From Candidatus Poribacteria bacterium (GTDB taxonomy: Bacteria > Poribacteria > WGA-4E > WGA-3G): a stretch of DNA of 64,000 nt. This document shows positions 1 through 64,000 of the stretch, piece after piece (positions within the stretch are counted from its first letter, which is position 1; the number at the start of each line of letters is the position of its first letter). The position numbers and the translations under genes are program-made. The stretch spans positions 62,001 through 126,000 of the forward strand of contig JAPPFM010000007.1 in assembly GCA_028821605.1 (NCBI GenBank). The letters are read 5' to 3'. The notes beneath the pieces were generated by a model. That model did no database searches, had not been told where the DNA came from, and saw only the letters and a program-made list of their open reading frames with translations.

Positions 1-78
1 TCCATAAAATAGACCACATCCCATCAAAGCAATCAAGACAAACACCGTGAGGGGTAGCCAATATTTTCGTAAAAACAT
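1..78 (-). CDS. N-terminus of a lipoprotein or membrane protein, cut by the window edge
   Basis: Only the first 26 codons are present, reading MFLRKYWLPLTV and then a hydrophobic stretch ending in LMGCG. This resembles a signal peptide with a possible lipobox (Cys at about residue 22). A good ribosome binding site (AGGAGAACAAC) precedes the ATG at 78, and the WD40 gene stops 9 bases upstream, so the two are probably co-transcribed. Nothing can be said about function. Confidence 0.6.
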   Translation of the reverse strand, partial: MFLRKYWLPLTVFVLIALMGCGLFYG

Positions 79-87
79 GTTGTTCTC

Positions 88-1374
88 CTATTTTTCGATA
101 TACGTCTGTTTGATTTTTGCGTCTCCGGTTATATCCCATAGATGGATCCTGCCGCCGGTGTGTCCACTGGCGAGTGTTCTATTATCCGGGGCGAACCTCA
201 AAGCGCGTATTGCACCCTCACCAACCTCACCTGCCTGAATAACAGACAGCGGTCTGGGATTTTCGACATCCCAGATATATATTTTATTTGGGTACTTATG
301 ACAGCCGCGGTAGTCCCAACCACAAGCACTGGCGAGCGTTTTGCTATCGGGTGAAAACGCGAGTCGTTCAATCCGTCCCCCAGGGCTTTTGAGTTTTTGA
401 AGTGGCAGTCCTGTCTGAATATCCCACAATTGAATCTCCGCATCGGCGACGGTGATGGAACGTCGTACCCGATCGCGCCCACCACTGGCGAAGATGTTGC
501 CATCGGGTGAAAACGCAAATGCTCTGACCTTATAGGTATTCCACATCACATTCTCTACCAGTGCGGAGGTTCGGTGTTGCAAATGTTCTCCTGTTGTTGC
601 GTCATTTATATGCCTCCCGCCATTGAAGCTGGGTATAGAGAGTTGCAAATGTTCTCCTGTTGTTGCGTCATACACCTCTATAACACACGAATACGTCGTC
701 AGGAGAAGTTTCGTAGCATCGGGTGAGAATTCCAGGACCTTGGGCACTACTGTAGCCAGAGGGAAGGATACTCGTTTTTTGCCCGTTTGGATGTCCCACA
801 TTTCAAGGGTATAATCAATAAAAAGTGAGCGGTGAAGTGTCGACAAGCGTTCCGATTTACGTTTACGGGAAGAAAGAAATAAAATATGTTCCAATTCCAA
901 AAGATCAATCCTTGATGAGTGGTACCGACTCGAAACGCTTGCGACCGTTTTTCCGTCAGGCGAGAACGCAACCACCGCGCACCATCTCGGATCGGTTTTC
1001 AGAGCCGAGAGATGTTCACCCGTCTTGATGTCCCAGACATGAATACTTTTCCCCGCAACAGCGGCGAGGGTCTTATTATCGGGTGAAAACGCAATCGAAA
1101 TTATTACGTCTTCGTGATGTCTCAGATCTGTTGGTGTGCGGAGCGTTTTCAGGTGCGTGTATTCTTGGGCATATTTTTCGGGTAAATACGGAGCGTCACA
1201 TAACAGCATATAGAAGGCATCCCTGCAGAACCAGAGGAGAAGCCAATCAAAGCCAACACAAATCAAGATGATGGACGCAAAGATGTATTTTTTGCGTTTC
1301 AACATCTGTCCGGGCAACCGATCTTGGGATCGATGCCTGAGACACTTGGGGAATTGCACGCTCGGTTTTTGCAT
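88..1374 (-). CDS. WD40 repeat (beta-propeller) protein with N-terminal membrane anchor
   Basis: The protein has about 428 residues. A basic N-terminus and one hydrophobic segment (about residues 28-50, IFASIILICVGF) precede repeated WD40 blades. Each blade carries the signature FSPD.K.LA followed by a WDI(K/Q)TG turn; at least six are visible. WD40 propellers are protein-interaction scaffolds and this one is probably anchored in the inner membrane with the propeller outside. The start at 1374 is chosen because AAAGGAG lies 7 nt upstream; an in-frame ATG 30 bases earlier lacks a site. One stretch (CAAATGTTCTCCTGTTGTTG) is duplicated at about 578-663, pointing to recent internal blade duplication. 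It lies downstream of the 61-residue secreted peptide gene and probably shares its promoter. The partner is unknown. Confidence 0.85.
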   Translation of the reverse strand: MQKPSVQFPKCLRHRSQDRLPGQMLKRKKYIFASIILICVGFDWLLLWFCRDAFYMLLCDAPYLPEKYAQEYTHLKTLRTPTDLRHHEDVIISIAFSPDNKTLAAVAGKSIHVWDIKTGEHLSALKTDPRWCAVVAFSPDGKTVASVSSRYHSSRIDLLELEHILFLSSRKRKSERLSTLHRSLFIDYTLEMWDIQTGKKRVSFPLATVVPKVLEFSPDATKLLLTTYSCVIEVYDATTGEHLQLSIPSFNGGRHINDATTGEHLQHRTSALVENVMWNTYKVRAFAFSPDGNIFASGGRDRVRRSITVADAEIQLWDIQTGLPLQKLKSPGGRIERLAFSPDSKTLASACGWDYRGCHKYPNKIYIWDVENPRPLSVIQAGEVGEGAIRALRFAPDNRTLASGHTGGRIHLWDITGDAKIKQTYIEK

Positions 1375-1446
1375 GGTTGTTCTCCTTTGAGTTGTCGGAT
1401 ACACCCCGACACACGTTGTGACGGGTACTCTCTGATCCGCGCGTGT

Positions 1447-1632
1447 TTATCTCCTGTCCGCATCGGGACAAGTGACCGGTTGACACGGCGGCGGTTGTAT
1501 TTGAGGGTGACAAATTTCGGGGGTCTGACGACAGGATTCATGCGCAGCAAGTGTAAGGTGCAGCGCGACGCTGAGTGTCGCCACGAGGAAGAAAAGCGCG
1601 ATGGGGACCCACCGCAAGAGGCGTGTTTTCAT
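1447..1632 (-). CDS. Small secreted Cys/Pro-rich peptide (61 aa)
   Basis: The gene starts MKTRLLRW and continues with a hydrophobic core (IALFFLVATLSVAL), a typical signal peptide. The mature part is about 33 residues with three cysteines and a proline cluster (QPPPCQP). AAGGAG lies 8 nt before the ATG. It is the first gene behind the promoter at 1859-1887 and the long leader, and the WD40 gene follows 72 bases after its stop. I do not recognise a family. It could be a small periplasmic protein or a leader peptide-like regulator of the downstream gene; translation is supported by the ribosome binding site and signal peptide only. Confidence 0.65.
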   Translation of the reverse strand: MKTRLLRWVPIALFFLVATLSVALHLTLAAHESCRQTPEICHPQIQPPPCQPVTCPDADRR

Positions 1633-1852
1633 GTTAGGGACTCCTTTTTAAGGGGACTGGCCCCTATAAATAACACGCAACGAAAATCGTTAGCTGCTAC
1701 AATAGAAACCAGCACTGTCAAAAATATGCCTTTTGGCAGTGTTACGCGTGGCAGGTGGTAGGACACCTGCTGCGCACCCCGAAAACGGGGAGGCTGCCCT
1801 GACGCGATCCACGCGGTGTCAGCGAATATGCTTCAGCATGAAATCCACGTCA
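1633..1852 (-). promoter_or_regulatory. Structured 5' leader, about 220 nt
   Basis: On the minus strand the transcript from the promoter at 1859-1887 would begin near 1852 and run about 220 nt before the ATG at 1632. It can form several local hairpins: ATGCT/AGCAT near 1829-1840, CCCCG/CGGGG at 1777-1790, GCAGGTG/CACCTGC at 1751-1770, an 11-bp stem at 1713/1741 closing a 7-nt loop, and AGGGG/CCCCT at 1650-1665 just upstream of the ribosome binding site. It does not match a riboswitch class I recognise. Confidence 0.5.
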
Positions 1853-1858
1853 ACATAA

Positions 1859-1887
1859 AGTGTACCGTAAAATACAAAAATTGTCAA
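1859..1887 (-). promoter_or_regulatory. Sigma70 promoter for the 61-aa peptide/WD40 operon
   Basis: Read on the minus strand: TTGACA (1882-1887), 17-nt spacer, TACACT (1859-1864). The -35 is consensus and the -10 matches at four of six positions. Expected start of transcription is near 1852. Confidence 0.75.
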
Positions 1888-2111
1888 ATTTTAAATGGGA
1901 AAATATAACTTTTACCGCGCGGCTGGCGAAACACTTTCCAAATCCTGCCGAATTTTACCATTTTTTCAGGGGTCCCTAATGAAGTTTGCGAAAGTAAATC
2001 GGTCCTGCAGTGAACCCCAACGCTTTTCTGAGTGCTTTCTTGAGATGTAATAGATTACGTGGATCCATTGATAACCAATAACTGAAAACTAAACAGGAAG
2101 ATCTCTGTGTG

Positions 2112-2278
2112 CCAGAGGCATTCAATTGTCGGGTTTTCTCATCCAAATATAAAAATTAGCACTTCCAAAAGTTAAAAGAGGCGCGATGAATTGTGCCACT
2201 ACAAACGCGTTCGTTGTTCAATCGGACTTACAAAGTTTCCCTTCCACAAGGGACTTCGCGACAATTGAATGGCTCTGG
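2112..2278. repeat. 167-bp element with 20-bp terminal inverted repeats
   Basis: The left end CCAGAGGCATTCAATTGTCG (2112-2131) and the reverse complement of the right end (2259-2278) agree at 19 of 20 positions. The interior has no open reading frame of note. This is the architecture of a MITE or a small transposon remnant. The surrounding 1890-2422 otherwise shows only the promoter at 2297-2325 and a copy of the GATAACCAATAACTGAAAAC dispersed motif near 2069. Confidence 0.6.
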
Positions 2279-2296
2279 TATTGTCTTGATTGCTTC

Positions 2297-2325
2297 TTGA
2301 TTCTTCCGGTCAAATATGCTATGAT
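2297..2325 (+). promoter_or_regulatory. Sigma70 promoter for the M24 peptidase gene
   Basis: TTGATT (2297-2302), 17-nt spacer, TATGAT (2320-2325). It would start transcription about 90 bases before the coding region. Confidence 0.75.
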
Positions 2326-2422
2326 TTTGTTAAGGTTATAGTGCTTACGCATTTCCTCTGATGAATATATGAAGCGGAAACGTCGTGCAGAAGATTAAAA
2401 ATTTTAGAGAAAAAGGAAAACT

Positions 2423-3613
2423 TTGACCCACATGAAAATAACAGAGATTCAGCGGGAACTGGCAGCCTTAGAATTAGATGCCTGGCTCCTCTACGATTTC
2501 CGTGGGATAAACCCCATCGCACAAAACGTCGCTGGTTTGACAGGGATAAACATAACACGTCGATGGTTCTGTCTTATCCCTAAACAGGGTGAACCTCGAT
2601 GGCTTGTCCATCGAATTGAGACATCCAATTTTGTTGATGTGCCGGGACAAGTCGCACTTTACGCTGGCTGGGAAGAACTTAACGGCACAATCCAAACCCT
2701 GCTTACTGGTATCAAAACAGTTGCGATGGAATATTCACCAAACGCCGAGATTCCGTATATTTCGCGGGTAGATGCTGGCACATTGGAGTGGATCCGTTCG
2801 TTCGGGATTGAAGTGCAGACATCTGCGGAACTGGCGCAGCACATGGAAGCACGTCTAAGCGAGGCACAAGCCGAGGGGCATCAAGCCTCTGCACATTCGG
2901 TATTGCAAGCGAAAGATTACGCCTTCGCGTGGATCGGTTCGCAGCTGCGTGATGGAAAAACGATTACGGAATATAACGTTCAGCAAGAGATTCTCGGACA
3001 ATTTGAGGCAATGGACTTGGTCACAGACCACCCGCCGATTGTTGCTGCAAATGCGAAAAGTAGCGACCCGCATTACGCACCCTCCGAAACCGATACCCAA
3101 GAGATTAAAGCAGGCGACTTCATCTTAATCGATTTGTGGGCGAAACAGAAAGAGCTGGATGCGGTTTTCGCGGATACGACATGGGTGGCTTATGCAGGGG
3201 AAACCGTTCCAGCAAAGTACATTGAGATTTTCGATATTGTCAAGGAAGCAAGGGATAGAGCCGTCCGGTTCATTCGTGAGAAATGGGCTGTTGATGAACC
3301 GATTTACGGTTATGAGGTAGACGACTGTGTTCGCGGATATATCACTGAAAAGGGGTATGGAGAATTCTTTATCCACCGCACTGGACACAACATCGGCACC
3401 GTTATCCACGGCAACGGCGTAAATTTAGACAACTTAGAGACGCGCGACGCACGGGCACTGATTTCTGGCGTCTGTTTTTCGATTGAACCCGGTATTTACC
3501 TTAGCGATTTCGGCGTTCGGACAGAGATCGACGTTTTCTTAGCCGGTCCAGGGAAAGACGGCGTAAAAGTGACAACCGCTCCCGTTCAAAATCAGATATT
3601 ACGGTTGCTGTGA
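2423..3613 (+). CDS. M24 family metallopeptidase (Xaa-Pro aminopeptidase/creatinase-like)
   Basis: At 396 residues it has the usual two-domain layout: an N-terminal creatinase-like domain (1-150) and a C-terminal pita-bread catalytic domain. The five expected metal ligands are visible: Asp in LIDLW (about 235), Asp in FADTTW (about 249), His in HRTGHN (about 317), Glu in SIEPGIY (about 353) and Glu in RTEID (about 366). It therefore probably hydrolyses X-Pro peptides or a related amide with two divalent metals in the cytoplasm. The TTG at 2423 sits 5 nt after AAAGGA; the ATG at 2432 (MKITEI) is the alternative start. Its 3' end overlaps a convergent gene by 113 bases. Confidence 0.9.
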   Translation: MTHMKITEIQRELAALELDAWLLYDFRGINPIAQNVAGLTGINITRRWFCLIPKQGEPRWLVHRIETSNFVDVPGQVALYAGWEELNGTIQTLLTGIKTVAMEYSPNAEIPYISRVDAGTLEWIRSFGIEVQTSAELAQHMEARLSEAQAEGHQASAHSVLQAKDYAFAWIGSQLRDGKTITEYNVQQEILGQFEAMDLVTDHPPIVAANAKSSDPHYAPSETDTQEIKAGDFILIDLWAKQKELDAVFADTTWVAYAGETVPAKYIEIFDIVKEARDRAVRFIREKWAVDEPIYGYEVDDCVRGYITEKGYGEFFIHRTGHNIGTVIHGNGVNLDNLETRDARALISGVCFSIEPGIYLSDFGVRTEIDVFLAGPGKDGVKVTTAPVQNQILRLL

Positions 3614-4352
3614 CTTGGTAGTTTCGTTTCTTCAAGTCTGTAAGGATGTGTGAGAGGTAGATGCGGGCATTAAGTATCCACTGTTCCGCATACGCAGCGG
3701 CGAGTAAGGGGAGTGCTATTGTTAAACGCGGTGAGTCGAGGAGCCACTGTTCGGCGTACTCGGCATAATCTGTGTCAACGAGTCCAGTACTCCCCAGCGA
3801 ATAGACCACATAGCGTTTATCCTCTCGTATTTCCAATCTTGCGGTGAGGGGCGTGTTGAGGTTGAGACGTTTTGTCCCATCAATCTCAAGAACCCAAAAG
3901 AAATAATCTTCATTGTATCCGAGGTAGCCAATCTCGACATCAAGTCGATGCTCGGCTTCCGTCAAAATTGGAATGACCTCCATGTCGCGTTTAATTAAGA
4001 CCGGATAAATTGCCGCGAAAAGGATTTGTTCGGATCCAAGTGGTTGGTGGGCGTGTTTAAGGATGTCCAAAAGGATCTGTGCTTCTTCTATGCGCTGCAG
4101 TTCTAAACAACTTTTCAGGAAAACTTCATCGCGCAATGATCGCATTTCAGGGGCGGCATCTGGATCAAGGGGTTGGAGCTCGTGGATGAGTTTGAGAATG
4201 CGTCGGCGTTTGGGTACAATTCGCCAAAGCGTCCAATGCCATAAGGTCTGCCACGTCTCCCTTTTCCACGATTGGCTAAGAAATGCTTGCACGCTTAGAA
4301 GAAAACGTTGAAATATATTTTCAGATATAGGGTTTTGTTGTTGATTCGCCAT
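3501..4352 (-). CDS. Hypothetical protein, 283 aa
   Basis: I do not recognise a family. The N-terminal half is helical and charged (for example LQRIEEAQILLDIL, about 85-98) and a middle segment (about 130-200) looks beta-rich. There is no signal peptide or membrane segment. The last 38 codons lie antisense to the M24 peptidase and encode an Arg/Leu/Ser-rich tail (RLSLDRLRKRRSLSERR), so the natural stop may have been lost and the tail acquired from the opposite strand. The ATG at 4352 lacks a clear ribosome binding site. Coding is supported mainly by length and composition. Confidence 0.6.
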   Translation of the reverse strand: MANQQQNPISENIFQRFLLSVQAFLSQSWKRETWQTLWHWTLWRIVPKRRRILKLIHELQPLDPDAAPEMRSLRDEVFLKSCLELQRIEEAQILLDILKHAHQPLGSEQILFAAIYPVLIKRDMEVIPILTEAEHRLDVEIGYLGYNEDYFFWVLEIDGTKRLNLNTPLTARLEIREDKRYVVYSLGSTGLVDTDYAEYAEQWLLDSPRLTIALPLLAAAYAEQWILNARIYLSHILTDLKKRNYQVTATVISDFERERLSLLRRLSLDRLRKRRSLSERRNR

Positions 4353-4376
4353 GGTTTTTAGTTGTTTGGCGCAAAT

Positions 4377-4405
4377 TTGACTTTTCGCACGGAATATAGT
4401 ATAAT
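4377..4405 (+). promoter_or_regulatory. Sigma70 promoter of tRNA-Leu
   Basis: TTGACT (4377-4382), 17-nt spacer, TATAAT (4400-4405). This is the best promoter match in the window and ends 22 bases before the tRNA. Confidence 0.85.
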
Positions 4406-4427
4406 ATATGTTGCCAATGATAGAGTC

Positions 4428-4512
4428 GCCGGAGTGGTGAAATTGGTAGACGCACGGGACTCAAAATCCCGCGGGCCCTAGGTCCATGTCGGTTCGAGTC
4501 CGACCTCCGGCA
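4428..4512 (+). tRNA. tRNA-Leu(CAA)
   Basis: The acceptor stem GCCGGAG (4428-4434) pairs with CTCCGGC (4505-4511), with discriminator A at 4512. The anticodon loop CTCAAAA is closed by CGGGA/TCCCG, giving anticodon CAA, which reads UUG. A long variable arm typical of leucine tRNAs and the T arm GGTTCGAGTCC are present. CCA is not encoded. Confidence 0.95.
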
Positions 4513-4565
4513 TGAGGCGATGGTTTCTGATAGAGCCATCGCCTTTTCTATTTCGGTTACTTCGG

Positions 4566-5357
4566 TTACATCGCAACGATTTCACGCATCCGTTTTGCGA
4601 GGTCGATTTGTGCTTCCCTGTCACCGCCGACTTCGTGAATGACATAGCCATCGTAACCAATGCTACGGAACGCCTCCATAACTGCCTGCCAGTCTGTATC
4701 ACCATCGAGGAGGTTGACGAACTGGTGTGCGCCGCGGGAGAAATCCTTGAAGTGCACCCGCTTGATGCGGTGTCCCAATTCACGGATCCAATGTTCTGGA
4801 TAGCCATAAGCCATCATATTGGCGGTGTCAAGATAGGTGCCTACCCAGTCGCTATCTATTTCGTCTACAATATCGCGCATCTCTTTTGGGCTGAGCAGGA
4901 ATTTGTTCCAGACGTTTTCCAGCCCGATTGCGACTTGATGTGTTTCTGCGGAAGGCGCGAGGTCCTTCAGCACACCCACGAGGTTATCCCAGACTTGCTG
5001 ATAAGTCCCGTCAACTGTGAGTTGTCCGGGATGTAGTAGAATTCCGCCGACACCGAGTGCTCCGGCGACTTCTATACCGCGCGCAAGCGAAACTGCGCCT
5101 TTTTCGCGCTGTGTTGCATCAAGACTGAGTAGGTTGCCACGGTCAGCATAGCCTGCTGTAATACTACTGATCTCGATACCTGCGTCCGCACACTTAGTGG
5201 CGATGCCGTGTAGCTCCGTATCGCTCATATTGATATCAGTGTCTTGTCCCTCACCGAAAGTGAGTTCAACAGCATCGTAACCGGCATCCTGACAGAGGGA
5301 GAGCGTATCATTCAGTGACATACCGCCAAGGATAATTTGGGTAACACCTATCTTCAT
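4566..5357 (-). CDS. Sugar phosphate isomerase/epimerase-like TIM barrel
   Basis: This 263-residue protein belongs to the xylose-isomerase-like / AP endonuclease 2 superfamily. It opens MKIGVTQIILGG with the DAVEL motif at strand 2 (YDAVELTFG, about 29-37). Likely metal-binding acidic and histidine residues sit at the strand ends: LENVWNKF (about 146), TYLDTANM (about 174), RVHFKDF (about 200) and YVIHEVGGD (about 240). Members are metal-dependent isomerases or epimerases of sugars or cyclitols; the substrate cannot be told. AAGGAG lies 6 nt before the ATG. It overlaps the upstream zinc-ribbon gene by ATGA and so is probably translationally coupled to it and to hflX. Confidence 0.85.
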   Translation of the reverse strand: MKIGVTQIILGGMSLNDTLSLCQDAGYDAVELTFGEGQDTDINMSDTELHGIATKCADAGIEISSITAGYADRGNLLSLDATQREKGAVSLARGIEVAGALGVGGILLHPGQLTVDGTYQQVWDNLVGVLKDLAPSAETHQVAIGLENVWNKFLLSPKEMRDIVDEIDSDWVGTYLDTANMMAYGYPEHWIRELGHRIKRVHFKDFSRGAHQFVNLLDGDTDWQAVMEAFRSIGYDGYVIHEVGGDREAQIDLAKRMREIVAM

Positions 5358-5605
5358 TGTTTCTCCTTTTCGATGTGAAATTGTGTGGCTGTTAAAGATT
5401 GTATACAGAGGTGCCGTGTCTCAAGGCATTGTGGACACCGAATAGCGACATAGTAAGCGTCGTTAAATACGACATCAATCAAGTTGTCGTAGGATTGATC
5501 CGTTGACGGGTTCCCCAAGAACTGGTCAAGTACTTCGTATTCTCTGTCACAATCCGGACAGATTTGTAAATCGTGTCCGATGTCAGTCTGGTCCAGCCAC
5601 GGCAT
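5354..5605 (-). CDS. Zinc-ribbon protein with two CPxC knuckles (83 aa)
   Basis: The protein has CPDC at about residues 16-19 and CPQC at about 57-60, which together form a four-cysteine zinc-ribbon. It resembles the small CPxCG-type cysteine-rich proteins but the spacing is longer. The remainder is acidic. It starts 2 bases after the hflX stop and its own stop overlaps the start of the isomerase gene by 4 bases, so the three genes form one operon. Role unknown; small zinc ribbons often bind nucleic acid or partner proteins. Confidence 0.75.
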   Translation of the reverse strand: MPWLDQTDIGHDLQICPDCDREYEVLDQFLGNPSTDQSYDNLIDVVFNDAYYVAIRCPQCLETRHLCIQSLTATQFHIEKEKQ

Positions 5606-5607
5606 TG

Positions 5608-6909
5608 TTACGACCTTTCTTCGGAAGAAACCAAAAATTGCTCAACCGATTTGAGGTAGCGGTTCGGCAAGCGTGCCTTAACGTGAACGGCTTCCGCAGT
5701 ATATTCAGTGTCAAGTACGGTGCCGTGCTTATGCAACAAATCAAGTGCTTTCCCTTCCGTATACGGAATGCTGAGAGAAAGATTCATGCCGCGTTCAGCG
5801 AAACGGTGTGCCAAGGCATCTATTAAAGCCGGGACACCGTCGCCACGTTGCGCTGAAATGGGCAGTGCCTCTGGATATTGGCTCCGTAGAATTTGTAGGT
5901 CGTCCTCGTCTTTGAGTCTATCAATCTTATTGAAAGCCATGAGCATCGGAATGTCGGTGGCATCCAATTCTTCAAGAACTACATTCACGGCGGCTATCTG
6001 TGCCTCTACCTCTGGGTGACTTACATCAACGACGTGCAATAAAAGATCCGCTTCCAAGACCTCTTCGAGTGTTGCCTTGAATGCAGCAACTAATTGGTGC
6101 GGTAGCTTCTTGATAAATCCGACGGTATCGCTTAGCAGAATCTGCTGCTTTTGTGGCAGATTCACCTTCCGTGTCGTAGAATCTAAGGTTGCGAACAATT
6201 TATCTTCAGCAAGGGCGGTTTCGCCAGTCAGTGTGTTAAAGAGCGTTGATTTTCCGGCATTGGTATATCCAACGAGAGACACTTTAACTTTTTCGGATCG
6301 TCTTTTCCGTTGAACATGACGTTGCTTTTCGACAGCATCAAGTGCTTTTCTGACGTGCCCAATGTTTCTACGTACCCAGCGCCTGTCCATCTCAAGCTGC
6401 GTTTCACCGGGACCCCGGAGCCGTCTGCTGCCGCTTCCACCCGTCGCGAGGCGGGAGAGGTGTGTCCACATCCGAGTGAGACGCGGAAGCGCGTATTCGA
6501 GTTGTGCCAATGCGACCTGTAACCGTGCCTCTTTGGTGAGTGCCCGTTGGGCGAAGACCTGAAGGATAAGTCCAGTTCGGTCAATTGTGGCGACTTCAAG
6601 TTCCCTCTCAAGGTTCCGGTTCTGTGCCGGGGACAGTTCCTCGTCAAAAATGATTGCATCCGCATCAAGTTCTTCGACCAGCGGTTTGAGTTCTTCAACC
6701 TTTCCTTCCCCAATAAAATACGTCGGGTTCGGCGCGTTGCGCGGTTGAATTGTCTCACAGACGACTTCAATGCCAGCGGTCTCCGCGAGTTGCTGGAGTT
6801 CTTGTAGCGATTCTTCAGTTTCTTCCATTGAGTTGTCTCGGAGTTTTATGCCTACCAGAATCGCGCGTGAAGGTGGATTCGGCGCACGAGTATCGTAAAG
6901 TTCCTGCAT
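5608..6909 (-). CDS. hflX: GTPase HflX
   Basis: This 433-residue ribosome-associated GTPase is recognised by the HflX signature RRLRGPGETQLEMDRR followed by the G domain: G1 GYTNAGKST, G2 region LFATLDSTTR, G3 DTVGF and G4 NKID. HflX rescues or splits stalled 70S/100S ribosomes, notably after heat stress, which fits with smpB and tmRNA being divergently placed just beyond it. The start at 6909 (MQELYD) is chosen because AAGGAG lies 8 nt upstream; the longer reading frame to 6999 has no site. It is the first gene of an operon with the zinc-ribbon and TIM-barrel genes. Confidence 0.95.
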   Translation of the reverse strand: MQELYDTRAPNPPSRAILVGIKLRDNSMEETEESLQELQQLAETAGIEVVCETIQPRNAPNPTYFIGEGKVEELKPLVEELDADAIIFDEELSPAQNRNLERELEVATIDRTGLILQVFAQRALTKEARLQVALAQLEYALPRLTRMWTHLSRLATGGSGSRRLRGPGETQLEMDRRWVRRNIGHVRKALDAVEKQRHVQRKRRSEKVKVSLVGYTNAGKSTLFNTLTGETALAEDKLFATLDSTTRKVNLPQKQQILLSDTVGFIKKLPHQLVAAFKATLEEVLEADLLLHVVDVSHPEVEAQIAAVNVVLEELDATDIPMLMAFNKIDRLKDEDDLQILRSQYPEALPISAQRGDGVPALIDALAHRFAERGMNLSLSIPYTEGKALDLLHKHGTVLDTEYTAEAVHVKARLPNRYLKSVEQFLVSSEERS

Positions 6910-7106
6910 CAAGAGACTCCTTTCCTTAGTTTTGAAGGGACCCAAGACATAGGGACTCGGTTTTCCCAACGCCTCGGTGTTTATAATATAGTGTATCAAA
7001 TCTACGTGCTGTTTTCCACTAAAATCCTGTTTTGGAAAAAAACTTCACATTTTTTCGGTTTGGATCTATGCTAAAGTCCATAATTATTTTCTCACGCGGT
7101 GGGACC

Positions 7107-7133
7107 GTAGGGGCTGGGTTACCCAGCCCCTAC
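7107..7133. repeat. 27-nt palindromic repeat (GTAGGGG family), copy 1
   Basis: GTAGGGGCTGGGT, a single T, then the exact reverse complement: a 13-bp stem. The same 27-nt layout occurs at 29598-29624 and, degenerate, at 56062-56088. It lies in the 325-base gap between divergent hflX and smpB. Confidence 0.75.
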
Positions 7134-7195
7134 GAGCTGATGAGAACAGGCGAAACGTTGGAAGCCAAATAGTGCTATAATTTCTGAAGTTTTTC

Positions 7196-7224
7196 TTGCA
7201 CGCAAGTTAATTCCGTGCTATACT
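7196..7224 (+). promoter_or_regulatory. Sigma70 promoter of smpB, apparently giving a leaderless mRNA
   Basis: TTGCAC (7196-7201), 17-nt spacer, TATACT (7219-7224). Only 10 bases separate the -10 box from the ATG at 7235, leaving at most a few bases of leader and no ribosome binding site. Confidence 0.75.
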
Positions 7225-7234
7225 TAACATCATC

Positions 7235-7693
7235 ATGAAGGATGCTAAGAATTCTACAACTCCAGTGATTACTGTAAATAGGAAAGCGAGACATGACTAT
7301 CACCTACACGATCGATATGAAGTGGGTGTCGTCTTGCAAGGGACTGAAGTGAAATCAATTCGTGCGGGACGGTTTAACCTAACTGATAGTTACGCACAGA
7401 TTACAGATGGGGAAGTCTTCCTCATTGATGCGCATATTGGTCCGTATGAACATGGAAATATTGCCAATCACGAACCGAAACGGAAGCGAAAACTCCTATT
7501 ACATCGGCGGGAAATTACCAAACTTGAACGCTCAATCCGTTCAAAGGGAATGACCATTGTTCCGACCCGAGCATATTTTAGCAATGGGAAGGTAAAACTG
7601 GAGTTGGCTGTCGCGATGGGGAAACGGGTTTACGATAAACGCGATAAAATTGAACGTGAAGCGACTGCGAATGAGATTCGAGCGTACAATTAA
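7235..7693 (+). CDS. smpB: SsrA-binding protein SmpB
   Basis: At 152 residues this is a full-length SmpB. It shows the family core: NRKARHDYH, GVVLQGTEVKSIR (about 29-41), the FLIDAHI strand, the HEPKRKRKLLLHR motif (about 82-94) and the C-terminal basic tail KRVYDKRDKIE. SmpB binds tmRNA and delivers it to stalled ribosomes for trans-translation. The tmRNA gene follows 102 bases downstream on the same strand with its own promoter. No ribosome binding site precedes the ATG. An inverted repeat CGTTCTG/CAGAACG at 7698-7727 could end the mRNA. Confidence 0.97.
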   Translation: MKDAKNSTTPVITVNRKARHDYHLHDRYEVGVVLQGTEVKSIRAGRFNLTDSYAQITDGEVFLIDAHIGPYEHGNIANHEPKRKRKLLLHRREITKLERSIRSKGMTIVPTRAYFSNGKVKLELAVAMGKRVYDKRDKIEREATANEIRAYN

Positions 7694-7744
7694 CAACGTT
7701 CTGAAAAACCACCAATCGCAGAACGGTTATCGGCTTTTAGCATA

Positions 7745-7774
7745 TTGGCTGTCGGTTTTCTGGTAAAGTAGAAT
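7745..7774 (+). promoter_or_regulatory. Probable tmRNA promoter
   Basis: TTGGCT (7745-7750), 18-nt spacer, TAGAAT (7769-7774). Transcription would begin about 15 bases before the mature 5' end at 7796, as expected for an RNase P-processed precursor. Confidence 0.6.
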
Positions 7775-7795
7775 CCTTTTGCTGATGGCTATTCT

Positions 7796-8149
7796 GGGGG
7801 TGTAAAGGTTTCGACGAAGGTAAATGAGATATAGGTTGCATGTCGAGGTCTCCGCAGGCCTCGTTAAATAGGCGGAACACTTATAAATGCTGATGAAGAA
7901 TTAGCATTAGCTGCTTAATACGCAGCTACGCTTTGCCGACCTGTTGCCCGTCAGGGAAGCAAAAGCGTCGCAATACGGGCTAGCCGCTCGTCCTTTCTCA
8001 AGGGGCGTGCCCGCGAACCATCTTTTGAGATAGTCTATTATGAATCCTGCATAGGGGAGTCTGATAGGCGAACCTTAAAACCTGTGATAAGCATGTAGTA
8101 GCCTCTATTGAAATACCTTCGGACGCGGGTTCGATTCCCGCCACCTCCA
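7796..8149 (+). ncRNA. ssrA: Transfer-messenger RNA (tmRNA)
   Basis: The tRNA-like ends are clear: 5' GGGGGTG followed by GTAAAGGTTTCGAC, and 3' GGGTTCGATTCCCGCCACC with CACCTCC pairing to the 5' end (one G-U). The tag reading frame at 7889-7918 encodes ADEELALAA followed by TAA; an extra in-frame Asn codon precedes it, so the resume codon may be GCT or AAT. The stop lies in the loop of a TAGCTGC/GCAGCTA hairpin. It tags proteins from stalled ribosomes for proteolysis, together with SmpB encoded just upstream. CCA is not encoded. Confidence 0.95.
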
Positions 8150-8201
8150 TTTTTACAGCGTCGTTCCGTGCTTACCAGCAATACATTGCTTGCAAAGTGA
8201 C

Positions 8202-8582
8202 ATGGCTGAATTTGCGAACATGCCTCCTCGTATTCAAAAGATTGTGCGCTCGCATCTCTGTGAGGATGAACATGTTTACTTATGTATCCTCGGTCGCTCC
8301 AATGTGCTACGTCCAGATTTCGTTTTTATCACGTCTCGCCGAGTGCTGGTTTTGGATGAACGATATATAGGGAGTCTTGCTGTTTCTTACGCGAACGTCC
8401 GGTGTAATCTGTTGTTCACGGAAATCCGTGGTGTCAAATTGGTTCGGCATCTCAAGCATCGGCTTCTCCGCCAAGCGAGACTTGAAATTAGCATTGTGCG
8501 TGCTGTTCATTGGATTGATAATATCAACTTCCGTTCAGCGCAGTCTGCCTACATCTGTATTTCTGAACATCTCACGAAATAG
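8202..8582 (+). CDS. Bacterial PH-like domain protein
   Basis: The 126-residue protein has the alternating beta-strand pattern of bacterial PH domains, with FVFITSRRVLVLDERYIG (about 40-57), a middle strand ITEIRGVKLV-like segment and a final helix with SAQSAYICISEHL. Such domains bind membranes or protein partners. The ATG at 8202 is preferred; a TTG lies four codons earlier and neither has a strong ribosome binding site. The YqiJ-like membrane gene starts 11 bases after its stop, so the two are likely co-transcribed with flotillin. Confidence 0.6.
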   Translation: MAEFANMPPRIQKIVRSHLCEDEHVYLCILGRSNVLRPDFVFITSRRVLVLDERYIGSLAVSYANVRCNLLFTEIRGVKLVRHLKHRLLRQARLEISIVRAVHWIDNINFRSAQSAYICISEHLTK

Positions 8583-8593
8583 AGAAGAACGCC

Positions 8594-9325
8594 ATGATAG
8601 AATTCCTGAATTATCTTATCGTCTCATACAACGCCTGGTTCACGGCACCGCTAACTATCGTCTTTCTGCTCGCGATCTTTCGACTCGCGATGGGGGCAAT
8701 TGACTTCGGTGACGCAGACGCTGATATAGATGCTGATATGGATGTGGATGCTGATATAGATATAGATGCCGACATTGATGCGGATATGGACATTGATGCT
8801 GATGTCGATGCGGATATGGACGTAGATGCTGATGTCGCCGGAGATGCAGGCGGTCTGACTCCCTCTTTCGGCGACGTATTTGGATTTTTGAATGTTGGCA
8901 AGGTCCCCTTGATGGTTGTGCTGATGTCGCTATTTGCAACATGGGGCATCACAGGACTCATCGCGAACGCACTCCTTAATGTTGCTGAGAATCAACAGTG
9001 GGTTTGGATATCGTGTCTTATCGCCCTGTTCTGTTGCGTATTAGGAACGCGTTACATCTCCATGGGACTCTCAAAACTGTTTCCAGAAAGTGAAAAAGCG
9101 ATCAGTGATGTCCACCTGCTCGGTTTAAGTGGGCGGGTTATTAGTGGACAGATTACAACGACCTTTGGGACCGCTCGCGTACAAGTTCCCGATGGACCCG
9201 AATTGACCGTCAGCTGCCGTGTCAAATCCGATGAAGTTACACCTGTCAAGGGGGATACTGTTGTGCTCATAAACTATGATCGCGCGAAACGCATCTTTGA
9301 TGTAAGAAAAAGTGAAATGGAGTAA
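8594..9325 (+). CDS. NfeD/YqiJ-like membrane protein with Asp-Ala-Asp repeat
   Basis: The protein has 243 residues. One transmembrane helix (about 18-35) is followed by an aspartate-rich repeat of D-A-D-I/M/V units (about 38-82), two or three membrane helices (about 98-165) and a C-terminal OB-fold of the NfeD type (GLSGRVISGQ to VINYDRAK-like strands, about 175-235). In E. coli and relatives YqiJ with YqiK (flotillin) and NfeD with flotillin form membrane-microdomain pairs, and here the flotillin gene follows 153 bases downstream. The acidic repeat is not usual for the family; it could bind calcium or other cations. The function in this organism is inferred from the pairing. Confidence 0.8.
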   Translation: MIEFLNYLIVSYNAWFTAPLTIVFLLAIFRLAMGAIDFGDADADIDADMDVDADIDIDADIDADMDIDADVDADMDVDADVAGDAGGLTPSFGDVFGFLNVGKVPLMVVLMSLFATWGITGLIANALLNVAENQQWVWISCLIALFCCVLGTRYISMGLSKLFPESEKAISDVHLLGLSGRVISGQITTTFGTARVQVPDGPELTVSCRVKSDEVTPVKGDTVVLINYDRAKRIFDVRKSEME

Positions 9326-9478
9326 CGTTTTAACAATTCTCTATCGTCGGTTGGTGATTAAGAGATGTTTTGTAAAAATCTCTCCAAACTTGGTGGGTGC
9401 CTTAAGGAGCGTGAATTGTTGCACAACGCCTCCCTAACCTAAAACTGATAACCATTAAAGCATAGAGGAGAATTAGAC

Positions 9479-11338
9479 ATGTTCGGCGCAAATGCTAATT
9501 TATTTTTCACTGTTGTCGGTAGTATTATCGCTTTGCTCGTTGTTTTCTTGTTAATTTATCGTTCCTTTTACAAAAAAGCACCAGCAGATTCGGCGTTAGT
9601 CATCGCAGGTGGGCGAAAAAAGCGCGTCGTCTTTGGCGGAAGCCTCATCAATCCTATTACCAACACAACACAACTCATTTCCTTGAATACACTCCAGTTA
9701 CCCGTTGAACGAACAGGGCAAGCCGCACTTATCACCAAAGATAGTTTGCGGGTTGATCTTGAAGCACAGTTCTATGTTAAAATCGAACCCAATGAACAGG
9801 ATGTACTCAAAGCCGTCGCGAGTCTCGGCAATAAAACATTAACGCCCGCCGAAGTCAATAAACTTCTCGAAGGTAAACTTGTCGGCGTTCTGCGCAGCGT
9901 TGCCGCAACCATGGATTTACAAGAATTGCACGAAAAACGACAGCAATTTTCCGACCAGGTCCAGGAGGCTTGCCGCGACGACCTTGAACAGAACGGTTTT
10001 AAATTGGAAAGTGTCGCCGTCACCAACCTTGATCAGACACCGCTTGAGGAACTTAACGAGAACAACCGCTTTGACGTTGTCGCCATTCAAACTATCAAGG
10101 AAGAAGTTGAAGACCGGCAGACCAAAACCGCACGCATCGAACACGAAAACCAAGTGAAACGTGAAGAAGACCGACTCAAAGCCCAACTTGAGATTAAACA
10201 GCGTGAAGAACAAACCGAGACGGAGGGCTTAGAAGTAGAGAAACGCCTCGACTTCGCACAGGAAGAACAGCGCAAGGCTATCGCTACCAACAAAGCCGAA
10301 CAGGAACGCGAAATTGAAGCGCATAAATTTGAACAGCAACAAGCTGTTGAGGAAGCGCGAATCAAGCAAGAAGAAGTGGTAAAGTCTACGGAGATTTTGC
10401 AGAAACAAAGGCTTGATACCGCACGGATTGAACAGGAACGTCAAGTCCAAGAAACCGAGATCGCGCAGAAGCAGGCGGTTGAAGTCGCTCGTGTTCAGCA
10501 AGAACAGATGATTGAGGAGGCGCAAATTCAGCGCGAACTTACCGTCGAAAAAGCCAAGATTGAGCAGCAACGCGCTGTTGAGGAAGCCGGTATCTCCAGC
10601 AGAATCGTTATTATTGAGAAAGACCGCGAGGAAAAAGAGGCGCAGGCTGAGAACGCCATTCAGGTCTCAATCAAGGAAAAGGAGCGCGAGGCAGCACTCA
10701 TTGAACTCTTGGACGTTAGCGCACAAAAGGCAAAAGCCGAAGCGGCTGTTTTAACGGCTGAGGCTATTGAAGAGGCGGAGCGCCAAAGTCAGGTCGCTCT
10801 TATACGCGCTGAACAGGAAGCGGATGAGGAGCGCATCGCTAAGGAACGCGCCGCCGATGCGGAAGCCTATACTATTGTCGAGACTGCTAAGGCGGAACTT
10901 GGGGCGGCTGAAGTCAAGGCACAAGCCCAAAGGATTCTTGCAGAGGCACTCCTTGTTGAAGCGAAAGCGAAAGCTGATGGTGAAGAAGCATCGATTGCTG
11001 CGAAGAATCAGGCGGATTCCAAAGTGCTCGTTAGCGATGCTATATTGGCATTGGTGGAATCCCTACCCGAGGTGACCAACGAGTTGATGAAACCCGCAGA
11101 GCGAATTGAAAGTATCCGTGTGCTTGACCTCGGCGGTGGTAATGGTAATGGCAGCGGTAGTATGAACCGGATCCTCAGTTCAATTGTAAACGCTGGCGCG
11201 GCTGTGCCGTTACTAAAAGAGATCGTCGGTTTCAGCGGTTTGGATACCGAAAAAATTGCACAGACTGTTCGCGACTACGCTTCCGGTGTGGTGGTCGATT
11301 CCCGAACGGATTCAGCAGCATCGACGGATGACGATTAG
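9479..11338 (+). CDS. Flotillin/SPFH family protein (YqiK-like)
   Basis: This 619-residue protein begins with a transmembrane helix (about 8-28), then an SPFH domain (about 35-190, with VVFGGSLINPITNTTQLISL) and a very long coiled coil rich in Glu, Ala, Gln and Lys (about 190-500). The C-terminus is Gly/Asn-rich (GGGNGNGSGS near 555) and ends in SGLDTEKI. Flotillins oligomerise at the inner membrane and organise functional membrane microdomains. AGAGGAGAATTAG precedes the ATG. It probably works with the NfeD/YqiJ-like protein encoded upstream. Confidence 0.92.
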   Translation: MFGANANLFFTVVGSIIALLVVFLLIYRSFYKKAPADSALVIAGGRKKRVVFGGSLINPITNTTQLISLNTLQLPVERTGQAALITKDSLRVDLEAQFYVKIEPNEQDVLKAVASLGNKTLTPAEVNKLLEGKLVGVLRSVAATMDLQELHEKRQQFSDQVQEACRDDLEQNGFKLESVAVTNLDQTPLEELNENNRFDVVAIQTIKEEVEDRQTKTARIEHENQVKREEDRLKAQLEIKQREEQTETEGLEVEKRLDFAQEEQRKAIATNKAEQEREIEAHKFEQQQAVEEARIKQEEVVKSTEILQKQRLDTARIEQERQVQETEIAQKQAVEVARVQQEQMIEEAQIQRELTVEKAKIEQQRAVEEAGISSRIVIIEKDREEKEAQAENAIQVSIKEKEREAALIELLDVSAQKAKAEAAVLTAEAIEEAERQSQVALIRAEQEADEERIAKERAADAEAYTIVETAKAELGAAEVKAQAQRILAEALLVEAKAKADGEEASIAAKNQADSKVLVSDAILALVESLPEVTNELMKPAERIESIRVLDLGGGNGNGSGSMNRILSSIVNAGAAVPLLKEIVGFSGLDTEKIAQTVRDYASGVVVDSRTDSAASTDDD

Positions 11339-11454
11339 GTGACGTTTTTGTGAGTTTAAGGCGTGGTTCTTGCTACACTCACTTTCACTCTTAAACAAAC
11401 ACTGGCGAGAATGGACGTTGCTTTAAATGCCAGTGCGTATGAAAGGATGCACAG

Positions 11455-11964
11455 ATGGAAAAACAGAAACAGCCAGAAATTGAGGTTAAAGTTAACTTCC
11501 TCTCAATCGATCGGAGCACGGGAGCACCAATAGTTGTCCTAAAAGAAAAAGAGGGCGATTTGAATCGGATACTGCTGATCTGTATCGGTGAATCGGAGGC
11601 GGCGGCTATCCAGAGACATTTAGAAAAAATGGAACCCCCGCGTCCGATGACACACGATTTGCTCAAGACTTTGATTGAAACACTTGATGCAAAAGTCGTG
11701 TCTGTGTGTGTACGTTCCTTTGAAAAACGGACTTTCTATGCACATACGACATTGCAGGTGAAGAATGACAACATTGATGTAGACTGTCGTCCCAGCGATG
11801 CAATCGCGCTCGCGCTTCGCTGTGAAGCCCCAATCTACGTTGCCGAAGATGTGATTGTCGAACAGGGGTTCGCTGAGCAGGAACTTGAAAGAGGGCAGCA
11901 GCACGATACGAAAGATGTACTGGAAAATTTGGATGACGACACGCTAAAGCAGTATACGGTCTAA
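11455..11964 (+). CDS. Bifunctional nuclease family protein (DUF151)
   Basis: The 169-residue protein matches the bifunctional nuclease/DUF151 pattern: IVVLKEKEG (about 22-30), ICIGESEAAAI (about 42-52), RPMTHDLLK (about 62-70), and the hallmark RPSDAIALALR (about 113-123) followed by PIYVAED. Family members have been reported with DNase and RNase activity, and a plant relative acts in defence signalling; the bacterial role is poorly known. AAAGGA precedes the ATG. The C-terminus is acidic. It stands between flotillin and the D-aminoacylase on the same strand. Confidence 0.88.
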   Translation: MEKQKQPEIEVKVNFLSIDRSTGAPIVVLKEKEGDLNRILLICIGESEAAAIQRHLEKMEPPRPMTHDLLKTLIETLDAKVVSVCVRSFEKRTFYAHTTLQVKNDNIDVDCRPSDAIALALRCEAPIYVAEDVIVEQGFAEQELERGQQHDTKDVLENLDDDTLKQYTV

Positions 11965-12029
11965 CATAGACTGTGGACGTATCCAGCGACGTTAAAAGAT
12001 CTTATCCTGCCCTGCAAAGGAGAAAAACA

Positions 12030-13724
12030 GTGTATGATCTTGTCATTCGCAACGGAACGGTTATTGATGGAACCGGCAAGCCCAGTTTCAAAGCCGATGT
12101 TGCCATCAATGGTGAGCGTATCACGACTGTCGGCGATGTTTCTGACGCTGCGCACCGGGTAATTGATGCCACAGACAAACTCGTCACACCCGGTTTTGTA
12201 GATACGCATACACACATGGATGCGCAATTTATGTGGGATCCGCTCGGTACACCAACATGCTGGCACGGCATTACCACACTGGTTCTCGGAAGTTGCGGCG
12301 TAAGTTTTGCCCCTGTTAAGCAGGCAGATCACATGGTTTTGGCGAAGGTGCTTGAAAGTGTTGAAGGTATTCCTGCAGAAAGTATCATGTCGAGTTTGCG
12401 TTGGAATTGGGAAACCTTCGGGGAATACTATGACGCATTAGATGCCTGTCCGAAGGGTGTGAATGTCTGCGGTATGATTGGGCATGCAGCGACCCGTTAC
12501 CACGCTATGGGTGAAGAGAGTCTGAAAAGAGATAGAAACCCAGCCCCTGATGAGATGAAGGTGATGCGGGGTTGCGTTGATGAGGCGATGGAGGCGGGCG
12601 CGCTGGGATTCTCTACTTCTCGAACCCTTACGCACAAAACCTCTGAAGGTATTCCGATTCCTGGTACCTTTGCTCAGCTTGATGAACTTGTCGCGCTCGC
12701 CCAAGCCGTTGGAAGACACAATAAAGGGGTTTTCCAATGGGCACCCGGTTTTGGGGAATATGAAGACTATCCGACAACAGAGTATCCAGAGACGCGAAAA
12801 GAGATTCACCGCATCGCTGAGGTAAACCGACAGAGCGGATGTCCAGTGATCTTTAGTGCGTTCACGCACGAGGCTGTGCCAACAATTCAGACCTTATATT
12901 TGAAATGGATTGATGAAGAGCGAGCCGCCGGAGCACAAGCCCGTCCGATGGTGTCTTCCCGCGTGAATACGGTAATGGTTGGTCTCTGCAATTGGATGCC
13001 GATTCGAGACGCAAGCGCGTGGAAAGAATTATACAGTCTCCCTTACGCTGAGCGGTTGACTGCGATCCGAGATGAAAAAACGCGTACGAAACTGATGGAC
13101 ATTCCTCCAGAAAGTGATGAACGCCTCGGTAAAATGCTATATCGCTTCGGACCGACGGAATGCGAATATGTCCGTAAACCGGAGAATCTGTTGCACAATA
13201 TTGCCGATGAAAACAACGAGCGTCCGATAGAGACAATTATTCGATTATTCCACGAAACTGATGGACGGCAGCTCTTTGCTTTTGCAACGAACAATCATAA
13301 CCTTGAACATGTTGAGGAAGTTGTGCGTTACCGAGACACCCTCCTTGGTCTCGGCGATGCAGGCGCGCATGTCAATGCGATCTGCGATGCCTCCCTCTCA
13401 ACGCATGCTTTGACGTATTGGCACGGTGAACGACAAATCTTCAGCCTTGAAGAGACTATCCGTCGCTTAACTTCCGATGGTGCGGAAGCCTTCGGAATCC
13501 CTGAACGTGGATTGCTAAAACCAGGGTATTATGCCGATGTCAATGTAATTGATGCAGAGAACCTCCGCATGGAAGTTCCCGAATTTGTGTATGATCTACC
13601 TGTTGGAGCGGGACGTTGGACGCAACGGGCACAAGGTTACGACTACACCCTTGTGAACGGTAACGTTGTTGTTGAGAACGACAACCATACGGGTCGTCTC
13701 GTCGGGAAACTCATCAGGATTTAA
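12030..13724 (+). CDS. N-acyl-D-amino-acid deacylase (D-aminoacylase, amidohydrolase family 3)
   Basis: This 564-residue amidohydrolase hydrolyses N-acyl-D-amino acids or related amides. The metal motif HTHMD (about 60-64), the D-aminoacylase Cys in GSCGVSF (about 87) and the late GDAGAHV motif (about 448) are present. The GTG at 12030 is chosen because AAAGGAG lies 7 nt before it and the protein then begins at YDLVIRNGTVIDG, the usual first strand; the open frame extends upstream to 11973 without a site. D-aminoacylases are numerous in poribacterial genomes and may serve in D-amino acid or cell-wall scavenging; the substrate is not determined. Confidence 0.92.
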   Translation: MYDLVIRNGTVIDGTGKPSFKADVAINGERITTVGDVSDAAHRVIDATDKLVTPGFVDTHTHMDAQFMWDPLGTPTCWHGITTLVLGSCGVSFAPVKQADHMVLAKVLESVEGIPAESIMSSLRWNWETFGEYYDALDACPKGVNVCGMIGHAATRYHAMGEESLKRDRNPAPDEMKVMRGCVDEAMEAGALGFSTSRTLTHKTSEGIPIPGTFAQLDELVALAQAVGRHNKGVFQWAPGFGEYEDYPTTEYPETRKEIHRIAEVNRQSGCPVIFSAFTHEAVPTIQTLYLKWIDEERAAGAQARPMVSSRVNTVMVGLCNWMPIRDASAWKELYSLPYAERLTAIRDEKTRTKLMDIPPESDERLGKMLYRFGPTECEYVRKPENLLHNIADENNERPIETIIRLFHETDGRQLFAFATNNHNLEHVEEVVRYRDTLLGLGDAGAHVNAICDASLSTHALTYWHGERQIFSLEETIRRLTSDGAEAFGIPERGLLKPGYYADVNVIDAENLRMEVPEFVYDLPVGAGRWTQRAQGYDYTLVNGNVVVENDNHTGRLVGKLIRI

Positions 13725-13787
13725 GGTTTGGAGGCGTGTTGCATCTCGTTAAGGCGAAATGCATTCTTTGTGGGAGACGTACTTATT

Positions 13788-13991
13788 ATGACAGAACAAG
13801 CGCAGACCCCTGAATCAGATGACCCAAAAAGCGAACAGTTCCGCGATTACATCCGCCACCGACAACTCGAAATGCTTTCTGAGGACCTCTGGGACGAGTA
13901 CCTCTGGGGCGAGTTAGGTGCTGCAGTCCGGGATTTCAAGAATGAACCGTGGGGAAAATCTTCGGACGAAACCACCCCAGAATCAACCTAA
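13788..13991 (+). CDS. Small acidic hypothetical protein (67 aa)
   Basis: The product is acidic and tryptophan-rich in its middle (DLWDEYLWGELG, about 34-45) and lacks cysteines and membrane segments. I do not recognise a family. The ATG at 13788 is preferred over the upstream in-frame start; a GGGAG lies 13 nt upstream. It ends 21 bases before the DNA methyltransferase gene, so it may be a small companion of that enzyme, but no sequence feature proves this. Confidence 0.55.
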   Translation: MTEQAQTPESDDPKSEQFRDYIRHRQLEMLSEDLWDEYLWGELGAAVRDFKNEPWGKSSDETTPEST

Positions 13992-14012
13992 TTGTGAGAA
14001 CGCTTAAACGTC

Positions 14013-14930
14013 ATGGGCAATTCATTTCGAACAAACTGCACTGTCCTTCATGAGAGTTGCACAACTGCGTTGGATAGGGGCGACTTTGCCTCAAGAATAG
14101 ACCTCTCCTTTCTCGATCCTCCCTTTAATCAGGATAAGGCTTACAATGCATGGGATGATAATTTGCCCCCAGAGGAATATTGGGGATGGATGCGTGAGAT
14201 CTGTGCAAAGGTGTATGCCCTAACTTCTGATGGCGGTGCGATTTATTTCATGCAACGTGAGAAAAACACAGAATTCGTGTTGCAATGCTTGCGGGATGCT
14301 GGGTGGACCTTTCAAAACCTGATTATCTGGAAAAAGAAAACCTCAGCAGTGCCCGGAATAAAGCGTTTCGGCAAACATTATCAAGTTATTGTGTTTGCAA
14401 CGAAAGGAAAAACACCGCGTGTTTTTCATCGTCTGCGCATTGACCCGCCGCTGCCGGCAGACTACAAGCACGAGCGGGAAAATGGGATGTTCGTTACCGA
14501 TGTATGGGACGATATACGTGAATTGACCTCCGGCTATTTTGCAGGCGATGAAGCGTTGCGGGATGCAGAGGGGAATCGCTTGCACAAGCAGCAAACACCT
14601 ATTCAACTTCTCCTTCGGATTATTCTCTCCTCTACAAACTCCGGTGATGTTGTACTTGATCCTTTCGCAGGATCAGGGACAACGTTGGTTGTGGCAGAAC
14701 AATTGGGGCGGAGATCGATAGGAGTTGAGCTTGACTCGCATAATGTCACGCTCATTCAAGACAGACTCGCTGAACAGAGAGAATCAGATGATGTCTCGCG
14801 TTTTTTCAAGGATTACACATGTACCCCGAATTTAGAAGCAATTTGGGGGGCAACTGCGTTGGACAAAAAATCTATATCTTCTGAGGCAGCTGTTTCTAAG
14901 CAGGTGGCGTTGCTTGCGTCAAATCAATAA
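14013..14930 (+). CDS. Site-specific DNA methyltransferase (amino-methyltransferase, beta-type order)
   Basis: The 305-residue enzyme methylates an exocyclic amino group (N6-adenine or N4-cytosine) in DNA. The catalytic motif IV DPPF lies at about 36-39 and the AdoMet-binding motif I FAGSGTT at about 219-225. Catalytic motif before AdoMet motif is the beta-class order. DPPF favours adenine or cytosine amino methylation without deciding between them. A recognition region lies between about 110 and 190. A second methyltransferase of the C5-cytosine class follows 133 bases downstream. No restriction endonuclease is evident beside it. Confidence 0.9.
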   Translation: MGNSFRTNCTVLHESCTTALDRGDFASRIDLSFLDPPFNQDKAYNAWDDNLPPEEYWGWMREICAKVYALTSDGGAIYFMQREKNTEFVLQCLRDAGWTFQNLIIWKKKTSAVPGIKRFGKHYQVIVFATKGKTPRVFHRLRIDPPLPADYKHERENGMFVTDVWDDIRELTSGYFAGDEALRDAEGNRLHKQQTPIQLLLRIILSSTNSGDVVLDPFAGSGTTLVVAEQLGRRSIGVELDSHNVTLIQDRLAEQRESDDVSRFFKDYTCTPNLEAIWGATALDKKSISSEAAVSKQVALLASNQ

Positions 14931-15063
14931 TCAGATGATTTACTTAAAATTTATCGCTGAATAGATTTTATTGATAGCTGCATACAATTAACCTTTGGTT
15001 CTAACCGTCCTTGGAACCATACGGTTCATAAGGAAACTGATAAAGAATCAAGAGGAACAGCGA

Positions 15064-16215
15064 ATGTCCTCCAAAGCAATTAAAACAACAGTTGAACTTT
15101 TCGCGGGTATAGGTGGATTTCGTTTAGCTGCCGCCCAAAATGGACTTCAGACGTTGTGGGCAAATGATATTTGTCCGAAAGCCTGTCAAGTTTATCAGAG
15201 TCGATTTGGAGATGCTGAAATTCACCAAGGCGATATTCGTGAATTGACACACGAAATTCCGCCCCACGATCTGCTCACAGCGGGGTTTCCTTGCCAACCG
15301 TTCAGTAGTGCTGGGCAAAAAAAGGGTTTTCGCGATCCAAGGGGGATACTCTTTTCTGTTATTGTAGATGTTTTAAAGGAACATCGCCCACCTTATTTTA
15401 TTTTGGAGAATGTAAAACGCCTACTTTTAATGGAGAAGGGGATACATTTTGCAACAGTACTTTCTGCACTAACAGAACTCGGTTATCATATTGAGTGGCG
15501 TTTAGTCAATACGAGACACTTCGGCTTGGCACAGAACCGTGAGCGCGTACTTATATTAGGTTCTTTAGATGTAAAGGATAATTATCCTGCAATTAGACTT
15601 GCAAGTTTAAAAGATCTGTGTGACGGTTTAGGAAGCAATTTTCGTTGGCTCACGGATATGTCAAGCTGGGTTGAAATTGAAAAACACCACCGGAAATTTG
15701 CCAATTGGGGTTTAGCATTTCGTCAACGTTTTTTTGCCTGTAATTTGGAATGCTTCTCGGAAGCGAAGCCATCTGTAACGCTCCGTAGCGTCCTGCAATC
15801 TACTGTTAACTCAACTTTTGATTTTACTGAGAGCACGCTCCAACGTTTAGAAGAAAGCACGCGGATTAATAGATTTCTTGATGGTGTCCAACTCCTCTAT
15901 AATCAGAAAAGAGGAGCTCGCATGGGATATACGGTGTTTGGTGTTGATGGAATCGCACCAACACTTACAGCTGCTACCAGTCGACATTATGAACGTTACA
16001 AAGTGGGGAATCGATATCGGCGATTAACAAATATAGAATATGCGCGATTGCAAGGTTTCCCAGATGATCACTGTTCTGCTGTTTCCATTTATAATCAATA
16101 TGCCTTATATGGTAACGCGATTCCACCTGTATTCGCAAATTGGGTGCTCGATAAAATTTTACGAAACCGTTTGACCTCATTGGAAAACGTTAACGGGCAA
16201 CAACTCTATCTGTAG
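15064..16215 (+). CDS. DNA (cytosine-5) methyltransferase
   Basis: The enzyme has 383 residues with the m5C-methyltransferase motifs in normal order: motif I ELFAGIGGFRLA (about 11-22), motif IV GFPCQPFS with the catalytic Cys (about 76-83), motif VI ENV (about 115), motif VIII QNRERV (about 156) and motif X YGNAI (about 350). It forms a transient bond with C6 of cytosine and transfers methyl from AdoMet to C5. The ATG at 15064 is preceded by GAGGA; the open frame starts earlier at 14995 without a site. It is AT-richer than its neighbours, consistent with transfer. A partner endonuclease is not visible. Confidence 0.93.
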   Translation: MSSKAIKTTVELFAGIGGFRLAAAQNGLQTLWANDICPKACQVYQSRFGDAEIHQGDIRELTHEIPPHDLLTAGFPCQPFSSAGQKKGFRDPRGILFSVIVDVLKEHRPPYFILENVKRLLLMEKGIHFATVLSALTELGYHIEWRLVNTRHFGLAQNRERVLILGSLDVKDNYPAIRLASLKDLCDGLGSNFRWLTDMSSWVEIEKHHRKFANWGLAFRQRFFACNLECFSEAKPSVTLRSVLQSTVNSTFDFTESTLQRLEESTRINRFLDGVQLLYNQKRGARMGYTVFGVDGIAPTLTAATSRHYERYKVGNRYRRLTNIEYARLQGFPDDHCSAVSIYNQYALYGNAIPPVFANWVLDKILRNRLTSLENVNGQQLYL

Positions 16216-16228
16216 TGTTGAGAGAACA

Positions 16229-16966
16229 TTACTCAATCTCATAGACCACCGTGATATTCACGGTAACAGTAAGTTCACCAGCCTCAATGGGGGTTGCGCT
16301 GCGCGCGCTGTCATCCGAGAAGGCTGCTTCTGCAGCATAGGCAACCGGAGGCGGTGTCGTGTAAGATGTTTCAGTGATCGTGATAGGTTTTCCAAGGGTA
16401 ACACCACTTGCATCCGCTAAGGTTTTTGCTTTTGCTTCCGCATCTTTTACTGCCAAACTACGCGCTTGCATCTGTAATGCTGTAGCATCTTCAATCATGA
16501 ATTGGATAGAATTTACAACGACAGTATCCCCGCCAGCTTCGGCAGCATCATCAATGATGTCGCTGAGACTTTCCAGTTTTCGCACCTTTGCGCGAACGGT
16601 GTTGTTCACGCTATAACCCCGCAGCTCGCGTCCGTTATCCGTGTAGTTGTACTGTGGATAGATGCTGAATCTTTCCGTTTGAATGTCATTTTCAGCGATG
16701 TCGTTGGTTTTCAGAGAATCAATCACCGCTGTCATCGCGATCGCGGCTTCCTCACGTGCCTCCGCAACTGTCTCTTTCTCAACAGATACACCTAAATAGA
16801 TCGTTGCTATATCCGGTTCACCGGTGACTAAACCGCTTCCTGTCACGTGGATGCTTCTGCTCTCCTGTGATTGTAACAACGGTGCCACGATTTGTGGTTC
16901 GCATCCGGTGATTGTTATAGCCATTAATGCACTCAGCCCTAAACACAAAGACTTTAATCTCTTCAC
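16229..16966 (-). CDS. SIMPL domain (DUF541) lipoprotein
   Basis: This 245-residue protein begins with a lipoprotein signal peptide ending in the lipobox ITGC (Cys at about 22), so the mature protein is probably anchored in the envelope. The SIMPL/DUF541 signature is present: ITVTGSG-like SIHVTGSGLVTGEPD (about 39-53), the middle YSVNNTVRAKVR (about 123) and the final AGELTVTVNITVVYEIE-like strand. Family members form oligomeric periplasmic barrels; their role is unclear. The start is GTG at 16966 with AAAAGGAAA upstream. It is downstream of the Gld-type ABC genes and may be co-transcribed with them. Confidence 0.88.
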   Translation of the reverse strand: MKRLKSLCLGLSALMAITITGCEPQIVAPLLQSQESRSIHVTGSGLVTGEPDIATIYLGVSVEKETVAEAREEAAIAMTAVIDSLKTNDIAENDIQTERFSIYPQYNYTDNGRELRGYSVNNTVRAKVRKLESLSDIIDDAAEAGGDTVVVNSIQFMIEDATALQMQARSLAVKDAEAKAKTLADASGVTLGKPITITETSYTTPPPVAYAAEAAFSDDSARSATPIEAGELTVTVNITVVYEIE

Positions 16967-17025
16967 GGTAAATTTCCTTTTGGTGCGGTAGTCGTACCGC
17001 GATATTGTGTACGTTAAAGGGTTGC

Positions 17026-17997
17026 CTACTCTGTCACTGCTTCTGCTGGTGATTCCTCCGCCTTAAGCGTCTCGGACTTCTTTATTAACCCATCCACATT
17101 TGATTTAAAGAGTCTGAAGACGGTATCCTTGTCGTCGCGTTTGACGTAAAGTTTGCCTTCCTCCTCATTTCCGATGTGCAGTGTTGCCGTTGTACCGTCA
17201 TTCAGCACGGCGGATATAGTGGATTGTGGCGTATCTAACCCATACTCAGCAAGTGGTGTGTCCGTCGCTTCAGCGAAATCATCGGTATCCAATTCACTGA
17301 GAGTTGTAAGGAGGGTATCAACCTCGGTTGTTTTAACAGCCGCGGCTACCGGTTTAATCATCTCCCACGCCCCCTCTGCAGTGAGTCGTAGTTCGATTAC
17401 CTCTTCCGGTGAAACGATGTTAAGTTGTGTGACAATCCCCTTGTTAAAACTGAAGATAGTCCGATCTTTCCAAGTACGCGTGCCTTTATTAAAGACAGAT
17501 TGGAGGTAGCCTTTTGCGACATAGACATCATTGGAATCAGCAGGACGCACGTAACTACTCAGAAAGCCGGGTGTCGTCTTTCCAACGAATAGATGCGCCA
17601 ACACTTTATCGTTCGCATCCATCAACTTTGCTTCGACACCAGTGCTGTCCACCTCAAATTCTGACTGTTTTTCGGGGTTATTAGAGACGCGCTGTGTGTT
17701 TTTGAATTCGGCTACCTTGGACAGCAATTCTGTGACACCTTCACTATCTGCGGGGTAGTTGTCCATAGAGGCTACAACCCAATCGCTTCCGTCCTGTTTT
17801 GAAAGCGTTGTGGCTTCACCGGTAGCGGTGATTTCTATTTTTACAACCTGTTCTTTATTGAAATTTGGAAACAGCGGAGTTGCTGTCTCAACCTTCTTTT
17901 CGTACGCGCTCTGCTCGAACGGGTTCTCGAAGAGCAGGACAATGACTGCCAAAACGACAAAAATAGCACCTAAAATAAGAAGTTGTTTCGTTTTCAT
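17026..17997 (-). CDS. DUF4340 domain protein
   Basis: The product has 323 residues with an N-terminal transmembrane anchor (LLILGAIFVVLAVIVLLF, about 5-22) and a large extracytoplasmic part made of two similar alpha/beta modules, the DUF4340 arrangement (for example TTLSKQDGSDWVV near 63-75 and VIELRLTAEGAWEMI near 198-212). DUF4340 genes regularly follow GldG-type genes in ABC operons, as here where it starts 4 bases after that gene's stop. It probably forms the periplasmic accessory of the transporter. The tail is acidic. Confidence 0.85.
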   Translation of the reverse strand: MKTKQLLILGAIFVVLAVIVLLFENPFEQSAYEKKVETATPLFPNFNKEQVVKIEITATGEATTLSKQDGSDWVVASMDNYPADSEGVTELLSKVAEFKNTQRVSNNPEKQSEFEVDSTGVEAKLMDANDKVLAHLFVGKTTPGFLSSYVRPADSNDVYVAKGYLQSVFNKGTRTWKDRTIFSFNKGIVTQLNIVSPEEVIELRLTAEGAWEMIKPVAAAVKTTEVDTLLTTLSELDTDDFAEATDTPLAEYGLDTPQSTISAVLNDGTTATLHIGNEEEGKLYVKRDDKDTVFRLFKSNVDGLIKKSETLKAEESPAEAVTE

Positions 17998-18001
17998 TTT
18001 T

Positions 18002-19636
18002 TTACACAGTCCCGTAAGTTTCTACGAACCTTTTTGCCCGCCTTTTCAAGAAATATCGGAGGAGCCCGAAGACAATAACTATCAGTGGAACACCCACAAT
18101 ACATAAGTACTTAATAAAGTTTTTCTCAATTTCAGAGACTTCGCGGAGTGGTCGATCCGTGATAGTATGCGAACGGATACCGATAAGCGCATCACCGAGG
18201 GTCAACCAATCCACAGTGTTTAAGAAGAAGTTAACGCCATCCGGACGCAGCTGCGTCAAGAATTGCGCCGTGCCAACTACAACAATTTGCGTCTGTTCAC
18301 TTTCGGTCTTCGTTGTCCGTGTGTCTGCCTCTTGGACTGGGACAGGTGTTTGATCGTCCGCTGTGTTAGCCTCGTCAGCAGCGGCTGGTACAGGCGGAAT
18401 CTCTTTATCGGTATAGAAACTCTTGAACTTTCCTTCCAAAGCAACAGCGACAGTATAGGCTTTTGACTCGGCACTTGGAAGTGGCGCGTTCGGCATCAGA
18501 TTGTAGTAGCCTTGAACGCTCTGTCCGGATTCCCCAGTTTTTGCCAACGACGTTGCAGTGATACCTTCCTTTGACACGATCTCTAAGGAACTCGTCCACG
18601 GTAGTGTCAACACTTCCAATTGGTTTGTGATACTGTGTTCCTTTGAGAAATTCGGTTTAACAATTTTAACGAAATAGGGATAGGGTTGAATAACGGTCAT
18701 AAACCCTTGTTGGAAGCGTGCGGTATCGTGGAATCTGGTGTCGAGCAGGAGATTGTTACCGAGTTTTACACCGTAGTGCTCTAAGAGGTCATTCAAACCG
18801 GTAATCAGCGGTGTGGCTTGCAATGTACCCGGTTGCATTTGAATTGGATCAACCAAGAAGATGGCTCTGCCGCCGCGCATGATAAACTGATCGAGTTCAT
18901 ATTTATCACGTTCCGTCAAGGGTTGCTGGACACCTGCGACAACCAAGGTCGCTACAGTGTTGTCAACGGCTTTTCCGTCTTGAAAACTGACAGGTGTTAG
19001 ATTATATTGCCCTTGCCCATTTTTATCCAAAAGTTGACGGAACTGTTGATAGTTTTGCGCATTGATATCGAATTCGCCGTGCCCTGTCAAAAACCCGACC
19101 GTCTTAGCCTCTTTGGTGGTAACTTTGAGAATCGTAGAAGTGAGTTCATACTCCAAGTTAGCAGTTGATCTCACAACCGGTAGGATCTCTTCTTTACCGC
19201 TGTAGCCGATAGAGATCCCCATATAGACATTGGCGATTTCCGCTTTGTCTTTTCTCACGACATTGATTTGGACTTCAGGGATACCTTTAAAACGGAGTTC
19301 CTGTTTCTGAGCGTCATCGAATTCAGCAGGATTCACAAAATCGATCTGCAGTTTCTTAGAGAATGCGTTGTACTCCTCCAATACATCCCGAACATCACGA
19401 CGGATTTGCGCGACCTCCGCCGGGTTTGTCGAGAAGTAGGCAGTGATTGTGACAATATCATCTAACGTGTCTAACACATTTCTGGTTGCTTTTGAGATCG
19501 TATAACGCTTGTCCTCGGTGAGGTCCGCGCGAATAAAACGACGCGTCGATAGGAAATTGATCAGCGCAAGGATGCCGAGAATGATCGCTACAAAAGCGAG
19601 GGTGTTTCCACCGTATTTGATTCGTTTATTAACCAA
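18002..19636 (-). CDS. GldG-like ABC transporter substrate/auxiliary component
   Basis: At 544 residues it matches the GldG family (ABC-type uncharacterised auxiliary component). A first transmembrane helix (about 12-30) precedes a large periplasmic domain with ADLTEDKRYTISKATRNVL (about 37-55), FLTGHGE (about 183) and FLVDPIQM (about 257), and a second helix (about 508-530) precedes a basic C-terminal tail. A Pro/Thr/Glu-rich low-complexity linker lies near 415-450. In Bacteroidota GldA-GldF-GldG support gliding and type IX secretion; elsewhere the same trio is of unknown purpose. It sits between the permease and DUF4340 genes in one operon. Confidence 0.87.
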   Translation of the reverse strand: MVNKRIKYGGNTLAFVAIILGILALINFLSTRRFIRADLTEDKRYTISKATRNVLDTLDDIVTITAYFSTNPAEVAQIRRDVRDVLEEYNAFSKKLQIDFVNPAEFDDAQKQELRFKGIPEVQINVVRKDKAEIANVYMGISIGYSGKEEILPVVRSTANLEYELTSTILKVTTKEAKTVGFLTGHGEFDINAQNYQQFRQLLDKNGQGQYNLTPVSFQDGKAVDNTVATLVVAGVQQPLTERDKYELDQFIMRGGRAIFLVDPIQMQPGTLQATPLITGLNDLLEHYGVKLGNNLLLDTRFHDTARFQQGFMTVIQPYPYFVKIVKPNFSKEHSITNQLEVLTLPWTSSLEIVSKEGITATSLAKTGESGQSVQGYYNLMPNAPLPSAESKAYTVAVALEGKFKSFYTDKEIPPVPAAADEANTADDQTPVPVQEADTRTTKTESEQTQIVVVGTAQFLTQLRPDGVNFFLNTVDWLTLGDALIGIRSHTITDRPLREVSEIEKNFIKYLCIVGVPLIVIVFGLLRYFLKRRAKRFVETYGTV

Positions 19637-19654
19637 AACAGGTTACCTCCTTTC

Positions 19655-20371
19655 TTAACGCCATTTGCGGCTTTCAACTGACAATGTGCTTAGATACAGA
19701 AAAAAACCGATGAGCGACAAGTAATAGATGATGTCGCGAGAATCAAGGACACCCCGAAGAATGCTACTATAATGTGCGCCGAGACCCAGGTAACTGAAAA
19801 TTGGGTACAACCAATTCGGTGCATTGAAAAGCACGATGTCCTCACCAATGATGAGTAACACAAAACAGACAGTAATCCCGAAAATAAAGGCGATAATCTG
19901 ATTTTCAGTCAATGTTGAAGTGAAAAGCCCGATGGATATATATGCCGCACCCATCAATAGGAGTCCGAGGTACCCCGTGATGAGTGTCCCACCATCCGGA
20001 TCCCCCAGGTACATGACTGAAAGCGGGAGGACGAATGAGAGTAGCACTGTTACGATAAGGAGTGCGAGACTCGCTAAGAATTTCCCGATGACCACTTCGT
20101 AATCTTGAATGGGGAGTGTCATAAGAATTTCTACTGTGCCAAGTTTCTTTTCTTCTGCCCAGAGTTTCATCGTAACAGCGGGGATGAAAAAGAGGAAAAT
20201 CCACGGCATTAACCCGAAGAAACCGCGCATTTCGGCTTGGTTAGCGAAAAAAAAGCTCCGAAAGAAGAGCCACGCGGAGATACCCAGAAAGAATGTGATG
20301 AAAATATACGCGATAGGCGAATTGAAATAACTTCTAAATTCCTTTTTGAAGATGGCTGTAATATTCGTCAT
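19655..20371 (-). CDS. ABC transporter permease (GldF-like)
   Basis: The 238-residue membrane protein has six predicted helices and the ABC-2 permease opening ITAIFKKEFRSYFNSPIAYI (residues 4-23). The motif MKLWAEEKKLGTVEILMTLP (about 62-81) matches the coupling-helix region of GldF and relatives. It partners the ATPase encoded upstream and the GldG-like protein encoded 18 bases downstream. A 118-base gap containing a dispersed repeat separates it from the ATPase gene, so part of the operon might be transcribed or translated at a different level. Confidence 0.9.
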   Translation of the reverse strand: MTNITAIFKKEFRSYFNSPIAYIFITFFLGISAWLFFRSFFFANQAEMRGFFGLMPWIFLFFIPAVTMKLWAEEKKLGTVEILMTLPIQDYEVVIGKFLASLALLIVTVLLSFVLPLSVMYLGDPDGGTLITGYLGLLLMGAAYISIGLFTSTLTENQIIAFIFGITVCFVLLIIGEDIVLFNAPNWLYPIFSYLGLGAHYSSILRGVLDSRDIIYYLSLIGFFLYLSTLSVESRKWR

Positions 20372-20390
20372 GATCTTTTGTAGCGGTTAT

Positions 20391-20486
20391 CGGCTGTCGG
20401 TTATCAGTTTTCAGTAGGGTGTATGGTGGTTACAAACGCTTCACATATCACAACGTGCTACTGACCGCTGACGACTGATGGCTATT
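20391..20486. repeat. Dispersed GTTATCGG/GTTATCAG repeat inside the ABC operon
   Basis: GGTTATCGGCTGTCGG and GGTTATCAGTTTTCAG lie near 20393-20418, followed by ACTGACCGCTGACGACTGATGG near 20460-20481, which is a loose inverted form. The same words recur at about 2069, 7730, 23950, 33823, 33910, 49246 and 51333. Confidence 0.55.
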
Positions 20487-20489
20487 CTA

Positions 20490-21428
20490 CTATACTTGTT
20501 CCTTGTCCGTTAAATTGAGGAAAACATCTTCTAAATCTACGGATTCTTGACGCAGTTCTGTGAGGCTCCACCCATTCTTCACAACGACGTGGAAAAGTGC
20601 TTCCGCAGCGTCGCTATCCTGAGCGGCATGGATTTGATACCCCACGATACCGTCATCTGTATCAACATGGCTCCATTGCGAAACAAACTCCAACTCGTTG
20701 AGTTCAGTTTCAATCGCTTCTTGTGAACCTCGAATGGCGATATGCACAATTTCTTCGCCTTTTGCCTGACTGGAGAGTTCCTCAGGTGTGCCGTTTGCGA
20801 CAATCTTCCCGTTGTGGATAATCAGGATTCGGCTACAAGTGGCGGAGACTTCAGGCAGAATGTGTGTACTAAAGAGTACCAGTTTCTCCTGTCCGATGTT
20901 CTTGATGAGGTTACGGATCTCAATGATTTGACTTGGGTCTAACCCAGAGGTAGGTTCGTCTAAAATTAGGATAGGCGGATCGTGGATGAGGCTTTGCGCC
21001 AGACCAAGACGTTGTCGGTAACCCTTTGAGAGTTCACCGATGTCTTTTTGAATAACATCCTCAAGTCCACAGATATCTATAACCGCTCGGGTCCGTTCCT
21101 TCCGCTGACTTTTTGGAAGGTGTCGCACCTGCGTCATGAAGTTCAGGTATTCGATGACGCCCATGTCGGCATAGAGGGGTGCGCTTTCAGGCAGATAACC
21201 GATCTGTTTCCTAACTTCGACGGATTCCTCAAATACATCGTGTCCCGCGACGGTGGCACTACCGGAATCAGCGGAGAGATAGCAGGTAAGGATTCGCATT
21301 GTCGTGGTTTTCCCCGCACCGTTCGGACCGAGGAATCCCAGTACTTCACCTGCGTGTGCGTCAAACGAGACCTGATCGACAGCAACCGTCGTGCCGTAGG
21401 ATTTTGTAAGTTCTCTAACTTCGATCAT
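20490..21428 (-). CDS. ABC transporter ATP-binding protein (GldA-like)
   Basis: The 312-residue ATPase has Walker A GPNGAGKTT (about 34-42), the signature LSKGYRQR (about 133-140), Walker B LILDEPTSGLD (about 154-164) and the switch His in FSTHI (about 188). A C-terminal extension of about 85 residues follows the nucleotide-binding domain, as in GldA and other ABC-2 exporters. It energises the permease encoded next. There is no clear ribosome binding site before the ATG at 21428. Confidence 0.93.
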   Translation of the reverse strand: MIEVRELTKSYGTTVAVDQVSFDAHAGEVLGFLGPNGAGKTTTMRILTCYLSADSGSATVAGHDVFEESVEVRKQIGYLPESAPLYADMGVIEYLNFMTQVRHLPKSQRKERTRAVIDICGLEDVIQKDIGELSKGYRQRLGLAQSLIHDPPILILDEPTSGLDPSQIIEIRNLIKNIGQEKLVLFSTHILPEVSATCSRILIIHNGKIVANGTPEELSSQAKGEEIVHIAIRGSQEAIETELNELEFVSQWSHVDTDDGIVGYQIHAAQDSDAAEALFHVVVKNGWSLTELRQESVDLEDVFLNLTDKEQV

Positions 21429-21486
21429 TTTTTTAATTACGGGTACGTTATTCGTTTTTCTCCGTTGTCGGAAAGTCGGTTCCTTT

Positions 21487-21605
21487 TATAGTGAAATCCG
21501 AAAATATGTTTACAGTTCGTCAGGGAACAAGAACCCCACTACCGCTGGCGAGGTTTGTAACCTCGCCCTTACGTTAGTGTATAGATAATTACGGGTTTTA
21601 CCATA
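21487..21605. mobile_element. 119-bp MITE, copy 1
   Basis: It begins TATAGTGAAATCCG and ends with an imperfect reverse complement, CGGGTTTTACCATA, with the terminal similarity continuing inward for about 28 bases. A central inverted repeat GGCGAGG/CCTCGCC lies near 21547-21568. Copy 2 at 23994-24112 has the same length, and most bases agree. TA at both ends suggests a TA-target transposon of the IS630/Tc1-mariner kind. No coding capacity. Confidence 0.75.
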
Positions 21606-21762
21606 AAGTTAGTTTCCGTGTTTTTTACGGGAGAGTTGAGGTGCATAGACCTTTCAACGTGCCTCAAAAAAGTAAGATTGTATATTAAAATAATAGCATA
21701 GAATTCGCCGAATGTCAAGAAAAAGTGATATTAAAGTCGGCGTGATTCAAGCACGGCAAAAC

Positions 21763-23694
21763 TTAAATCCAACTATACACTGCTGACCTCAGTACAAGGC
21801 TCAGCAGGGGCCAGAAACATCCCATCAACGCTTCACCCAAAACCAATCCGATGAAGAACGGCACCGCTTTCCGATATGCATTGATACCGCCGTGTTTCAA
21901 AATGAGCCACTTTGCTACCATCGCAAGAAATAGGGGAAACCAGATGACATCTGTTGTTCCTGGCGCAACACCAATGACATACCCCGCTGGATGCAATGGA
22001 CACCACACGAAACGTGAACGCAGAAATATGATACCTAAATTCGCTGTGAAGGCTAATCCCAACACCGAAGTCGCGAGCCAATCCGTCGGCTTTGGATTCA
22101 CCAGCCACGACGAAAGAAAATTGTATGTATCCGCGCCACCTGCGTGGATCTGTTCTGAGCCTGCTGCTACACCTTCGCTATAAATCGCATACGGATAGAG
22201 GATTAGACTTGATAGAATACCGACAAGGCTTGCGATGACTAACACGCCAAACATCGTTCGATTTCGGATGCCAGTCCGCTCTGCAAGTTTAAATGCTTCG
22301 AGCTGATCCGGCATCGGATGCGTGCGGAAGGAGGCATAACTTGCACCACTTAGCCAATTCATCAACGAGAGCATTGTCAGATTTCCCGCCCGCAAACGTC
22401 GCGTGCCGAGCAGTGAAATTATCATGTATTGCGGTGTCAGATAACCGATCGCATGAATTGGCGGACCTAATTCCGCACGCATTCGGGTTAAACCAACCAC
22501 AATCATGAGATAGACACTGATGAAAATTGCAAACGCCCAGAGGGTCATTCCGTTGTGAGTACAGAAAGCTGCTAATAGAATCAGACATATACCTAACGTA
22601 ATGATGGCACTACGATGTGAAAGTGCCTCTGTTTGGGACTCTGCGCGATTTGGATGAACCACTTGTCTCAGCACGGATGCAAAGTGTTTTCGCGCGTTCC
22701 AACACGCAATCGCAAGCAATGCAAGTAATGCCCCCGCACCTTGCTCCCCTAAAAACGGGTAACCCGGTAACGTAGCGATTCCCATCGCACTTCCAGCGAG
22801 CAGCTGCGCCTTCTTCATCAAGTAGAAGAAGGTACACGAAAACGCTAAGTCCAGCGGCAGAATGAAAGAGAAACCTATCAGATATGGATGGAATCGGAGG
22901 GGCATACTTCCGATCGCGTTCCACGGTTTCTGTGTAAAGTAGATATTGAGGTTGTACTTTCGGACGGGAATCTCCGGGAGGATAGGATAGAAGAACTGTA
23001 GTCCGTTAAGTAGGTTGATGCCCATGGCTATCCCGAAACCGATCCAGAGCAAGCGATTACTGAAAATACGCCGATTGGTTGTAATTTCAAGCGGAATCTG
23101 GATAATTGGATACGCCAGTTTTTCGTTCTCAATCCACTGTTTGCGAATGATGGAGGTCAAACATAAAAAAATCAGCATTAGTAGGAAAATGACCACCGAC
23201 CAAGAGAGGATCGGCACAATCCAATGCTGAACATAACCCTCTGTAAAAAAGTTGACCTCGCCTTCATAGAAATCGTTGACGGCTTTTGGATCCTTGACCA
23301 CGAGCCATTCGGGGAGATAGTGAAAGAGCAGTGCTTCCCAATCGTTTTCGGGTGTGGCGAAACGGAAAGCGTACGGGATGAGTCCCATTAAGCGTGGAAT
23401 ACAATCATGTCCTGAAAAAGCACTGCCCACAGCGAGCATGCTAAAAATGACAAGTAGATCACGCGGTTGTAAGGCGATGCGTGGAAAGATACGCCGCACA
23501 CCCATGTTCAGCAGCGTCATCGCTATAATACCGAACATCACATTGACGGACATCGCGACCGTTGTCAGGTGCGCGGTATGCCAAATCATCTCGACGTATG
23601 CTATCCAGTAGCTGTTGGCGATAATCAGGACAGTGCCAATCAGCACTGCGCGTTTCGCGATTGCCTGCGAGGCACGTGAGTCGGTAGTATGCAT
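21763..23694 (-). CDS. Large polytopic membrane protein (DUF6785/DUF6784-like)
   Basis: The 643-residue protein has about 14 hydrophobic segments from TVLIIANSYWIAYVEMIWH (about 17-35) to the C-terminal GLVLGEALMGCFWPLLSLVL region. The layout resembles the DUF6785 plus DUF6784 proteins common in Poribacteria, planctomycetes and related groups, which recall OPT-type transporters. The conserved-looking GPPIHAIGYLTPQYM segment (about 412-426) is in the C-terminal half. Transport is an inference from topology only. A strong promoter lies at 23865-23892 and the gene is bracketed by two MITE copies. Confidence 0.8.
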   Translation of the reverse strand: MHTTDSRASQAIAKRAVLIGTVLIIANSYWIAYVEMIWHTAHLTTVAMSVNVMFGIIAMTLLNMGVRRIFPRIALQPRDLLVIFSMLAVGSAFSGHDCIPRLMGLIPYAFRFATPENDWEALLFHYLPEWLVVKDPKAVNDFYEGEVNFFTEGYVQHWIVPILSWSVVIFLLMLIFLCLTSIIRKQWIENEKLAYPIIQIPLEITTNRRIFSNRLLWIGFGIAMGINLLNGLQFFYPILPEIPVRKYNLNIYFTQKPWNAIGSMPLRFHPYLIGFSFILPLDLAFSCTFFYLMKKAQLLAGSAMGIATLPGYPFLGEQGAGALLALLAIACWNARKHFASVLRQVVHPNRAESQTEALSHRSAIITLGICLILLAAFCTHNGMTLWAFAIFISVYLMIVVGLTRMRAELGPPIHAIGYLTPQYMIISLLGTRRLRAGNLTMLSLMNWLSGASYASFRTHPMPDQLEAFKLAERTGIRNRTMFGVLVIASLVGILSSLILYPYAIYSEGVAAGSEQIHAGGADTYNFLSSWLVNPKPTDWLATSVLGLAFTANLGIIFLRSRFVWCPLHPAGYVIGVAPGTTDVIWFPLFLAMVAKWLILKHGGINAYRKAVPFFIGLVLGEALMGCFWPLLSLVLRSAVYSWI

Positions 23695-23864
23695 ATCTCT
23701 TAGGAAAAAGCGGTCCCGGTTAGTTTTCTTGTTTCTTCAAGCGCGGCATACAGAGCTTAACGGTTGTGGTGTATATGTTAGTTAGGAAGATTGAGATGCA
23801 GAATAGGCGCGGTGTTATAGAGCGTATCTTGCCCACATTGCTTTATCATATTTCCTAAATATGT

Positions 23865-23892
23865 TATATACTAAATGGAGACCACTTGTCAA
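23865..23892 (-). promoter_or_regulatory. Sigma70 promoter of the DUF6785-like gene
   Basis: On the minus strand TTGACA (23887-23892), 16-nt spacer, TATATA (23865-23870). It implies a 5' leader of about 165 nt in which I see no strong hairpin. Confidence 0.65.
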
Positions 23893-23949
23893 GGTTTTCG
23901 TCCAAATTGGCTCTCGGAAACGTCAGCCATCAATAGTCAGTGAAATAGC

Positions 23950-23985
23950 GTTCAGTTACCAGTTATCAGTTATCGGTTGTCAGGA
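23950..23985. repeat. Dispersed AGTTATCAGTTATCGG repeat
   Basis: CAGTTACCAGTTATCAGTTA followed by TCGGTTGTCAGG, directly beside MITE copy 2. It belongs to the same word family as the repeats at 20391, 33823, 49244 and 51333. Confidence 0.55.
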
Positions 23986-23993
23986 TCAGTATT

Positions 23994-24112
23994 TACAGTA
24001 AAATCCGAAAATATGTTTACAGTTCGTCAGGGAACAAACACCCCACCGCCGCTGGCGAGGATACAATCCTCGCCCTTGCCTTGATGTATAGATAATTACG
24101 GGTTTGACTATA
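23994..24112. mobile_element. 119-bp MITE, copy 2
   Basis: It begins TACAGTAAAATCCG and ends CGGGTTTGACTATA, in the same orientation as copy 1. The internal run ATATGTTTACAGTTCGTCAG is identical in both. It abuts the dnaN remnant at 24124, so it may have contributed to that gene's loss. Confidence 0.75.
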
Positions 24113-24123
24113 ATAACTGCTGA

Positions 24124-24515
24124 ATGCTTCTGAATCCACTGAGGATCGAACGGGTCGTTTCGAGAGACCAGATTTTGAGTGCGACACGGCGCGTCGCACT
24201 GCTGTCAAACCCAAAGAACTATTCAATCTGTTTAGAGATTGACACGGAACATATCCGAGTTTCCGTGAAAACTCCTGAATTGGGGGAGGCATACGGGAGG
24301 GTGCCTGTAGAATCTGGGAACGGGAAGGTGAGGATTGGTTTGATGCGCGCTTGTTGGTAGAGGCATTGGCACACATTCAAACTGAGTCTTTGTCGATTGA
24401 GTTTACGGGGGAGTTGATTCCTATCCTTATTAAGCCGGTAAGCGAGGATGCCTACATTTCCCTCATCATGCTGATGAGTCTGGAAGCCCTGCAGCATAAG
24501 AGATGTGATTTTTAG
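24124..24515 (+). pseudogene. dnaN: Remnant of DNA polymerase III beta clamp (dnaN), C-terminal part, frameshifted
   Basis: The first frame (24124-24357) reads RVVSRDQILSATRRVALLS and then ELGEAYGRVPVESGNGKV, which follows the beta-clamp pattern of domain 2/3. It is then broken near 24335-24345. The next frame continues DARLLVEALAHIQTESLS, then FTGELIPILIKPV and ends at the YISLIMLM strand, matching the clamp C-terminus (ALK...SGPL.PILIKP...YLIMP). The N-terminal two thirds and a start are absent. It is a decayed fragment, presumably of a duplicated or transferred clamp gene. A functional copy should exist elsewhere. Confidence 0.7.
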
Positions 24516-24612
24516 CATGCCTTGTAGCATACGTGTCGTTGGTGCAAGAAATAAACGTTCATTACAAAGGTTAAAAGTAGGCAACAAAGTATAATGGTCC
24601 TTGCGGATACGT

Positions 24613-27069
24613 TTATTGTGTTTGTAAACCTTCGTCTATTTCTGGGAAACCTGTTTTCAGGTATTTCGGATTGGTTTGGATGTCAGGGGGATAGTGGATT
24701 TCCCATATTTTAACATCAGCAATGGCATCACCATCGGAGGGGTAAGCGGGGACGAAGATGTCCGGCAGGTCACCAAGGAAGTAGAGACGGACAGCGAGGC
24801 TATTCCACCCCTTCGTCGATACATGATAGGCTTTGTTGAGATGTTGATGTTCGTCGGGTTGATGGGTTTCATAATATAAGATAACGCCACCGTGTGGTTT
24901 TTCTGCTCCTGACATTTCGTAAAAGTGACGTGTCCTATCTTTGAATGCAATGTAAGGGAGGCGCGCGATGTCTCTGTTTCTCATACGGGCGGTTAAGAAA
25001 TTAGGATGGGACTCCGCATCGGGATCTATTGCTTCTATGTAAGCAAATGGCGTTTTACGAAGATTTGCGAGCCGTTGGGGAGCACCTACTTTTTTCGGGA
25101 GGATAGCAAGGGGTCCAATCTCAAATTTTCTATCGGCATCTTCATTGCTGCCAATCATGGAATAGCCAGAGGTATTGAAGACAAGTTCATGCTTTGTTAG
25201 CATCAGATGCGTTGCGCCGTGTGTTTTCAGGAATTCAAGTGCCTCTTGCTCGGACTGTGCACAGAAGACGTGACGAAAATAGAAATGTATCCAGTGCGGA
25301 ATGTAATGATCGGAGTCTGTAATGGTTTTGACACCTCCGAGGACATTGAGTTGGTTCCCGTATGACCAACTTGATGCAACTACGGAGGCTTGTGGAAGTG
25401 TGGTTCGCATCCACTCTAATGCTTGTTTCATGCTGCCTTGGCCTGGTATTGGGTTGCGTCGGATTGTGGCGTTGTAGGTCATCTTGTTTGCATACCCTCC
25501 AAGTGTAGGTAAAAAGAGAATTACGATGAACACCATAATCGCAAGGCATGAGGTTATCAGTTTTGAGCTTAGCTCGGGATGCAGGATTTTTTTAGATTTG
25601 AGTTTTTCTGTAATGAGTGCTGGCACATTCCATAACAGTAATGCTGTACCGTAAGCGAGGGGGACACCGGTAAAGAAGTCATGTCGTTTGCCCCCGCGTG
25701 AGAGTCCGACCCATAACAGAAACCATGCGAGTGTGGCGAGTGTTACAAATTCGTTTTTTGGGCGTTTCTTTTCTAAACAAGTGATACCGAGACATAAGAC
25801 AGTTAGCCCAAATGAAATGAGAAAGAGCATGTTGCAGGCGTTGTCTCCAATGCCCCCATCAATCTGTTCGCGAAAGAAGGTTGTTATGATGAACAGAGAG
25901 AGGGTCAGTGCTAAAGGAACTCCTTTCCACTTCCATAATTGAAGACAGGCGATTATCATTCCGAGGCTACCTAACAGAAACACACTGCCGTAACGGTTTC
26001 TCCAGTAATTGAAGTCTGGATCCACTAACTCGCCAATGGATTTCATTAAGTGGCTCTCGCGAAATGGGTAAGCGGTTGTTTCAAAGATATCGGTTTGGAG
26101 AAAGAAATAGCTGATACCTGCGGTCATGGCAAGGAGTGTAAATCCCCATGCAAGTTTCTGTGCATGAGTGCGGAGCGACTCGACGTATTTGAGCAGCAGA
26201 TAGCGTGTGCCTCGCAGTGCTAAAATCGCGAGCGGCGGCAGTAACATCAGTGCGGCGACGTGTGTGGAGAACCCATATCCGCTGTGATAGGCAGGACTGA
26301 TAAGGTATAACCAAGGAACGAACATGAGTATATAGAGCAGGTACTCTTTTAGGTGTGCTTCCGTGTCCGTGGTACAGAACTTGTAGAGTTCTACGGCAAC
26401 AATCATCAAACCGAAAAAACCGAAGCCTTCCCAGCTCATACCACCCAAGAAAACGATAAAGCCTGAGAGTGCGGTGGCAATCCATCTGCGGTATCCGGGT
26501 GCCATCTGCTCTTTGTAGAGGTAACTGGTGATAGACAGAATCCCGAGCATCCAACACCATGCATCGCGGTCGCCGAACCCGGCGGCACTTCTATCAATGC
26601 TGCCGGGGAGGGTTGCTAACAGCACGCCGACGATAGTTGCAAAGAAGATACCGTGAATCCGCGTGAGAAAAAGGAAAAGGAAACCGAGACCCAAGGTAAA
26701 ACAGAAGACAGGAGCATAGCATTGAATATGATAGCGTGTGAATTTCGGGAATGCCCACGCGAAGGCTTTATGCGTGTAAGCGATAGCATAGGGATACAGA
26801 GAGAGCAGTTGCGTGTTATCTCTACCGAGGGGGAGCCAGCGGTGCATGTCGCGTGCGGGAAGGTTTCCGAGTTCAGCAATCATTTCTACTTGCCCTCTGA
26901 ACAAAAAGGCATCGTAAGCGGTAAAATGTTCGGCCGGGATATGTTCGACACCTTGGATGCGGACCCAGAAGGTAAGGCACAAGAGCCCCAAAAGGAGGGT
27001 AGTGGTGCCGATATGTTTGAAAATCGGGTATCTGCTGAGGTTTTTCCAGTGACGCGCCAATAATTGCAT
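24613..27069 (-). CDS. STT3-like oligosaccharyltransferase (N-glycosylation-type membrane glycosyltransferase)
   Basis: The 818-residue protein has an N-terminal membrane domain with about 13 helices and a C-terminal soluble domain of about 280 residues. The candidate metal/catalytic acidic residues are Asp53 in TAYDAF and the GDRDAW motif (Asp167, Asp169), matching the first- and second-loop acidic motifs of STT3/PglB. A WSYG motif (about 566) stands where WWDYG binds the acceptor sequon, so two of its residues differ. It probably transfers a lipid-linked glycan to secreted proteins. The start at 27069 follows TAGGAT; an in-frame start at 27132 would overlap the upstream gene. Two helical secreted-type genes lie just upstream on the same strand. 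Confidence 0.82.
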   Translation of the reverse strand: MQLLARHWKNLSRYPIFKHIGTTTLLLGLLCLTFWVRIQGVEHIPAEHFTAYDAFLFRGQVEMIAELGNLPARDMHRWLPLGRDNTQLLSLYPYAIAYTHKAFAWAFPKFTRYHIQCYAPVFCFTLGLGFLFLFLTRIHGIFFATIVGVLLATLPGSIDRSAAGFGDRDAWCWMLGILSITSYLYKEQMAPGYRRWIATALSGFIVFLGGMSWEGFGFFGLMIVAVELYKFCTTDTEAHLKEYLLYILMFVPWLYLISPAYHSGYGFSTHVAALMLLPPLAILALRGTRYLLLKYVESLRTHAQKLAWGFTLLAMTAGISYFFLQTDIFETTAYPFRESHLMKSIGELVDPDFNYWRNRYGSVFLLGSLGMIIACLQLWKWKGVPLALTLSLFIITTFFREQIDGGIGDNACNMLFLISFGLTVLCLGITCLEKKRPKNEFVTLATLAWFLLWVGLSRGGKRHDFFTGVPLAYGTALLLWNVPALITEKLKSKKILHPELSSKLITSCLAIMVFIVILFLPTLGGYANKMTYNATIRRNPIPGQGSMKQALEWMRTTLPQASVVASSWSYGNQLNVLGGVKTITDSDHYIPHWIHFYFRHVFCAQSEQEALEFLKTHGATHLMLTKHELVFNTSGYSMIGSNEDADRKFEIGPLAILPKKVGAPQRLANLRKTPFAYIEAIDPDAESHPNFLTARMRNRDIARLPYIAFKDRTRHFYEMSGAEKPHGGVILYYETHQPDEHQHLNKAYHVSTKGWNSLAVRLYFLGDLPDIFVPAYPSDGDAIADVKIWEIHYPPDIQTNPKYLKTGFPEIDEGLQTQ

Positions 27070-27091
27070 CCGAAATCCTACGGGTAATTTG

Positions 27092-27883
27092 TTAGAAAGT
27101 ACCCTCTTTCTCCAACAACTCTGCAACCTCATCGCCCCAGATTTTTTTGACGATGACTTTTCCTACAGCGCGGAACTGGGCATGGAAGGGCGCGGGCATT
27201 TCTGCGACAAGTGTGTCAAGTCTTGTCTTGAATTCACTTTGCATGGCATCAATCCGTTCACCGAGTGCATCAAAGGCTACCTTGGTTGGATAGCGAGATA
27301 CCCACTCTTCAGGCGGCACGATAGCTAACTCGACAAGGTCGGGGTATTTTGCGTCTAATTCTCTGCTTAATTCCGTCATCTTTTCATTCCATTTCACGCG
27401 CCACGCTGACCGTTCTAATTCATCTAATTTCTCAAGAGGGAGTGCTTCCGTTTCCAACTCAACAAATGCTGTCTCAACAGCATCGCGAATCTCGTCATCT
27501 CTGTGATTTTGAGTGCACGGTGCGTTATCCGTATAGAAAACGCCTTGTTTCTCCAACATATCGGCAACCTCGCTGTTCCAGTGTTGGGCGATGTGGGCTT
27601 TTGCTGAAACGAGGAAGTTGGACCGAAACTGCGCTGGTATTTCTGTGATCAGTGGGTGGATTCTCGACTTAAATTCACTGGCTACCTTGGTTGGATAGCG
27701 AGATACCCACTCTTCAGGCGGCACGGTAGCTAACTCGACAAGGTCGGGGTATTTTGCGTCTAATTCTCTGCTTAATTCCGTCATCTTTTCAATCCATTCC
27801 ACGCGCCATGCAATCCGTTCTATTTCTTTAATTGACTCGGCAATACGAGTTTCGTCATTCATGTGGTTCTTGAGATTTTTCAT
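27092..27883 (-). CDS. Two-repeat helical protein, paralogue of the next gene
   Basis: The 263-residue protein consists of two similar modules of about 110-120 residues. Each contains ELSRELDAKYPDLVELA and then PPEEWVSRYPTK (residues about 38-70 and 170-203), followed by a helix with EFK and a terminal WG/NSEVADMLEK-like segment. The duplication is visible in the DNA as near-identical blocks around 27280-27400 and 27685-27805. No signal peptide is apparent in this copy. I do not recognise the family. It is a tandem paralogue of the anchored protein upstream and precedes the STT3-like gene by 22 bases. Confidence 0.75.
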   Translation of the reverse strand: MKNLKNHMNDETRIAESIKEIERIAWRVEWIEKMTELSRELDAKYPDLVELATVPPEEWVSRYPTKVASEFKSRIHPLITEIPAQFRSNFLVSAKAHIAQHWNSEVADMLEKQGVFYTDNAPCTQNHRDDEIRDAVETAFVELETEALPLEKLDELERSAWRVKWNEKMTELSRELDAKYPDLVELAIVPPEEWVSRYPTKVAFDALGERIDAMQSEFKTRLDTLVAEMPAPFHAQFRAVGKVIVKKIWGDEVAELLEKEGTF

Positions 27884-27919
27884 TTTTCATTCCGTTCTTT
27901 CTACAGTTCTTATCCCCTC

Positions 27920-28648
27920 TTATTCTAAATTGGCTATCAAACCGCCAACGATCTGATTTGCAACCTCATCGCCCCATTTTTGGGCAGCGACATCTCCTAA
28001 TAGAGTGATGTACTCAATCTGATGATCGAAGGGCATTTCTGCGACAAGTGTTCTGAACCTCGCCTTAAATTCACTTTGCATGGCACCAATCCGTTCACCG
28101 AGTGCATCAAAGGCTTCCTTCGTGGGGTAGCGGGCTTGCCACTCTTCAAGCGGGATGGAACCCAGTTCGACAAGATCGGGATATTTGGCGTTTAATTCTG
28201 CGGTTAAAGCCGCCATTTCTTTCTCCCATTTTTCGTGCCATGACTGATGCGCCAAAGCGTCTAACTCCTCGGGGGTGAGTGCCTCCGTTTCTGGGTAGGT
28301 GTGATTCGGGCTGATAAGCGCGCCCAAAGTCGTTGTTTCTTGAAGTTCTGACGTTGCGACTTCGTCATGAGTGTGCCCTGCATGCGTGTGTCCATCATGT
28401 GTGTGTGCGTTGCTCGCGCGTTTTCCATCGTTAGATAGGCTTTGAGTGTCCGCTTTTGCACGTTCGGAAGTTGACCTGTTGGCGTTCACCTCGCCTATCG
28501 GTACAGCTTTATAAATCATAATGGGTTCAAGGACTGATCTGTTATGGTGCCAGAGAAAAAGCGTACCGGTCGTCAACAGTAAGAACGTGACAACAATGCC
28601 ACTCCAGAGAAACAGTTTCTGATCACGGTTTGAAGTTTTCGGAGTCAT
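27920..28648 (-). CDS. Membrane-anchored helical protein with His-rich stretch
   Basis: The product has 242 residues. A transmembrane anchor (about 14-31, GIVVTFLLLTTGTLFLW) is followed by a spacer, a histidine-rich segment (HTHDGHTHAGHTHDE, about 78-92) likely to bind metal such as zinc or nickel, and one copy of the module seen twice in the next gene (AELNAKYPDLVELG and EEWQARYPTKEAFDAL). AAGGGA precedes the ATG. Topology predicts the module in the periplasm. Function unknown; the genomic link with STT3 is only proximity. Confidence 0.75.
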   Translation of the reverse strand: MTPKTSNRDQKLFLWSGIVVTFLLLTTGTLFLWHHNRSVLEPIMIYKAVPIGEVNANRSTSERAKADTQSLSNDGKRASNAHTHDGHTHAGHTHDEVATSELQETTTLGALISPNHTYPETEALTPEELDALAHQSWHEKWEKEMAALTAELNAKYPDLVELGSIPLEEWQARYPTKEAFDALGERIGAMQSEFKARFRTLVAEMPFDHQIEYITLLGDVAAQKWGDEVANQIVGGLIANLE

Positions 28649-28802
28649 AAAGGGTCCCTTACATTTTCAAAAGATCGTTTGTTGTTCGGATACGTTCCAC
28701 CTCTATAGATCAGGACAGATACTCTTCAGCAGAACGTATCAGAACTTGAGTTGTTGTAACGATTACCACCAACTATTGTCATAGTAGTTACTAGAACTAT
28801 CG

Positions 28803-29162
28803 TTAGCTGTCACACGTGTGACTCTCACACGTGTAATATAGTACTTTGCATTTCGTGCATAGCTTGACATGATGACTGCTTGACGATACTTGCGTAGTAC
28901 AGTTGGATGCGCCACATTGTGTAAATTCCTCTGTTGGATGATTCGCGGGATGTTCCGACCCGCTCTTGTGATCTGTTATCTTCTTTTTCAAATAACCGTA
29001 GACACCTTTTATTCCTTCAATTGTAACATGTTGTGCCACGCTCTCTATAATTTTCCCGATATTATCCGCCTCCGCTTCTTTTGGCTGCATGAGCATCGGG
29101 GTGAAGAGGGTGAAAGTAAAAACAACAAGTGTTAGAAAAGCAGTGTTTCTCAATATCTTCAT
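28803..29162 (-). CDS. Secreted Cys-rich hypothetical protein (119 aa)
   Basis: The start at 29162 (MKILRNTAF) follows GGAGA by 8 nt; a longer open frame begins at 29213 without a site. A signal peptide (LTLVVFTFTLFTPML) probably ends near EAEA. The mature protein has a helical basic part and a C-terminal six-cysteine section with CGASNC and CTKCKVLYYTCESHTC, suggesting two disulfides or a zinc site. I do not recognise the family. Its stop region contains the palindrome GTCACACGTGTGAC (28808-28821) within the last codons. Confidence 0.7.
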   Translation of the reverse strand: MKILRNTAFLTLVVFTFTLFTPMLMQPKEAEADNIGKIIESVAQHVTIEGIKGVYGYLKKKITDHKSGSEHPANHPTEEFTQCGASNCTTQVSSSSHHVKLCTKCKVLYYTCESHTCDS

Positions 29163-29431
29163 TAGAGGTTTCTCCATTATTTTGCGGATCGCTTTGAGAA
29201 GGCTATTGGGCAAGTGTGTTTTGCGTTCTTTGGCAATCCTTTCGTTATAGCGTGCCAGCTTCCAATTATACCGATATCACAATACAATAGAAAACCGCAT
29301 TATCAAATCGTTGGTAACACCGTCGGTGCCCCTACGTGCTACAGTTGAGTTCACGTTTATAGTAGCAAGTATCATGCCAATGTGAAAAACCTGACTGTTA
29401 CGGGATCTCACGGTTTTTTCCACTGTAAGGT

Positions 29432-29486
29432 TTCTTTACAATTGTAAAGAATATTTACACTAAGCTGTAAAGTTTCTTTACAATTG
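29432..29486. promoter_or_regulatory. Tandem palindromic operator candidate
   Basis: A perfect 20-bp palindrome, TTCTTTACAA followed by its reverse complement, lies at 29432-29451. A second site TGTAAAG-TTT-CTTTACA lies at 29466-29482. They sit in the 461-base gap between the Cys-rich protein gene and the end of the sigma54 activator gene, about 270-320 bases upstream of the former. The spacing fits a binding site for a dimeric regulator. The rest of that gap holds a TATAAT at 29265-29270 (minus strand) and the 27-nt palindrome at 29598. Confidence 0.5.
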
Positions 29487-29597
29487 ATACACTAAACGCG
29501 TGGTTCTGACTCGAATGCCGAGCATCGTAATACCAAGTCTCCTTAGAAAGACGCGCGGACGCAAGGCATCAGCAAACCTTTCTACTGTAGGCACACT

Positions 29598-29624
29598 GTA
29601 GGGGCGAGGCCACCTCGCCCCTAC
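29598..29624. repeat. 27-nt palindromic repeat (GTAGGGG family), copy 2
   Basis: GTAGGGGCGAGG, CCA, CCTCGCCCCTAC: a perfect 12-bp stem with 3-nt loop. Its last base is the final base of the sigma54 activator stop codon (minus strand), so here it can serve as a transcript-ending hairpin. Confidence 0.8.
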
Positions 29625-30898
29625 TATATTTGTGTAAGTTCTATGCCTTCAGCTCTATAGATGTTTAACTTGGCATCCAAGGTGGGCCGGCTAATCCGTA
29701 AAACCTCTGCCGTTTTTGATTTATTTCCATTCTCTCGCGCCAAAGTTTCCAAGATGGCTGATTTCACTATCTCTTGCAGGGGTGTACCGATCGGGAAGGT
29801 CAGCACGAAACATTCTGGGGCATTAGGGTTTGTTGAGACTGTTGCATCGGTGGACGGCAATGCATGGACTTGAGGAGTCCACAAATCAGGGGGTAAGTGG
29901 TGCGGTAAGATATCTCCCTCTTCGGCTAAAAGTACCGCGTAACCTATGACACCTTCTAACTCGCGGATATTCCCAGACCAGCTGTAGGCATCAAGTAACG
30001 AAAGGACTTCTGGATGTATGTCCACTACCTTCTGATTGGAAAGGTTGTTTTCCTTTATCAAAAAGTGTTTTGCCAACGCAGGGATGTCTTCCCGCCGCTC
30101 CCGTAACGCTGGCAGCTGAATATGAAGGGGTTTCAATCGCTCATAGAGATCTCGGCGAAACTTGCCTGCTGCAACTGCTTCCGCAAGGTCGGTGTTAGTC
30201 GCCGCCAGAACGCGCACTGACACTGGAATCTGTTTTGTCCCTCCTACGCGGCGAATCTCGTTTTCTTGAAGTACCCGCAGCAATTTCGGTTGTAGGTGCA
30301 TCGGAAGTTCCCCGATTTCGTCAAGAAACAGGGTGCCCCCCGATGCGGTTTCAAATAGCCCCTTATGTAGCTGATCGGCACCGGTAAACGCGCCCTTCTC
30401 ATGTCCAAAGAGTTCATTCTCTATCAAGTTCTCTGCAAACTCCGCACAGTTCACGATAATCAGGCGGGACGTTGCATAAGGGCTCTCTGTGTGCAAAGCA
30501 CGCGCGACCAACTCTTTACCTGTTCCTGTCTCCCCAGAAATAAGCACCGGCTTAGAAGATTTTGCGAACCGGTCAATACTTTTCAGCACTTCAAGATGCA
30601 CTGTACTCTCACCGAGGAGGTCGTCGTAATTCCCCTGCAACTGCTCTCTTGATAATAGTGCTTTCGGGGGCTTCACCATTTCCGCCTTCGGTGGTATTTC
30701 GGTGCCGTTGGCAAGTGGAAACTCGCTGGACGAAAAGGCTTTTTGGAGAAACGGTTGACTTTCTTCGGAGCAGGTAAAGGGACCGGGACCGTAATGTCTA
30801 AAGTAGTTATCCAGAAGGTCCCAATCGATACTATCGGCGAGCATAAGCGAGGCAGACACATCTCCTAAAGTACTTTTACGAGTCCTTTGGTTTTTCAT
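29624..30898 (-). CDS. Sigma54-dependent transcriptional activator (AAA+ and Fis-type HTH)
   Basis: The 424-residue protein has a short N-terminus without a receiver domain, an AAA+ domain with Walker A GETGTGKE (122-129), the sigma54-contact loop GAFTGA (169-174), Walker [10 protein letters not shown] (about 192-200), and a C-terminal Fis-type helix-turn-helix (about 385-424, [19 protein letters not shown]). It should open sigma54-RNA polymerase promoters by ATP hydrolysis. The signal it senses is not evident. The start at 30898 follows AAAGGGAAAG; an upstream in-frame ATG at 30985 has no site. The target could be the promoter at 62867-62883 or others outside the window. Confidence 0.9.
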
Positions 30899-30993
30899 AG
30901 TCTTTCCCTTTTGGGACACTGAGGAGATTGTTTCTGTCGCGTTCGCTACGAGTGATACCACCCATTGAGGGTTCGGCATTGTCATGTACCGAA

Positions 30994-31896
30994 CTAATTA
31001 ATTTCCGCCCCAGACATCTGCTCTAACGCCAACATCAGTGCTTGCGTGCCCAGCCTACCGTGTCCTTGTGCTTGCACCGCCGTGTAAAGTTGATGTACTA
31101 ATGCGAGTCCCGGCAGACTTAAATTCATCTTACGCGCTTCGTCTAAAGCGATGCTCATGTCTTTGATGAAATGCTCTACAAAGAAACCGGGATCGAAGTT
31201 TCGCTGGAGGAGCCGTGGTGCTAAATTGTCTAAAGACCAGCACGCGGCAGCACCACCACTAATTGATGACAGCATCGTTTCCAAATCCAATCCGGCTTTA
31301 TAACCGTAGAGCAATCCTTCACAGACCCCGATCATTGTCCCGGAAATCGTGATTTGGTTACACATTTTGGTGTGTTGCCCTGCGCCTGCGCCACCTTGAT
31401 GGACGATGTTTTTGCCCATTGCTTCAAAGAGCGGCATAACGGCTTGAACGGCAGCCTCATCGCCTCCCACCATAATAGAGAGCCTCGCTTCTCTTGCACC
31501 GACATCGCCACCTGAAACGGGCGCGTCTATGGATGAGACATCTTGTGCTTGTGCTGCGGCGTGAATCTCTTGGGCGAGGGAAGGCTCCGTCGTCGTCATG
31601 TCGACGATGATGCTTCCTGCTTTGGCTCCCTTTAAGATACCGTTGTCGCCGAGATAAACCTCACGTACATCGGGTGGGAATCCGACGATCGTGAAAACAA
31701 TATCGGATGCTGCCGCAACTTCGCTCGGCGAATCTGCCCATGCTGCACCCGCCTCTAACAACGGATCAGCCTTGGCTTTCGTACGGTTGTAGACCGTCAT
31801 CCCGTATCCCAGGTCCATCAGGTGCTGGCACATCCAGCGTCCCATTACACCGGTTCCGATCCAACCCAATTTCGTGGTTGTAGGTTCGATTTTCAT
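30994..31896 (-). CDS. NAD(P)-dependent beta-hydroxyacid dehydrogenase (3-hydroxyisobutyrate dehydrogenase family)
   Basis: The 300-residue enzyme has an N-terminal Rossmann fold with [10 protein letters not shown] (about 11-20), the substrate motif [14 protein letters not shown] (about 123-136) and the catalytic Lys in [11 protein letters not shown] (about 174-184). Members oxidise or reduce beta-hydroxy acids such as 3-hydroxyisobutyrate, tartronate semialdehyde or glyoxylate; the substrate is not decided here. A clear AAGGA precedes the ATG. Its start overlaps the stop of the upstream flippase-like gene by 4 bases. Confidence 0.9.
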
Positions 31897-32933
31897 AATA
31901 TTCCTTTCTTATTTCTTCTAAAATCCTTTGCTAATTGTAAACTAATAACAACACCACCCACAACGACTGCACAGTAGATGGTAAAGAATCGCGTTAGCAA
32001 TACGAAGAGCGGTATCAAGTCTTTGAGAATCAAATTTTCCATCAATCCAGCAGTCACAACCTCTGCCACCCCACTTGCGCCGGGGCTTGGTGCGAACAGC
32101 ACAACAAAATTGAGTAGCAACCCGATGACACTGAGTTCCCACAGCGTTGCCTCGCCATTAAGTGCTTGGACAACGATGTAACTGCCAACGATCCGTGCAC
32201 CTAAAAAACCGCAGGTTAGGAATACACTGAGCACGCAAGTCCCTTTATGGTGGCGAAGAAACATCGTCGCAAAGGCTTTATGTTCAGTCGTGAGTTCCTC
32301 CAATTTTGATGTCGTGCGTTCTAAGGCAGGGGCGAGGCGGGTGAACCGTCGCTTCGCCGCATTACAGAGCCAATTGAAAAAACGGAAAACAATTTCTGGC
32401 TTGAAAAGCAGGAGCAGAAACGAAGCGAATGCCAAGCTGAACGCCAAAAAACTAAATAGGCTCACCCATGTAGCCGTCTTCGGTAAAAAAGGCGGATCTA
32501 ACCAAGTAATACCGCCTGCGAAGACAATCAGTGTGACTAAAGTAGAAAGAAAACAGATGATGCCTGATGTTAGCGCGCCTGATAACGGCACGCCTGCTCG
32601 GGTGTAGATATACAGATGACCAACTCCACCTGTTTGAAAGGGTGTAATACACGACACGCAGAGCGTCGCTAAGTTGGCGCGGAGGCTATCCCTGAATCGA
32701 ATCTCTGGACGTACTTTCCGAATGAAAATATGGAAGCGAAGCGCACCAAATATCCAATCCGCGAACATACATAGGCACGCGCCCAACAACATCTCGACCT
32801 GCATCTCGCGAAAAACTTGCTTTATATCTTGCGTACCACTCCACAGAAAACTGATGAATAACCCGGCAAATGTAAACAGCACAAAAAAAAGCGCGCCACG
32901 AGCCACGTTTCCGCGGCTCAAGAATTCCTGCAT
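31893..32933 (-). CDS. Lysylphosphatidylglycerol synthase transmembrane/flippase-like protein (UPF0104)
   Basis: The 346-residue protein has about eight membrane helices and matches the YbhN/AglD-type family, with the features [19 protein letters not shown] (about 84-102) and [14 protein letters not shown] (about 273-286), where the PSPGASG turn is characteristic. These proteins are membrane domains of lipid flippases or synthases. Only the membrane part is present; there is no cytoplasmic synthase domain. It is translationally coupled to the downstream dehydrogenase gene by a 4-base overlap. Confidence 0.85.
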
Positions 32934-32969
32934 TAGTCGCGATATCTCCTTCGTTGAGGTTTAAAGCCC

Positions 32970-33815
32970 CTATTCAGCGACAAGCGTCAGCGTCAGACTA
33001 ATATCCATGGGCATTGCTGAGTGTGTCAATGCCCCGACAGAGATGAGATCTACACCGGTTGCTGCCACGGTTTTTACTTTGTCAAGTGTAATCCCACCGG
33101 ACGCTTCTGTCACTGCGAGATCTCCCACTTCATGCACAACACTTTTCATAATGCTGGGAGACATATTATCAAGAAGTAAGATGTCCGCGCCTGCTTTTAG
33201 TGCTTCGTCAACCTGATCGAGGGTTTCAACTTCAACCTCGATCTTTGCTGTGTGTGGGGCAGTCTGTCGTGCGCGCTGCACGGCGTTGCCAATGCCGCCA
33301 GCGGCGACGATGTGATTATCCTTGATAAGTACACCGTCGTAAAGCCCAAAACGGTGGTTTTGCCCACCACCGACACGCACAGCGTATTTCTGAACGGCTC
33401 GCCATCCTGCTGCTGTCTTCCGAGTGTCCACGATTTTGATGTCGTAGTCAGCGACTGCCGCCACAAATTGCGCGGTGAGCGTTGCGATCCCAGAGAGTCG
33501 TTGCAGGAAATTGAGTGCTGTCCGTTCTCCGATTAGAATAGTTTTGGCACTCCCCTGTACCTCCGCAATTGGTGTTCCTGTGATGACTGCATCGCCATCC
33601 ATGACAAGTGCCCGAAACGTCAATGTCTCGTCTAACTTCGCGAAGACTCGCTCGGCTACCGGCAACCCTGCTACAACACCCTCACTCTTGGCAGTCAAAG
33701 TGCCTATCCCTTTTTGTACAGGAGGTACTGTGGCTTCTGTTGTTATATCACCGATGCCGATGTCCTCCGCAAAGGCGAGTTCTATTAAGGGGTCTAATGA
33801 ACGCAGATCGAGCAT
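32970..33815 (-). CDS. nadC: Nicotinate-nucleotide pyrophosphorylase (carboxylating)
   Basis: The 281-residue enzyme converts quinolinate and PRPP to nicotinate mononucleotide, CO2 and pyrophosphate in de novo NAD synthesis. Family motifs are clear: EDIGIGDIT (about 16-24), the substrate-binding TRKTAAGWR (about 134-142), KYAVRVGGGQNHR (about 147-159), IKDNHI (about 168) and LLLDNMSP (about 213). The usual length is about 280. No ribosome binding site precedes the ATG, and a dispersed repeat begins within 10 bases upstream of it, which may have displaced the original leader. Confidence 0.95.
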   Translation of the reverse strand: MLDLRSLDPLIELAFAEDIGIGDITTEATVPPVQKGIGTLTAKSEGVVAGLPVAERVFAKLDETLTFRALVMDGDAVITGTPIAEVQGSAKTILIGERTALNFLQRLSGIATLTAQFVAAVADYDIKIVDTRKTAAGWRAVQKYAVRVGGGQNHRFGLYDGVLIKDNHIVAAGGIGNAVQRARQTAPHTAKIEVEVETLDQVDEALKAGADILLLDNMSPSIMKSVVHEVGDLAVTEASGGITLDKVKTVAATGVDLISVGALTHSAMPMDISLTLTLVAE

Positions 33816-33822
33816 ATTTGAT

Positions 33823-33925
33823 GGTTATCAGTTCTCGGTTATCAGTTTTCAGACCAGAGACGCTTGTGGTAGATGAGAATGTGCCCAACTCCTACAACGA
33901 ATTAACCGAAAACCGATAACTGATA
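33823..33925. repeat. Dispersed repeat with inverted GTTATCAG...GATAAC arms
   Basis: GGTTATCAGTTCTCGGTTAT (33823-33842) faces AAAACCGATAACTGATAAC (33909-33927) in opposite orientation, about 65 bases apart. Same family as the copies at 20391, 23950, 49244 and 51333. Confidence 0.6.
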
Positions 33926-33927
33926 AC

Positions 33928-33982
33928 TTTAACCATCAACTCGTGCTTTAACACTTATAACGGAGGCGAGTTGATGGTTAAA
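33928..33982. repeat. Perfect 16-bp inverted repeat hairpin
   Basis: TTTAACCATCAACTCG (33928-33943) and its exact complement (33967-33982) enclose 23 bases. It sits just after the stop of the minus-strand TIM-barrel gene (33992) and could end that transcript, although no T run follows. Confidence 0.7.
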
Positions 33983-33991
33983 ACTATGGTC

Positions 33992-34906
33992 CTAATACCT
34001 TTCCAGATAGGGTGTTAGGAACTTCTTCGCGTCTTCTGTGACATCCCACGCATCGGGCCAGAAACAGAGATCTATGGAGAACCAATCACCATCGTAACCA
34101 GTCTCTTCCATGATAACAGGAATAATCGCGTCAAAGTCCAGAACACCATCCCCGAAAGGTGCGTGCGTGCTTGTTTCGTCGCCATGGAGCGTGTTGTCGG
34201 AATCAATGAGATGGAAGTGACCGATCTGTCCTTTTAACTGACGTGCAAGGTCAATGACCCCATTATCGCCGAGGGTCTCCTGCTCTCCGGGCTGCCGGGC
34301 ACCGACAACTGCACACATTTGTGCATGACAGGTATCAAACATCACCTTGAAATTGGGATGACCAACTGCCTGTGGCATATTGACGATGTCGCTGGGTTTA
34401 TTGAACATGAATCCGGGTTCAAATTCCCAGAGCATCAACACGCCGTGGTCCTCAGCGACTTGTGCACAGCGTCTCCAGACGGAAACGATTCGATCCCAGG
34501 CTTTCTCAGGCTCAACGCCCGGAATTCCTTCTTCGGGATCATCCACCGTATCCACACGAATCGCAGGCGATCCGAGATCCAAGGCGAGTTGGAGACTCTC
34601 TTTGAACAATTTGTAGTATTTATCGTCCTCTTGCCCCTCATCCGTAGCGGGACCCGGATGCGACCAAAAGTCAGCGGCTAATCCGGAGACTTCTAAGCCG
34701 TAATAGGAAATCAAGCCTTTAACAGCATCCCGATCACTTTTCATCGGATAGTCGTTAATGTCAATATGTGGTTTAAACGCCCCGATTTCAACGCCATCAA
34801 ATTCGAGTTCGCTGAGACGCTTGACGACATCATCAAACGGAACAGGATTGTCTTCATAGGGACCAAACGCATACGCCCAACTTCCAATCGACAATTTTTT
34901 TGCCAT
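33992..34906 (-). CDS. Sugar phosphate isomerase/epimerase-like TIM barrel
   Basis: The 304-residue protein is a second xylose-isomerase-like barrel. It shows FDGVEIGAF (about 34-42), LWEFEPGFM (about 158-166), KVMFDTCHAQM (about 186-196) and GHFHLIDSDNTLHG (about 227-240), whose Glu, Asp and His residues supply the usual divalent-metal site. The C-terminus holds DWFSIDL. Members isomerise sugars or inositol derivatives; the substrate is unknown. AAGGAG precedes the ATG. It shares the fold but little sequence with the protein encoded at 4566-5357. Confidence 0.87.
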   Translation of the reverse strand: MAKKLSIGSWAYAFGPYEDNPVPFDDVVKRLSELEFDGVEIGAFKPHIDINDYPMKSDRDAVKGLISYYGLEVSGLAADFWSHPGPATDEGQEDDKYYKLFKESLQLALDLGSPAIRVDTVDDPEEGIPGVEPEKAWDRIVSVWRRCAQVAEDHGVLMLWEFEPGFMFNKPSDIVNMPQAVGHPNFKVMFDTCHAQMCAVVGARQPGEQETLGDNGVIDLARQLKGQIGHFHLIDSDNTLHGDETSTHAPFGDGVLDFDAIIPVIMEETGYDGDWFSIDLCFWPDAWDVTEDAKKFLTPYLERY

Positions 34907-34942
34907 GTTTTTCTCCTTTTTTAATAATTTGCAAAGTGTAAC

Positions 34943-36160
34943 TTATGATGTACCCCTGACCAAAGTTTGAACTGTTGTTTCAAGTTCAAGGGTAATCTGT
35001 TCTACCGTTTCTCTTTTTTCTGCCTTGTAGGTATCATAACATTCTCGGAGATTTTTGGGTTCACCGACACGAATGGATGCCACCCGCGGTCCCCGAATTT
35101 TTGACGTACCAAAGACTTCTCTTTCCAGACGGACGATCACTTCAAGAAATCGCTCTGGTGAGCGTTCTTCTGCGACATACCCATCCGAAATTGCTATAAA
35201 GTTGATTAACCGCTCCAGATCTGGATAAAATCGTTGGAATTTCTGGAGGAGTTCTTCATGTATCTTCTGCTCGTATTCTGTCATTTGCTCGATATCTTTA
35301 TAGACTTCGGCATCGACTAAGTTTTTCAACGCACGTACTCTTGTGAGCACATCGGTTTCAGAGTGAATGCCCATAATCTGTTCCGCATGGGACAAAATCT
35401 GCTCTTTCAGTTTTTGAATGTGCACATCGAGTGGCACGGTTTCGTCCACCTTATATTGATATTCAGCTGCAAGTGTTTTGAGTATCGCTATACCGATACG
35501 TCTCAACCTGTCATAGCGTTCGATCGGTGTTCGATCAGCAGGTGAAAGAATATTTTCCTCTAATTCCTTGAGGGCGATGTCAATGTCGTTCCACATGTCT
35601 TGTGGATAGTGATATTTAATCCCAATAGGGACGATATAGAGGGGTTTGTCGATCTCCGCTTTTGTCATATCGTCCAAAGCCCAGAAGCAGAGTTGTATAA
35701 TACCCCTCTCAAAGCGCATGACAGTGTCATTTTGCCGCGAAATTTCGCCTTCCGCGAAGACTACAAGGGGCCAACTGCCTTCAGACAGGAGTTCCCGTGT
35801 TGTACGAAAGGCGTTTCGATCCGCGGTGCCGCGTACAATTGAATACGCACCGAACCGTTGCAACAGAAAACTGCGTAAGCCGCCGAATTTCCCTTTGTCA
35901 AAGGTCTCCCGTGCAGTCATGTAGTAGTACTGCTGAGAGACCTGTTTGGACAAGAGAAACGTAACGGCAGGATCCGCGCGTGCCGCGTGGTTCGGAGCCA
36001 GCACAGTAGGATGTCCATCTATCATTTTTAAACGCGCGATGGATTCTGAATCGACATCCAGTGTTAACCCCTTCAAAAACAGGCGGTTGACAAGCGGCAT
36101 GATGGCTTTCGCAACCTGAATCACTGTTGTATTTAGTTTAGGGGGTTTAAAATCCAACAT
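34943..36160 (-). CDS. PlsC-like acyltransferase (1-acylglycerol-3-phosphate acyltransferase family)
   Basis: The 405-residue protein has the acyltransferase block I NHAARADP (His and Asp spaced by four, about 57-64), block II around YSIVRGTADR (about 107) and block III FAEGEISR (about 136-143) in place of the usual FPEGTRS. A C-terminal helical extension of about 200 residues is not part of the core family domain. It probably acylates a lysophospholipid or another glycerol-phosphate at the inner membrane. The start has no ribosome binding site and lies beside the TTACGGCACACGGAG repeats. Confidence 0.82.
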   Translation of the reverse strand: MLDFKPPKLNTTVIQVAKAIMPLVNRLFLKGLTLDVDSESIARLKMIDGHPTVLAPNHAARADPAVTFLLSKQVSQQYYYMTARETFDKGKFGGLRSFLLQRFGAYSIVRGTADRNAFRTTRELLSEGSWPLVVFAEGEISRQNDTVMRFERGIIQLCFWALDDMTKAEIDKPLYIVPIGIKYHYPQDMWNDIDIALKELEENILSPADRTPIERYDRLRRIGIAILKTLAAEYQYKVDETVPLDVHIQKLKEQILSHAEQIMGIHSETDVLTRVRALKNLVDAEVYKDIEQMTEYEQKIHEELLQKFQRFYPDLERLINFIAISDGYVAEERSPERFLEVIVRLEREVFGTSKIRGPRVASIRVGEPKNLRECYDTYKAEKRETVEQITLELETTVQTLVRGTS

Positions 36161-36198
36161 TGTGTGTTACCGTTGTGTCATACGGTGTACTTGCTTCT

Positions 36199-36265
36199 GT
36201 TACGGCACACGGAGCATTGGTACTACCTTATTGTTACGGCGGACGGAGTATGCCTACTACTTTTA
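36199..36265. repeat. TTACGGC..ACGGAG repeat, two tandem copies
   Basis: GTTACGGCACACGGAG (36199-36214) and GTTACGGCGGACGGAG (36233-36248), each followed by a TACTAC run. A third copy is at 47984-48010, between the LolA-like and permease genes. They lie between the starts/ends of two minus-strand genes. Confidence 0.6.
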
Positions 36266-37369
36266 AAGGCTTGGCGGATAGCAACAGATGATTTCCATCG
36301 GTGTATCACCCGTGCTAACAATCACGTAACTGGACAAGCAGCGCGGTATGAAAACGGATTTGCCGCGTTTGAGCGGAACATCTTCAAAATCGCCGCGTAG
36401 TACGCCTTCGCCGCCCAAGGTCACAAGCGCGTAGAAGCCTTTATCTGCTGGCATACTTAGCGTTGAGTTCACCGTCAGCCGTGAGCATCCGAAGAATTTC
36501 GAGGCTTCCTCTGGCACGATTCGGTCTTCTCGGTTCTCCCCTTCTGCTCGGACGAGTTCAGGTGTCCGTCGGATGTAGTTGTTAAGGTAATCCAATTCGA
36601 GTTTATCGAATTCAGCGGCATCTACTGCCAGGTCCCATCCAAGTCCGAGGTGTCCATCTTCTCTTTCAAACGGAAAACCTTCCCATTCGGCAAGGATATT
36701 CCAGTCGGTAGGCTCTTGTGGTTCGAGGACACAAAGCCCTGTACCGAGCGAATGGACGATCGGGGTACGTAGGAAATAGACCTCACCAACCTTCGGTTCA
36801 ACGACATGCATCAGGCTCCGTAGTGTTGGCACATCCTGTGCTTCCATCAGGCGGCGAAATTCTGCTTTGTCTATCGCTTCCTTCCAACCTATCCACGCCT
36901 TCGCGCCCGGACGTGTGCCGATGAGGATCCATGCCTCGTTTTTGCCGAAGGGTGAATTGAGGTGTTTTTGCGAGAAGTCGGGGTTTGGATGCCAATGGAT
37001 AGGGATATGTGCGCCTTCACCGACATCAAAAATTTTGAGAAGCACACCTAATTCAGTGCCGTATTTGTCAACGTGCGCGCTACCGAGTGTCTCCTCTGGA
37101 AATGCGTCCAGCAGCTCTTTCAGTAGTACAACCTCACCGCTCGAAAGTTCGATACGACTCAATCCTTTATCGGGCGGATTCTCTCTGCCCGGAGTGATTG
37201 CCCGGTTCGTGGAGAAGATCCATTCTTCGGAGTAATAATCATCTTTCGGATCAGGTTCGCCCATAAACTCAGCACGGAGTTTCCCACCGTTGTAGAAGTG
37301 CAGATAGGTGTTCGGTGCTAAGCCGATAGGCGCGTCTAACATTGACTTTAGTTCATTCTGTGATGCCAT
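36263..37369 (-). CDS. Mannose-6-phosphate isomerase-like cupin protein
   Basis: At 368 residues it resembles class I mannose-6-phosphate isomerase. The zinc ligands appear as HIPIHWHP (about 121-128) with a Glu in KNEAWILIG (about 142-150), and a late His in TPIVHSLG (about 202-209). The usual N-terminal G-W-GG pocket is altered. It would interconvert mannose-6-phosphate and fructose-6-phosphate or act on a related sugar; the unusual N-terminus leaves the substrate uncertain. The C-terminal cupin half contains GGEGVLRGDF (about 318). Confidence 0.82.
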   Translation of the reverse strand: MASQNELKSMLDAPIGLAPNTYLHFYNGGKLRAEFMGEPDPKDDYYSEEWIFSTNRAITPGRENPPDKGLSRIELSSGEVVLLKELLDAFPEETLGSAHVDKYGTELGVLLKIFDVGEGAHIPIHWHPNPDFSQKHLNSPFGKNEAWILIGTRPGAKAWIGWKEAIDKAEFRRLMEAQDVPTLRSLMHVVEPKVGEVYFLRTPIVHSLGTGLCVLEPQEPTDWNILAEWEGFPFEREDGHLGLGWDLAVDAAEFDKLELDYLNNYIRRTPELVRAEGENREDRIVPEEASKFFGCSRLTVNSTLSMPADKGFYALVTLGGEGVLRGDFEDVPLKRGKSVFIPRCLSSYVIVSTGDTPMEIICCYPPSL

Positions 37370-37646
37370 ATTGTTGTCCTTTCTTTATCTTTAAAAACTA
37401 AGGCATAAGTAGGTTTCCCTTGTTTGAAGTCAATTTATCATTTTAGACAGATTTTGTCAAATCAATTTTTGGGTGTCTTAGCGATGTTTGGTTCTCGGAT
37501 TTTGGTTGGTTTTGAAGGGGAATCGTGACCAGAAAGTCGCTCTTACAAGCTGTGAGCCAGCCCGCGACTGTAAGAGGTATCGGCGGACCCTTGATTGAGT
37601 TCTTTCGGCATTTCTCCTTAGTTCCTATATTCTCAATGGTTTCAAC
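37370..37646. other. Intergenic region with CTCTTACA hairpin
   Basis: This 277-base gap contains an 8-bp inverted repeat CTCTTACA/TGTAAGAG (37540-37576) around CCAGCCCGCGAC. The loop resembles part of a cobalamin riboswitch core, but the rest of that riboswitch and any B12 gene are missing. No gene is seen. Confidence 0.4.
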
Positions 37647-39074
37647 CTATGCTAATGCTGCTTCAAGTTGTTCTACAGCATCAATGGCATCCTCAAGTTC
37701 TTTTCTGTAGATGTTCACAAAGGTAGCGTGACTGAGTTCGTTTAGGATAAATTTTCGCGCTCGTTCAATCGCGTCAATAATTCTTAAATCCAAAAGAGGG
37801 AGTCCCGCTTCGTCTGTTTCCATTTTTATTGGGACCCAGAAGTCTTCGCTTCTCAAGTCCCTCGGGTTTCCACGATACTTAATGGCAAGATCCTTTTTCT
37901 CGCAATATTGCTTGATTGCTGCTTCAAAAGCAGTGCGAACGTAAATTGCACAGGCTTTGTAGTCGTTGGCATCAAGATATTCTTTCGCTTTTTCAAGGTA
38001 TGCCTCATCTTCTGCATAAACAGGAATTTCATACTCGTCGGTTTGGGAGAAATAGAATTCAACAGCTTTCCACCTTCCACCGCGGGCTGTCCGCTGCTTG
38101 ACGATCTCATACCACGCCTTATCATAAGTCGTCAAAAAGATTTGGTAATCTGGGAAATACTCGTCCAGGATGTCAAGCACCGGGAGACGGTTTGACATAT
38201 CCAAGCCGATAAGGACATCATCTAAGGCGAGGATTTTCAAGCTGCTATCCGGCTGAAGTAGGAAGCCTGCAAAATAGATCGCAAGGGCAATCGCTGATAG
38301 TTTTGCCTCGTTCAAAAATCGGTGATGCGCAGGGATGTCTTCGTCAAGGAATTTAACCTTTAAAAGAATTTCCTTGTAATTAAGTGCCTCGTCTTCATGG
38401 TCGTACTCAATCCCTTGAAAACCGAAGTCAAGCGTAACTAAGGCACCTTCGTCCCCAAACTTCTGGAGAATTTCAGATGCCTTCGTCCGTAGTTCCGCCA
38501 AGTGATTAGAGACCGCTATGTTGAAGATGTCTATTTGTGCTTCGAGGGTTTCAATATCGTGTGTAGGGGCTAAAGGGAACTGTTGCGAAATATTTTGCCA
38601 TTCTTCGGAGATGCTCTGACCTGTCGCGTCGTTTATCACATTTGCCAATAGGTTCTCAATCAGCAAATCAAACACATTCACAGTATCGTTTTTGTAATGA
38701 AGATAATGCGTGTGTAGAAGTGCCTTATAGTCCAAGAATCCTTTGCTTTTCGACGCACTAACAATGAGTGGATCCACTGTCTCTTCAACATCATCTGACC
38801 ACTCATAGACATGTTCATTCGATGCGGGGTTTGTCCGGAGATGCAGTTTGATGTAGCCTTTATTCGCGTTGAAAATGTTCTGATAATCCTTAAAGTCAAT
38901 AGCCTCATTTTCACTGGAGTCAAGGAACAACTCTATTGCCTTATATAGCGACGTTTTTCCGCTACCATTTTCGCCGTAGATCAGTAGGTTTTTTCCCGCC
39001 TTGTGTAAATCTATCTGATACGTTCCATAAAATGCTCTAAAATTTTTAATCTCTATTTTGGTAATTTTCACCAT
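37647..39074 (-). CDS. SMC/RecF-like AAA ATPase without coiled coil
   Basis: The 475-residue protein begins MVKITKIEIKNFRAF, the ABC-type opening of RecF/SMC proteins, with Walker A GENGSGKTS (34-42) and Walker B ILALDDVLIGLD (about 280-291). The region between them (about 120-240) is helical but short, with no long coiled coil. After FLTTYDK (about 306) a C-terminal domain of about 150 residues follows, helical and with EFYFSQ and ELSHATF, of unknown type. The start overlaps the TPR-TRD stop by 7 bases (ATGGTGA), so translation is coupled. Similar small ATPases occur in defence systems such as Septu, OLD-like and Gabija-like loci; this is inference by architecture. Confidence 0.82.
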   Translation of the reverse strand: MVKITKIEIKNFRAFYGTYQIDLHKAGKNLLIYGENGSGKTSLYKAIELFLDSSENEAIDFKDYQNIFNANKGYIKLHLRTNPASNEHVYEWSDDVEETVDPLIVSASKSKGFLDYKALLHTHYLHYKNDTVNVFDLLIENLLANVINDATGQSISEEWQNISQQFPLAPTHDIETLEAQIDIFNIAVSNHLAELRTKASEILQKFGDEGALVTLDFGFQGIEYDHEDEALNYKEILLKVKFLDEDIPAHHRFLNEAKLSAIALAIYFAGFLLQPDSSLKILALDDVLIGLDMSNRLPVLDILDEYFPDYQIFLTTYDKAWYEIVKQRTARGGRWKAVEFYFSQTDEYEIPVYAEDEAYLEKAKEYLDANDYKACAIYVRTAFEAAIKQYCEKKDLAIKYRGNPRDLRSEDFWVPIKMETDEAGLPLLDLRIIDAIERARKFILNELSHATFVNIYRKELEDAIDAVEQLEAALA

Positions 39075-42000
39075 TTATCCTCAATGATACGGATAGGTCT
39101 TAAACTGTCTTGAAAAAATGTATTTACGCGTACAGGGTGTTCTCTATGATGTAAATGTTCATAGAGAGAACGGAACACGGACATTTTATTCTCTTGAATC
39201 TCGTCAACTTCCGGCAGCTCCTCCGCTATAAGGTGTTTAAAAATATCTCTGTCAGCACTCTGGAGGAGATCTGGCATATAGAATTCGTAAACCAACCCTT
39301 TGACGATCCACTCAAAATATGCGAACATCATGAAATCACGGGCGTGTGCTAAGTCCTTGCTGTTTGTTGTCGGTTGTTGCTGGAGATATATGAGGTAATC
39401 AACGAGCTTGCAAACAAGGTCCTTCTGTGTTGCATTGATGTCGGGGACAGGAATCTGATTTATATAGTCGCCGCGTGCCTCAAGTTTACCGCCGTCCAAT
39501 TGTTTAGACACCTGCGAATAAAACCACTCCACAGGGAGTGTATTGAGTAAACCGCATAACCACGTTTCGTTGGTCGGAATAACATAGCAGGTATATCCAC
39601 AATACAAACCTGCAGTCTCAACTGCGAAAGTTTGCGTGTCATAAAGATTTGGGCAAACCAGTTTCGGTTGCGCGAAACGCTGTGCCTCGTCACGGGAAAA
39701 TTGCAGCTCATACCATTCCTGTTCGGTTCCTCTTTTACTTAGAAGTGCTTTGTATTTTTCTAAGTATTTCAGGATTGCAGGATAAGCGTTAATCTCTATA
39801 CCACGGTAGGTAAAGATTAACCACTGATCTTGTGACTCTGCCTGCCAACGTCTGATATCCGATCCCTGCAAAAACGGCTTTAAAATATCAGTCGATGAAG
39901 GATGGGCTGCAATGAGTTCATCTCGCGTTTTGCTATCTACCACAAACACTTCAGTGGGTACTGTTTCAATACCAAAATAGGACGGTTCCTTGATATATTC
40001 CCCTAATGGAGGCCCTGCGTCACGGAAGTTTTGCAGCAGCTCCAAAACTTCCGGCGACTCAAAGGGTTTCCCCTCCGAGCCAAAGGTTTTCTCCACCATC
40101 GGGTAGCGGTGCCTGAAACCTGGACGGACGAGTGCGACGATGTCTTTTGGCAATTTAACCTGATGCTTCTGCTCATAGGTCTCAACGTTTTTATAATCGT
40201 TCCGAAATGCAGCGACAATATCCGCGCCCATATTTTTTGCGGTCATTAGGTCGGTTTTGGCACTTTCCCATTCTTGTAAGTGTAACCACGCTTCTCCGCG
40301 ATTATAATAGATACTGGCATCGTCGGGTTTTAGTGCTATTGCTTGAGTGTAATCTTCTATAGCCCGATTAACTTCGCCTTTTTGGAAATAAGTTACACCT
40401 CGATTGTTATAAATATGAGTATCATCAGGGGTAAGTTGAACTGCCTTGGTATAGTCTTTTATGGCAAGATCAAAGTTGCCTATGTGATTGTAAGCATTCC
40501 CGCGACTGTAATATGCTTCAGCATGATCGGGGTTGAGTTCTATGGCTTTGTTATAGTTTACAATCGCACGCTCAAGGTCATTTTTGTCGCTATAAGCTAA
40601 ACCACGATTGAAATAAGCTGATGCAAATTCGGGATTTAATTCTATTACTCTGTTATAGCTTTCAATAGCAAGGTCAAGTTTGTCCTGATTTTGGTAGGCT
40701 TCTCCACGATTGTAGTAGGCCTCTACATAATCAGGTTTAAGACTTATCGCTGTGTTGAAGTCTTGAATCGCTTTATCAAAAACTAGTAAGTTGCGGTGAG
40801 CAATACCGCGGAAAAAGTAGACAAGTGGACCGTCAAGCTTGAGGTTTATTGCCATATTAAAATCATTGATTGCCTCGCGAAATTTCCCTTGATTGCAATA
40901 AACGAGACCGCGATTATAATAAGCGATGGCAAACTCTGAATTTAATTTTATCGCCTCGGTGAAATCGGCAATAGCAAGATCATAATTGCCTTCTTCACTA
41001 TAAGCAATGCCACGGGTATTATAGGTATTAGCATCATCAGGCTCTACCTCGGAGGTCAGTAAAATGACTATGTCTTCTGGTAACTGCACACTATGTTTTT
41101 TTTCAAAATCTGCCATGCTTCTGTAGATATTATGAAACGCAGCAGTAATATCTAATCCTTTATCCTTGGCAGTCATCAGGTCAGTTTTGGCTTTTTCCCA
41201 TTCTTTTAGGCTTAACCACGCTGTTCCTCGACCATAATAAGCCATTACAAGTTCAGGGTTTAGTTCTATCACCTTAGTATAATCTTCAATGGCTAGGGAC
41301 CACTTGTTTCTCCAGAGATAGGCAGCAGCACGATTAACATAGCCAAAGACATGTGTTGGCTGAAGTTTTATCGCCATTTCAAAATCTTGGATAGCAAGGT
41401 TAAAGTTCCTTTTGTCAAGATAAACCAAGCCTCGATTATTATAGGCTTCATAAGTTGCAGGACTGTTTGGATCCAGTGCTATCATCACGGTATAACTTTC
41501 AATAGCGAGATCAAGTTGATTGATAGCACGATACGCCACTCCAAGGTTAACATAAGCGTCAGTAAAATTTGGGTTCAATTGTGTCTCTGTTATATAATCC
41601 TCAATAGCGCGCATGTAATCGCCTTTGCTGCGATGGGCGTTCCCTCGGCTATAATATGCACCAGCACGATCAAATTCGAGATCGATCGCAGTAGTATAGG
41701 CTGCGATGGCCTGATCGATCTCTCCATTTTTTTCGTAAGTATTACCCAGATTAAAATGAGCATCAGCATAACTTGGGTTTAACTTTATCGCTTCAGTTAA
41801 GTCCTTTATAGCCTGGGTGAAGTTGCCTTTTTCTCCGTAAGTGCCACCCCGATTATTATACGCCATGGCGAGTGTTGGGTTTAGTGTTATTGCCTTGTCA
41901 TAATCCTCAATAGCGAGGTCGTACTTACCATTCTGAGTATAAGCATTTCCTCGATTGTTATATGCCACCGCGAGCTCTGGATTCAGTTCTATGGCTTTGT

Positions 42001-43168
42001 TCAGGTCTTTAATAGCGGCATCAAGTTGATTTTTATTTTTGTAAGCATTGCCGCGGCCGCAATATGCTTCGGCATAATCTCGCTTAAGTTGTATAGCAGT
42101 AGTATAGTCTCGGATAGCAAGATCAAACTCGTTTTTTTCGGTGTAAGCATTACCTCGGTTGTTATATGCTTCGGCATAATCTCGCTTAAGTTGTATAGCA
42201 GTAGTATAGTCTCGGATAGCATCGTCAAACTCGCCTTTGCTCGTGTAAACACTCCCGCGATTGTTATATGCTTCGGCATAATCCGGGTCAAGTCTTATGG
42301 CTTCGTTTAAGTCTTGGATAGCATCGTCAAACTCGCCTTTTATGTTATAAACTGCACCACGATTGTTATATGCTATAGAATAGTCAGGTTTAAGTCTTAT
42401 AGCTTCGCTCAAGTCCACAAGAGCCCTGTCAAACTCACCGAGCATAGCATAGGCAGCACCACGATTGCTATAGACCAGAGCATAATTAGGATTGAATTTT
42501 ATCGCCGTGTTATAGTCTGTAATAGCCTGGTTAACTTCATTTATGCTAATGTGAATATTGCCGCGACTGCAATAGGCATTAGCCCAATCGCGTTTGAGTC
42601 TGATTGCTTCATTTAAGTCCGCAATAGTTTTATCAAACTCACTGCTATTGCTGTAAGCAATGCTTCGATTGTAGTAGGCCTCGGCATAATCAGGTTTAAG
42701 TCTTATAGCTTCGTTTAAGTCTGTAATAGCTCTGTCAAACTCACGAAGAATAATGTAAGTTCCACCACGATTGTTATATGCTATAGGATAATCAGGTTTA
42801 AGTTCTATCGTTATGTTATAGTCTTTGATAGCCCTGTCAGCCTCGCCTTTGCTGATGTAAGCAACAGCACGATTGTTATATATCTCGGCCAGGCTTGGTT
42901 TCTGTCGTATAGCTTGATTGAACTCTTGAATAGCAATATCAAAATCGCCTTTGCAGTAATAAGTAATACCGCGATTGTTGTATACTTCCACATAATTTGG
43001 ATCCAGTTCCACCGCTTTGCTAAAGGAATCTATTGCTTGATCATACTCACCATTTTGGCAATAAGCAATGCCGCGATCGTTATATGTTTCCGCCTGATTA
43101 TCTATGTTACCATAAATGAAGTTAGGGGTATAAGAAGCATCAACGGATCCTAAACTCAGTCCTTGCAT
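39068..43168 (-). CDS. TPR repeat protein fused to TaqI-like target recognition domain
   Basis: The protein has about 1366 residues. Twenty-seven consecutive 34-residue TPR units (consensus AYNNRG.AY...GE.D.AI.DY..AI.LNP) fill about 27-1000, interrupted by two copies of a linker containing AKTDLMTAK and then QLPEDIV or KLPKDIV (about units 19 and 27). The remaining 340 residues match the C-terminal specificity domain of TaqI/type IIG enzymes: ILKPFLQGSDIRRW, EINAYPAILKYLEKYK, FAQPKLVCPN, GLLNTLPVEWFYSQ and YINQIPVPD. No methylase motif is present. AAGGAGG lies 7 nt before the chosen ATG. The ATPase gene overlaps its stop. Such a fusion is unusual and suggests a scaffold that brings partners to a DNA site. 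Confidence 0.85.
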   Translation of the reverse strand: MQGLSLGSVDASYTPNFIYGNIDNQAETYNDRGIAYCQNGEYDQAIDSFSKAVELDPNYVEVYNNRGITYYCKGDFDIAIQEFNQAIRQKPSLAEIYNNRAVAYISKGEADRAIKDYNITIELKPDYPIAYNNRGGTYIILREFDRAITDLNEAIRLKPDYAEAYYNRSIAYSNSSEFDKTIADLNEAIRLKRDWANAYCSRGNIHISINEVNQAITDYNTAIKFNPNYALVYSNRGAAYAMLGEFDRALVDLSEAIRLKPDYSIAYNNRGAVYNIKGEFDDAIQDLNEAIRLDPDYAEAYNNRGSVYTSKGEFDDAIRDYTTAIQLKRDYAEAYNNRGNAYTEKNEFDLAIRDYTTAIQLKRDYAEAYCGRGNAYKNKNQLDAAIKDLNKAIELNPELAVAYNNRGNAYTQNGKYDLAIEDYDKAITLNPTLAMAYNNRGGTYGEKGNFTQAIKDLTEAIKLNPSYADAHFNLGNTYEKNGEIDQAIAAYTTAIDLEFDRAGAYYSRGNAHRSKGDYMRAIEDYITETQLNPNFTDAYVNLGVAYRAINQLDLAIESYTVMIALDPNSPATYEAYNNRGLVYLDKRNFNLAIQDFEMAIKLQPTHVFGYVNRAAAYLWRNKWSLAIEDYTKVIELNPELVMAYYGRGTAWLSLKEWEKAKTDLMTAKDKGLDITAAFHNIYRSMADFEKKHSVQLPEDIVILLTSEVEPDDANTYNTRGIAYSEEGNYDLAIADFTEAIKLNSEFAIAYYNRGLVYCNQGKFREAINDFNMAINLKLDGPLVYFFRGIAHRNLLVFDKAIQDFNTAISLKPDYVEAYYNRGEAYQNQDKLDLAIESYNRVIELNPEFASAYFNRGLAYSDKNDLERAIVNYNKAIELNPDHAEAYYSRGNAYNHIGNFDLAIKDYTKAVQLTPDDTHIYNNRGVTYFQKGEVNRAIEDYTQAIALKPDDASIYYNRGEAWLHLQEWESAKTDLMTAKNMGADIVAAFRNDYKNVETYEQKHQVKLPKDIVALVRPGFRHRYPMVEKTFGSEGKPFESPEVLELLQNFRDAGPPLGEYIKEPSYFGIETVPTEVFVVDSKTRDELIAAHPSSTDILKPFLQGSDIRRWQAESQDQWLIFTYRGIEINAYPAILKYLEKYKALLSKRGTEQEWYELQFSRDEAQRFAQPKLVCPNLYDTQTFAVETAGLYCGYTCYVIPTNETWLCGLLNTLPVEWFYSQVSKQLDGGKLEARGDYINQIPVPDINATQKDLVCKLVDYLIYLQQQPTTNSKDLAHARDFMMFAYFEWIVKGLVYEFYMPDLLQSADRDIFKHLIAEELPEVDEIQENKMSVFRSLYEHLHHREHPVRVNTFFQDSLRPIRIIEDKW

Positions 43169-43206
43169 CACTGTTCCTCCTTCACAATCAGGTTTACTTG
43201 AGGTTA

Positions 43207-43236
43207 AGAATACCACATATAGGAAACAAGTATCAA
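43207..43236 (-). promoter_or_regulatory. Possible promoter of the TPR-TRD gene
   Basis: On the minus strand TTGATA (43231-43236), 18-nt spacer, TATTCT (43207-43212), inside the 96-base gap after the type IIG gene. It would let the TPR and ATPase genes be expressed without the methylase. Confidence 0.45.
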
Positions 43237-43264
43237 CCAAATTTCAAGAATCTTACCCCACTTC

Positions 43265-46200
43265 CTATTTCCCCTTCAAACTCCGCGCCTTCCGCAGCCG
43301 AGATTCTACCAGATTCACAACCGCTTCATACACACCATCCCGCTCGCCTTGTGTGAGACCGAGGGCATCAAAGATGATTGCGTCAAGGGCACGGCGATCA
43401 TCTGAAGGGTTGAGCATTTCCCATGCAGTTGATGTGAATATAGTTTCGTTCTCAAATGCAAAGGTTTTTGGATCTAAACAAAGCAACTCCGAAACTTCGT
43501 AGGTCTGAATTTTTAACAGACCGCCACCAAAATTAGAACGTCCCGCCATATTTACCATCAACTGGAACAGTGAAGAATTCAGAGAAGCACACAAAGGCAA
43601 TATCAAACCAAAATCTGTGTGGATTTCCTGAAAATTGTCACTTGTATAGCAACCTTTTTGTGCATATAGCGTTCTTGCTGTTGAAGAAATCAGATAGTTG
43701 AAAGAAAGCGATGGCACCTCGCGCTGTCCCAAATCCCACCAGCGCGTACGGCCTCTGCAACTCGGTCTTTGATGATACCCCTGCGACTCGCCCCATTCAA
43801 TATAGTCCAACGCCGCTGTCCCCGCCAATGCTGCTTTGTCCGCATGGCACATAAACAACTTAAACTGCAACTCGCTTGGGTCTACACGGATACTCTTGCA
43901 TTCTCGCGGACTCTTGATGACAGGTTTCAGAAATTCCGACGCAATACCCCATTCACGAATCCGTTCAGCATCAAGGTAAAAGAATTCATTGGCACCCGTT
44001 GTGAACCCTCGCCGCACCTCCGCAACGTCTCCGAGGCGTACGAGTTTATCTTTCCCTTTCTCTAAGAGCGTCCAATAGATGTCCGGGGCGCGGAGGTATT
44101 TCCCGCCCCACTTGTCACCGGTGTATCTGTTCTCACGCGTGCCTGCTTGTGCTAACTCGGCATACGTGCGCGTCCGCTCTCGACGGTTCTCTATATCTGG
44201 GTCGCCGATGAACGTTTTGAAGGTTAGAAAACGGAGATGGGAATCTGCATCGGGAGTGCCGTTGTGGAGAATACTTACAATCGTGTTGATGTCGGCACTC
44301 TCAAACTCGCGTTCCGCTTCACTGTGGCAGATAACCGCACCTGCCGTGTTGTCCAATAGATACTTCTGTAACGGCGCGCCGTAGTTGACATCCAGCCAGC
44401 TGTTAGAACAGATAAAGGTGTGGATGCCGTTTGGACTCAGCAATTGCAGCCCGCGTTCATAGAAATAGACGTAGAGGTCTGCGGCACCCGTGTAACAGGT
44501 ATAGCGTTTTTTCAAGGTGGGTTTGAGATCCTTGATTTTTTCTTGACGGACATACGGCGGATTGCCAATCACTACATCGAACCCGTCTGTGATACCGAAC
44601 ATCCATTCGGGATCAAAGAAATCCGCTGCAGCGTTCTGGTCGTAAGGATCCCATCCCGCGATTTTTTCAGTCGTCTCACTCGGGAACCCGTCCTGTTGGA
44701 GCAACGCGCTGATCTCGGCGCGGAGTGTTGCATCCTGTCCTCTGTAGCGTTCCTTGGTGCGCGGAGTGCGAGCGGTGAAGTGTCGGCGGCGGACCTCTTC
44801 CAATGCCTTTTCTTTCCTGTCTATCTCCGGGTTGCGAAAGGTCATCTGTGCCGGTTTCTCCACACCGAGCAGTGTGTTCGCAGCGACGAACTTCGTCTCA
44901 AGGTTCGGCAACGGACGCACGCCGCGATTTTCACGCGTATCGTCGATTTTCTGCTCCACAATCAGCGAGATAAAGAAGCGGAGTTTGGCGATCTGTGTGG
45001 CAATCGGTTGGATGTCCACTCCATAGATGCAGTTCTCTATGAGATAGAGTTTTCTGCCGTAGTCGAGTTCGTTGCGTTCAAACGCCTCATTGATGTTTTC
45101 AATTTCGCCTTCTAATTCGTCAATCGTGCTTTCTCGGATAACGCTGTCGTCAATCTTCTCTGCTTCTGTGATGGTGTTTTGAACCCTGTCGATTTGCCGT
45201 TGTCGCCACTGTGCGTTGCGAGGATCGAGTTTGCTGAGCAGAAAGACGAGTTTGTGCAGGATGCCCATCGGGAAGGCACCGGAACCGCACGCCGGGTCAA
45301 GAATCTTGAGTGTGTCAATGGCGGTGATGAGCTGCTCGGTTTCGGTATCGGTGAATTGGTGGGGTTCGTCGTTATAGGTGAGAAGGTGCCGGAGTTTGGT
45401 TTCTGACGGGCAATGAATTGCCCTATTACGAACTGTGTTTTGGAGATAGGCAATCAAGGATTCGTCTACCATGTAGTTGACGACCTCGCGCGGGGTATAG
45501 AAAGAACCGGTCTGTTTACGTGCAGTCGTGCCGGTTTCGGGATTGTAGGCAGCGAGCAGATTTTCAAACACCTGTCCGAGCAACTCGGGATCCAATGCGA
45601 CTTCTTGTTCTATCGGTGTGTTCTCTGCAATCGTGAACTTGTAGCGGTTGAGGATGTGGATTAACCCGCGTACAGTATATCGGCTGTTTTTCGTGTCGTA
45701 GACGGCATTGAGATTTACCGCTTGCGGTTCGGAGAAGAAGAGTTCATTTGGTACCGAAAGCGGGTTGTCCTCTCTGTCGGAGAAACCGTCGATTCGCAGG
45801 ATTGTTTTTGCGTCGTCCGGGGCGGGTTTGTCAAGGCACTCAAACAAACCACCGTTGAGGAACGGAATCGTCTCAAACAAGTGAAGTGCTGCCTCCGGAT
45901 CCTTGAAGTAGCGTTTGTAGCGATACAGCGATGTGATGTTATAGTGCTGCCGTCCCTCGCCTCGGAACTTGCGGGGAACCCCCCTGCCCCTCTTATCAGG
46001 GGAGTTCATTTCCTGATTCAACGTTACGAAAAACAGGTTTTGAAGGATTGCTTTGTAGTAGGTGCTTTCCTGTGGGTCAACGTCCGCGAGCAGTGCCGCG
46101 ATGTTGTCTTCATCAAAGAGTGTGCTCGGGACAAGTCCTTTCTCCTTGAGAAACCAGACGAAGATCAGCCGCGTTATCAGACGGATAATGCACGTGGCAT

Positions 46201-47000
46201 TACGGACAGCTACATCGTCACCCGCATCGGCTGAACCCCTCTGTCCCCCCTTATCATGGGGGAATGTCACCTTCTCCACTGCCCAGAAATACCAATCGGC
46301 GATCTCTTTGAAGAAGCGTCTGTTGAGTTCGGAGGTGTCCAACGTCCGCTGCCACGCCTGATGCAGCTCAAGGAAGTTCGTAAACCCGTGCTGCTGATAG
46401 AGGGCATCCAGCGACAATTCTGCCAAGATGTCAAGATGGGCGCGGTGCGGATTCACAACGTCAATGCCTTTGATAAGCACCACTTTTTCAAGCACATCAA
46501 GGGCAGCGTCGCGTTGACTCGGTCTGCGGTTGATAATGGAAAAGGTCAACGCCTGTCCGTATTGAAAAATCAGCATCGCAGGTATGGCGTAGAGCTTGTT
46601 GATTTCACGGGTGATGTTGGCGAGTGCGGTGCGGGAATAGGTATCCCCTTTAAGTTTGATAGCGAGAAACAGATAGGATTGATAAATACTTTCATCAACG
46701 CCTGGGTCCTCATTGAAGGTAAGCACCTCTTGCGTGTGTTGTCTGATTTCGTCAGCGGTGAGTTGGAAGAGGAAATCAGCCGTCTGCCATTCGTGCAGTA
46801 AGGCTTTTTCTGGATTTATGAGGTTGTCAGGATCAAAATCTTCAAGAAAATGCCTCGGTTGTGCTGGTATCGCGGTTGAGTGTGCGTTGGCTTTCGTAGC
46901 CTAACACCTTGAGGAAGTGGGTTGCGTTTTCGTGGAGTTCACCGTTTGTGAATTGACTTAGGGCGCGTTGGACATCGGCTCTGATATGTGTTTGAGGCAT
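43265..47000 (-). pseudogene. Eco57I-type methylase / type IIG restriction-modification gene with one frameshift
   Basis: The intact frame 43265-46726 encodes 1153 residues, but the gene clearly begins at ATG 47000, after AAGGA, with MPQTHIRADVQRALSQF. That frame runs to a TGA near 46846. One extra base in a four-A tract (46847-46850) explains the break: without it the protein reads TEAFLEDFDPDN and joins the long frame, giving about 1244 residues. Motif I DPACGSGAF (about 566) and motif IV NPPY (about 812) mark an N6-adenine methylase of the Eco57I/PglX type, with its own C-terminal specificity region. A nuclease motif is not obvious. If the frameshift is real, the N-terminal 50 residues are disconnected, though an internal start at 46726 may still give a methylase. 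Confidence 0.8.
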
Positions 47001-47030
47001 GGTTGTTTTCCTTGAGGGTTATATCCGTTT

Positions 47031-47059
47031 AGTTTATCCGATTTTTTGGGAATATGCAA
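47031..47059 (-). promoter_or_regulatory. Sigma70 promoter of the type IIG/TPR/ATPase operon
   Basis: On the minus strand TTGCAT (47054-47059), 17-nt spacer, TAAACT (47031-47036), ending 31 bases before the ATG at 47000. Confidence 0.65.
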
Positions 47060-47084
47060 GCGATAATTTCTGGTTCAAAACAAT

Positions 47085-47114
47085 TTGCACTTTAGAATAT
47101 TCCTGTGTTATTCT
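47085..47114 (+). promoter_or_regulatory. Sigma70 promoter of the LolA-like gene
   Basis: TTGCAC (47085-47090), 18-nt spacer, TATTCT (47109-47114). Divergent from the type IIG promoter, with the -35 boxes 25 bases apart. Confidence 0.55.
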
Positions 47115-47188
47115 TAATAAGGGAGAGGAAATTGACACTTAAATTTTCCATATTGCATACCCCAAAAAGTGGAAAGGATAACAAGGAA

Positions 47189-47983
47189 ATGGCGAAACCT
47201 CAAAATGAGATACGGATAGCAGCACGAAACTTGATGGTATATTCTTTTCTGCTCTCGACGCTGCTTTTTCCTGTATTCGCACCAGCCCAAGAACCAACGC
47301 CCGATGTTGAAACCGTTGTCAAAAAAATAGATCAGCTCTATCGGAGTGAGACGAGCCATGCCGAAATGGAGATGCAAATTGTCACACCGCATTGGGAACG
47401 CACTCTTGCCATGACAGTCTGGACGAGAGGGATGGACAAAACTTTTATCCGAATTACCGCACCGAAAAAGGAACAAGGGGTCGCGACACTACGTATCGGG
47501 AATGAGATGTGGAACTACCTACCGAAGACAAACAAGACAATGAAAATCCCGCCGTCGATGATGATGGGATCGTGGATGGGTTCCGATTTCACGAATGACG
47601 ACTTGGTCCGGGAGTCGTCGATGCTCGACGATTACACCTATCAGTACGTTACACCAGAAGACGCAGCTCCAGATCATCTCTACGTCCAACTCATACCGAA
47701 GGACGATTCTCCGATTGTTTGGGGAAAGATTGTTGCGGCAGTACAATCCAAGGATTATATACCGGTGTGGCAGCGGTTCTATGATGAAAAAGGTAACTTG
47801 ATGCGAGTGATGAATTTCAAAGAGATCAAGACCTTTGGTAACAAAATCGCGCCCTCTGTGATGGAGATGATTCCGCAGAACAAAGAGGGACATAAAACGG
47901 TTGTCCGGTGGATGAACGCGACATTCGATTCGGACATCGACGATAAAATCTTCACACGCCGAAACCTACAGAGAAGAAGATAG
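47189..47983 (+). CDS. LolA-like outer membrane lipoprotein-sorting protein
   Basis: The 264-residue protein has a signal peptide (MVYSFLLSTLLFPVFAPAQ, cleaved near residue 34) and the LolA/LppX-like half-barrel pattern: KKIDQLYRSETSHAEMEM (about 45-62), GVATLRIGNEMWNYLP (about 98-113), KTNKTMKIPPSMM and GSDFTNDDLV (about 133-142). Such proteins carry lipids or lipoproteins across the periplasm. The ATG at 47189 follows AAAGGA; the frame extends upstream to 47105. The two FtsX-type permeases and ATPase that follow on the same strand would be its inner-membrane machine. Confidence 0.88.
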   Translation: MAKPQNEIRIAARNLMVYSFLLSTLLFPVFAPAQEPTPDVETVVKKIDQLYRSETSHAEMEMQIVTPHWERTLAMTVWTRGMDKTFIRITAPKKEQGVATLRIGNEMWNYLPKTNKTMKIPPSMMMGSWMGSDFTNDDLVRESSMLDDYTYQYVTPEDAAPDHLYVQLIPKDDSPIVWGKIVAAVQSKDYIPVWQRFYDEKGNLMRVMNFKEIKTFGNKIAPSVMEMIPQNKEGHKTVVRWMNATFDSDIDDKIFTRRNLQRRR

Positions 47984-48010
47984 GTTACGGCACACGGAGT
48001 GTGCCTACTA
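47984..48010. repeat. TTACGGCACACGGAG repeat, third copy
   Basis: GGCACAC-GGA-GTGTGCC (47989-48005) forms a 7-bp hairpin. It begins at the stop codon of the LolA-like gene and ends 16 bases before the start of the permease gene, in the middle of an apparent operon. No ribosome binding site is seen before the permease start. Confidence 0.6.
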
Positions 48011-48026
48011 CTATGCATACTACTTT

Positions 48027-49241
48027 ATGATACTCAAAATTGCGTTTCGTAATACCTTCCGTCAAAAGCGGCGTACAATCCTGACCGGTCTCGCGATGAT
48101 TGTCGGTTTTATGCTCTTATCGGTAAGCATTGGTTTGACCGACGGCGCGTACGGCAATATTATCGCGATGTTCACCCGAAACCGTATTGGACATATTCAA
48201 GTGCATCGCGAGGGGTATCTTGATAAACCGTCGCTTTACAAAACGATCAACAACGCTTCTACCGTGGGTGAAACGATTCTGAGTGTTGCAGGCGTTGAAG
48301 CATGGACACCGCGTGTATACGGTGCCGGACTGGGTTCCGTCGGTGAAAAGAGTACGGCTGTGCAAATTATCGGGATTGATGTTGCACGTGAAACCGAAGC
48401 AACCCATTTCGATAAAAAAGTCGTTGAAGGCAGCACACTCGGAGAAATACCAGCATATCAGGCTGTTATTGGGAAAGACTTGGCGAAGATTCTTTCCGCG
48501 AGGATTGGTAGTGAGATTGTAATTGTTTCGCAAGGTGCTGACGGTTCGATTGCGAATGACCTATATAAGATTGTCGGTGTCGCAGAGAGTGGTGACGACA
48601 TAACAGATCGCGTCGCGTGTTATCTACACATTGAAGATGCGCAAGAATTGCTTGTGCTTGAGGGACGCGTCCACGAGATTGTTGTGATTGCGTCAAACAT
48701 CAACCGGGTCGATAAAATTACAAAGGCAATCGAAACACAACTCAATGATTCAACGCTTGATGTCGCACCGTGGCAGGTGGTCGCTAAATCCTTTTATCGC
48801 GCCATGCGAACCGATCAACAAGGGGATGCCATTGCTCGTTGGGTGATTATGCTGATTGTTGCTATTGGTGTTCTCAATACGGTGTTAATGTCGGTGTTAG
48901 AGCGGACGCGTGAATACGGCGTGCTGAAGGCTGTTGGAACAAAACCGGCGCAAATCTTCTGGCTTGTCGTTTGCGAAGTCGTCATTATAGCACTTGGGAG
49001 CATCTGCGTTGGCGCGCTCCTTGGGGTTTTAGCCAATTATCTGCTATCTATATACGGTATCACATATCCCGAGGAAATTAGTTTCGGCGGTATGAAACTC
49101 AAGACGTTGTACGCTGCAGTCAACGTCCGGTGTCTGGTTATTCCTGCTATGACTGTTATGCTATCAGCGACAATTGTGAGTCTATTTCCTGCAATAAAAG
49201 CGGCTCGGATTATGCCCGCAAAGGCGATGCGGACACATTAA
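48027..49241 (+). CDS. FtsX/LolC-type ABC transporter permease
   Basis: The 404-residue protein has the MacB/FtsX topology: an N-terminal helix (about 17-37) after KIAFRNTFRQKRRTILTG, a large periplasmic domain (about 40-265) and three C-terminal helices (about 268-390), including VLNTVLMSVLERTREYGVLK (about 289-308) and the terminal PAIKAARIMPAKAMR. Proteins of this kind extract lipoproteins or drive mechanotransmission rather than transport through a channel. It forms a heterodimer candidate with the next permease. Confidence 0.92.
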   Translation: MILKIAFRNTFRQKRRTILTGLAMIVGFMLLSVSIGLTDGAYGNIIAMFTRNRIGHIQVHREGYLDKPSLYKTINNASTVGETILSVAGVEAWTPRVYGAGLGSVGEKSTAVQIIGIDVARETEATHFDKKVVEGSTLGEIPAYQAVIGKDLAKILSARIGSEIVIVSQGADGSIANDLYKIVGVAESGDDITDRVACYLHIEDAQELLVLEGRVHEIVVIASNINRVDKITKAIETQLNDSTLDVAPWQVVAKSFYRAMRTDQQGDAIARWVIMLIVAIGVLNTVLMSVLERTREYGVLKAVGTKPAQIFWLVVCEVVIIALGSICVGALLGVLANYLLSIYGITYPEEISFGGMKLKTLYAAVNVRCLVIPAMTVMLSATIVSLFPAIKAARIMPAKAMRTH

Positions 49242-49243
49242 AT

Positions 49244-49399
49244 AGTTATCAGTTGTTAGTTGTCAGTAAAGAAGCATTAGGTATATCACTACTCTTTTTC
49301 AAAAGGGCACGCAGCTTGTAACGAAGTGGAAAGCGGATCTACGGAAGAGCATTTTTAACCTTCAGACTACCTAACCGAACCGCAAGGAAAATTAAAAGA
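49244..49399. repeat. Intergenic gap with dispersed AGTTATCAGTTG repeat
   Basis: AGTTATCAGTTGTTAGTTGT (49244-49263) with TCAGTAAAG following belongs to the GTTATCAG family. The rest of this gap shows AAAGCGGATC and no other feature. It separates the two permease genes. Confidence 0.5.
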
Positions 49400-50629
49400 A
49401 TGTGGTGGATTTTAATTAAACTTGCTTGGCGAAATATTTTTCGGAATAAACGGCGGACACTCATCGCCGCAACAGCGATCGGTATCGGTCTCGCTGCGCT
49501 GATTTTTGTTGATGCATTGATGATTGGGATGACCGAAAATATGGTGCGGACGGCTACCGCTTCCTTCCTGGGTGACGCACAGATCCATCGGGAAGGTTTT
49601 CGAGACGCACAGGAAGTCTCCTTGACGATTCAAGCACTCGATGAGGTGACTGAGAATCTTACGAAGGACGACCTTGTTGAGAATTTCACACAAAGGACAC
49701 TCTCTGCGGGGATGATTACGTCTCCGGCGAGTGTCAGCGCGATTCTCCTCGTCGGGATTCATCCGCCGACAGAGAAATTCTTGTCCAAAATCGATGACGC
49801 GATAACGGAGGGTGCATATTTTGAAGGCGATAACAGCCGCGATATTGTTATCGGTGCGAAACTCGCCGAAATCTTAGAAATCGGACTTGGCGACCGGGTG
49901 GTTGTGACGGTAGCACAAGCCGAAAGCGGAGATCTCTCCCAAGAAATGTTTCGGATTGCCGGTATCTATCACTTTGTCGACGAAGAAATGAACAGCGGCA
50001 TGGCGTTCGTGCGGATTGAAAAAGCGCAAGAGATGCTTGCCATTGGTAGCCGTGTGCATGAAATCGCTATTAAATTTACGTCCCTAACCCACGCGCAAGA
50101 TCCGGCACTGCCGTTTTGGGAGGTGTATTCCCAACACGGTAACGAAGTCTTAAGCTGGACGGAACTGATGTCGCAATTAACAGCGATATTGGAAATGACA
50201 AAATACAGCAAATACATCATGGGAGTTATCTTGTTTGGGGTGGTTGTCTTTGGGATTATCAACACGCTCTTTATGTCGTTATATGAGCGGATGTTTGAAT
50301 TTGGTGTTCTACGCGCTGTCGGAACGCGTCCTTTTGGAATGGCGCGCGTCATCTTATTTGAGGCGGGTGCTTTAGCAATCGTAAGTATTGGACTCGGGCT
50401 GATACTCGGCTTTGTTTTGACGGTGGTTTTTGCGCATGTCGGCATTGACTACACCGGTGTTGAAATGACGGGGGTGACGATACAGGAGTTCATCCGTCCA
50501 ATCATGAAGGTTGAACAGTTCATTCTTTATCCGATATGGCTGTTTATTTTTACGATCATTGCCGGACTCTATCCTGCACGCTACGCGGCCAAAATGTCTC
50601 CAGCAGCCGCAATGCGACGGAGTTTTTAA
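49400..50629 (+). CDS. FtsX/LolE-type ABC transporter permease
   Basis: The 409-residue protein has the same plan as the previous permease: KLAWRNIFRNKRRTLIAA (about 7-24), first helix, periplasmic domain (about 45-265), then GIINTLFMSLYERMFEFGVLR (about 285-305) and two more helices, ending PAAAMRRSF. The two differ enough to be subunits of a heterodimer like LolC and LolE. The stop TAA is followed immediately by the ATG of the ATPase gene, so translation is tightly coupled. Confidence 0.92.
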   Translation: MWWILIKLAWRNIFRNKRRTLIAATAIGIGLAALIFVDALMIGMTENMVRTATASFLGDAQIHREGFRDAQEVSLTIQALDEVTENLTKDDLVENFTQRTLSAGMITSPASVSAILLVGIHPPTEKFLSKIDDAITEGAYFEGDNSRDIVIGAKLAEILEIGLGDRVVVTVAQAESGDLSQEMFRIAGIYHFVDEEMNSGMAFVRIEKAQEMLAIGSRVHEIAIKFTSLTHAQDPALPFWEVYSQHGNEVLSWTELMSQLTAILEMTKYSKYIMGVILFGVVVFGIINTLFMSLYERMFEFGVLRAVGTRPFGMARVILFEAGALAIVSIGLGLILGFVLTVVFAHVGIDYTGVEMTGVTIQEFIRPIMKVEQFILYPIWLFIFTIIAGLYPARYAAKMSPAAAMRRSF

Positions 50630-51331
50630 ATGGAACAGGCTCAGAAAACAGATGTCATTGTCACTGAAGATGTGACGAAGGTTTATGCGGCGGATGGGAT
50701 TCCCGTCAACGCTCTTAACGGGGTTGACTTAACCATCCAGTCTGGAGAGTTTACGGCACTTGTGGGTCCCTCTGGCTCCGGCAAGACGACCTTTCTCAAC
50801 ATTATTTCTGGTTTGGACAGTCCTACAGACGGAAAAGTGTGGCTTGCCGGTAAAGTGCTTTCGGAGATGAGCGGCAACGAACTCTCTGATTTTAGACGTG
50901 ATAACATCGGGTTCATTTTTCAGGCTTACAACCTGATTCCTGTGCTGACAGTTGAGGAAAACGTTGAATACATCATGCTCTTAGCAGGTGTGCCGAAAGT
51001 AGAGCGGCACGAGCGGGTTATCGCAATGCTTGAATCTGTCGGTTTAACCGGCGTTGCGGATCGGGTGCCAACGCAGCTTTCGGGTGGACAGCAGCAGCGT
51101 GTCGCTATTGCACGTGCGATGGTCTCTGAACCGCAGATTATTCTCGCCGATGAACCGACCGCGAACCTCGACTCAAAAACGGGTGCGGACCTGCTTGAGA
51201 TGATGCGTCACCTCAACGCCGAAACGGGCATGACGTTCATCTTCTCGACCCATGACCCCATGGTGATGGAGAATGCGAGGCGTTTGATTACGCTTCGCGA
51301 CGGGCGGATAGATACTGATGAGGCGAGGTAA
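50630..51331 (+). CDS. LolD/MacB-type ABC transporter ATPase
   Basis: The 233-residue ATPase has Walker [10 protein letters not shown] (about 44-52), the Q-loop [16 protein letters not shown] (about 97-112), signature LSGGQQQR (about 147-154), Walker [12 protein letters not shown] (about 167-177) and switch His in FSTHDP (about 202). The [12 protein letters not shown] sequence is characteristic of LolD/MacB/FtsE. It powers the two permeases, most likely to hand a lipid or lipoprotein to the LolA-like carrier encoded at the head of the operon. Confidence 0.95.
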
Positions 51332-51332
51332 T

Positions 51333-51409
51333 AGTTGTCGGTTTTCAGTACTCAGTTATCGGTTAAAAGGCATTTCTGATTGATTAAGGAAACTACTGAC
51401 TGAAAACTT
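51333..51409. repeat. Dispersed GTTATCGG/ACTGAAAAC repeat
   Basis: GTTGTCGGTTTTCAGTACTC and AGTTATCGGTTAAAAG (51333-51369), then an inverted ACTGACTGAAAACTTTT (51395-51411). It forms a loose hairpin between the ATPase gene and the outer-membrane protein gene. Confidence 0.55.
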
Positions 51410-51428
51410 TTCTTTTGAGAACCATTCA

Positions 51429-52649
51429 ATGAGAACAATTCTCACGCTCATCGTTTGTTTGATGATAACGCCACTGATGGGGATCGCCGATGCTGAGTTT
51501 CGAGTCGGTGGCTACTACAAAAACTTTTCCACAGTATTCAATTCACCGCTTCCAGACGCATCCATGATGGGAGTCGTGGTTAACCGATTACGACTCAATC
51601 TCTCCTACGCGCCAACGGATGCCCTTTCATTTGCTTTCGCCTACGATTTTACGCCACGCATTCAAGACCCGTTACTTTTTTCTCAGTCTCCTATTGCTGT
51701 CGGTGTTACTTCGTCCCGTTATCGCATCGCAGATTTGGACTCACCGATCTATCCGAGTGAAGAAGAACTGGTTGGCAGTGTCGGCATCTATCATAATCTT
51801 GATCGTGCTGCTGTTCAGTTCAGTACAGATTTTGCGGACATCTCTGTGGGGCGGGATGCAATTGCTTGGGGCAGTGCCCGCGTCGTAAACCCCACCGATG
51901 TTGTTGCGCCCTACACCTACGACCAGTTGGACACAGAAGACCGCGTTGGGGTGGATGCAATTCGTGTGCGTATTCCAGTCGGTGTGATGGGAGAGGTGGA
52001 TACCGGATACATCTTTGGGAGCAATTTCGATTTTGGAAAGAGTGCTGTCTTTCTCCGAAGCCAATTAAATGCAGCGGAGACAGACTTCTCAATTTTATTA
52101 TTGGAATTTCAAGAAAGCCTGCTTGTCGGTTTGGATGTAGCGCGCGGTATTGGCGGTGCCGGATCTTGGTTAGAGATGGCTTACGTGTTTGCCAAGCCGT
52201 TTGATGACGAACCCAACACGTCGGATAACTATCTGCGCACCTCCGTCGGTTTGGACTATAGCTTCGGCGGAGAGACTTACGCTTTTATTGAATATCATTT
52301 CAGTGGCGCGGGCGTGAAGGACCCCGAAGATTTTCTGACCAATCTGGAGCAACCTGCTTACACAAGTGGGGGCGTTTATCTACTGGGGAGGCACTATCTT
52401 GCCCCCGGATTCACCCATCAACTGACACCTCTAATTAGTTTTAGTGGACAGATGTTATTTAACTTGTCCGATCCATCGACCTTCATTGCCCCACAGATTG
52501 CGTATAACGTCGCCGAGGATATTCACCTCTCTGTCGGTGGTTTTGTCAGCATTGGAAAGCGACCTAAGAACAGCGATTCGCCCCAACTTCAATCGGAATT
52601 TGGTAGTTATCCGAATCTTTTCTTTTCCTCATTTCGCGTCTATTTCTAA
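51429..52649 (+). CDS. Predicted outer-membrane beta-barrel protein
   Basis: The 406-residue protein has a signal peptide (LTLIVCLMITPLMGIADA, cleaved near 21) and then alternating aromatic/hydrophobic strands typical of a barrel, for example RLNLSYAPTDALSFAFAYDF (about 54-73), and it ends with FSSFRVYF, a C-terminal aromatic outer-membrane signature. Segments such as DAIAWGSARVVNPTD (about 139-153) recall DUF1302-like barrels, which accompany LolA-like and FtsX-type genes. It may receive what the upstream exporter delivers. Family assignment is tentative. Confidence 0.75.
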   Translation: MRTILTLIVCLMITPLMGIADAEFRVGGYYKNFSTVFNSPLPDASMMGVVVNRLRLNLSYAPTDALSFAFAYDFTPRIQDPLLFSQSPIAVGVTSSRYRIADLDSPIYPSEEELVGSVGIYHNLDRAAVQFSTDFADISVGRDAIAWGSARVVNPTDVVAPYTYDQLDTEDRVGVDAIRVRIPVGVMGEVDTGYIFGSNFDFGKSAVFLRSQLNAAETDFSILLLEFQESLLVGLDVARGIGGAGSWLEMAYVFAKPFDDEPNTSDNYLRTSVGLDYSFGGETYAFIEYHFSGAGVKDPEDFLTNLEQPAYTSGGVYLLGRHYLAPGFTHQLTPLISFSGQMLFNLSDPSTFIAPQIAYNVAEDIHLSVGGFVSIGKRPKNSDSPQLQSEFGSYPNLFFSSFRVYF

Positions 52650-52952
52650 GAAATGTATTTCACGCGGCTGAAAGGAGGCAATATATGCACATTTGACGCA
52701 CTTGGCGTTGTATGTACAACCGAGGCACGAATATTAAGTCAACCAAAAACCCCAATCTTGCGTTAATGTATGGAAAACCACAATGTGCTATGGAAAATCG
52801 GTTTCTGTACCGTCGCAATTATATTTTCTAAAAACCAAAAAAGGGTTGCGCATGGTAATGACGCACTGTGCCGCAATCGGCTTTTAGAAATTAAAATTGC
52901 CCAAACTTAAATATATTCGTCCTTGTTTATAATATACTTTAAGGAGCACATT
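52650..52952 (+). other. Regulatory gap before the second sigma54-type activator
   Basis: It holds a palindrome GTTGTATGTACAAC (52706-52719), a longer inverted repeat of TTTTCTAAAAACC with GGCTTTTAGAAAT around 52825-52892, and a TATAAT at 52928-52933 with no good -35. AAGGAG at 52941-52946 is the ribosome binding site of the next gene. Confidence 0.45.
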
Positions 52953-54056
52953 ATGAATCGGCAGTCAGTGTTCATAGAATTGCCGTCGGTATCGATGCAG
53001 GCAATTTATAACACAATTCAACGAATAATGGAATCAAACATTCCGTTCTTCATTACTGGTGAAACCGGTGTTGGCAAGGAAGGAATCGCGAGATACATTC
53101 ACGAAAACGGTCCACGACGGGACCAACCTTTTATAGCGATCAACTGTGGTAGATTCTCCGCGGAACTTTTGCAAAGTGAGCTCTTTGGGCATGAGGCCGG
53201 AGCGTTCACGAGCGCAATCCGACAGCGTCCGGGTGCGTTTGAGATAGCAAATGGTGGTATTCTCTTTTTAGATGAGATTCCCGAGATGTCCTTGGATGCA
53301 CAAAAGATGCTGCTTCGCGTTTTGGACACAGCGACCTTTACGCGTCTCGGTGGAAATGAAGTTTTGACGGTGGATGTCCACATTATCGCTGCGACAAATA
53401 GAGATATTGTAAAGGCTGTTGCGGAAAAAGAATTTAGGGAAGACCTTTATTATCGCCTCAAGGGCATGATGCTTCACCTCCCACCGTTACGGGAGCGTCC
53501 AGAAGATATTGCGCCGTTGGTTTCAGCTTTTATTGACGAATTCAGTTCCGAATATGGGAAAAACGTTACGGGGATTACGCGGGAGGCTCTTGCTCATCTT
53601 GAGCAGGCTGCGTGGCCCGGGAATATCCGTCAGCTGAGAAGCACTGTTCAGACGGCTGTCGCGCTCGCAACGGCTGACAGGCTTGAACCCAAGGATTTTC
53701 CAGAAATCTATCCTGAGTTCGTTGAGACGCTCATCTCTATATGGCAGGCGCTCCCACTGGAGACGCAGCATGCGATATGGGATACACTCCCACCGGAAAC
53801 CCAGCACATAATTATGCATGAACTCGCGACGCAGACTCCGAAGCCTTGGCGTAGTTTGCAGGTTCCCGGTATTCCGGGAGTCGGTGGTAAGTCGGAATTT
53901 CTCAATATAGGGAATATGAATCAAAACCAAATTCTACATGCAGTTGCCCAGCGGCGTGTTGAACAATACTCCTCGCTCCGTGAAGCGGCTGAATCGTTGG
54001 ATATTGATATCCGAACCCTACAGAAATACGCCCAGTGGGAGGAGTCAGACAATTGA
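52953..54056 (+). CDS. Sigma54-type AAA+ transcriptional regulator with GAFTSA loop
   Basis: The 367-residue protein starts almost directly with its AAA+ domain: Walker A GETGVGKE (36-43), the loop GAFTSA (83-88) in place of GAFTGA, Walker B ILFLDEIPEM and sensor RLKGMMLHLPPLRERPEDI. A linker carries the duplicated phrase PLETQHAIW / PPETQHIIM (about 268-290). The C-terminal helix-turn-helix (about 325-360) is atypical (REAAESLDIDIRTLQKY). The Gly-to-Ser change at the sigma54 contact could weaken or change that interaction. The start at 52953 follows AAGGAG. No receiver or sensory domain is present. Confidence 0.88.
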   Translation: MNRQSVFIELPSVSMQAIYNTIQRIMESNIPFFITGETGVGKEGIARYIHENGPRRDQPFIAINCGRFSAELLQSELFGHEAGAFTSAIRQRPGAFEIANGGILFLDEIPEMSLDAQKMLLRVLDTATFTRLGGNEVLTVDVHIIAATNRDIVKAVAEKEFREDLYYRLKGMMLHLPPLRERPEDIAPLVSAFIDEFSSEYGKNVTGITREALAHLEQAAWPGNIRQLRSTVQTAVALATADRLEPKDFPEIYPEFVETLISIWQALPLETQHAIWDTLPPETQHIIMHELATQTPKPWRSLQVPGIPGVGGKSEFLNIGNMNQNQILHAVAQRRVEQYSSLREAAESLDIDIRTLQKYAQWEESDN

Positions 54057-54189
54057 TATAGGCTTGAAAAGCGGACGCAGCGTTTTCAAACAGAAAATTC
54101 AGCGTATTGAATGTACGTCCGGCATTTGATGCGTAATAAATTAGTATAAGTCCGGTATAAAATGAAACGGTACAGAAACCGAAAGAGAG

Positions 54190-54233
54190 CTCCCAATGAT
54201 GAGGGATCCAAAATCTCCATCAGAGGGAGTTTT
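54190..54233 (+). terminator. Possible rho-independent terminator
   Basis: CTCCC-AA-TGATG pairs with CATCA-GA-GGGAG around a 16-base loop, followed by TTTT. It lies 134 bases after the regulator's stop. Confidence 0.5.
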
Positions 54234-54305
54234 CTACTTTTGTGGATGATTTTGAAGAACGGTATGTTTGTAGTAACCGTCCACTATGTTAAAGAAAAAA
54301 TGAGT

Positions 54306-54334
54306 TTGAATCTTTAGGCTGAATATGTTATTAT
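54306..54334 (+). promoter_or_regulatory. Sigma70 promoter of the membrane-anchored unknown
   Basis: TTGAAT (54306-54311), 17-nt spacer, TATTAT (54329-54334), followed by AGAGGAG and the ATG at 54354. Confidence 0.6.
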
Positions 54335-54353
54335 ATTATAGAGGAGTGAGCAC

Positions 54354-55199
54354 ATGAACAGGAAACGGATACTCTTTATAAGTGTCCTTGGCATTACGCT
54401 TTTATGCGCGGGGCTTTTTTATTCGTACACCCAACGCCAAGCGAACTACGCAAAAACACGAGAAATTTTCGCGCCTTTTTACGAATATTCAGGAAGATTG
54501 ACTGCGGATGAGCAAAAACGCTTTTCTGAATCCGTCGATTCCATTATGGACGTTGAACTTTCCATCGCGAAAAAATACGCACTCCCCAAGCGCGAGAGAC
54601 TTCAATTAGAAGCACACTTCACAACGTTATCTCGGAACAACCCTGAACTATTTTTTATGGGGTATGGATCTCTACCTACCGATACTGATGTCGAGCCATA
54701 TATACGATACTACAGTATCCTCGCACTCACCGCTAAAACCAAGTTAGCAGATTTGCCTGCTGATAGTAGAAAATCGATAATATATCACCTTGAGACGCTC
54801 GAAAAACGCCTAACGCAGAACAGCGTTGAGGCATATATTAAAGAGGTCAAAAGCCTCCCCTTTCGTCCGAGGCAAGACCTTCCGATGATGCGTTTCGGAG
54901 TTGGGACTGCCGGGACAAAAGGTGGAGATCAATGGGTCTTGGAAGCGGATGGTTCATTGGTATTTCCAAAAGGCGGTAGACGAGGCGTGGTTCATATCAC
55001 CGATGCTTATGAAAATGAATATACGGTTGACTTTGACACACCACCTACAGACACTGGTATGACGGAGAATACAACCGAATTGTATGCGGAGATTGATCGG
55101 ATTTTTGAACAACTTACCGATGCGGAACTCCGAAGGCTTTCAACGTTGGGCAAGACTGAACGCGCTGCAGCAATCGAAAAATTGTTCCGATCAGAATAA
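54354..55199 (+). CDS. Membrane-anchored hypothetical protein (281 aa)
   Basis: An N-terminal anchor (ILFISVLGITLLCAGLFYSY, about 5-24) precedes a helical periplasmic region (about 30-175) rich in charged residues and a beta-rich stretch with GGDQWVLEADGSLVFP (about 190-205). It ends with a helix EIDRIFEQLTDAELRRL. I do not recognise the family. AGAGGAG precedes the start. The convergent ZU5/FlgD-like gene ends 10 bases after its stop. Confidence 0.65.
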   Translation: MNRKRILFISVLGITLLCAGLFYSYTQRQANYAKTREIFAPFYEYSGRLTADEQKRFSESVDSIMDVELSIAKKYALPKRERLQLEAHFTTLSRNNPELFFMGYGSLPTDTDVEPYIRYYSILALTAKTKLADLPADSRKSIIYHLETLEKRLTQNSVEAYIKEVKSLPFRPRQDLPMMRFGVGTAGTKGGDQWVLEADGSLVFPKGGRRGVVHITDAYENEYTVDFDTPPTDTGMTENTTELYAEIDRIFEQLTDAELRRLSTLGKTERAAAIEKLFRSE

Positions 55200-55209
55200 G
55201 CGTTTATCC

Positions 55210-56277
55210 TCATTTAAAGACTACGATTAACTTCCGTTGTGCCGCGCGCTGTGAACCCATTTTTGCATGAATCACAAGGAAATAGCGTCCATTACGGACA
55301 AGGATGCCATCATCTGTCAATCCATCCCACCGTGCAATATTGGAACCGATATAGTGCGGTGCATCCGCAAATAGTCGCCGAACCCGTTTCCCACGAAGAT
55401 CGAAGATGTCCATCGTCACGAATGCTTGCGTCGCATCTGGCGCGTTAAGTTGATACGTTATTGTCAGCCGATGCCTATCCGGTGCGAGAAACACACGCGG
55501 CGAAAACGTGACGTTCTGGATCTGTAACCGCTCAGCACGCTCTAAGTCTGTAGGTGCAGGTGCCATCAAGCTATAAATCCCGAAGTGATTGATAGTAGCC
55601 GATACACTCCGTTGACTCGTATTTACATTCCCTCGCAATGGCACCCACTTTTTCGCGAACATCTCCCAAAAATAGAGTTGTGGTTTGGTATCTATCCCAA
55701 AGGAAAATATGATTTGTGCCTCCCGTTTCAGGACGAGTCGTTCAGGTGAGATTCGGATAACATGAACGAGGTGTTGGGCTGCCGGTGGCAGACCCGGCGA
55801 TGGCACAATTTCTATCCCTATTTTCTGTTCAGTTGCGAGTGCACTTTTCGGGAATGAAATCTCCACACCTGCCGGACTTTGAAGTTTTCCGCCGCTGCTA
55901 CCGATAATTTTTGAAGCAGGGACAACACTTAGTTTTACACTTTGTTCCATACCATTCACGCGACAGACAAGGTTTCCCTCACCCACGAAAACGGCTATCA
56001 GTATGGCTTGATCACCTGTTGTAATTCTGCCTAAATTCCCCACGAGAAACCATTGCGCCGAGTAGGGGCGAGGTGGCCTCGTCCGTACAATTTCATTAGA
56101 CGAGACTGCCTGAAGCCTGTATCGCTTTCCAGAAATCAGTGTATAAGGTTGTCTTACTCTTGTTTGTCCATCAAACATCTGAATTTCAAACGGGTCCGCG
56201 GCAAGGTAGGGCACGTGACATACCGTCAGCGTGATAAATATGAAATATAGCGTTATTCGGTGGAAAAGTCTTCGCAT
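55210..56277 (-). CDS. Secreted protein with ZU5-like and FlgD-type C-terminal domains
   Basis: The 355-residue protein has a signal peptide (ending near VCHVPYLAA), a bacterial Ig-like region (about 30-120), a ZU5-like module (GGKLQSPAGVEISFPKSAL, about 130-148) and a C-terminal FlgD-Ig-type domain (IFDLRGKRVRRLF, then ARWDGLTDDGILVRNGRYF, about 290-340). Such C-terminal domains attach or stabilise surface proteins. Codons at 56062-56088 contain the 27-nt GTAGGGG repeat in frame, giving the unusual RTRPPRPYS. The promoter region overlaps the divergent glgB promoter. Confidence 0.75.
   Translation of the reverse strand: MRRLFHRITLYFIFITLTVCHVPYLAADPFEIQMFDGQTRVRQPYTLISGKRYRLQAVSSNEIVRTRPPRPYSAQWFLVGNLGRITTGDQAILIAVFVGEGNLVCRVNGMEQSVKLSVVPASKIIGSSGGKLQSPAGVEISFPKSALATEQKIGIEIVPSPGLPPAAQHLVHVIRISPERLVLKREAQIIFSFGIDTKPQLYFWEMFAKKWVPLRGNVNTSQRSVSATINHFGIYSLMAPAPTDLERAERLQIQNVTFSPRVFLAPDRHRLTITYQLNAPDATQAFVTMDIFDLRGKRVRRLFADAPHYIGSNIARWDGLTDDGILVRNGRYFLVIHAKMGSQRAAQRKLIVVFK
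56062..56088. repeat. 27-nt palindromic repeat (GTAGGGG family), copy 3, inside a coding sequence
   Basis: GTAGGGGCGAGG, TGG, CCTCGTCCGTAC: two mismatches from a perfect stem. It lies in frame within the secreted protein gene and spans nine codons. Confidence 0.7.
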
Positions 56278-56302
56278 GTCCTCATAGTATCATGCATCTG
56301 GT

Positions 56303-56331
56303 TTGCATTACAAGCCGGCTTATGCTAAACT
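56303..56331 (+). promoter_or_regulatory. Sigma70 promoter of glgB, apparently leaderless
   Basis: TTGCAT (56303-56308), 17-nt spacer, TAAACT (56326-56331). Only 8 bases separate the -10 from the ATG at 56340. Confidence 0.65.
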
Positions 56332-56339
56332 GATACATT

Positions 56340-58451
56340 ATGCGAAAGCGAGACTCCACAGAAAATAAGGCTGATGGCACTGCCCTCATCGAAATCGATC
56401 CTTTGTTGAAACCATACACAACACAACTGCGTGAGCGGTTTGCGTGCTATCGGCGTTTCAAGGCAGAGATTGAGAAAACCGGTGGCGTATTAGGTGAAAT
56501 AAGCCAAGGACACCGATATTTCGGTTTCAACCGTGGTAAACACGAAGGGGAAACTGGGGTCTGGTATCGCGAATGGGCACCCGGAGCGGAAGCACTTGCC
56601 CTTATCGGCGACTTTAACGACTGGTCGCGTGCTGCCAACCTAATGTCCGTTGATGATTGGGGTGTGTGGCATCTATTCTTGCCCGATGGGGATTATGCTG
56701 ATCGCCTCACACACGAGAGCCTTGTCAAGGTGCATGTTGTATCGAGACTCGGTGGACTCGACCGGATTCCCGCTTATGTACAGCGCGTTGTTCAGAAAGA
56801 CGATGCTGATTTCACCGGACAGTATTGGGCACCCCCGCATCCGTATCAGTGGAAACATCGCACCCCCGATTTTGACATCAATACCGAGGGATTACGGATT
56901 TATGAGGCGCACGTCGGCATGGCGCAACAAGCCGAAAAAGTCGGAACCTTCGCGGAATTTACGCAGAACATCTTGCCCCGGATTGCGGATTTGGGCTATA
57001 ACGCTGTGCAACTGATGGCGGTGATGGAGCATCCCTATTATGCAAGTTTTGGGTATCAGGTCAGCAACTTCTTTGCTGTCTCAAGTCGTTTCGGAACGCC
57101 AGAGGAACTGAAAGCACTTATTGATACGGCACACGGTATGGGGCTGCTGGTTATCATGGATCTGGTGCATAGCCACGCTGTCAAAAATTTGAATGAAGGG
57201 TTGAGCAACTTTGATGGCACCGGGCATCAGTATTTCCACGCGGGCACGAAGGGTGAACATGTCGCATGGGATTCACGCTGTTTCGATTACAGTAAGTACG
57301 AAGTGCAACGCTTTCTGCTGAGTAATGTCCGGTACTGGTTGGAAACCTATCGGTTTGACGGCTTCAGATTTGACGGTGTCACGAGCATGCTCTATAGCGA
57401 CCACGGATTAGAACGGGAGTTTACCAGCTATGCGGATTACTTTGACGCTGGCGTTGAGTTGGATGCTACTGCTTACCTGATGTTAGCAAATGAGGTCGTC
57501 CATGCTGTCAATCCCGCCGCTATTTCAATTGCTGAGGATATGAGCGGTATGCCCGGTCTCGCTCGTCCGACTGAAGAGGGTGGACTCGGTTTCGATTATC
57601 GCCTCACAATGGGTATCCCGGATTACTGGATTCGGTTGTTGAAGGAGAAACAGGATGAGGCGTGGCACATCGGTGAGATTTACGGCATGCTGCGCAACCG
57701 CCGCGTGGGTGAAAAACACATCGCTTACGTTGAAAGTCACGACCAAGCAATTGTCGGCGATAAGACCCTTGCGATGCAACTCATGGACACTGAACTTTAC
57801 ACGAACATGAGTGTTTCTGCCACGAATCATCTCGTTTCTCGCGGTGTTGCGCTCCACAAGCTCATCCGTCTGCTGACGTTTAGTTTAGGTGGCGAGGGCT
57901 ACCTCAACTTTATGGGAAATGAATTTGGGCATCCTGAGTGGATTGATTTCCCACGCGCAGGAAACAATAACTCCTACTGGTATGCGCGTAGACAATGGCA
58001 TCTCGTTGACGATGAAGCACTCCGGTACCAGCATCTCAACGCCTTTGATCGTGCGATGCAACACCTTGATGCAACCTACCATCTGCTTGCTGATGCAGAC
58101 ATTCAGTTTTTATGCATTCACGAGGAGGCGAAACAGATCGTTTACGCGCGAAGTGGACTCGTCTTTACCTTCAACTTTCATCCAACTGCGTCCGCCACTG
58201 ATTGGCGTATCCCCGTGCCTGAAAAGGCAGATTACCGTCTTGTCCTCAACACCGATGATGCCGTTTATGGTGGCTATGGTGCCGTAGAGAGTGTCTATTA
58301 TCCGTGGCAAGATGTTGCGATAGAGGAGCAGGCACAGTCAATCCAACTTTACGTCCCCGCCCGAAGCGCGCTGGTGTTGGTATCTGAAAAAAATCAAATT
58401 CATAAACAGGGAATTGGGTTTAATAACTCCAGAATTAAAAACACCACATGA
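56340..58451 (+). CDS. glgB: 1,4-alpha-glucan branching enzyme (GH13)
   Basis: The 703-residue enzyme cuts alpha-1,4 glucan and rejoins it as alpha-1,6 branches. A CBM48-like N-terminal module (YREWAPGAEALALIGDFNDW, about 77-96) precedes the GH13 barrel with DLVHSHAVKN (about 274), nucleophile Asp in GFRFDGVTSM (about 345), acid Glu in SIAEDMSG (about 397) and Asp in VESHDQ (about 466). It is of the eukaryote-like type of branching enzyme. It belongs with the glycogen-synthase-like gene and glucan phosphorylase gene nearby. There is no ribosome binding site before the ATG. Confidence 0.95.
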   Translation: MRKRDSTENKADGTALIEIDPLLKPYTTQLRERFACYRRFKAEIEKTGGVLGEISQGHRYFGFNRGKHEGETGVWYREWAPGAEALALIGDFNDWSRAANLMSVDDWGVWHLFLPDGDYADRLTHESLVKVHVVSRLGGLDRIPAYVQRVVQKDDADFTGQYWAPPHPYQWKHRTPDFDINTEGLRIYEAHVGMAQQAEKVGTFAEFTQNILPRIADLGYNAVQLMAVMEHPYYASFGYQVSNFFAVSSRFGTPEELKALIDTAHGMGLLVIMDLVHSHAVKNLNEGLSNFDGTGHQYFHAGTKGEHVAWDSRCFDYSKYEVQRFLLSNVRYWLETYRFDGFRFDGVTSMLYSDHGLEREFTSYADYFDAGVELDATAYLMLANEVVHAVNPAAISIAEDMSGMPGLARPTEEGGLGFDYRLTMGIPDYWIRLLKEKQDEAWHIGEIYGMLRNRRVGEKHIAYVESHDQAIVGDKTLAMQLMDTELYTNMSVSATNHLVSRGVALHKLIRLLTFSLGGEGYLNFMGNEFGHPEWIDFPRAGNNNSYWYARRQWHLVDDEALRYQHLNAFDRAMQHLDATYHLLADADIQFLCIHEEAKQIVYARSGLVFTFNFHPTASATDWRIPVPEKADYRLVLNTDDAVYGGYGAVESVYYPWQDVAIEEQAQSIQLYVPARSALVLVSEKNQIHKQGIGFNNSRIKNTT

Positions 58452-58474
58452 CTACTTAGGAGGTACGGCATAAA

Positions 58475-58711
58475 ATGTGTAAGAAAATTGATCTTTGCAG
58501 TACAGAAATGAATGAAGTTGTTAAGGAAGTTCGCGAAATGCGGATGAAAATTTCAGAGGAATGTGGACACGATCTCAATAAATTGCTCGCTTACTACCAA
58601 AAAGTAGAAAAAGAGATGCGTAAGTCCGGTAAGTACAAATTTGCCGACCCGGAACCGTCAGTTGAGAAGCCTGCATCCACAGAATCAACTCGTGATGAAG
58701 CCGCAGATTAG
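58475..58711 (+). CDS. Small helical hypothetical protein (78 aa)
   Basis: AGGAGG precedes the ATG by about 11 nt. The product is a charged amphipathic helix (NEVVKEVREMRMKISEEC, about 13-30) followed by a Pro/Ser/Thr/Glu-rich tail. It is 23 bases downstream of glgB and likely in the same transcript, which ends at the terminator at 58842. I do not recognise a family; the helical part with repeated KE pairs suggests a coiled-coil partner. Confidence 0.7.
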   Translation: MCKKIDLCSTEMNEVVKEVREMRMKISEECGHDLNKLLAYYQKVEKEMRKSGKYKFADPEPSVEKPASTESTRDEAAD

Positions 58712-58841
58712 CAACAAACAGCGTCTATTCTCTGATAATACCTTTGCCCGAATACGTGCCGTATGGACGGTGTTTTCCTTCCGGGAAAAATAGGGACAGC
58801 CAACCGGGACCTCTACTGCAACGGTATGTCTATGTTGGGTG

Positions 58842-58869
58842 GCTAGAGCCAGACACTCTAGCTTTTTTT
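58842..58869 (+). terminator. Rho-independent terminator of the glgB transcript
   Basis: GCTAGAG, 7-base loop, CTCTAGC, then seven T. This is the clearest terminator in the window. Confidence 0.9.
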
Positions 58870-58888
58870 ATGCCTACATAGGTAATAT

Positions 58889-58910
58889 ATGCGGGATTGA
58901 AATCCCGCAT
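58889..58910 (-). terminator. Hairpin after the convergent PhyH gene
   Basis: ATGCGGGATT-GA-AATCCCGCAT, a 10-bp perfect stem directly beyond the stop of the minus-strand oxygenase gene. A run of T on the minus strand is weak. Confidence 0.5.
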
Positions 58911-58920
58911 ACGCTTGTTA

Positions 58921-59760
58921 TTATGTCGTGTTATTCTCTAACGAATACTCGCGGTTTCCACCGGGGCCACCACCGATCGCCCATGTCCCGCGGAACAGCG
59001 ATCGCCGCTTTGGTGGCATTGTTTCAATAATCTCGTGGCTCAGATTCAGTCGATGCCACTGTGCCCAGATCGAGTTGTAACAATTGAAAACCGCACACCG
59101 GGGATTGGATGGGTTTGTCCAGTCATTCGCCGCATGGACGAGACTTTCCGTGAAGATGACAACGGAACCGGGTGGGCAGCTGTAATCATCCATCATCTCG
59201 CGCATGTTCGCCTCCCACGGCGATTCACCGATATTCGGACGATACCGGTCAGGTCCACCGTAGTTGAAATGCGCTTTGTGTGAACCACTGAGGAAAGAGG
59301 TAGCACCTTGTCCCGCTTTCACCTCTTCAAGTTCCCAAACGACGCGTGTCAGCCCTGCGAAAATCTTTTCACCGGCGACCTGATACCGCATCGCATTTGC
59401 CTGCTGTGGTGGACGTACAACGTGTGGCAGACCGTTATCGCCACGTTCCGACACATTCCAACCCGGGAGTCTCACCGTCGTAAATGACCCTTCGCATCGA
59501 AATCCGTAGCAATCATCGTGTACAAACGGATCTTCGGACAAAATTTCATTTAGAACACCTACAATTGCCGGATGGTCAAGTAGCGTCTGCAGTGCGCCTT
59601 GATAACTCTGTCTGGCACCGTCATAGACCTCTGCTTTCATCTCTTCAATTTCCGGCTCTGATAGGACGGACGGTAACAGAATCCAACCGCGGAGATCGAA
59701 GAAAAACTTCTGTTCTGGTGTCATCGGTACCGGGGCACCTGTTGAAGTTTGGTTTGACAT
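58921..59760 (-). CDS. Phytanoyl-CoA dioxygenase (PhyH) family protein
   Basis: The 279-residue protein follows the PhyH fold: GWILLPSVLSEPEIEEM (about 25-41), then WELEEVKAGQGATSFLSGSHKAHF (two halves around residues 142-165) and the distal facial-triad His in ESLVHAAND (about 205). At the place of the usual HxD the sequence reads PHVVRPP, so the metal Asp is not in the standard position. It may hydroxylate a small molecule using iron and 2-oxoglutarate, or be an altered member. AAGGAG precedes the ATG. PhyH paralogues are abundant in Poribacteria. Confidence 0.82.
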   Translation of the reverse strand: MSNQTSTGAPVPMTPEQKFFFDLRGWILLPSVLSEPEIEEMKAEVYDGARQSYQGALQTLLDHPAIVGVLNEILSEDPFVHDDCYGFRCEGSFTTVRLPGWNVSERGDNGLPHVVRPPQQANAMRYQVAGEKIFAGLTRVVWELEEVKAGQGATSFLSGSHKAHFNYGGPDRYRPNIGESPWEANMREMMDDYSCPPGSVVIFTESLVHAANDWTNPSNPRCAVFNCYNSIWAQWHRLNLSHEIIETMPPKRRSLFRGTWAIGGGPGGNREYSLENNTT

Positions 59761-59772
59761 TGATATTTCTCC

Positions 59773-61524
59773 TTATAGTGCTTTTTCCAATCCGGGTAAG
59801 AAATAATCCTTAACAACGACTTCCCAACTCATCCGAGAAGCAATATCATAGCCTTCTCGAAGCATATCTTCTACATCACGAGGTTTGCGCGGCAAGCGTC
59901 CCAAGAGTTTCGCCGCGATGTCTCGGCTATTTTCCGTTTCAATCGCATTCCGTTCCGCCAAACCGATGTGAAGTACATCGTCCAACGATTTCGGCGGGAT
60001 ATGCAGTTGCGTATAGTCCGCGATAACGATATTTGGGACTTCACGATTGTCAGTGGCACGCTGAATGAAACCGCAACACCCACACACATTACTAACAACA
60101 CAGATCGCACCAAAACTGAGAGGCTCGACCTGTGCAATTCCGAAGGGCTCATAAATGGACTGCCCGAATTCCGCGTCGCTACCTTTACGGATGTCCATGA
60201 ATTCCATCTCGATTGGCATCCGTTTCCCACAAGCTGCCTGCGTCCAACCGAACTGATTGACAAAAACAACCTTAATCGCCTTAGACTGTAGATTGAAAGC
60301 AGAGACACCGTTATTCAATTCAATTTCTGCACCGACGAGATCCGGGTACCCGATTTTATGATACACGGGCCAGCCGTACGCTTCCTCCATCTCATGGATG
60401 CTTTCGTGCGGTCTGCCTGTCGCAATTTCTGTGGAAAGAATAAACAACACTGCTGTTTTATCGTTAGAAGTGAGGAGGGAATCGAGATGCATGAGTACTT
60501 GTAAATCGCGCCACAGTCCCTTACTTTTAACGAGCCGTGTCACGTGTGTAAAGACGTAATCGGGACGAAAATCCAACAGCGATTTCGCATACTTTTGGAG
60601 CAGTGCCTTTGAGGTCAGTTTTTCTTGGAGGCTCACCTCAAAAGCGGGGATGCCGTTGTAAACGAGATTAATCGGAAGGTCCTCGAACGACTTTGCCAAA
60701 AACCGGAGTTCATCTACGACAAGATCCCCCACAGCGAAAATCGTATCACAGAGGTGTGCTTTGTCGATTAACGCGTGCTTGAAATACCAAAACGGATCGT
60801 CAAACACATCGCGGATAGATTGTCCTTTTGCTTTTGCCTGCTCTAAGACGTTGTAAAAGCGAATATCGTGTCCCGGATGTCCCTCAACAATAGGACGTAT
60901 CGTCGCCACTTCATGGGCGTAAAAGACGGTACGCATGTTTGCAGCGTCTTCATTATTGTTCTTTCGTTCAATCAGGGTTTTGAGGGCAAGCGGCATCCCC
61001 ATAAATTCATGTGAGATGACGAATACCGGTGTCCTTGTCTTTTCACCGATAAGCACCTTCAGCGCGTCATACGCCGGTTCCGCAAGGCGAACATACTCTT
61101 CAAATTCCCATTCGCTCTCATACCGATTTGATTCAATGTTAAAATGCTCGTAGAGTTGCCATTTGAACTGCCCCGTCTGGGATTCATCACTGCTTGATAC
61201 ATTTACCAAGATGACATCGGTGAGCGTTGTAATTTGCTTATTTTTGTCCACAAACTGCCGTTGTCCGTAGACGAGTTCCACCTGATAGGTTTGCTCAATC
61301 TCACTGAAAGCACTTGCGTGCGGTGTATCTGTTATGCCTTCGCTTGCGCGATAAAGCACGGTGTCAAGTTCACCGAGATCAGCACCCGGAAAAAGCGGTC
61401 CGACGAGAATAGTGTGCTCGATCGCTTCGTTGTAACTGTGGGTTGTTAGCAGTCCTTCCAAAACTGCCCCGATGCCCCCCATTTTTTGGATGGCTTCGTG
61501 TGTGACGTGAACAACAATACTCAA
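59773..61524 (-). CDS. Glycogen synthase-like glycosyltransferase (GT-B fold)
   Basis: The 583-residue protein has the N-terminal VVHVTHEAIQKMGGIGAVL (about 4-22), where the GGxGxV turn corresponds to the KxGGL motif of starch and glycogen synthases. The C-terminal half holds FTHVTRLVKSKG (about 324-335) and the donor-binding EPFGIAQVEPLSFGA (about 475-489). It probably elongates alpha-1,4 glucan from a nucleotide sugar and pairs with the branching enzyme and phosphorylase genes near it. The TTG at 61524 after GAGGT is chosen; a GTG at 61554 is the alternative. Confidence 0.85.
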   Translation of the reverse strand: MSIVVHVTHEAIQKMGGIGAVLEGLLTTHSYNEAIEHTILVGPLFPGADLGELDTVLYRASEGITDTPHASAFSEIEQTYQVELVYGQRQFVDKNKQITTLTDVILVNVSSSDESQTGQFKWQLYEHFNIESNRYESEWEFEEYVRLAEPAYDALKVLIGEKTRTPVFVISHEFMGMPLALKTLIERKNNNEDAANMRTVFYAHEVATIRPIVEGHPGHDIRFYNVLEQAKAKGQSIRDVFDDPFWYFKHALIDKAHLCDTIFAVGDLVVDELRFLAKSFEDLPINLVYNGIPAFEVSLQEKLTSKALLQKYAKSLLDFRPDYVFTHVTRLVKSKGLWRDLQVLMHLDSLLTSNDKTAVLFILSTEIATGRPHESIHEMEEAYGWPVYHKIGYPDLVGAEIELNNGVSAFNLQSKAIKVVFVNQFGWTQAACGKRMPIEMEFMDIRKGSDAEFGQSIYEPFGIAQVEPLSFGAICVVSNVCGCCGFIQRATDNREVPNIVIADYTQLHIPPKSLDDVLHIGLAERNAIETENSRDIAAKLLGRLPRKPRDVEDMLREGYDIASRMSWEVVVKDYFLPGLEKAL

Positions 61525-61554
61525 ATTTTTACCTCGTTTAGCGTTTTTTAACAC

Positions 61555-61792
61555 CAGCTCGCGATAAGAATTCCGCGAGGGCTCCTCAAACAGATACCCA
61601 CAGCCCCGTAGGGGATTTTGCTTGGGTATTTCTTCAGCATTTTTTTATTGACAGTAATTGATTCTGCGCCGGATTTTGTAGCACAAACTAAAAAATTATA
61701 CTACAAAGATGGCAACCTGCATTATAGTACGGAAAATTATAGCACAATATCAGAAAAGGTGTCAAACAAGGCGGGTGTGTAAATCAGGGCAT
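61555..61792 (-). other. Promoter-rich gap before the glycogen synthase-like gene
   Basis: On the minus strand TATAAT occurs three times (61695-61700, 61721-61726, 61736-61741), none with a strong -35. A copy of TTTTGCTTGGGTATTTCT at 61617-61634 belongs to the repeat family seen at 63040 and 63366. Confidence 0.45.
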
Positions 61793-62821
61793 TTAGTTTT
61801 TCTTTATCTCACCCCAGAGCGTCGTCAACTTCCTGCGTGGTGAAACCGCCAACGCCCCTTCAATCCAATCGGGCCAGTTCTCATCACTTGTCTCCCGTGT
61901 CAACCGTCGTAATCCACGCGTCCCAAACGTATAGCGATAGAGGTTATAATTCGAGTTGGGTTTATCCAACCGTTTCAGTGCGAAAAGGACAGCACGGTCG
62001 TTTTCCATCCAACTCGCGCCTGCGATAAGAAAATTGTTGCCGAGTCGGTCATTAATATCGGTTATTTCCTGTTTCGTACCACCGATTCGTTGAACAATGA
62101 GCTGCAGGACATCACCCTCTTTAAACCATTTCGATTCATAAAAGAGGATGCGTTGCCCGTCTGCCGACCAACGCGGAAAGTACCTCAAAGTAGTTGGACC
62201 ATCAAGTGGCGGATCTCGGAGAATAGGGCGTTGGTGCTGCCCATCCGCATCCATGACATAGATCGTTTTCGGAGCGATTCCGTTAACTCGGATAAACCGC
62301 TCAAAAGTCATCTGTGTGCCATCGGGTGACCAATCTGGCGCAGCGGACCCTACATCATCTGCGGCACCTGTTAACTGTGTGACAGCACCCGTCGCCACTT
62401 CCATGACGAACACCTCCCATGCTCCACTGCGGGTACTCGAAAAAGCGATGTATTGTCCATCAGGAGACCAGGACGGACCCGTATCGAGGACATTGTTATG
62501 GGTGAGGCGTTTCGGGGCTGTGCCGTCTGCGTTCATAATAAACACCTCTGCCGTGGTTTGGCTTTTCGTCTTGTCCATGAATCGGGTAAACGTGATTCTT
62601 TTGCCATCGGGCGACCACCGAGGATAACGGTGTGTTGCTTGCGTGCTGTGTGTGAGCCTGCGTCTACGGGATCCGTCATCCGCCATGACGTAAATATCAC
62701 CATCAACACAAAACACGATCTTCGCGTCAACAGAAACTGTCGTACCAGCCAACAAAAGCAGACAGCAAGTGAAGAAAAAACTTATTGTGCGTGAGCGCAA
62801 AGCGTTGTTTTCATAGTTCAT
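61793..62821 (-). CDS. TolB-like PD40 beta-propeller protein
   Basis: The 342-residue protein has a signal peptide (FFFTCCLLLLAGTTVSVDA, about 15-33) and a series of TolB-type PD40 blades with the phrases RYPRWSPDGKRITF, GPSWSPDGQYIAFSS and AAPDWSPDGTQMTF, about 40 residues apart. Such propellers act in the periplasm as binding scaffolds. AGGAGGT precedes the ATG. A near-consensus sigma54 promoter lies 46 bases upstream, making it a candidate target of one of the sigma54 activators. Substrate unknown. Confidence 0.88.
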   Translation of the reverse strand: MNYENNALRSRTISFFFTCCLLLLAGTTVSVDAKIVFCVDGDIYVMADDGSRRRRLTHSTQATHRYPRWSPDGKRITFTRFMDKTKSQTTAEVFIMNADGTAPKRLTHNNVLDTGPSWSPDGQYIAFSSTRSGAWEVFVMEVATGAVTQLTGAADDVGSAAPDWSPDGTQMTFERFIRVNGIAPKTIYVMDADGQHQRPILRDPPLDGPTTLRYFPRWSADGQRILFYESKWFKEGDVLQLIVQRIGGTKQEITDINDRLGNNFLIAGASWMENDRAVLFALKRLDKPNSNYNLYRYTFGTRGLRRLTRETSDENWPDWIEGALAVSPRRKLTTLWGEIKKN

Positions 62822-62866
62822 CTGTTGGTACCTCCTGTGAGGCGTTACAACCTTTATTTAGCATTT

Positions 62867-62883
62867 AGCAAGTTCTGTGCCAA
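62867..62883 (-). promoter_or_regulatory. Sigma54 (-24/-12) promoter of the PD40 gene
   Basis: On the minus strand TTGGCACAGAACTTGCT: TGGCACA, 4-nt spacer, TTGCT. The invariant GG and GC are separated by 10 bases as required. Transcription would start near 62856, giving a leader of about 35 nt with AGGAGGT. Confidence 0.7.
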
Positions 62884-63039
62884 TCTAATAATGCTATACT
62901 GGAGGCATTTCCTATAAAATCCAGGGAGGGCACTGCACAAAATAGGGCATTCTTTAAACTCGATTGCACGAAATGGGGCGTACTTGATAAATTAAAGTCA
63001 ATCTGTCCAGACGAGATGATTTTCAAGTCTCGTAGGTGT

Positions 63040-63072
63040 TTTTGCTTGGTGTTTTTGCTTGGGTGTTTCTGC
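63040..63072. repeat. TTTTTGCTTGG repeat, tandem copies
   Basis: GTGTTTTTGCTTGG occurs twice in a row (63038-63067) followed by GTGTTTCTGCGG. It lies in the 655-base gap 62822-63476, in which I see no gene; open frames there are not supported by codon pattern or ribosome binding sites. Confidence 0.5.
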
Positions 63073-63365
63073 GGATTTCCCTTAGGTTGAATGACGTTGA
63101 GAAGTCGGATGTTGATATGCCAAACACACCTGAAAACGAATATCCCACCATATCTATTCATGAACGCAGTGAAACCCAACTTTACACTTCTTGAATCCAA
63201 TAAATCCTACTTCAGACAAATGCTTCGTCAAAAACTTTACACACCCAATTTTTTCTTTGCTCTTGACAACGCCGCCGAATCCAACTACAATATATATAGC
63301 CAAGCACAAAAACAGGGGAATAGTTCCTCAATAAACGCAACCCGTACAATCGCTGGCGAGGGAGT

Positions 63366-63430
63366 TTTGCTTGGGATGTTTTGCCTGGGTATTTCTGCGT
63401 ATTGCTTGGGTATTTCTGCGTATTTCTGCT
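63366..63430. repeat. TTGCTTGGGTATTTCTGCG tandem repeat
   Basis: TTGCTTGGG, TTGCCTGGGTATTTCTGCGT and ATTGCTTGGGTATTTCTGCG follow each other with a period of about 22 bases. Further copies lie at 63040 and 61617. Confidence 0.6.
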
Positions 63431-63476
63431 AATATCCTCGCCTTCCCGCAATGTCCAATTTCTTTAGGAGGTAGAA

Positions 63477-63701
63477 ATGTTAGATAATATTGGAAATGTA
63501 GCCGGTGCTATATGGCACTATCTCGAAATTAACAACGAAGCCAGCGTTACGAAATTAACACGCGAAATCGGTGAAAACCAACGTACAGTGCTGATGGGTG
63601 TCGGTTGGCTCGCCCGCGAAGGAAAATTAGATTTTGAAAAACGAAAACAGGGCATCTATGTCACACTAAAAACACAACAATTGGACGCAGAAGTCGCATA
63701 G
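63477..63701 (+). CDS. Winged helix-turn-helix protein (DUF2582-like)
   Basis: The 74-residue protein matches the small DUF2582 wHTH family: NVAGAIWHYLEINNEASVTK (residues 7-26), the recognition-helix region NQRTVLMGVGWLAREGKL (about 34-51) and a wing GIYVTL. It probably binds DNA as a dimer. AGGAGG precedes the ATG. The glucan phosphorylase gene begins 24 bases after its stop, so it may regulate it. Confidence 0.88.
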   Translation: MLDNIGNVAGAIWHYLEINNEASVTKLTREIGENQRTVLMGVGWLAREGKLDFEKRKQGIYVTLKTQQLDAEVA

Positions 63702-63724
63702 ATTTCGGAAGGAGAACGGATTAG

Positions 63725-64000
63725 ATGAAGCCACTTCGTCAGTTAACAGTGGTGCCGACATTACCCTCAAATCTTGAACCTCTGCGTGAACTTGCCTTAA
63801 ATCTCTGGTGGACCTGGGATCGTGAAGCTCTGGGTTTATTTCGTCATCTTGATACCGCATTGTGGGAAAAAACGTATCACAATCCGGTCGCGATGCTCGG
63901 GCAAATCTCCCAAGAACATTTGGACACTGCCGCAAAAGACAGCGTGTTCCTTGCACGCCTTGAAGTCATCCACAAAAAATTTAAAGAATACCATAACACC
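63725..64000 (+). CDS. glgP: Alpha-glucan phosphorylase, N-terminal part (runs off the window)
   Basis: The gene starts after GGAAGGAG and reads KPLRQLTVVPTLPSNLEPLR, then LALNLWWTWDREALGLFR, which is the DUF3417 N-terminal domain of the short glycogen/starch phosphorylase family. Ninety-two codons are visible with no stop to base 64000. The full enzyme would release glucose-1-phosphate from glycogen. It forms a functional group with glgB and the synthase-like gene. The catalytic part is beyond the window. Confidence 0.9.
   Translation, partial: MKPLRQLTVVPTLPSNLEPLRELALNLWWTWDREALGLFRHLDTALWEKTYHNPVAMLGQISQEHLDTAAKDSVFLARLEVIHKKFKEYHNT

Follow-up and report, generated by a model that had tools for sequence, protein, structure and literature searches.

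The window, that is, the whole stretch of 64,000 nucleotides that was analysed, belongs to a genome of 5.99 Mb in 60 contigs from the Poribacteria, a sponge-associated phylum of symbionts. Its minus strand carried an oligosaccharyltransferase (OST)-like gene behind a set of genes for exported and anchored proteins, with an activator gene, three dyads, and the promoter-like site TGGCATGATACTTGC preceding the small-protein gene in that order (Table 1). The ORF of the OST-like gene was uninterrupted, so that the window copy is intact. The span of 24613–27069 given in the preliminary description is the same ORF begun at Met22. The true start is uncertain, since the alignments of most relatives begin only at about residue 36–46 of the window protein. 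The YDAF (residues 73–76), GDRDAW (187–192), and SSWSYG (587–592) motifs were all present as first described.

Table 1. Features of the OST-like gene and its surroundings, in window coordinates.
Feature	Position	Strand	Basis or remark
STT3/AglB/PglB-like GT-C gene	24613..27132	minus	839 aa; 818 aa if from Met22 (27069)
D606-S-D-H, likely equivalent of the DGGK/DNNT loop	25306..25317	minus	D606 83/84, D608 79/84; 18 residues after S588
S588-W589-S590-Y591-G592 replacing WWDYG	25357..25371	minus	alignment
Codon of E368 (SIGE), TIXE/SVSE-like Glu of EL5	26029..26031	minus	66/66; 84/84; TIXE equivalence inferred from context
Codons D188-R189-D190, EL2 DxD	26563..26571	minus	66/66; both Asp 84/84
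Codon of D74, EL1 metal-site Asp	26911..26913	minus	66/66; 83/84 and one gap
263-aa protein, two copies of the KYPDLVEL..PPEEW domain	27092..27883	minus	without membrane helix by the hydropathy rule
242-aa membrane-anchored protein: TM, PIMIYK motif, His-rich stretch, KYPDLVEL domain	27920..28648	minus	sequence
Small exported Cys-rich protein, candidate acceptor	28803..29213	minus	first ATG 29177; putative cleavage after KEAEA
Sigma-54 (-24/-12) promoter-like site TGGCATGATACTTGC	29365..29379	minus	pattern, before the small-protein gene
Three dyads TGTAAA-N5-TTTACA (third, TGTAAAGAAACCTTACA), likely activator sites	29424..29482	minus	sequence pattern
Sigma-54 activator, AAA+ and Fis-type HTH	29624..30985	minus	PF00158, E = 4e-66

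The window protein alone matched no Pfam family at E ≤ 0.01, and a plasmid search with it gave no match. In NCBIfam, TIGR04154 (archaeo_STT3) was the only model found for the single protein (E = 7e-14, 51.1 bits), below its curated cut-off of 450. The gathering score of PF02516 (STT3) was also not reached, and in lying under both curated cut-offs the protein differed from AglB and STT3. Within the wider family, 15 of the 40 aligned sequences matched PF02516 (E ≤ 0.01), and this genome's other paralogue (contig C44) exceeded its cut-off. A profile built from these 40 rows matched yeast STT3 in the PDB with E = 5.7e-6. The score was carried mainly by the C-terminal stretch with WDYG, and the N-terminal stretch (RSVAGSYDNEA against RSaaGFGDRDa) was weak on its own. 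Single-sequence phmmer searches of the PDB were weak as well (E = 0.17 and 1.3). As the window protein was too diverged for Pfam alone, the family was settled by profiles together with the predicted model. A PF02516 match on contig C32 of the same genome was considered as a further member and rejected, as the window protein does not find it; its beginning (...YWDEGFH...) presumably belongs to an ordinary GT-C gene.

The AlphaFold (AF2) model of the window protein had a mean pLDDT of 86.6 and a pTM of 0.86, and showed the OST-type architecture of a multi-TM GT-C domain and a periplasmic C-terminal domain. AglB (7e9s, E = 2.8e-15), human OST-A, PglB, and yeast STT3 were among the first six rows of the Foldseek search. 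In VIA-align, the STT3, AglB, and PglB structures matched the model over almost its entire length, with Z values from 29 to 22. Yeast STT3 gave Z 29.3 (564 residues aligned, 3.6 Å) and AglB 3waj Z 27.4, and most yeast, human, and archaeal STT3/AglB chains lay between 25 and 29; the apo AglB chain 3wak gave Z 22.2. The comparison with PglB, which had been proposed as a check, showed the same fold with Z 22.5, and the C-terminal domain of C. jejuni PglB aligned to model residues 546–793 with Z 16.6. The earlier description had named GT39 and GT83 as the competing placements. Pmt1–Pmt2 (GT39) and ArnT (GT83) shared the general GT-C fold with the model, but their Z values of 19.7 and 19.1 were about 10 units under that of yeast STT3 and about 3 under that of PglB, and a Pfam match to either family was absent. 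Because the value for STT3 is far above both, STT3 descent is favoured and membership of GT39 or GT83 was rejected. By its predicted structure, the window protein is a divergent STT3/AglB/PglB-type GT-C enzyme, and the STT3-family assignment made at the outset holds through the STT3-type fold of the model, the profile kinship, and the fixed catalytic acids.

The EL1 Asp, the EL2 DxD, and the Glu of the EL5 TIXE/SVSE motif are motifs of known OSTs, according to the accessible part of PMC8342417. The corresponding D74, D188, D190, and E368 were identical in all 66 non-redundant sequences of at least 600 aa, the window's included; the alignment sets left out shorter copies and exact duplicates. 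In the wider set of 84 rows, which contains two genes twice at slightly different lengths (L147/L122 and L148/L113), D188, D190, and E368 were fixed throughout, and D74 was found in 83 rows with one gap. As these acids are invariant in 66 of 66 sequences, the YDAF and GDRDAW motifs are not there by chance. E368 directly follows the least confident loop of the AlphaFold model. With AglB and STT3 the protein thus shares the GT-C fold over nearly its whole length, the EL1 Asp, the EL2 DxD, and the EL5 Glu, and a C-terminal domain with a W-x-Y-G frame and a DGGK-like Asp.

In OSTs, the WWDYG pocket recognises the Ser/Thr at +2 of the N-X-S/T sequon. The window protein has SSWSYG at this place, and the altered acceptor motif reported initially proved typical of its relatives, with the full WWDYG retained in only 3 of the 84 rows. 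Where AglB and STT3 have WWDYG, the family showed a variable x-W-x-x-G followed by a fixed Asn596. Position 588, equivalent to the first Trp, was occupied by Asn in 31 rows, His in 18, Asp in 7, Ser in 6, Pro in 4, Trp in 4, and by others in the rest, and position 590, equivalent to the Asp, by Ser in 20, Asp in 18, Gly in 18, Asn in 14, Glu in 6, Ile in 3, Thr in 3, Pro in 1, and His in 1. W589 (81/84), G592 (84/84), N596 (84/84), and D606 (83/84) were almost or fully invariant. The entropies of positions 588 and 590 (2.89 and 2.64, respectively) were the highest among residues 584–612. Ranked among 656 columns by the number of changes on the tree, they reached the 80th and 75th percentile; the pocket is therefore variable for a motif and not extreme for the whole protein. 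Three basal rows (L139, L140, and L145), from genomes of the window's class and of other orders, kept WWDYG, and one row (L138) had WWHYG. Since WWDYG is, to our knowledge, general in OSTs, the Ser/Thr pocket was probably lost within the Poribacteria while the catalytic acids stayed, as read from an alignment and a tree without an outgroup root. This tree was made by a quick method without a mixture model, and its long basal branches are unsure.

In the available text of PMC3527161, WWDYG is described as strictly conserved in N-oligosaccharyltransferases, and the changes W457S, D459V, and D459N-S492C of C. jejuni PglB were found in inactive clones. The DGGK-like loop comes 18 residues after the WWDYG-like motif in both proteins (S588 to D606 here; W457 to D475 in PglB, same source), whereas the equivalents of W457 and D459 are both Ser in the window protein. 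As it does not have WWDYG, the window protein was classed as an STT3-type enzyme and not as a sequon-reading N-OST.

N-glycosylation of secreted proteins had been expected from the family assignment. In the 37 small neighbouring exported proteins, a few of which are perhaps spurious ORFs, 32 N-X-S/T sequons were seen against 29.7 expected (z = 0.49), and in the 86 anchored neighbouring proteins 140 were seen against 131.5 expected (z = 0.79), so that enrichment was observed in neither set. This result agrees with loss of the Ser/Thr pocket and argues against plain N-glycosylation, and the expectation was not borne out in that form. If the enzyme were a general N-OST of the ordinary kind with a relaxed pocket for the sequon, it would N-glycosylate many exported proteins and its gene neighbours would be incidental. 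Such an enzyme would have the STT3 fold and all the catalytic acids observed here, 18 of the 84 rows still keep Asp at position 590, and bacterial OSTs with relaxed specificity at -2 are known (PMC4894442, accessible portion). We nevertheless consider it unlikely, as the Ser/Thr pocket is altered in the window protein and differs from one paralogue to another, the sequons of the neighbours are not enriched, and many genomes hold several paralogues, often beside exported proteins and a regulator, which is unlike a housekeeping OST.

The genes around the family members formed an operon-like cassette in which the OST-like gene follows one for a small exported Cys-rich protein and one for an anchored protein, sometimes with an AglJ/DPM-like GT2; placement in such cassettes with small exported proteins, some with sigma-54 sites, sets the Poribacteria paralogues apart from AglB and STT3. 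A small exported Cys-rich protein was found in the upstream operon of 32 of 66 loci, compared with 0/121 and 0/119 control genes, and by the criteria used 34 of the 66 loci were without one. An anchored protein was found upstream in 51/66 loci (38/121 and 37/119 controls), and both together in 29/66 loci (0/121 and 0/119). The 121 control genes came from 20 random regions and the 119 were distant genes of the same loci, all of at least 300 aa; the OSTs counted were of at least 550 aa, after removal of exact duplicates and of loci whose upstream stretch was shorter than 3 kb. These counts are to be read with the criteria having been fixed only after part of the loci had been inspected, and with related cassettes being mutually non-independent. 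Under another rule (5 kb upstream, at least 3 Cys; copies under 550 aa and loci with less than 4 kb upstream left out), 27/61 loci against 0/31 control genes were obtained, in agreement with 32/66.

The small exported proteins split into several separate BLAST clusters. On the OST tree, nine families of upstream exported proteins, mostly small and Cys-rich and some larger, required 10 changes, compared with a mean of 29.4 and a minimum of 25 in 300 shuffles; the family labels were given by hand and covered 43 of the 84 rows. The enzyme lineages were thus co-inherited with upstream exported-protein families, as far as gene order and tree are taken together. The profile of small-protein family A4 gave 15 matches (E < 1e-15), 13 of them no more than 2 kb away from a listed OST match when places were compared by eye; about half of these OST-adjacent matches are there by construction, because A4 was built from seven rows taken at OST loci. 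The two other A4 matches (G030:C16 and G045:C137) lay away from listed OSTs. Family A3 also occurred on contigs without a listed OST match (G078:C52 and G075:C36) and in G061, a genome without any OST match.

An [AST]EA motif after the hydrophobic core was found in 15 of the 37 small proteins, compared with none of 102 controls that have a core of this kind. In 15 loci, a P-x-x-x-Y motif was observed after the membrane helix of an anchored protein, several of these proteins being His-rich, in a count made without a control set. Pfam gave only weak matches below the curated cut-offs for ten small, anchored, and upstream exported proteins, and the AlphaFold model of the small protein was of low confidence (pLDDT 48.7, pTM 0.24, from a 5-row alignment). 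From its inheritance and position, the small secreted protein may be the private target of the OST-like enzyme; the link between the two is one of inheritance and position only. As the known acceptor motif is not enriched in the neighbours, the acceptor is a guess from this linkage. PADLOC matched neither the OST nor the small protein nor the two intervening proteins. RtcR models were matched by the activator through its AAA+ domain, and two neighbours of relatives matched by shared domains (protease-like in L033 and MacB-like in L036), so that a role in defence is not suggested.

Among other recurrent genes, a GT2 was found downstream in 18 of 64 loci, counted from a loose cluster that includes a few other GT2 types, and a CDP-alcohol phosphatidyltransferase downstream in 10 of the 64. 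A weakly GspC-like protein (15 loci) and a methyltransferase (10 loci) lay on either side of the OST-like gene. The best NCBIfam model for the GT2 of L033 was AglJ (E = 3.1e-20, under its cut-off), and the best PDB match for that of L061 was dolichol monophosphate mannose synthase (E = 7.9e-14). An AglJ/DPM-like GT2 downstream of the OST-like gene is a further likeness to the AglB/STT3 systems. These neighbours suggest a donor of the polyprenyl-monophosphate type, such as haloarchaea use. The window's cassette has no such GT2, and the genome's one close AglJ-like GT2 belongs to a second cassette and is out of frame over the DxD segment. A glycan-assembly locus was not seen among the genes next to the window copy, in which it differs from PglB.

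A monophosphate donor is also part of another reading, in which the protein would be an STT3-descended GT-C enzyme that uses a polyprenyl-monophosphate sugar and transfers it, independently of any sequon, to another residue, more in the manner of the C-mannosyltransferase DPY19. DPY19 matched the model with Z 22.1 (572 residues, 3.9 Å), level with PglB although below STT3, and the DPM/AglJ-like GT2 neighbours would make such a sugar. Most STT3/AglB chains are nearer to the model than DPY19, the exception being the apo AglB chain. DPY19 is said not to need the OST metal acids, whereas these acids and the TIXE-like Glu are fixed in the Poribacteria family. We regard this reading as improbable.

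The sigma-54 activator of the window showed no receiver domain. The combination of dyad and promoter site was found once in the 6-Mb genome, and 0 times with the reversed pattern. The promoter pattern alone occurred 70 times, compared with 12 for its reversed form, suggesting that this genome uses sigma-54 promoters generally. Such an activator was present in the retrieved stretch of 18 OST loci, and 17 of these had a TGGCAY-type site, L146 being without one. Ten of these sites were behind the activator; in the other seven loci the activator is downstream of the OST and the site upstream of it. Dyads were present only in the window, L039, and L064. The 15-base form of the site was found in none of seven tested loci without an activator, and L085 has the form with an extra base. 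Some of the activator-less loci (L043, L083, L095, and L096) showed an ECF-type gene upstream. An apparent cluster of one ECF family was discarded, as WD40 and ECF proteins had been merged in it by single linkage.

Matches to the window protein at E ≤ 0.001 were found in 59 of 84 Poribacteria genomes. Each genome had between 0 and 17 match rows, which are pieces and not always genes, and within the window's genus the number ranged from 0 to 15. The listing covered part of these rows; among its matches, full-length and partial, identity to the window protein lay between 38% and 85%, the upper value being that of a partial copy. When 36 genomes, mostly outside the genus, were searched with a profile, members also appeared in other families, other orders, and one genome of another class. 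The window's own genome has two members, the window gene and the gene on contig C44, which are 49% identical. The preliminary description had overlooked both this paralogue family and the cassette.

Many family copies were broken by stops or splits, the distribution over genomes is patchy (59/84), and dnaN fragments adjoin three cassettes. All three observations would suit a family of pseudo-enzymes or decaying selfish copies that spreads and decays, its pocket being simply lost. In such a family one would not look for catalytic acids fixed in 84 of 84 rows (with the one gap at D74) while the pocket varies, for an intact copy in the window, or for a promoter-like site kept across lineages with dyads in three loci; decay therefore appears an improbable account.

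The explanation we prefer, to which we give an even chance, is a cassette-dedicated OST-like enzyme with a non-canonical acceptor, the whole set being switched by the adjacent sigma-54 activator. The enzyme would be an STT3-family transferase of the inner membrane with its active site on the periplasmic side, and would use the standard metal-dependent OST chemistry, transferring a glycan from a polyprenyl-phosphate carrier to protein. Its acceptor pocket would no longer read the +2 Ser/Thr of N-X-S/T and would have diverged between paralogues towards cassette-specific acceptors. The most likely acceptor would be the small exported Cys-rich protein, the first in the operon-like set, presented by the membrane-anchored His-rich protein encoded between it and the OST. 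The activator would switch the set on the putative -24/-12 promoter by way of the three dyads.

Several observations count against the dedicated enzyme. The PglB changes at the equivalent pocket positions came from inactive clones (PMC3527161, available text). Roughly half of the loci (34/66) have no small Cys-rich protein, and families A3 and A4 also occur away from listed OSTs. The only close AglJ-like GT2 is out of frame and the window's cassette has none, and the variability of positions 588 and 590 reaches only the 80th and 75th percentile.

In a more tentative extension, which we hold possible and clearly less probable than the dedicated enzyme itself, the Poribacteria would have a diversifying repertoire of substrate-dedicated OSTs, each switched on by its own sigma-54 or ECF regulator along with a private small secreted Cys-rich protein. 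The enzyme would glycosylate this protein at a non-sequon residue, through a pocket that differs among paralogues around an unchanged catalytic centre. If this is so, the products would form a variable glycoprotein set at the interface between sponge and symbiont. A large natural family with fixed acids and a varied sequon pocket would be a ready set for asking about the role of the pocket and about other acceptors of OSTs, as well as a source of enzymes in glycoengineering. For this phylum it also offers an initial, testable picture of protein glycosylation.

The organism lies outside the Campylobacterota, as stated at first, and so by title do all 55 related loci, which are from Poribacteria; the scan of species genomes with a single-protein query reaches close relatives only. 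Such a placement has precedents, as PglB homologues have already been described in Desulfovibrio and Geobacter (deltaproteobacteria) and in Hydrogenivirga (aquificae), according to the accessible part of PMC4894442. In a literature search with most subscription papers outside it, no paper joining Poribacteria with oligosaccharyltransferase or STT3 was found, and the main text of a single-cell Poribacteria paper (PMC3909097) contained neither 'oligosaccharyl' nor 'glycosyl' in a term search. Within the reach of these searches, three features are new: the size of the paralogue family, the combination of a variable pocket with an unchanging catalytic centre, and the regulated cassette. Paralogous OSTs as such are known, three AglB having been described in A. 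fulgidus in the available text of PMC3703281.

The OST-like genes differed in length within the part that encodes the C-terminal domain. The short-form OSTs, of about 680 aa (for example those of loci L046, L047, and L042), lacked the stretch matching profile positions 620–745. In the profile search, many of these genes still aligned to the final ~50 profile positions, so that the OST C-terminal domain exists in two sizes.

Fragments presumed from their sequence to belong to the beta-clamp gene dnaN lay downstream of each of three sigma-54-type cassettes, in the window and in the Poribacteria loci L039 and L064, a pattern that would fit insertion or exchange of cassettes close to this gene. 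At L039, an intact dnaN copy was present besides the fragments.

In the AglJ-like GT2 at L033, the GDxDDTYDF segment and the C-terminus fell in other reading frames, and this gene is therefore probably broken or misassembled. For the second sigma-54 activator of the window, no cassette-type sigma-54 site was found within 1.5 kb behind the gene. The flippase-like gene was located two genes upstream of the cassette's sigma-54 activator.

Several small exported cassette proteins carried Cys-rich C-terminal repeats, for instance SGSCDSGSC or GTGDCGTGDCG. In eight loci (L043, L044, L046, L047, L052, L083, L085, and L102), the gene for a cluster c11 protein, a TM protein that is about 90 aa long and has a C-x-CC motif, lay immediately 5' of or close to the OST-like gene.

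Table. Positions of the genes and fragments described
Feature	Location	Strand	Remark
Flippase-like gene	window 31893-32933	-	LPG_synthase_TM, TIGR00374
AglJ-like GT2	L033 10767-11441 (contig C44)		adjoins second OST copy of the window's genome
Small exported proteins, Cys-rich repeat tails	L061 6437-7099; L050, L157, L104, L083		examples
Second sigma-54 activator	window 52923-54056	+	same type as cassette activator, 43% identical
dnaN fragment (presumed)	window 24154-24488	+	frameshifted
dnaN fragments (presumed)	L039 11805-11882 and 13431-13523		
dnaN fragment (presumed)	L064 6552-6908
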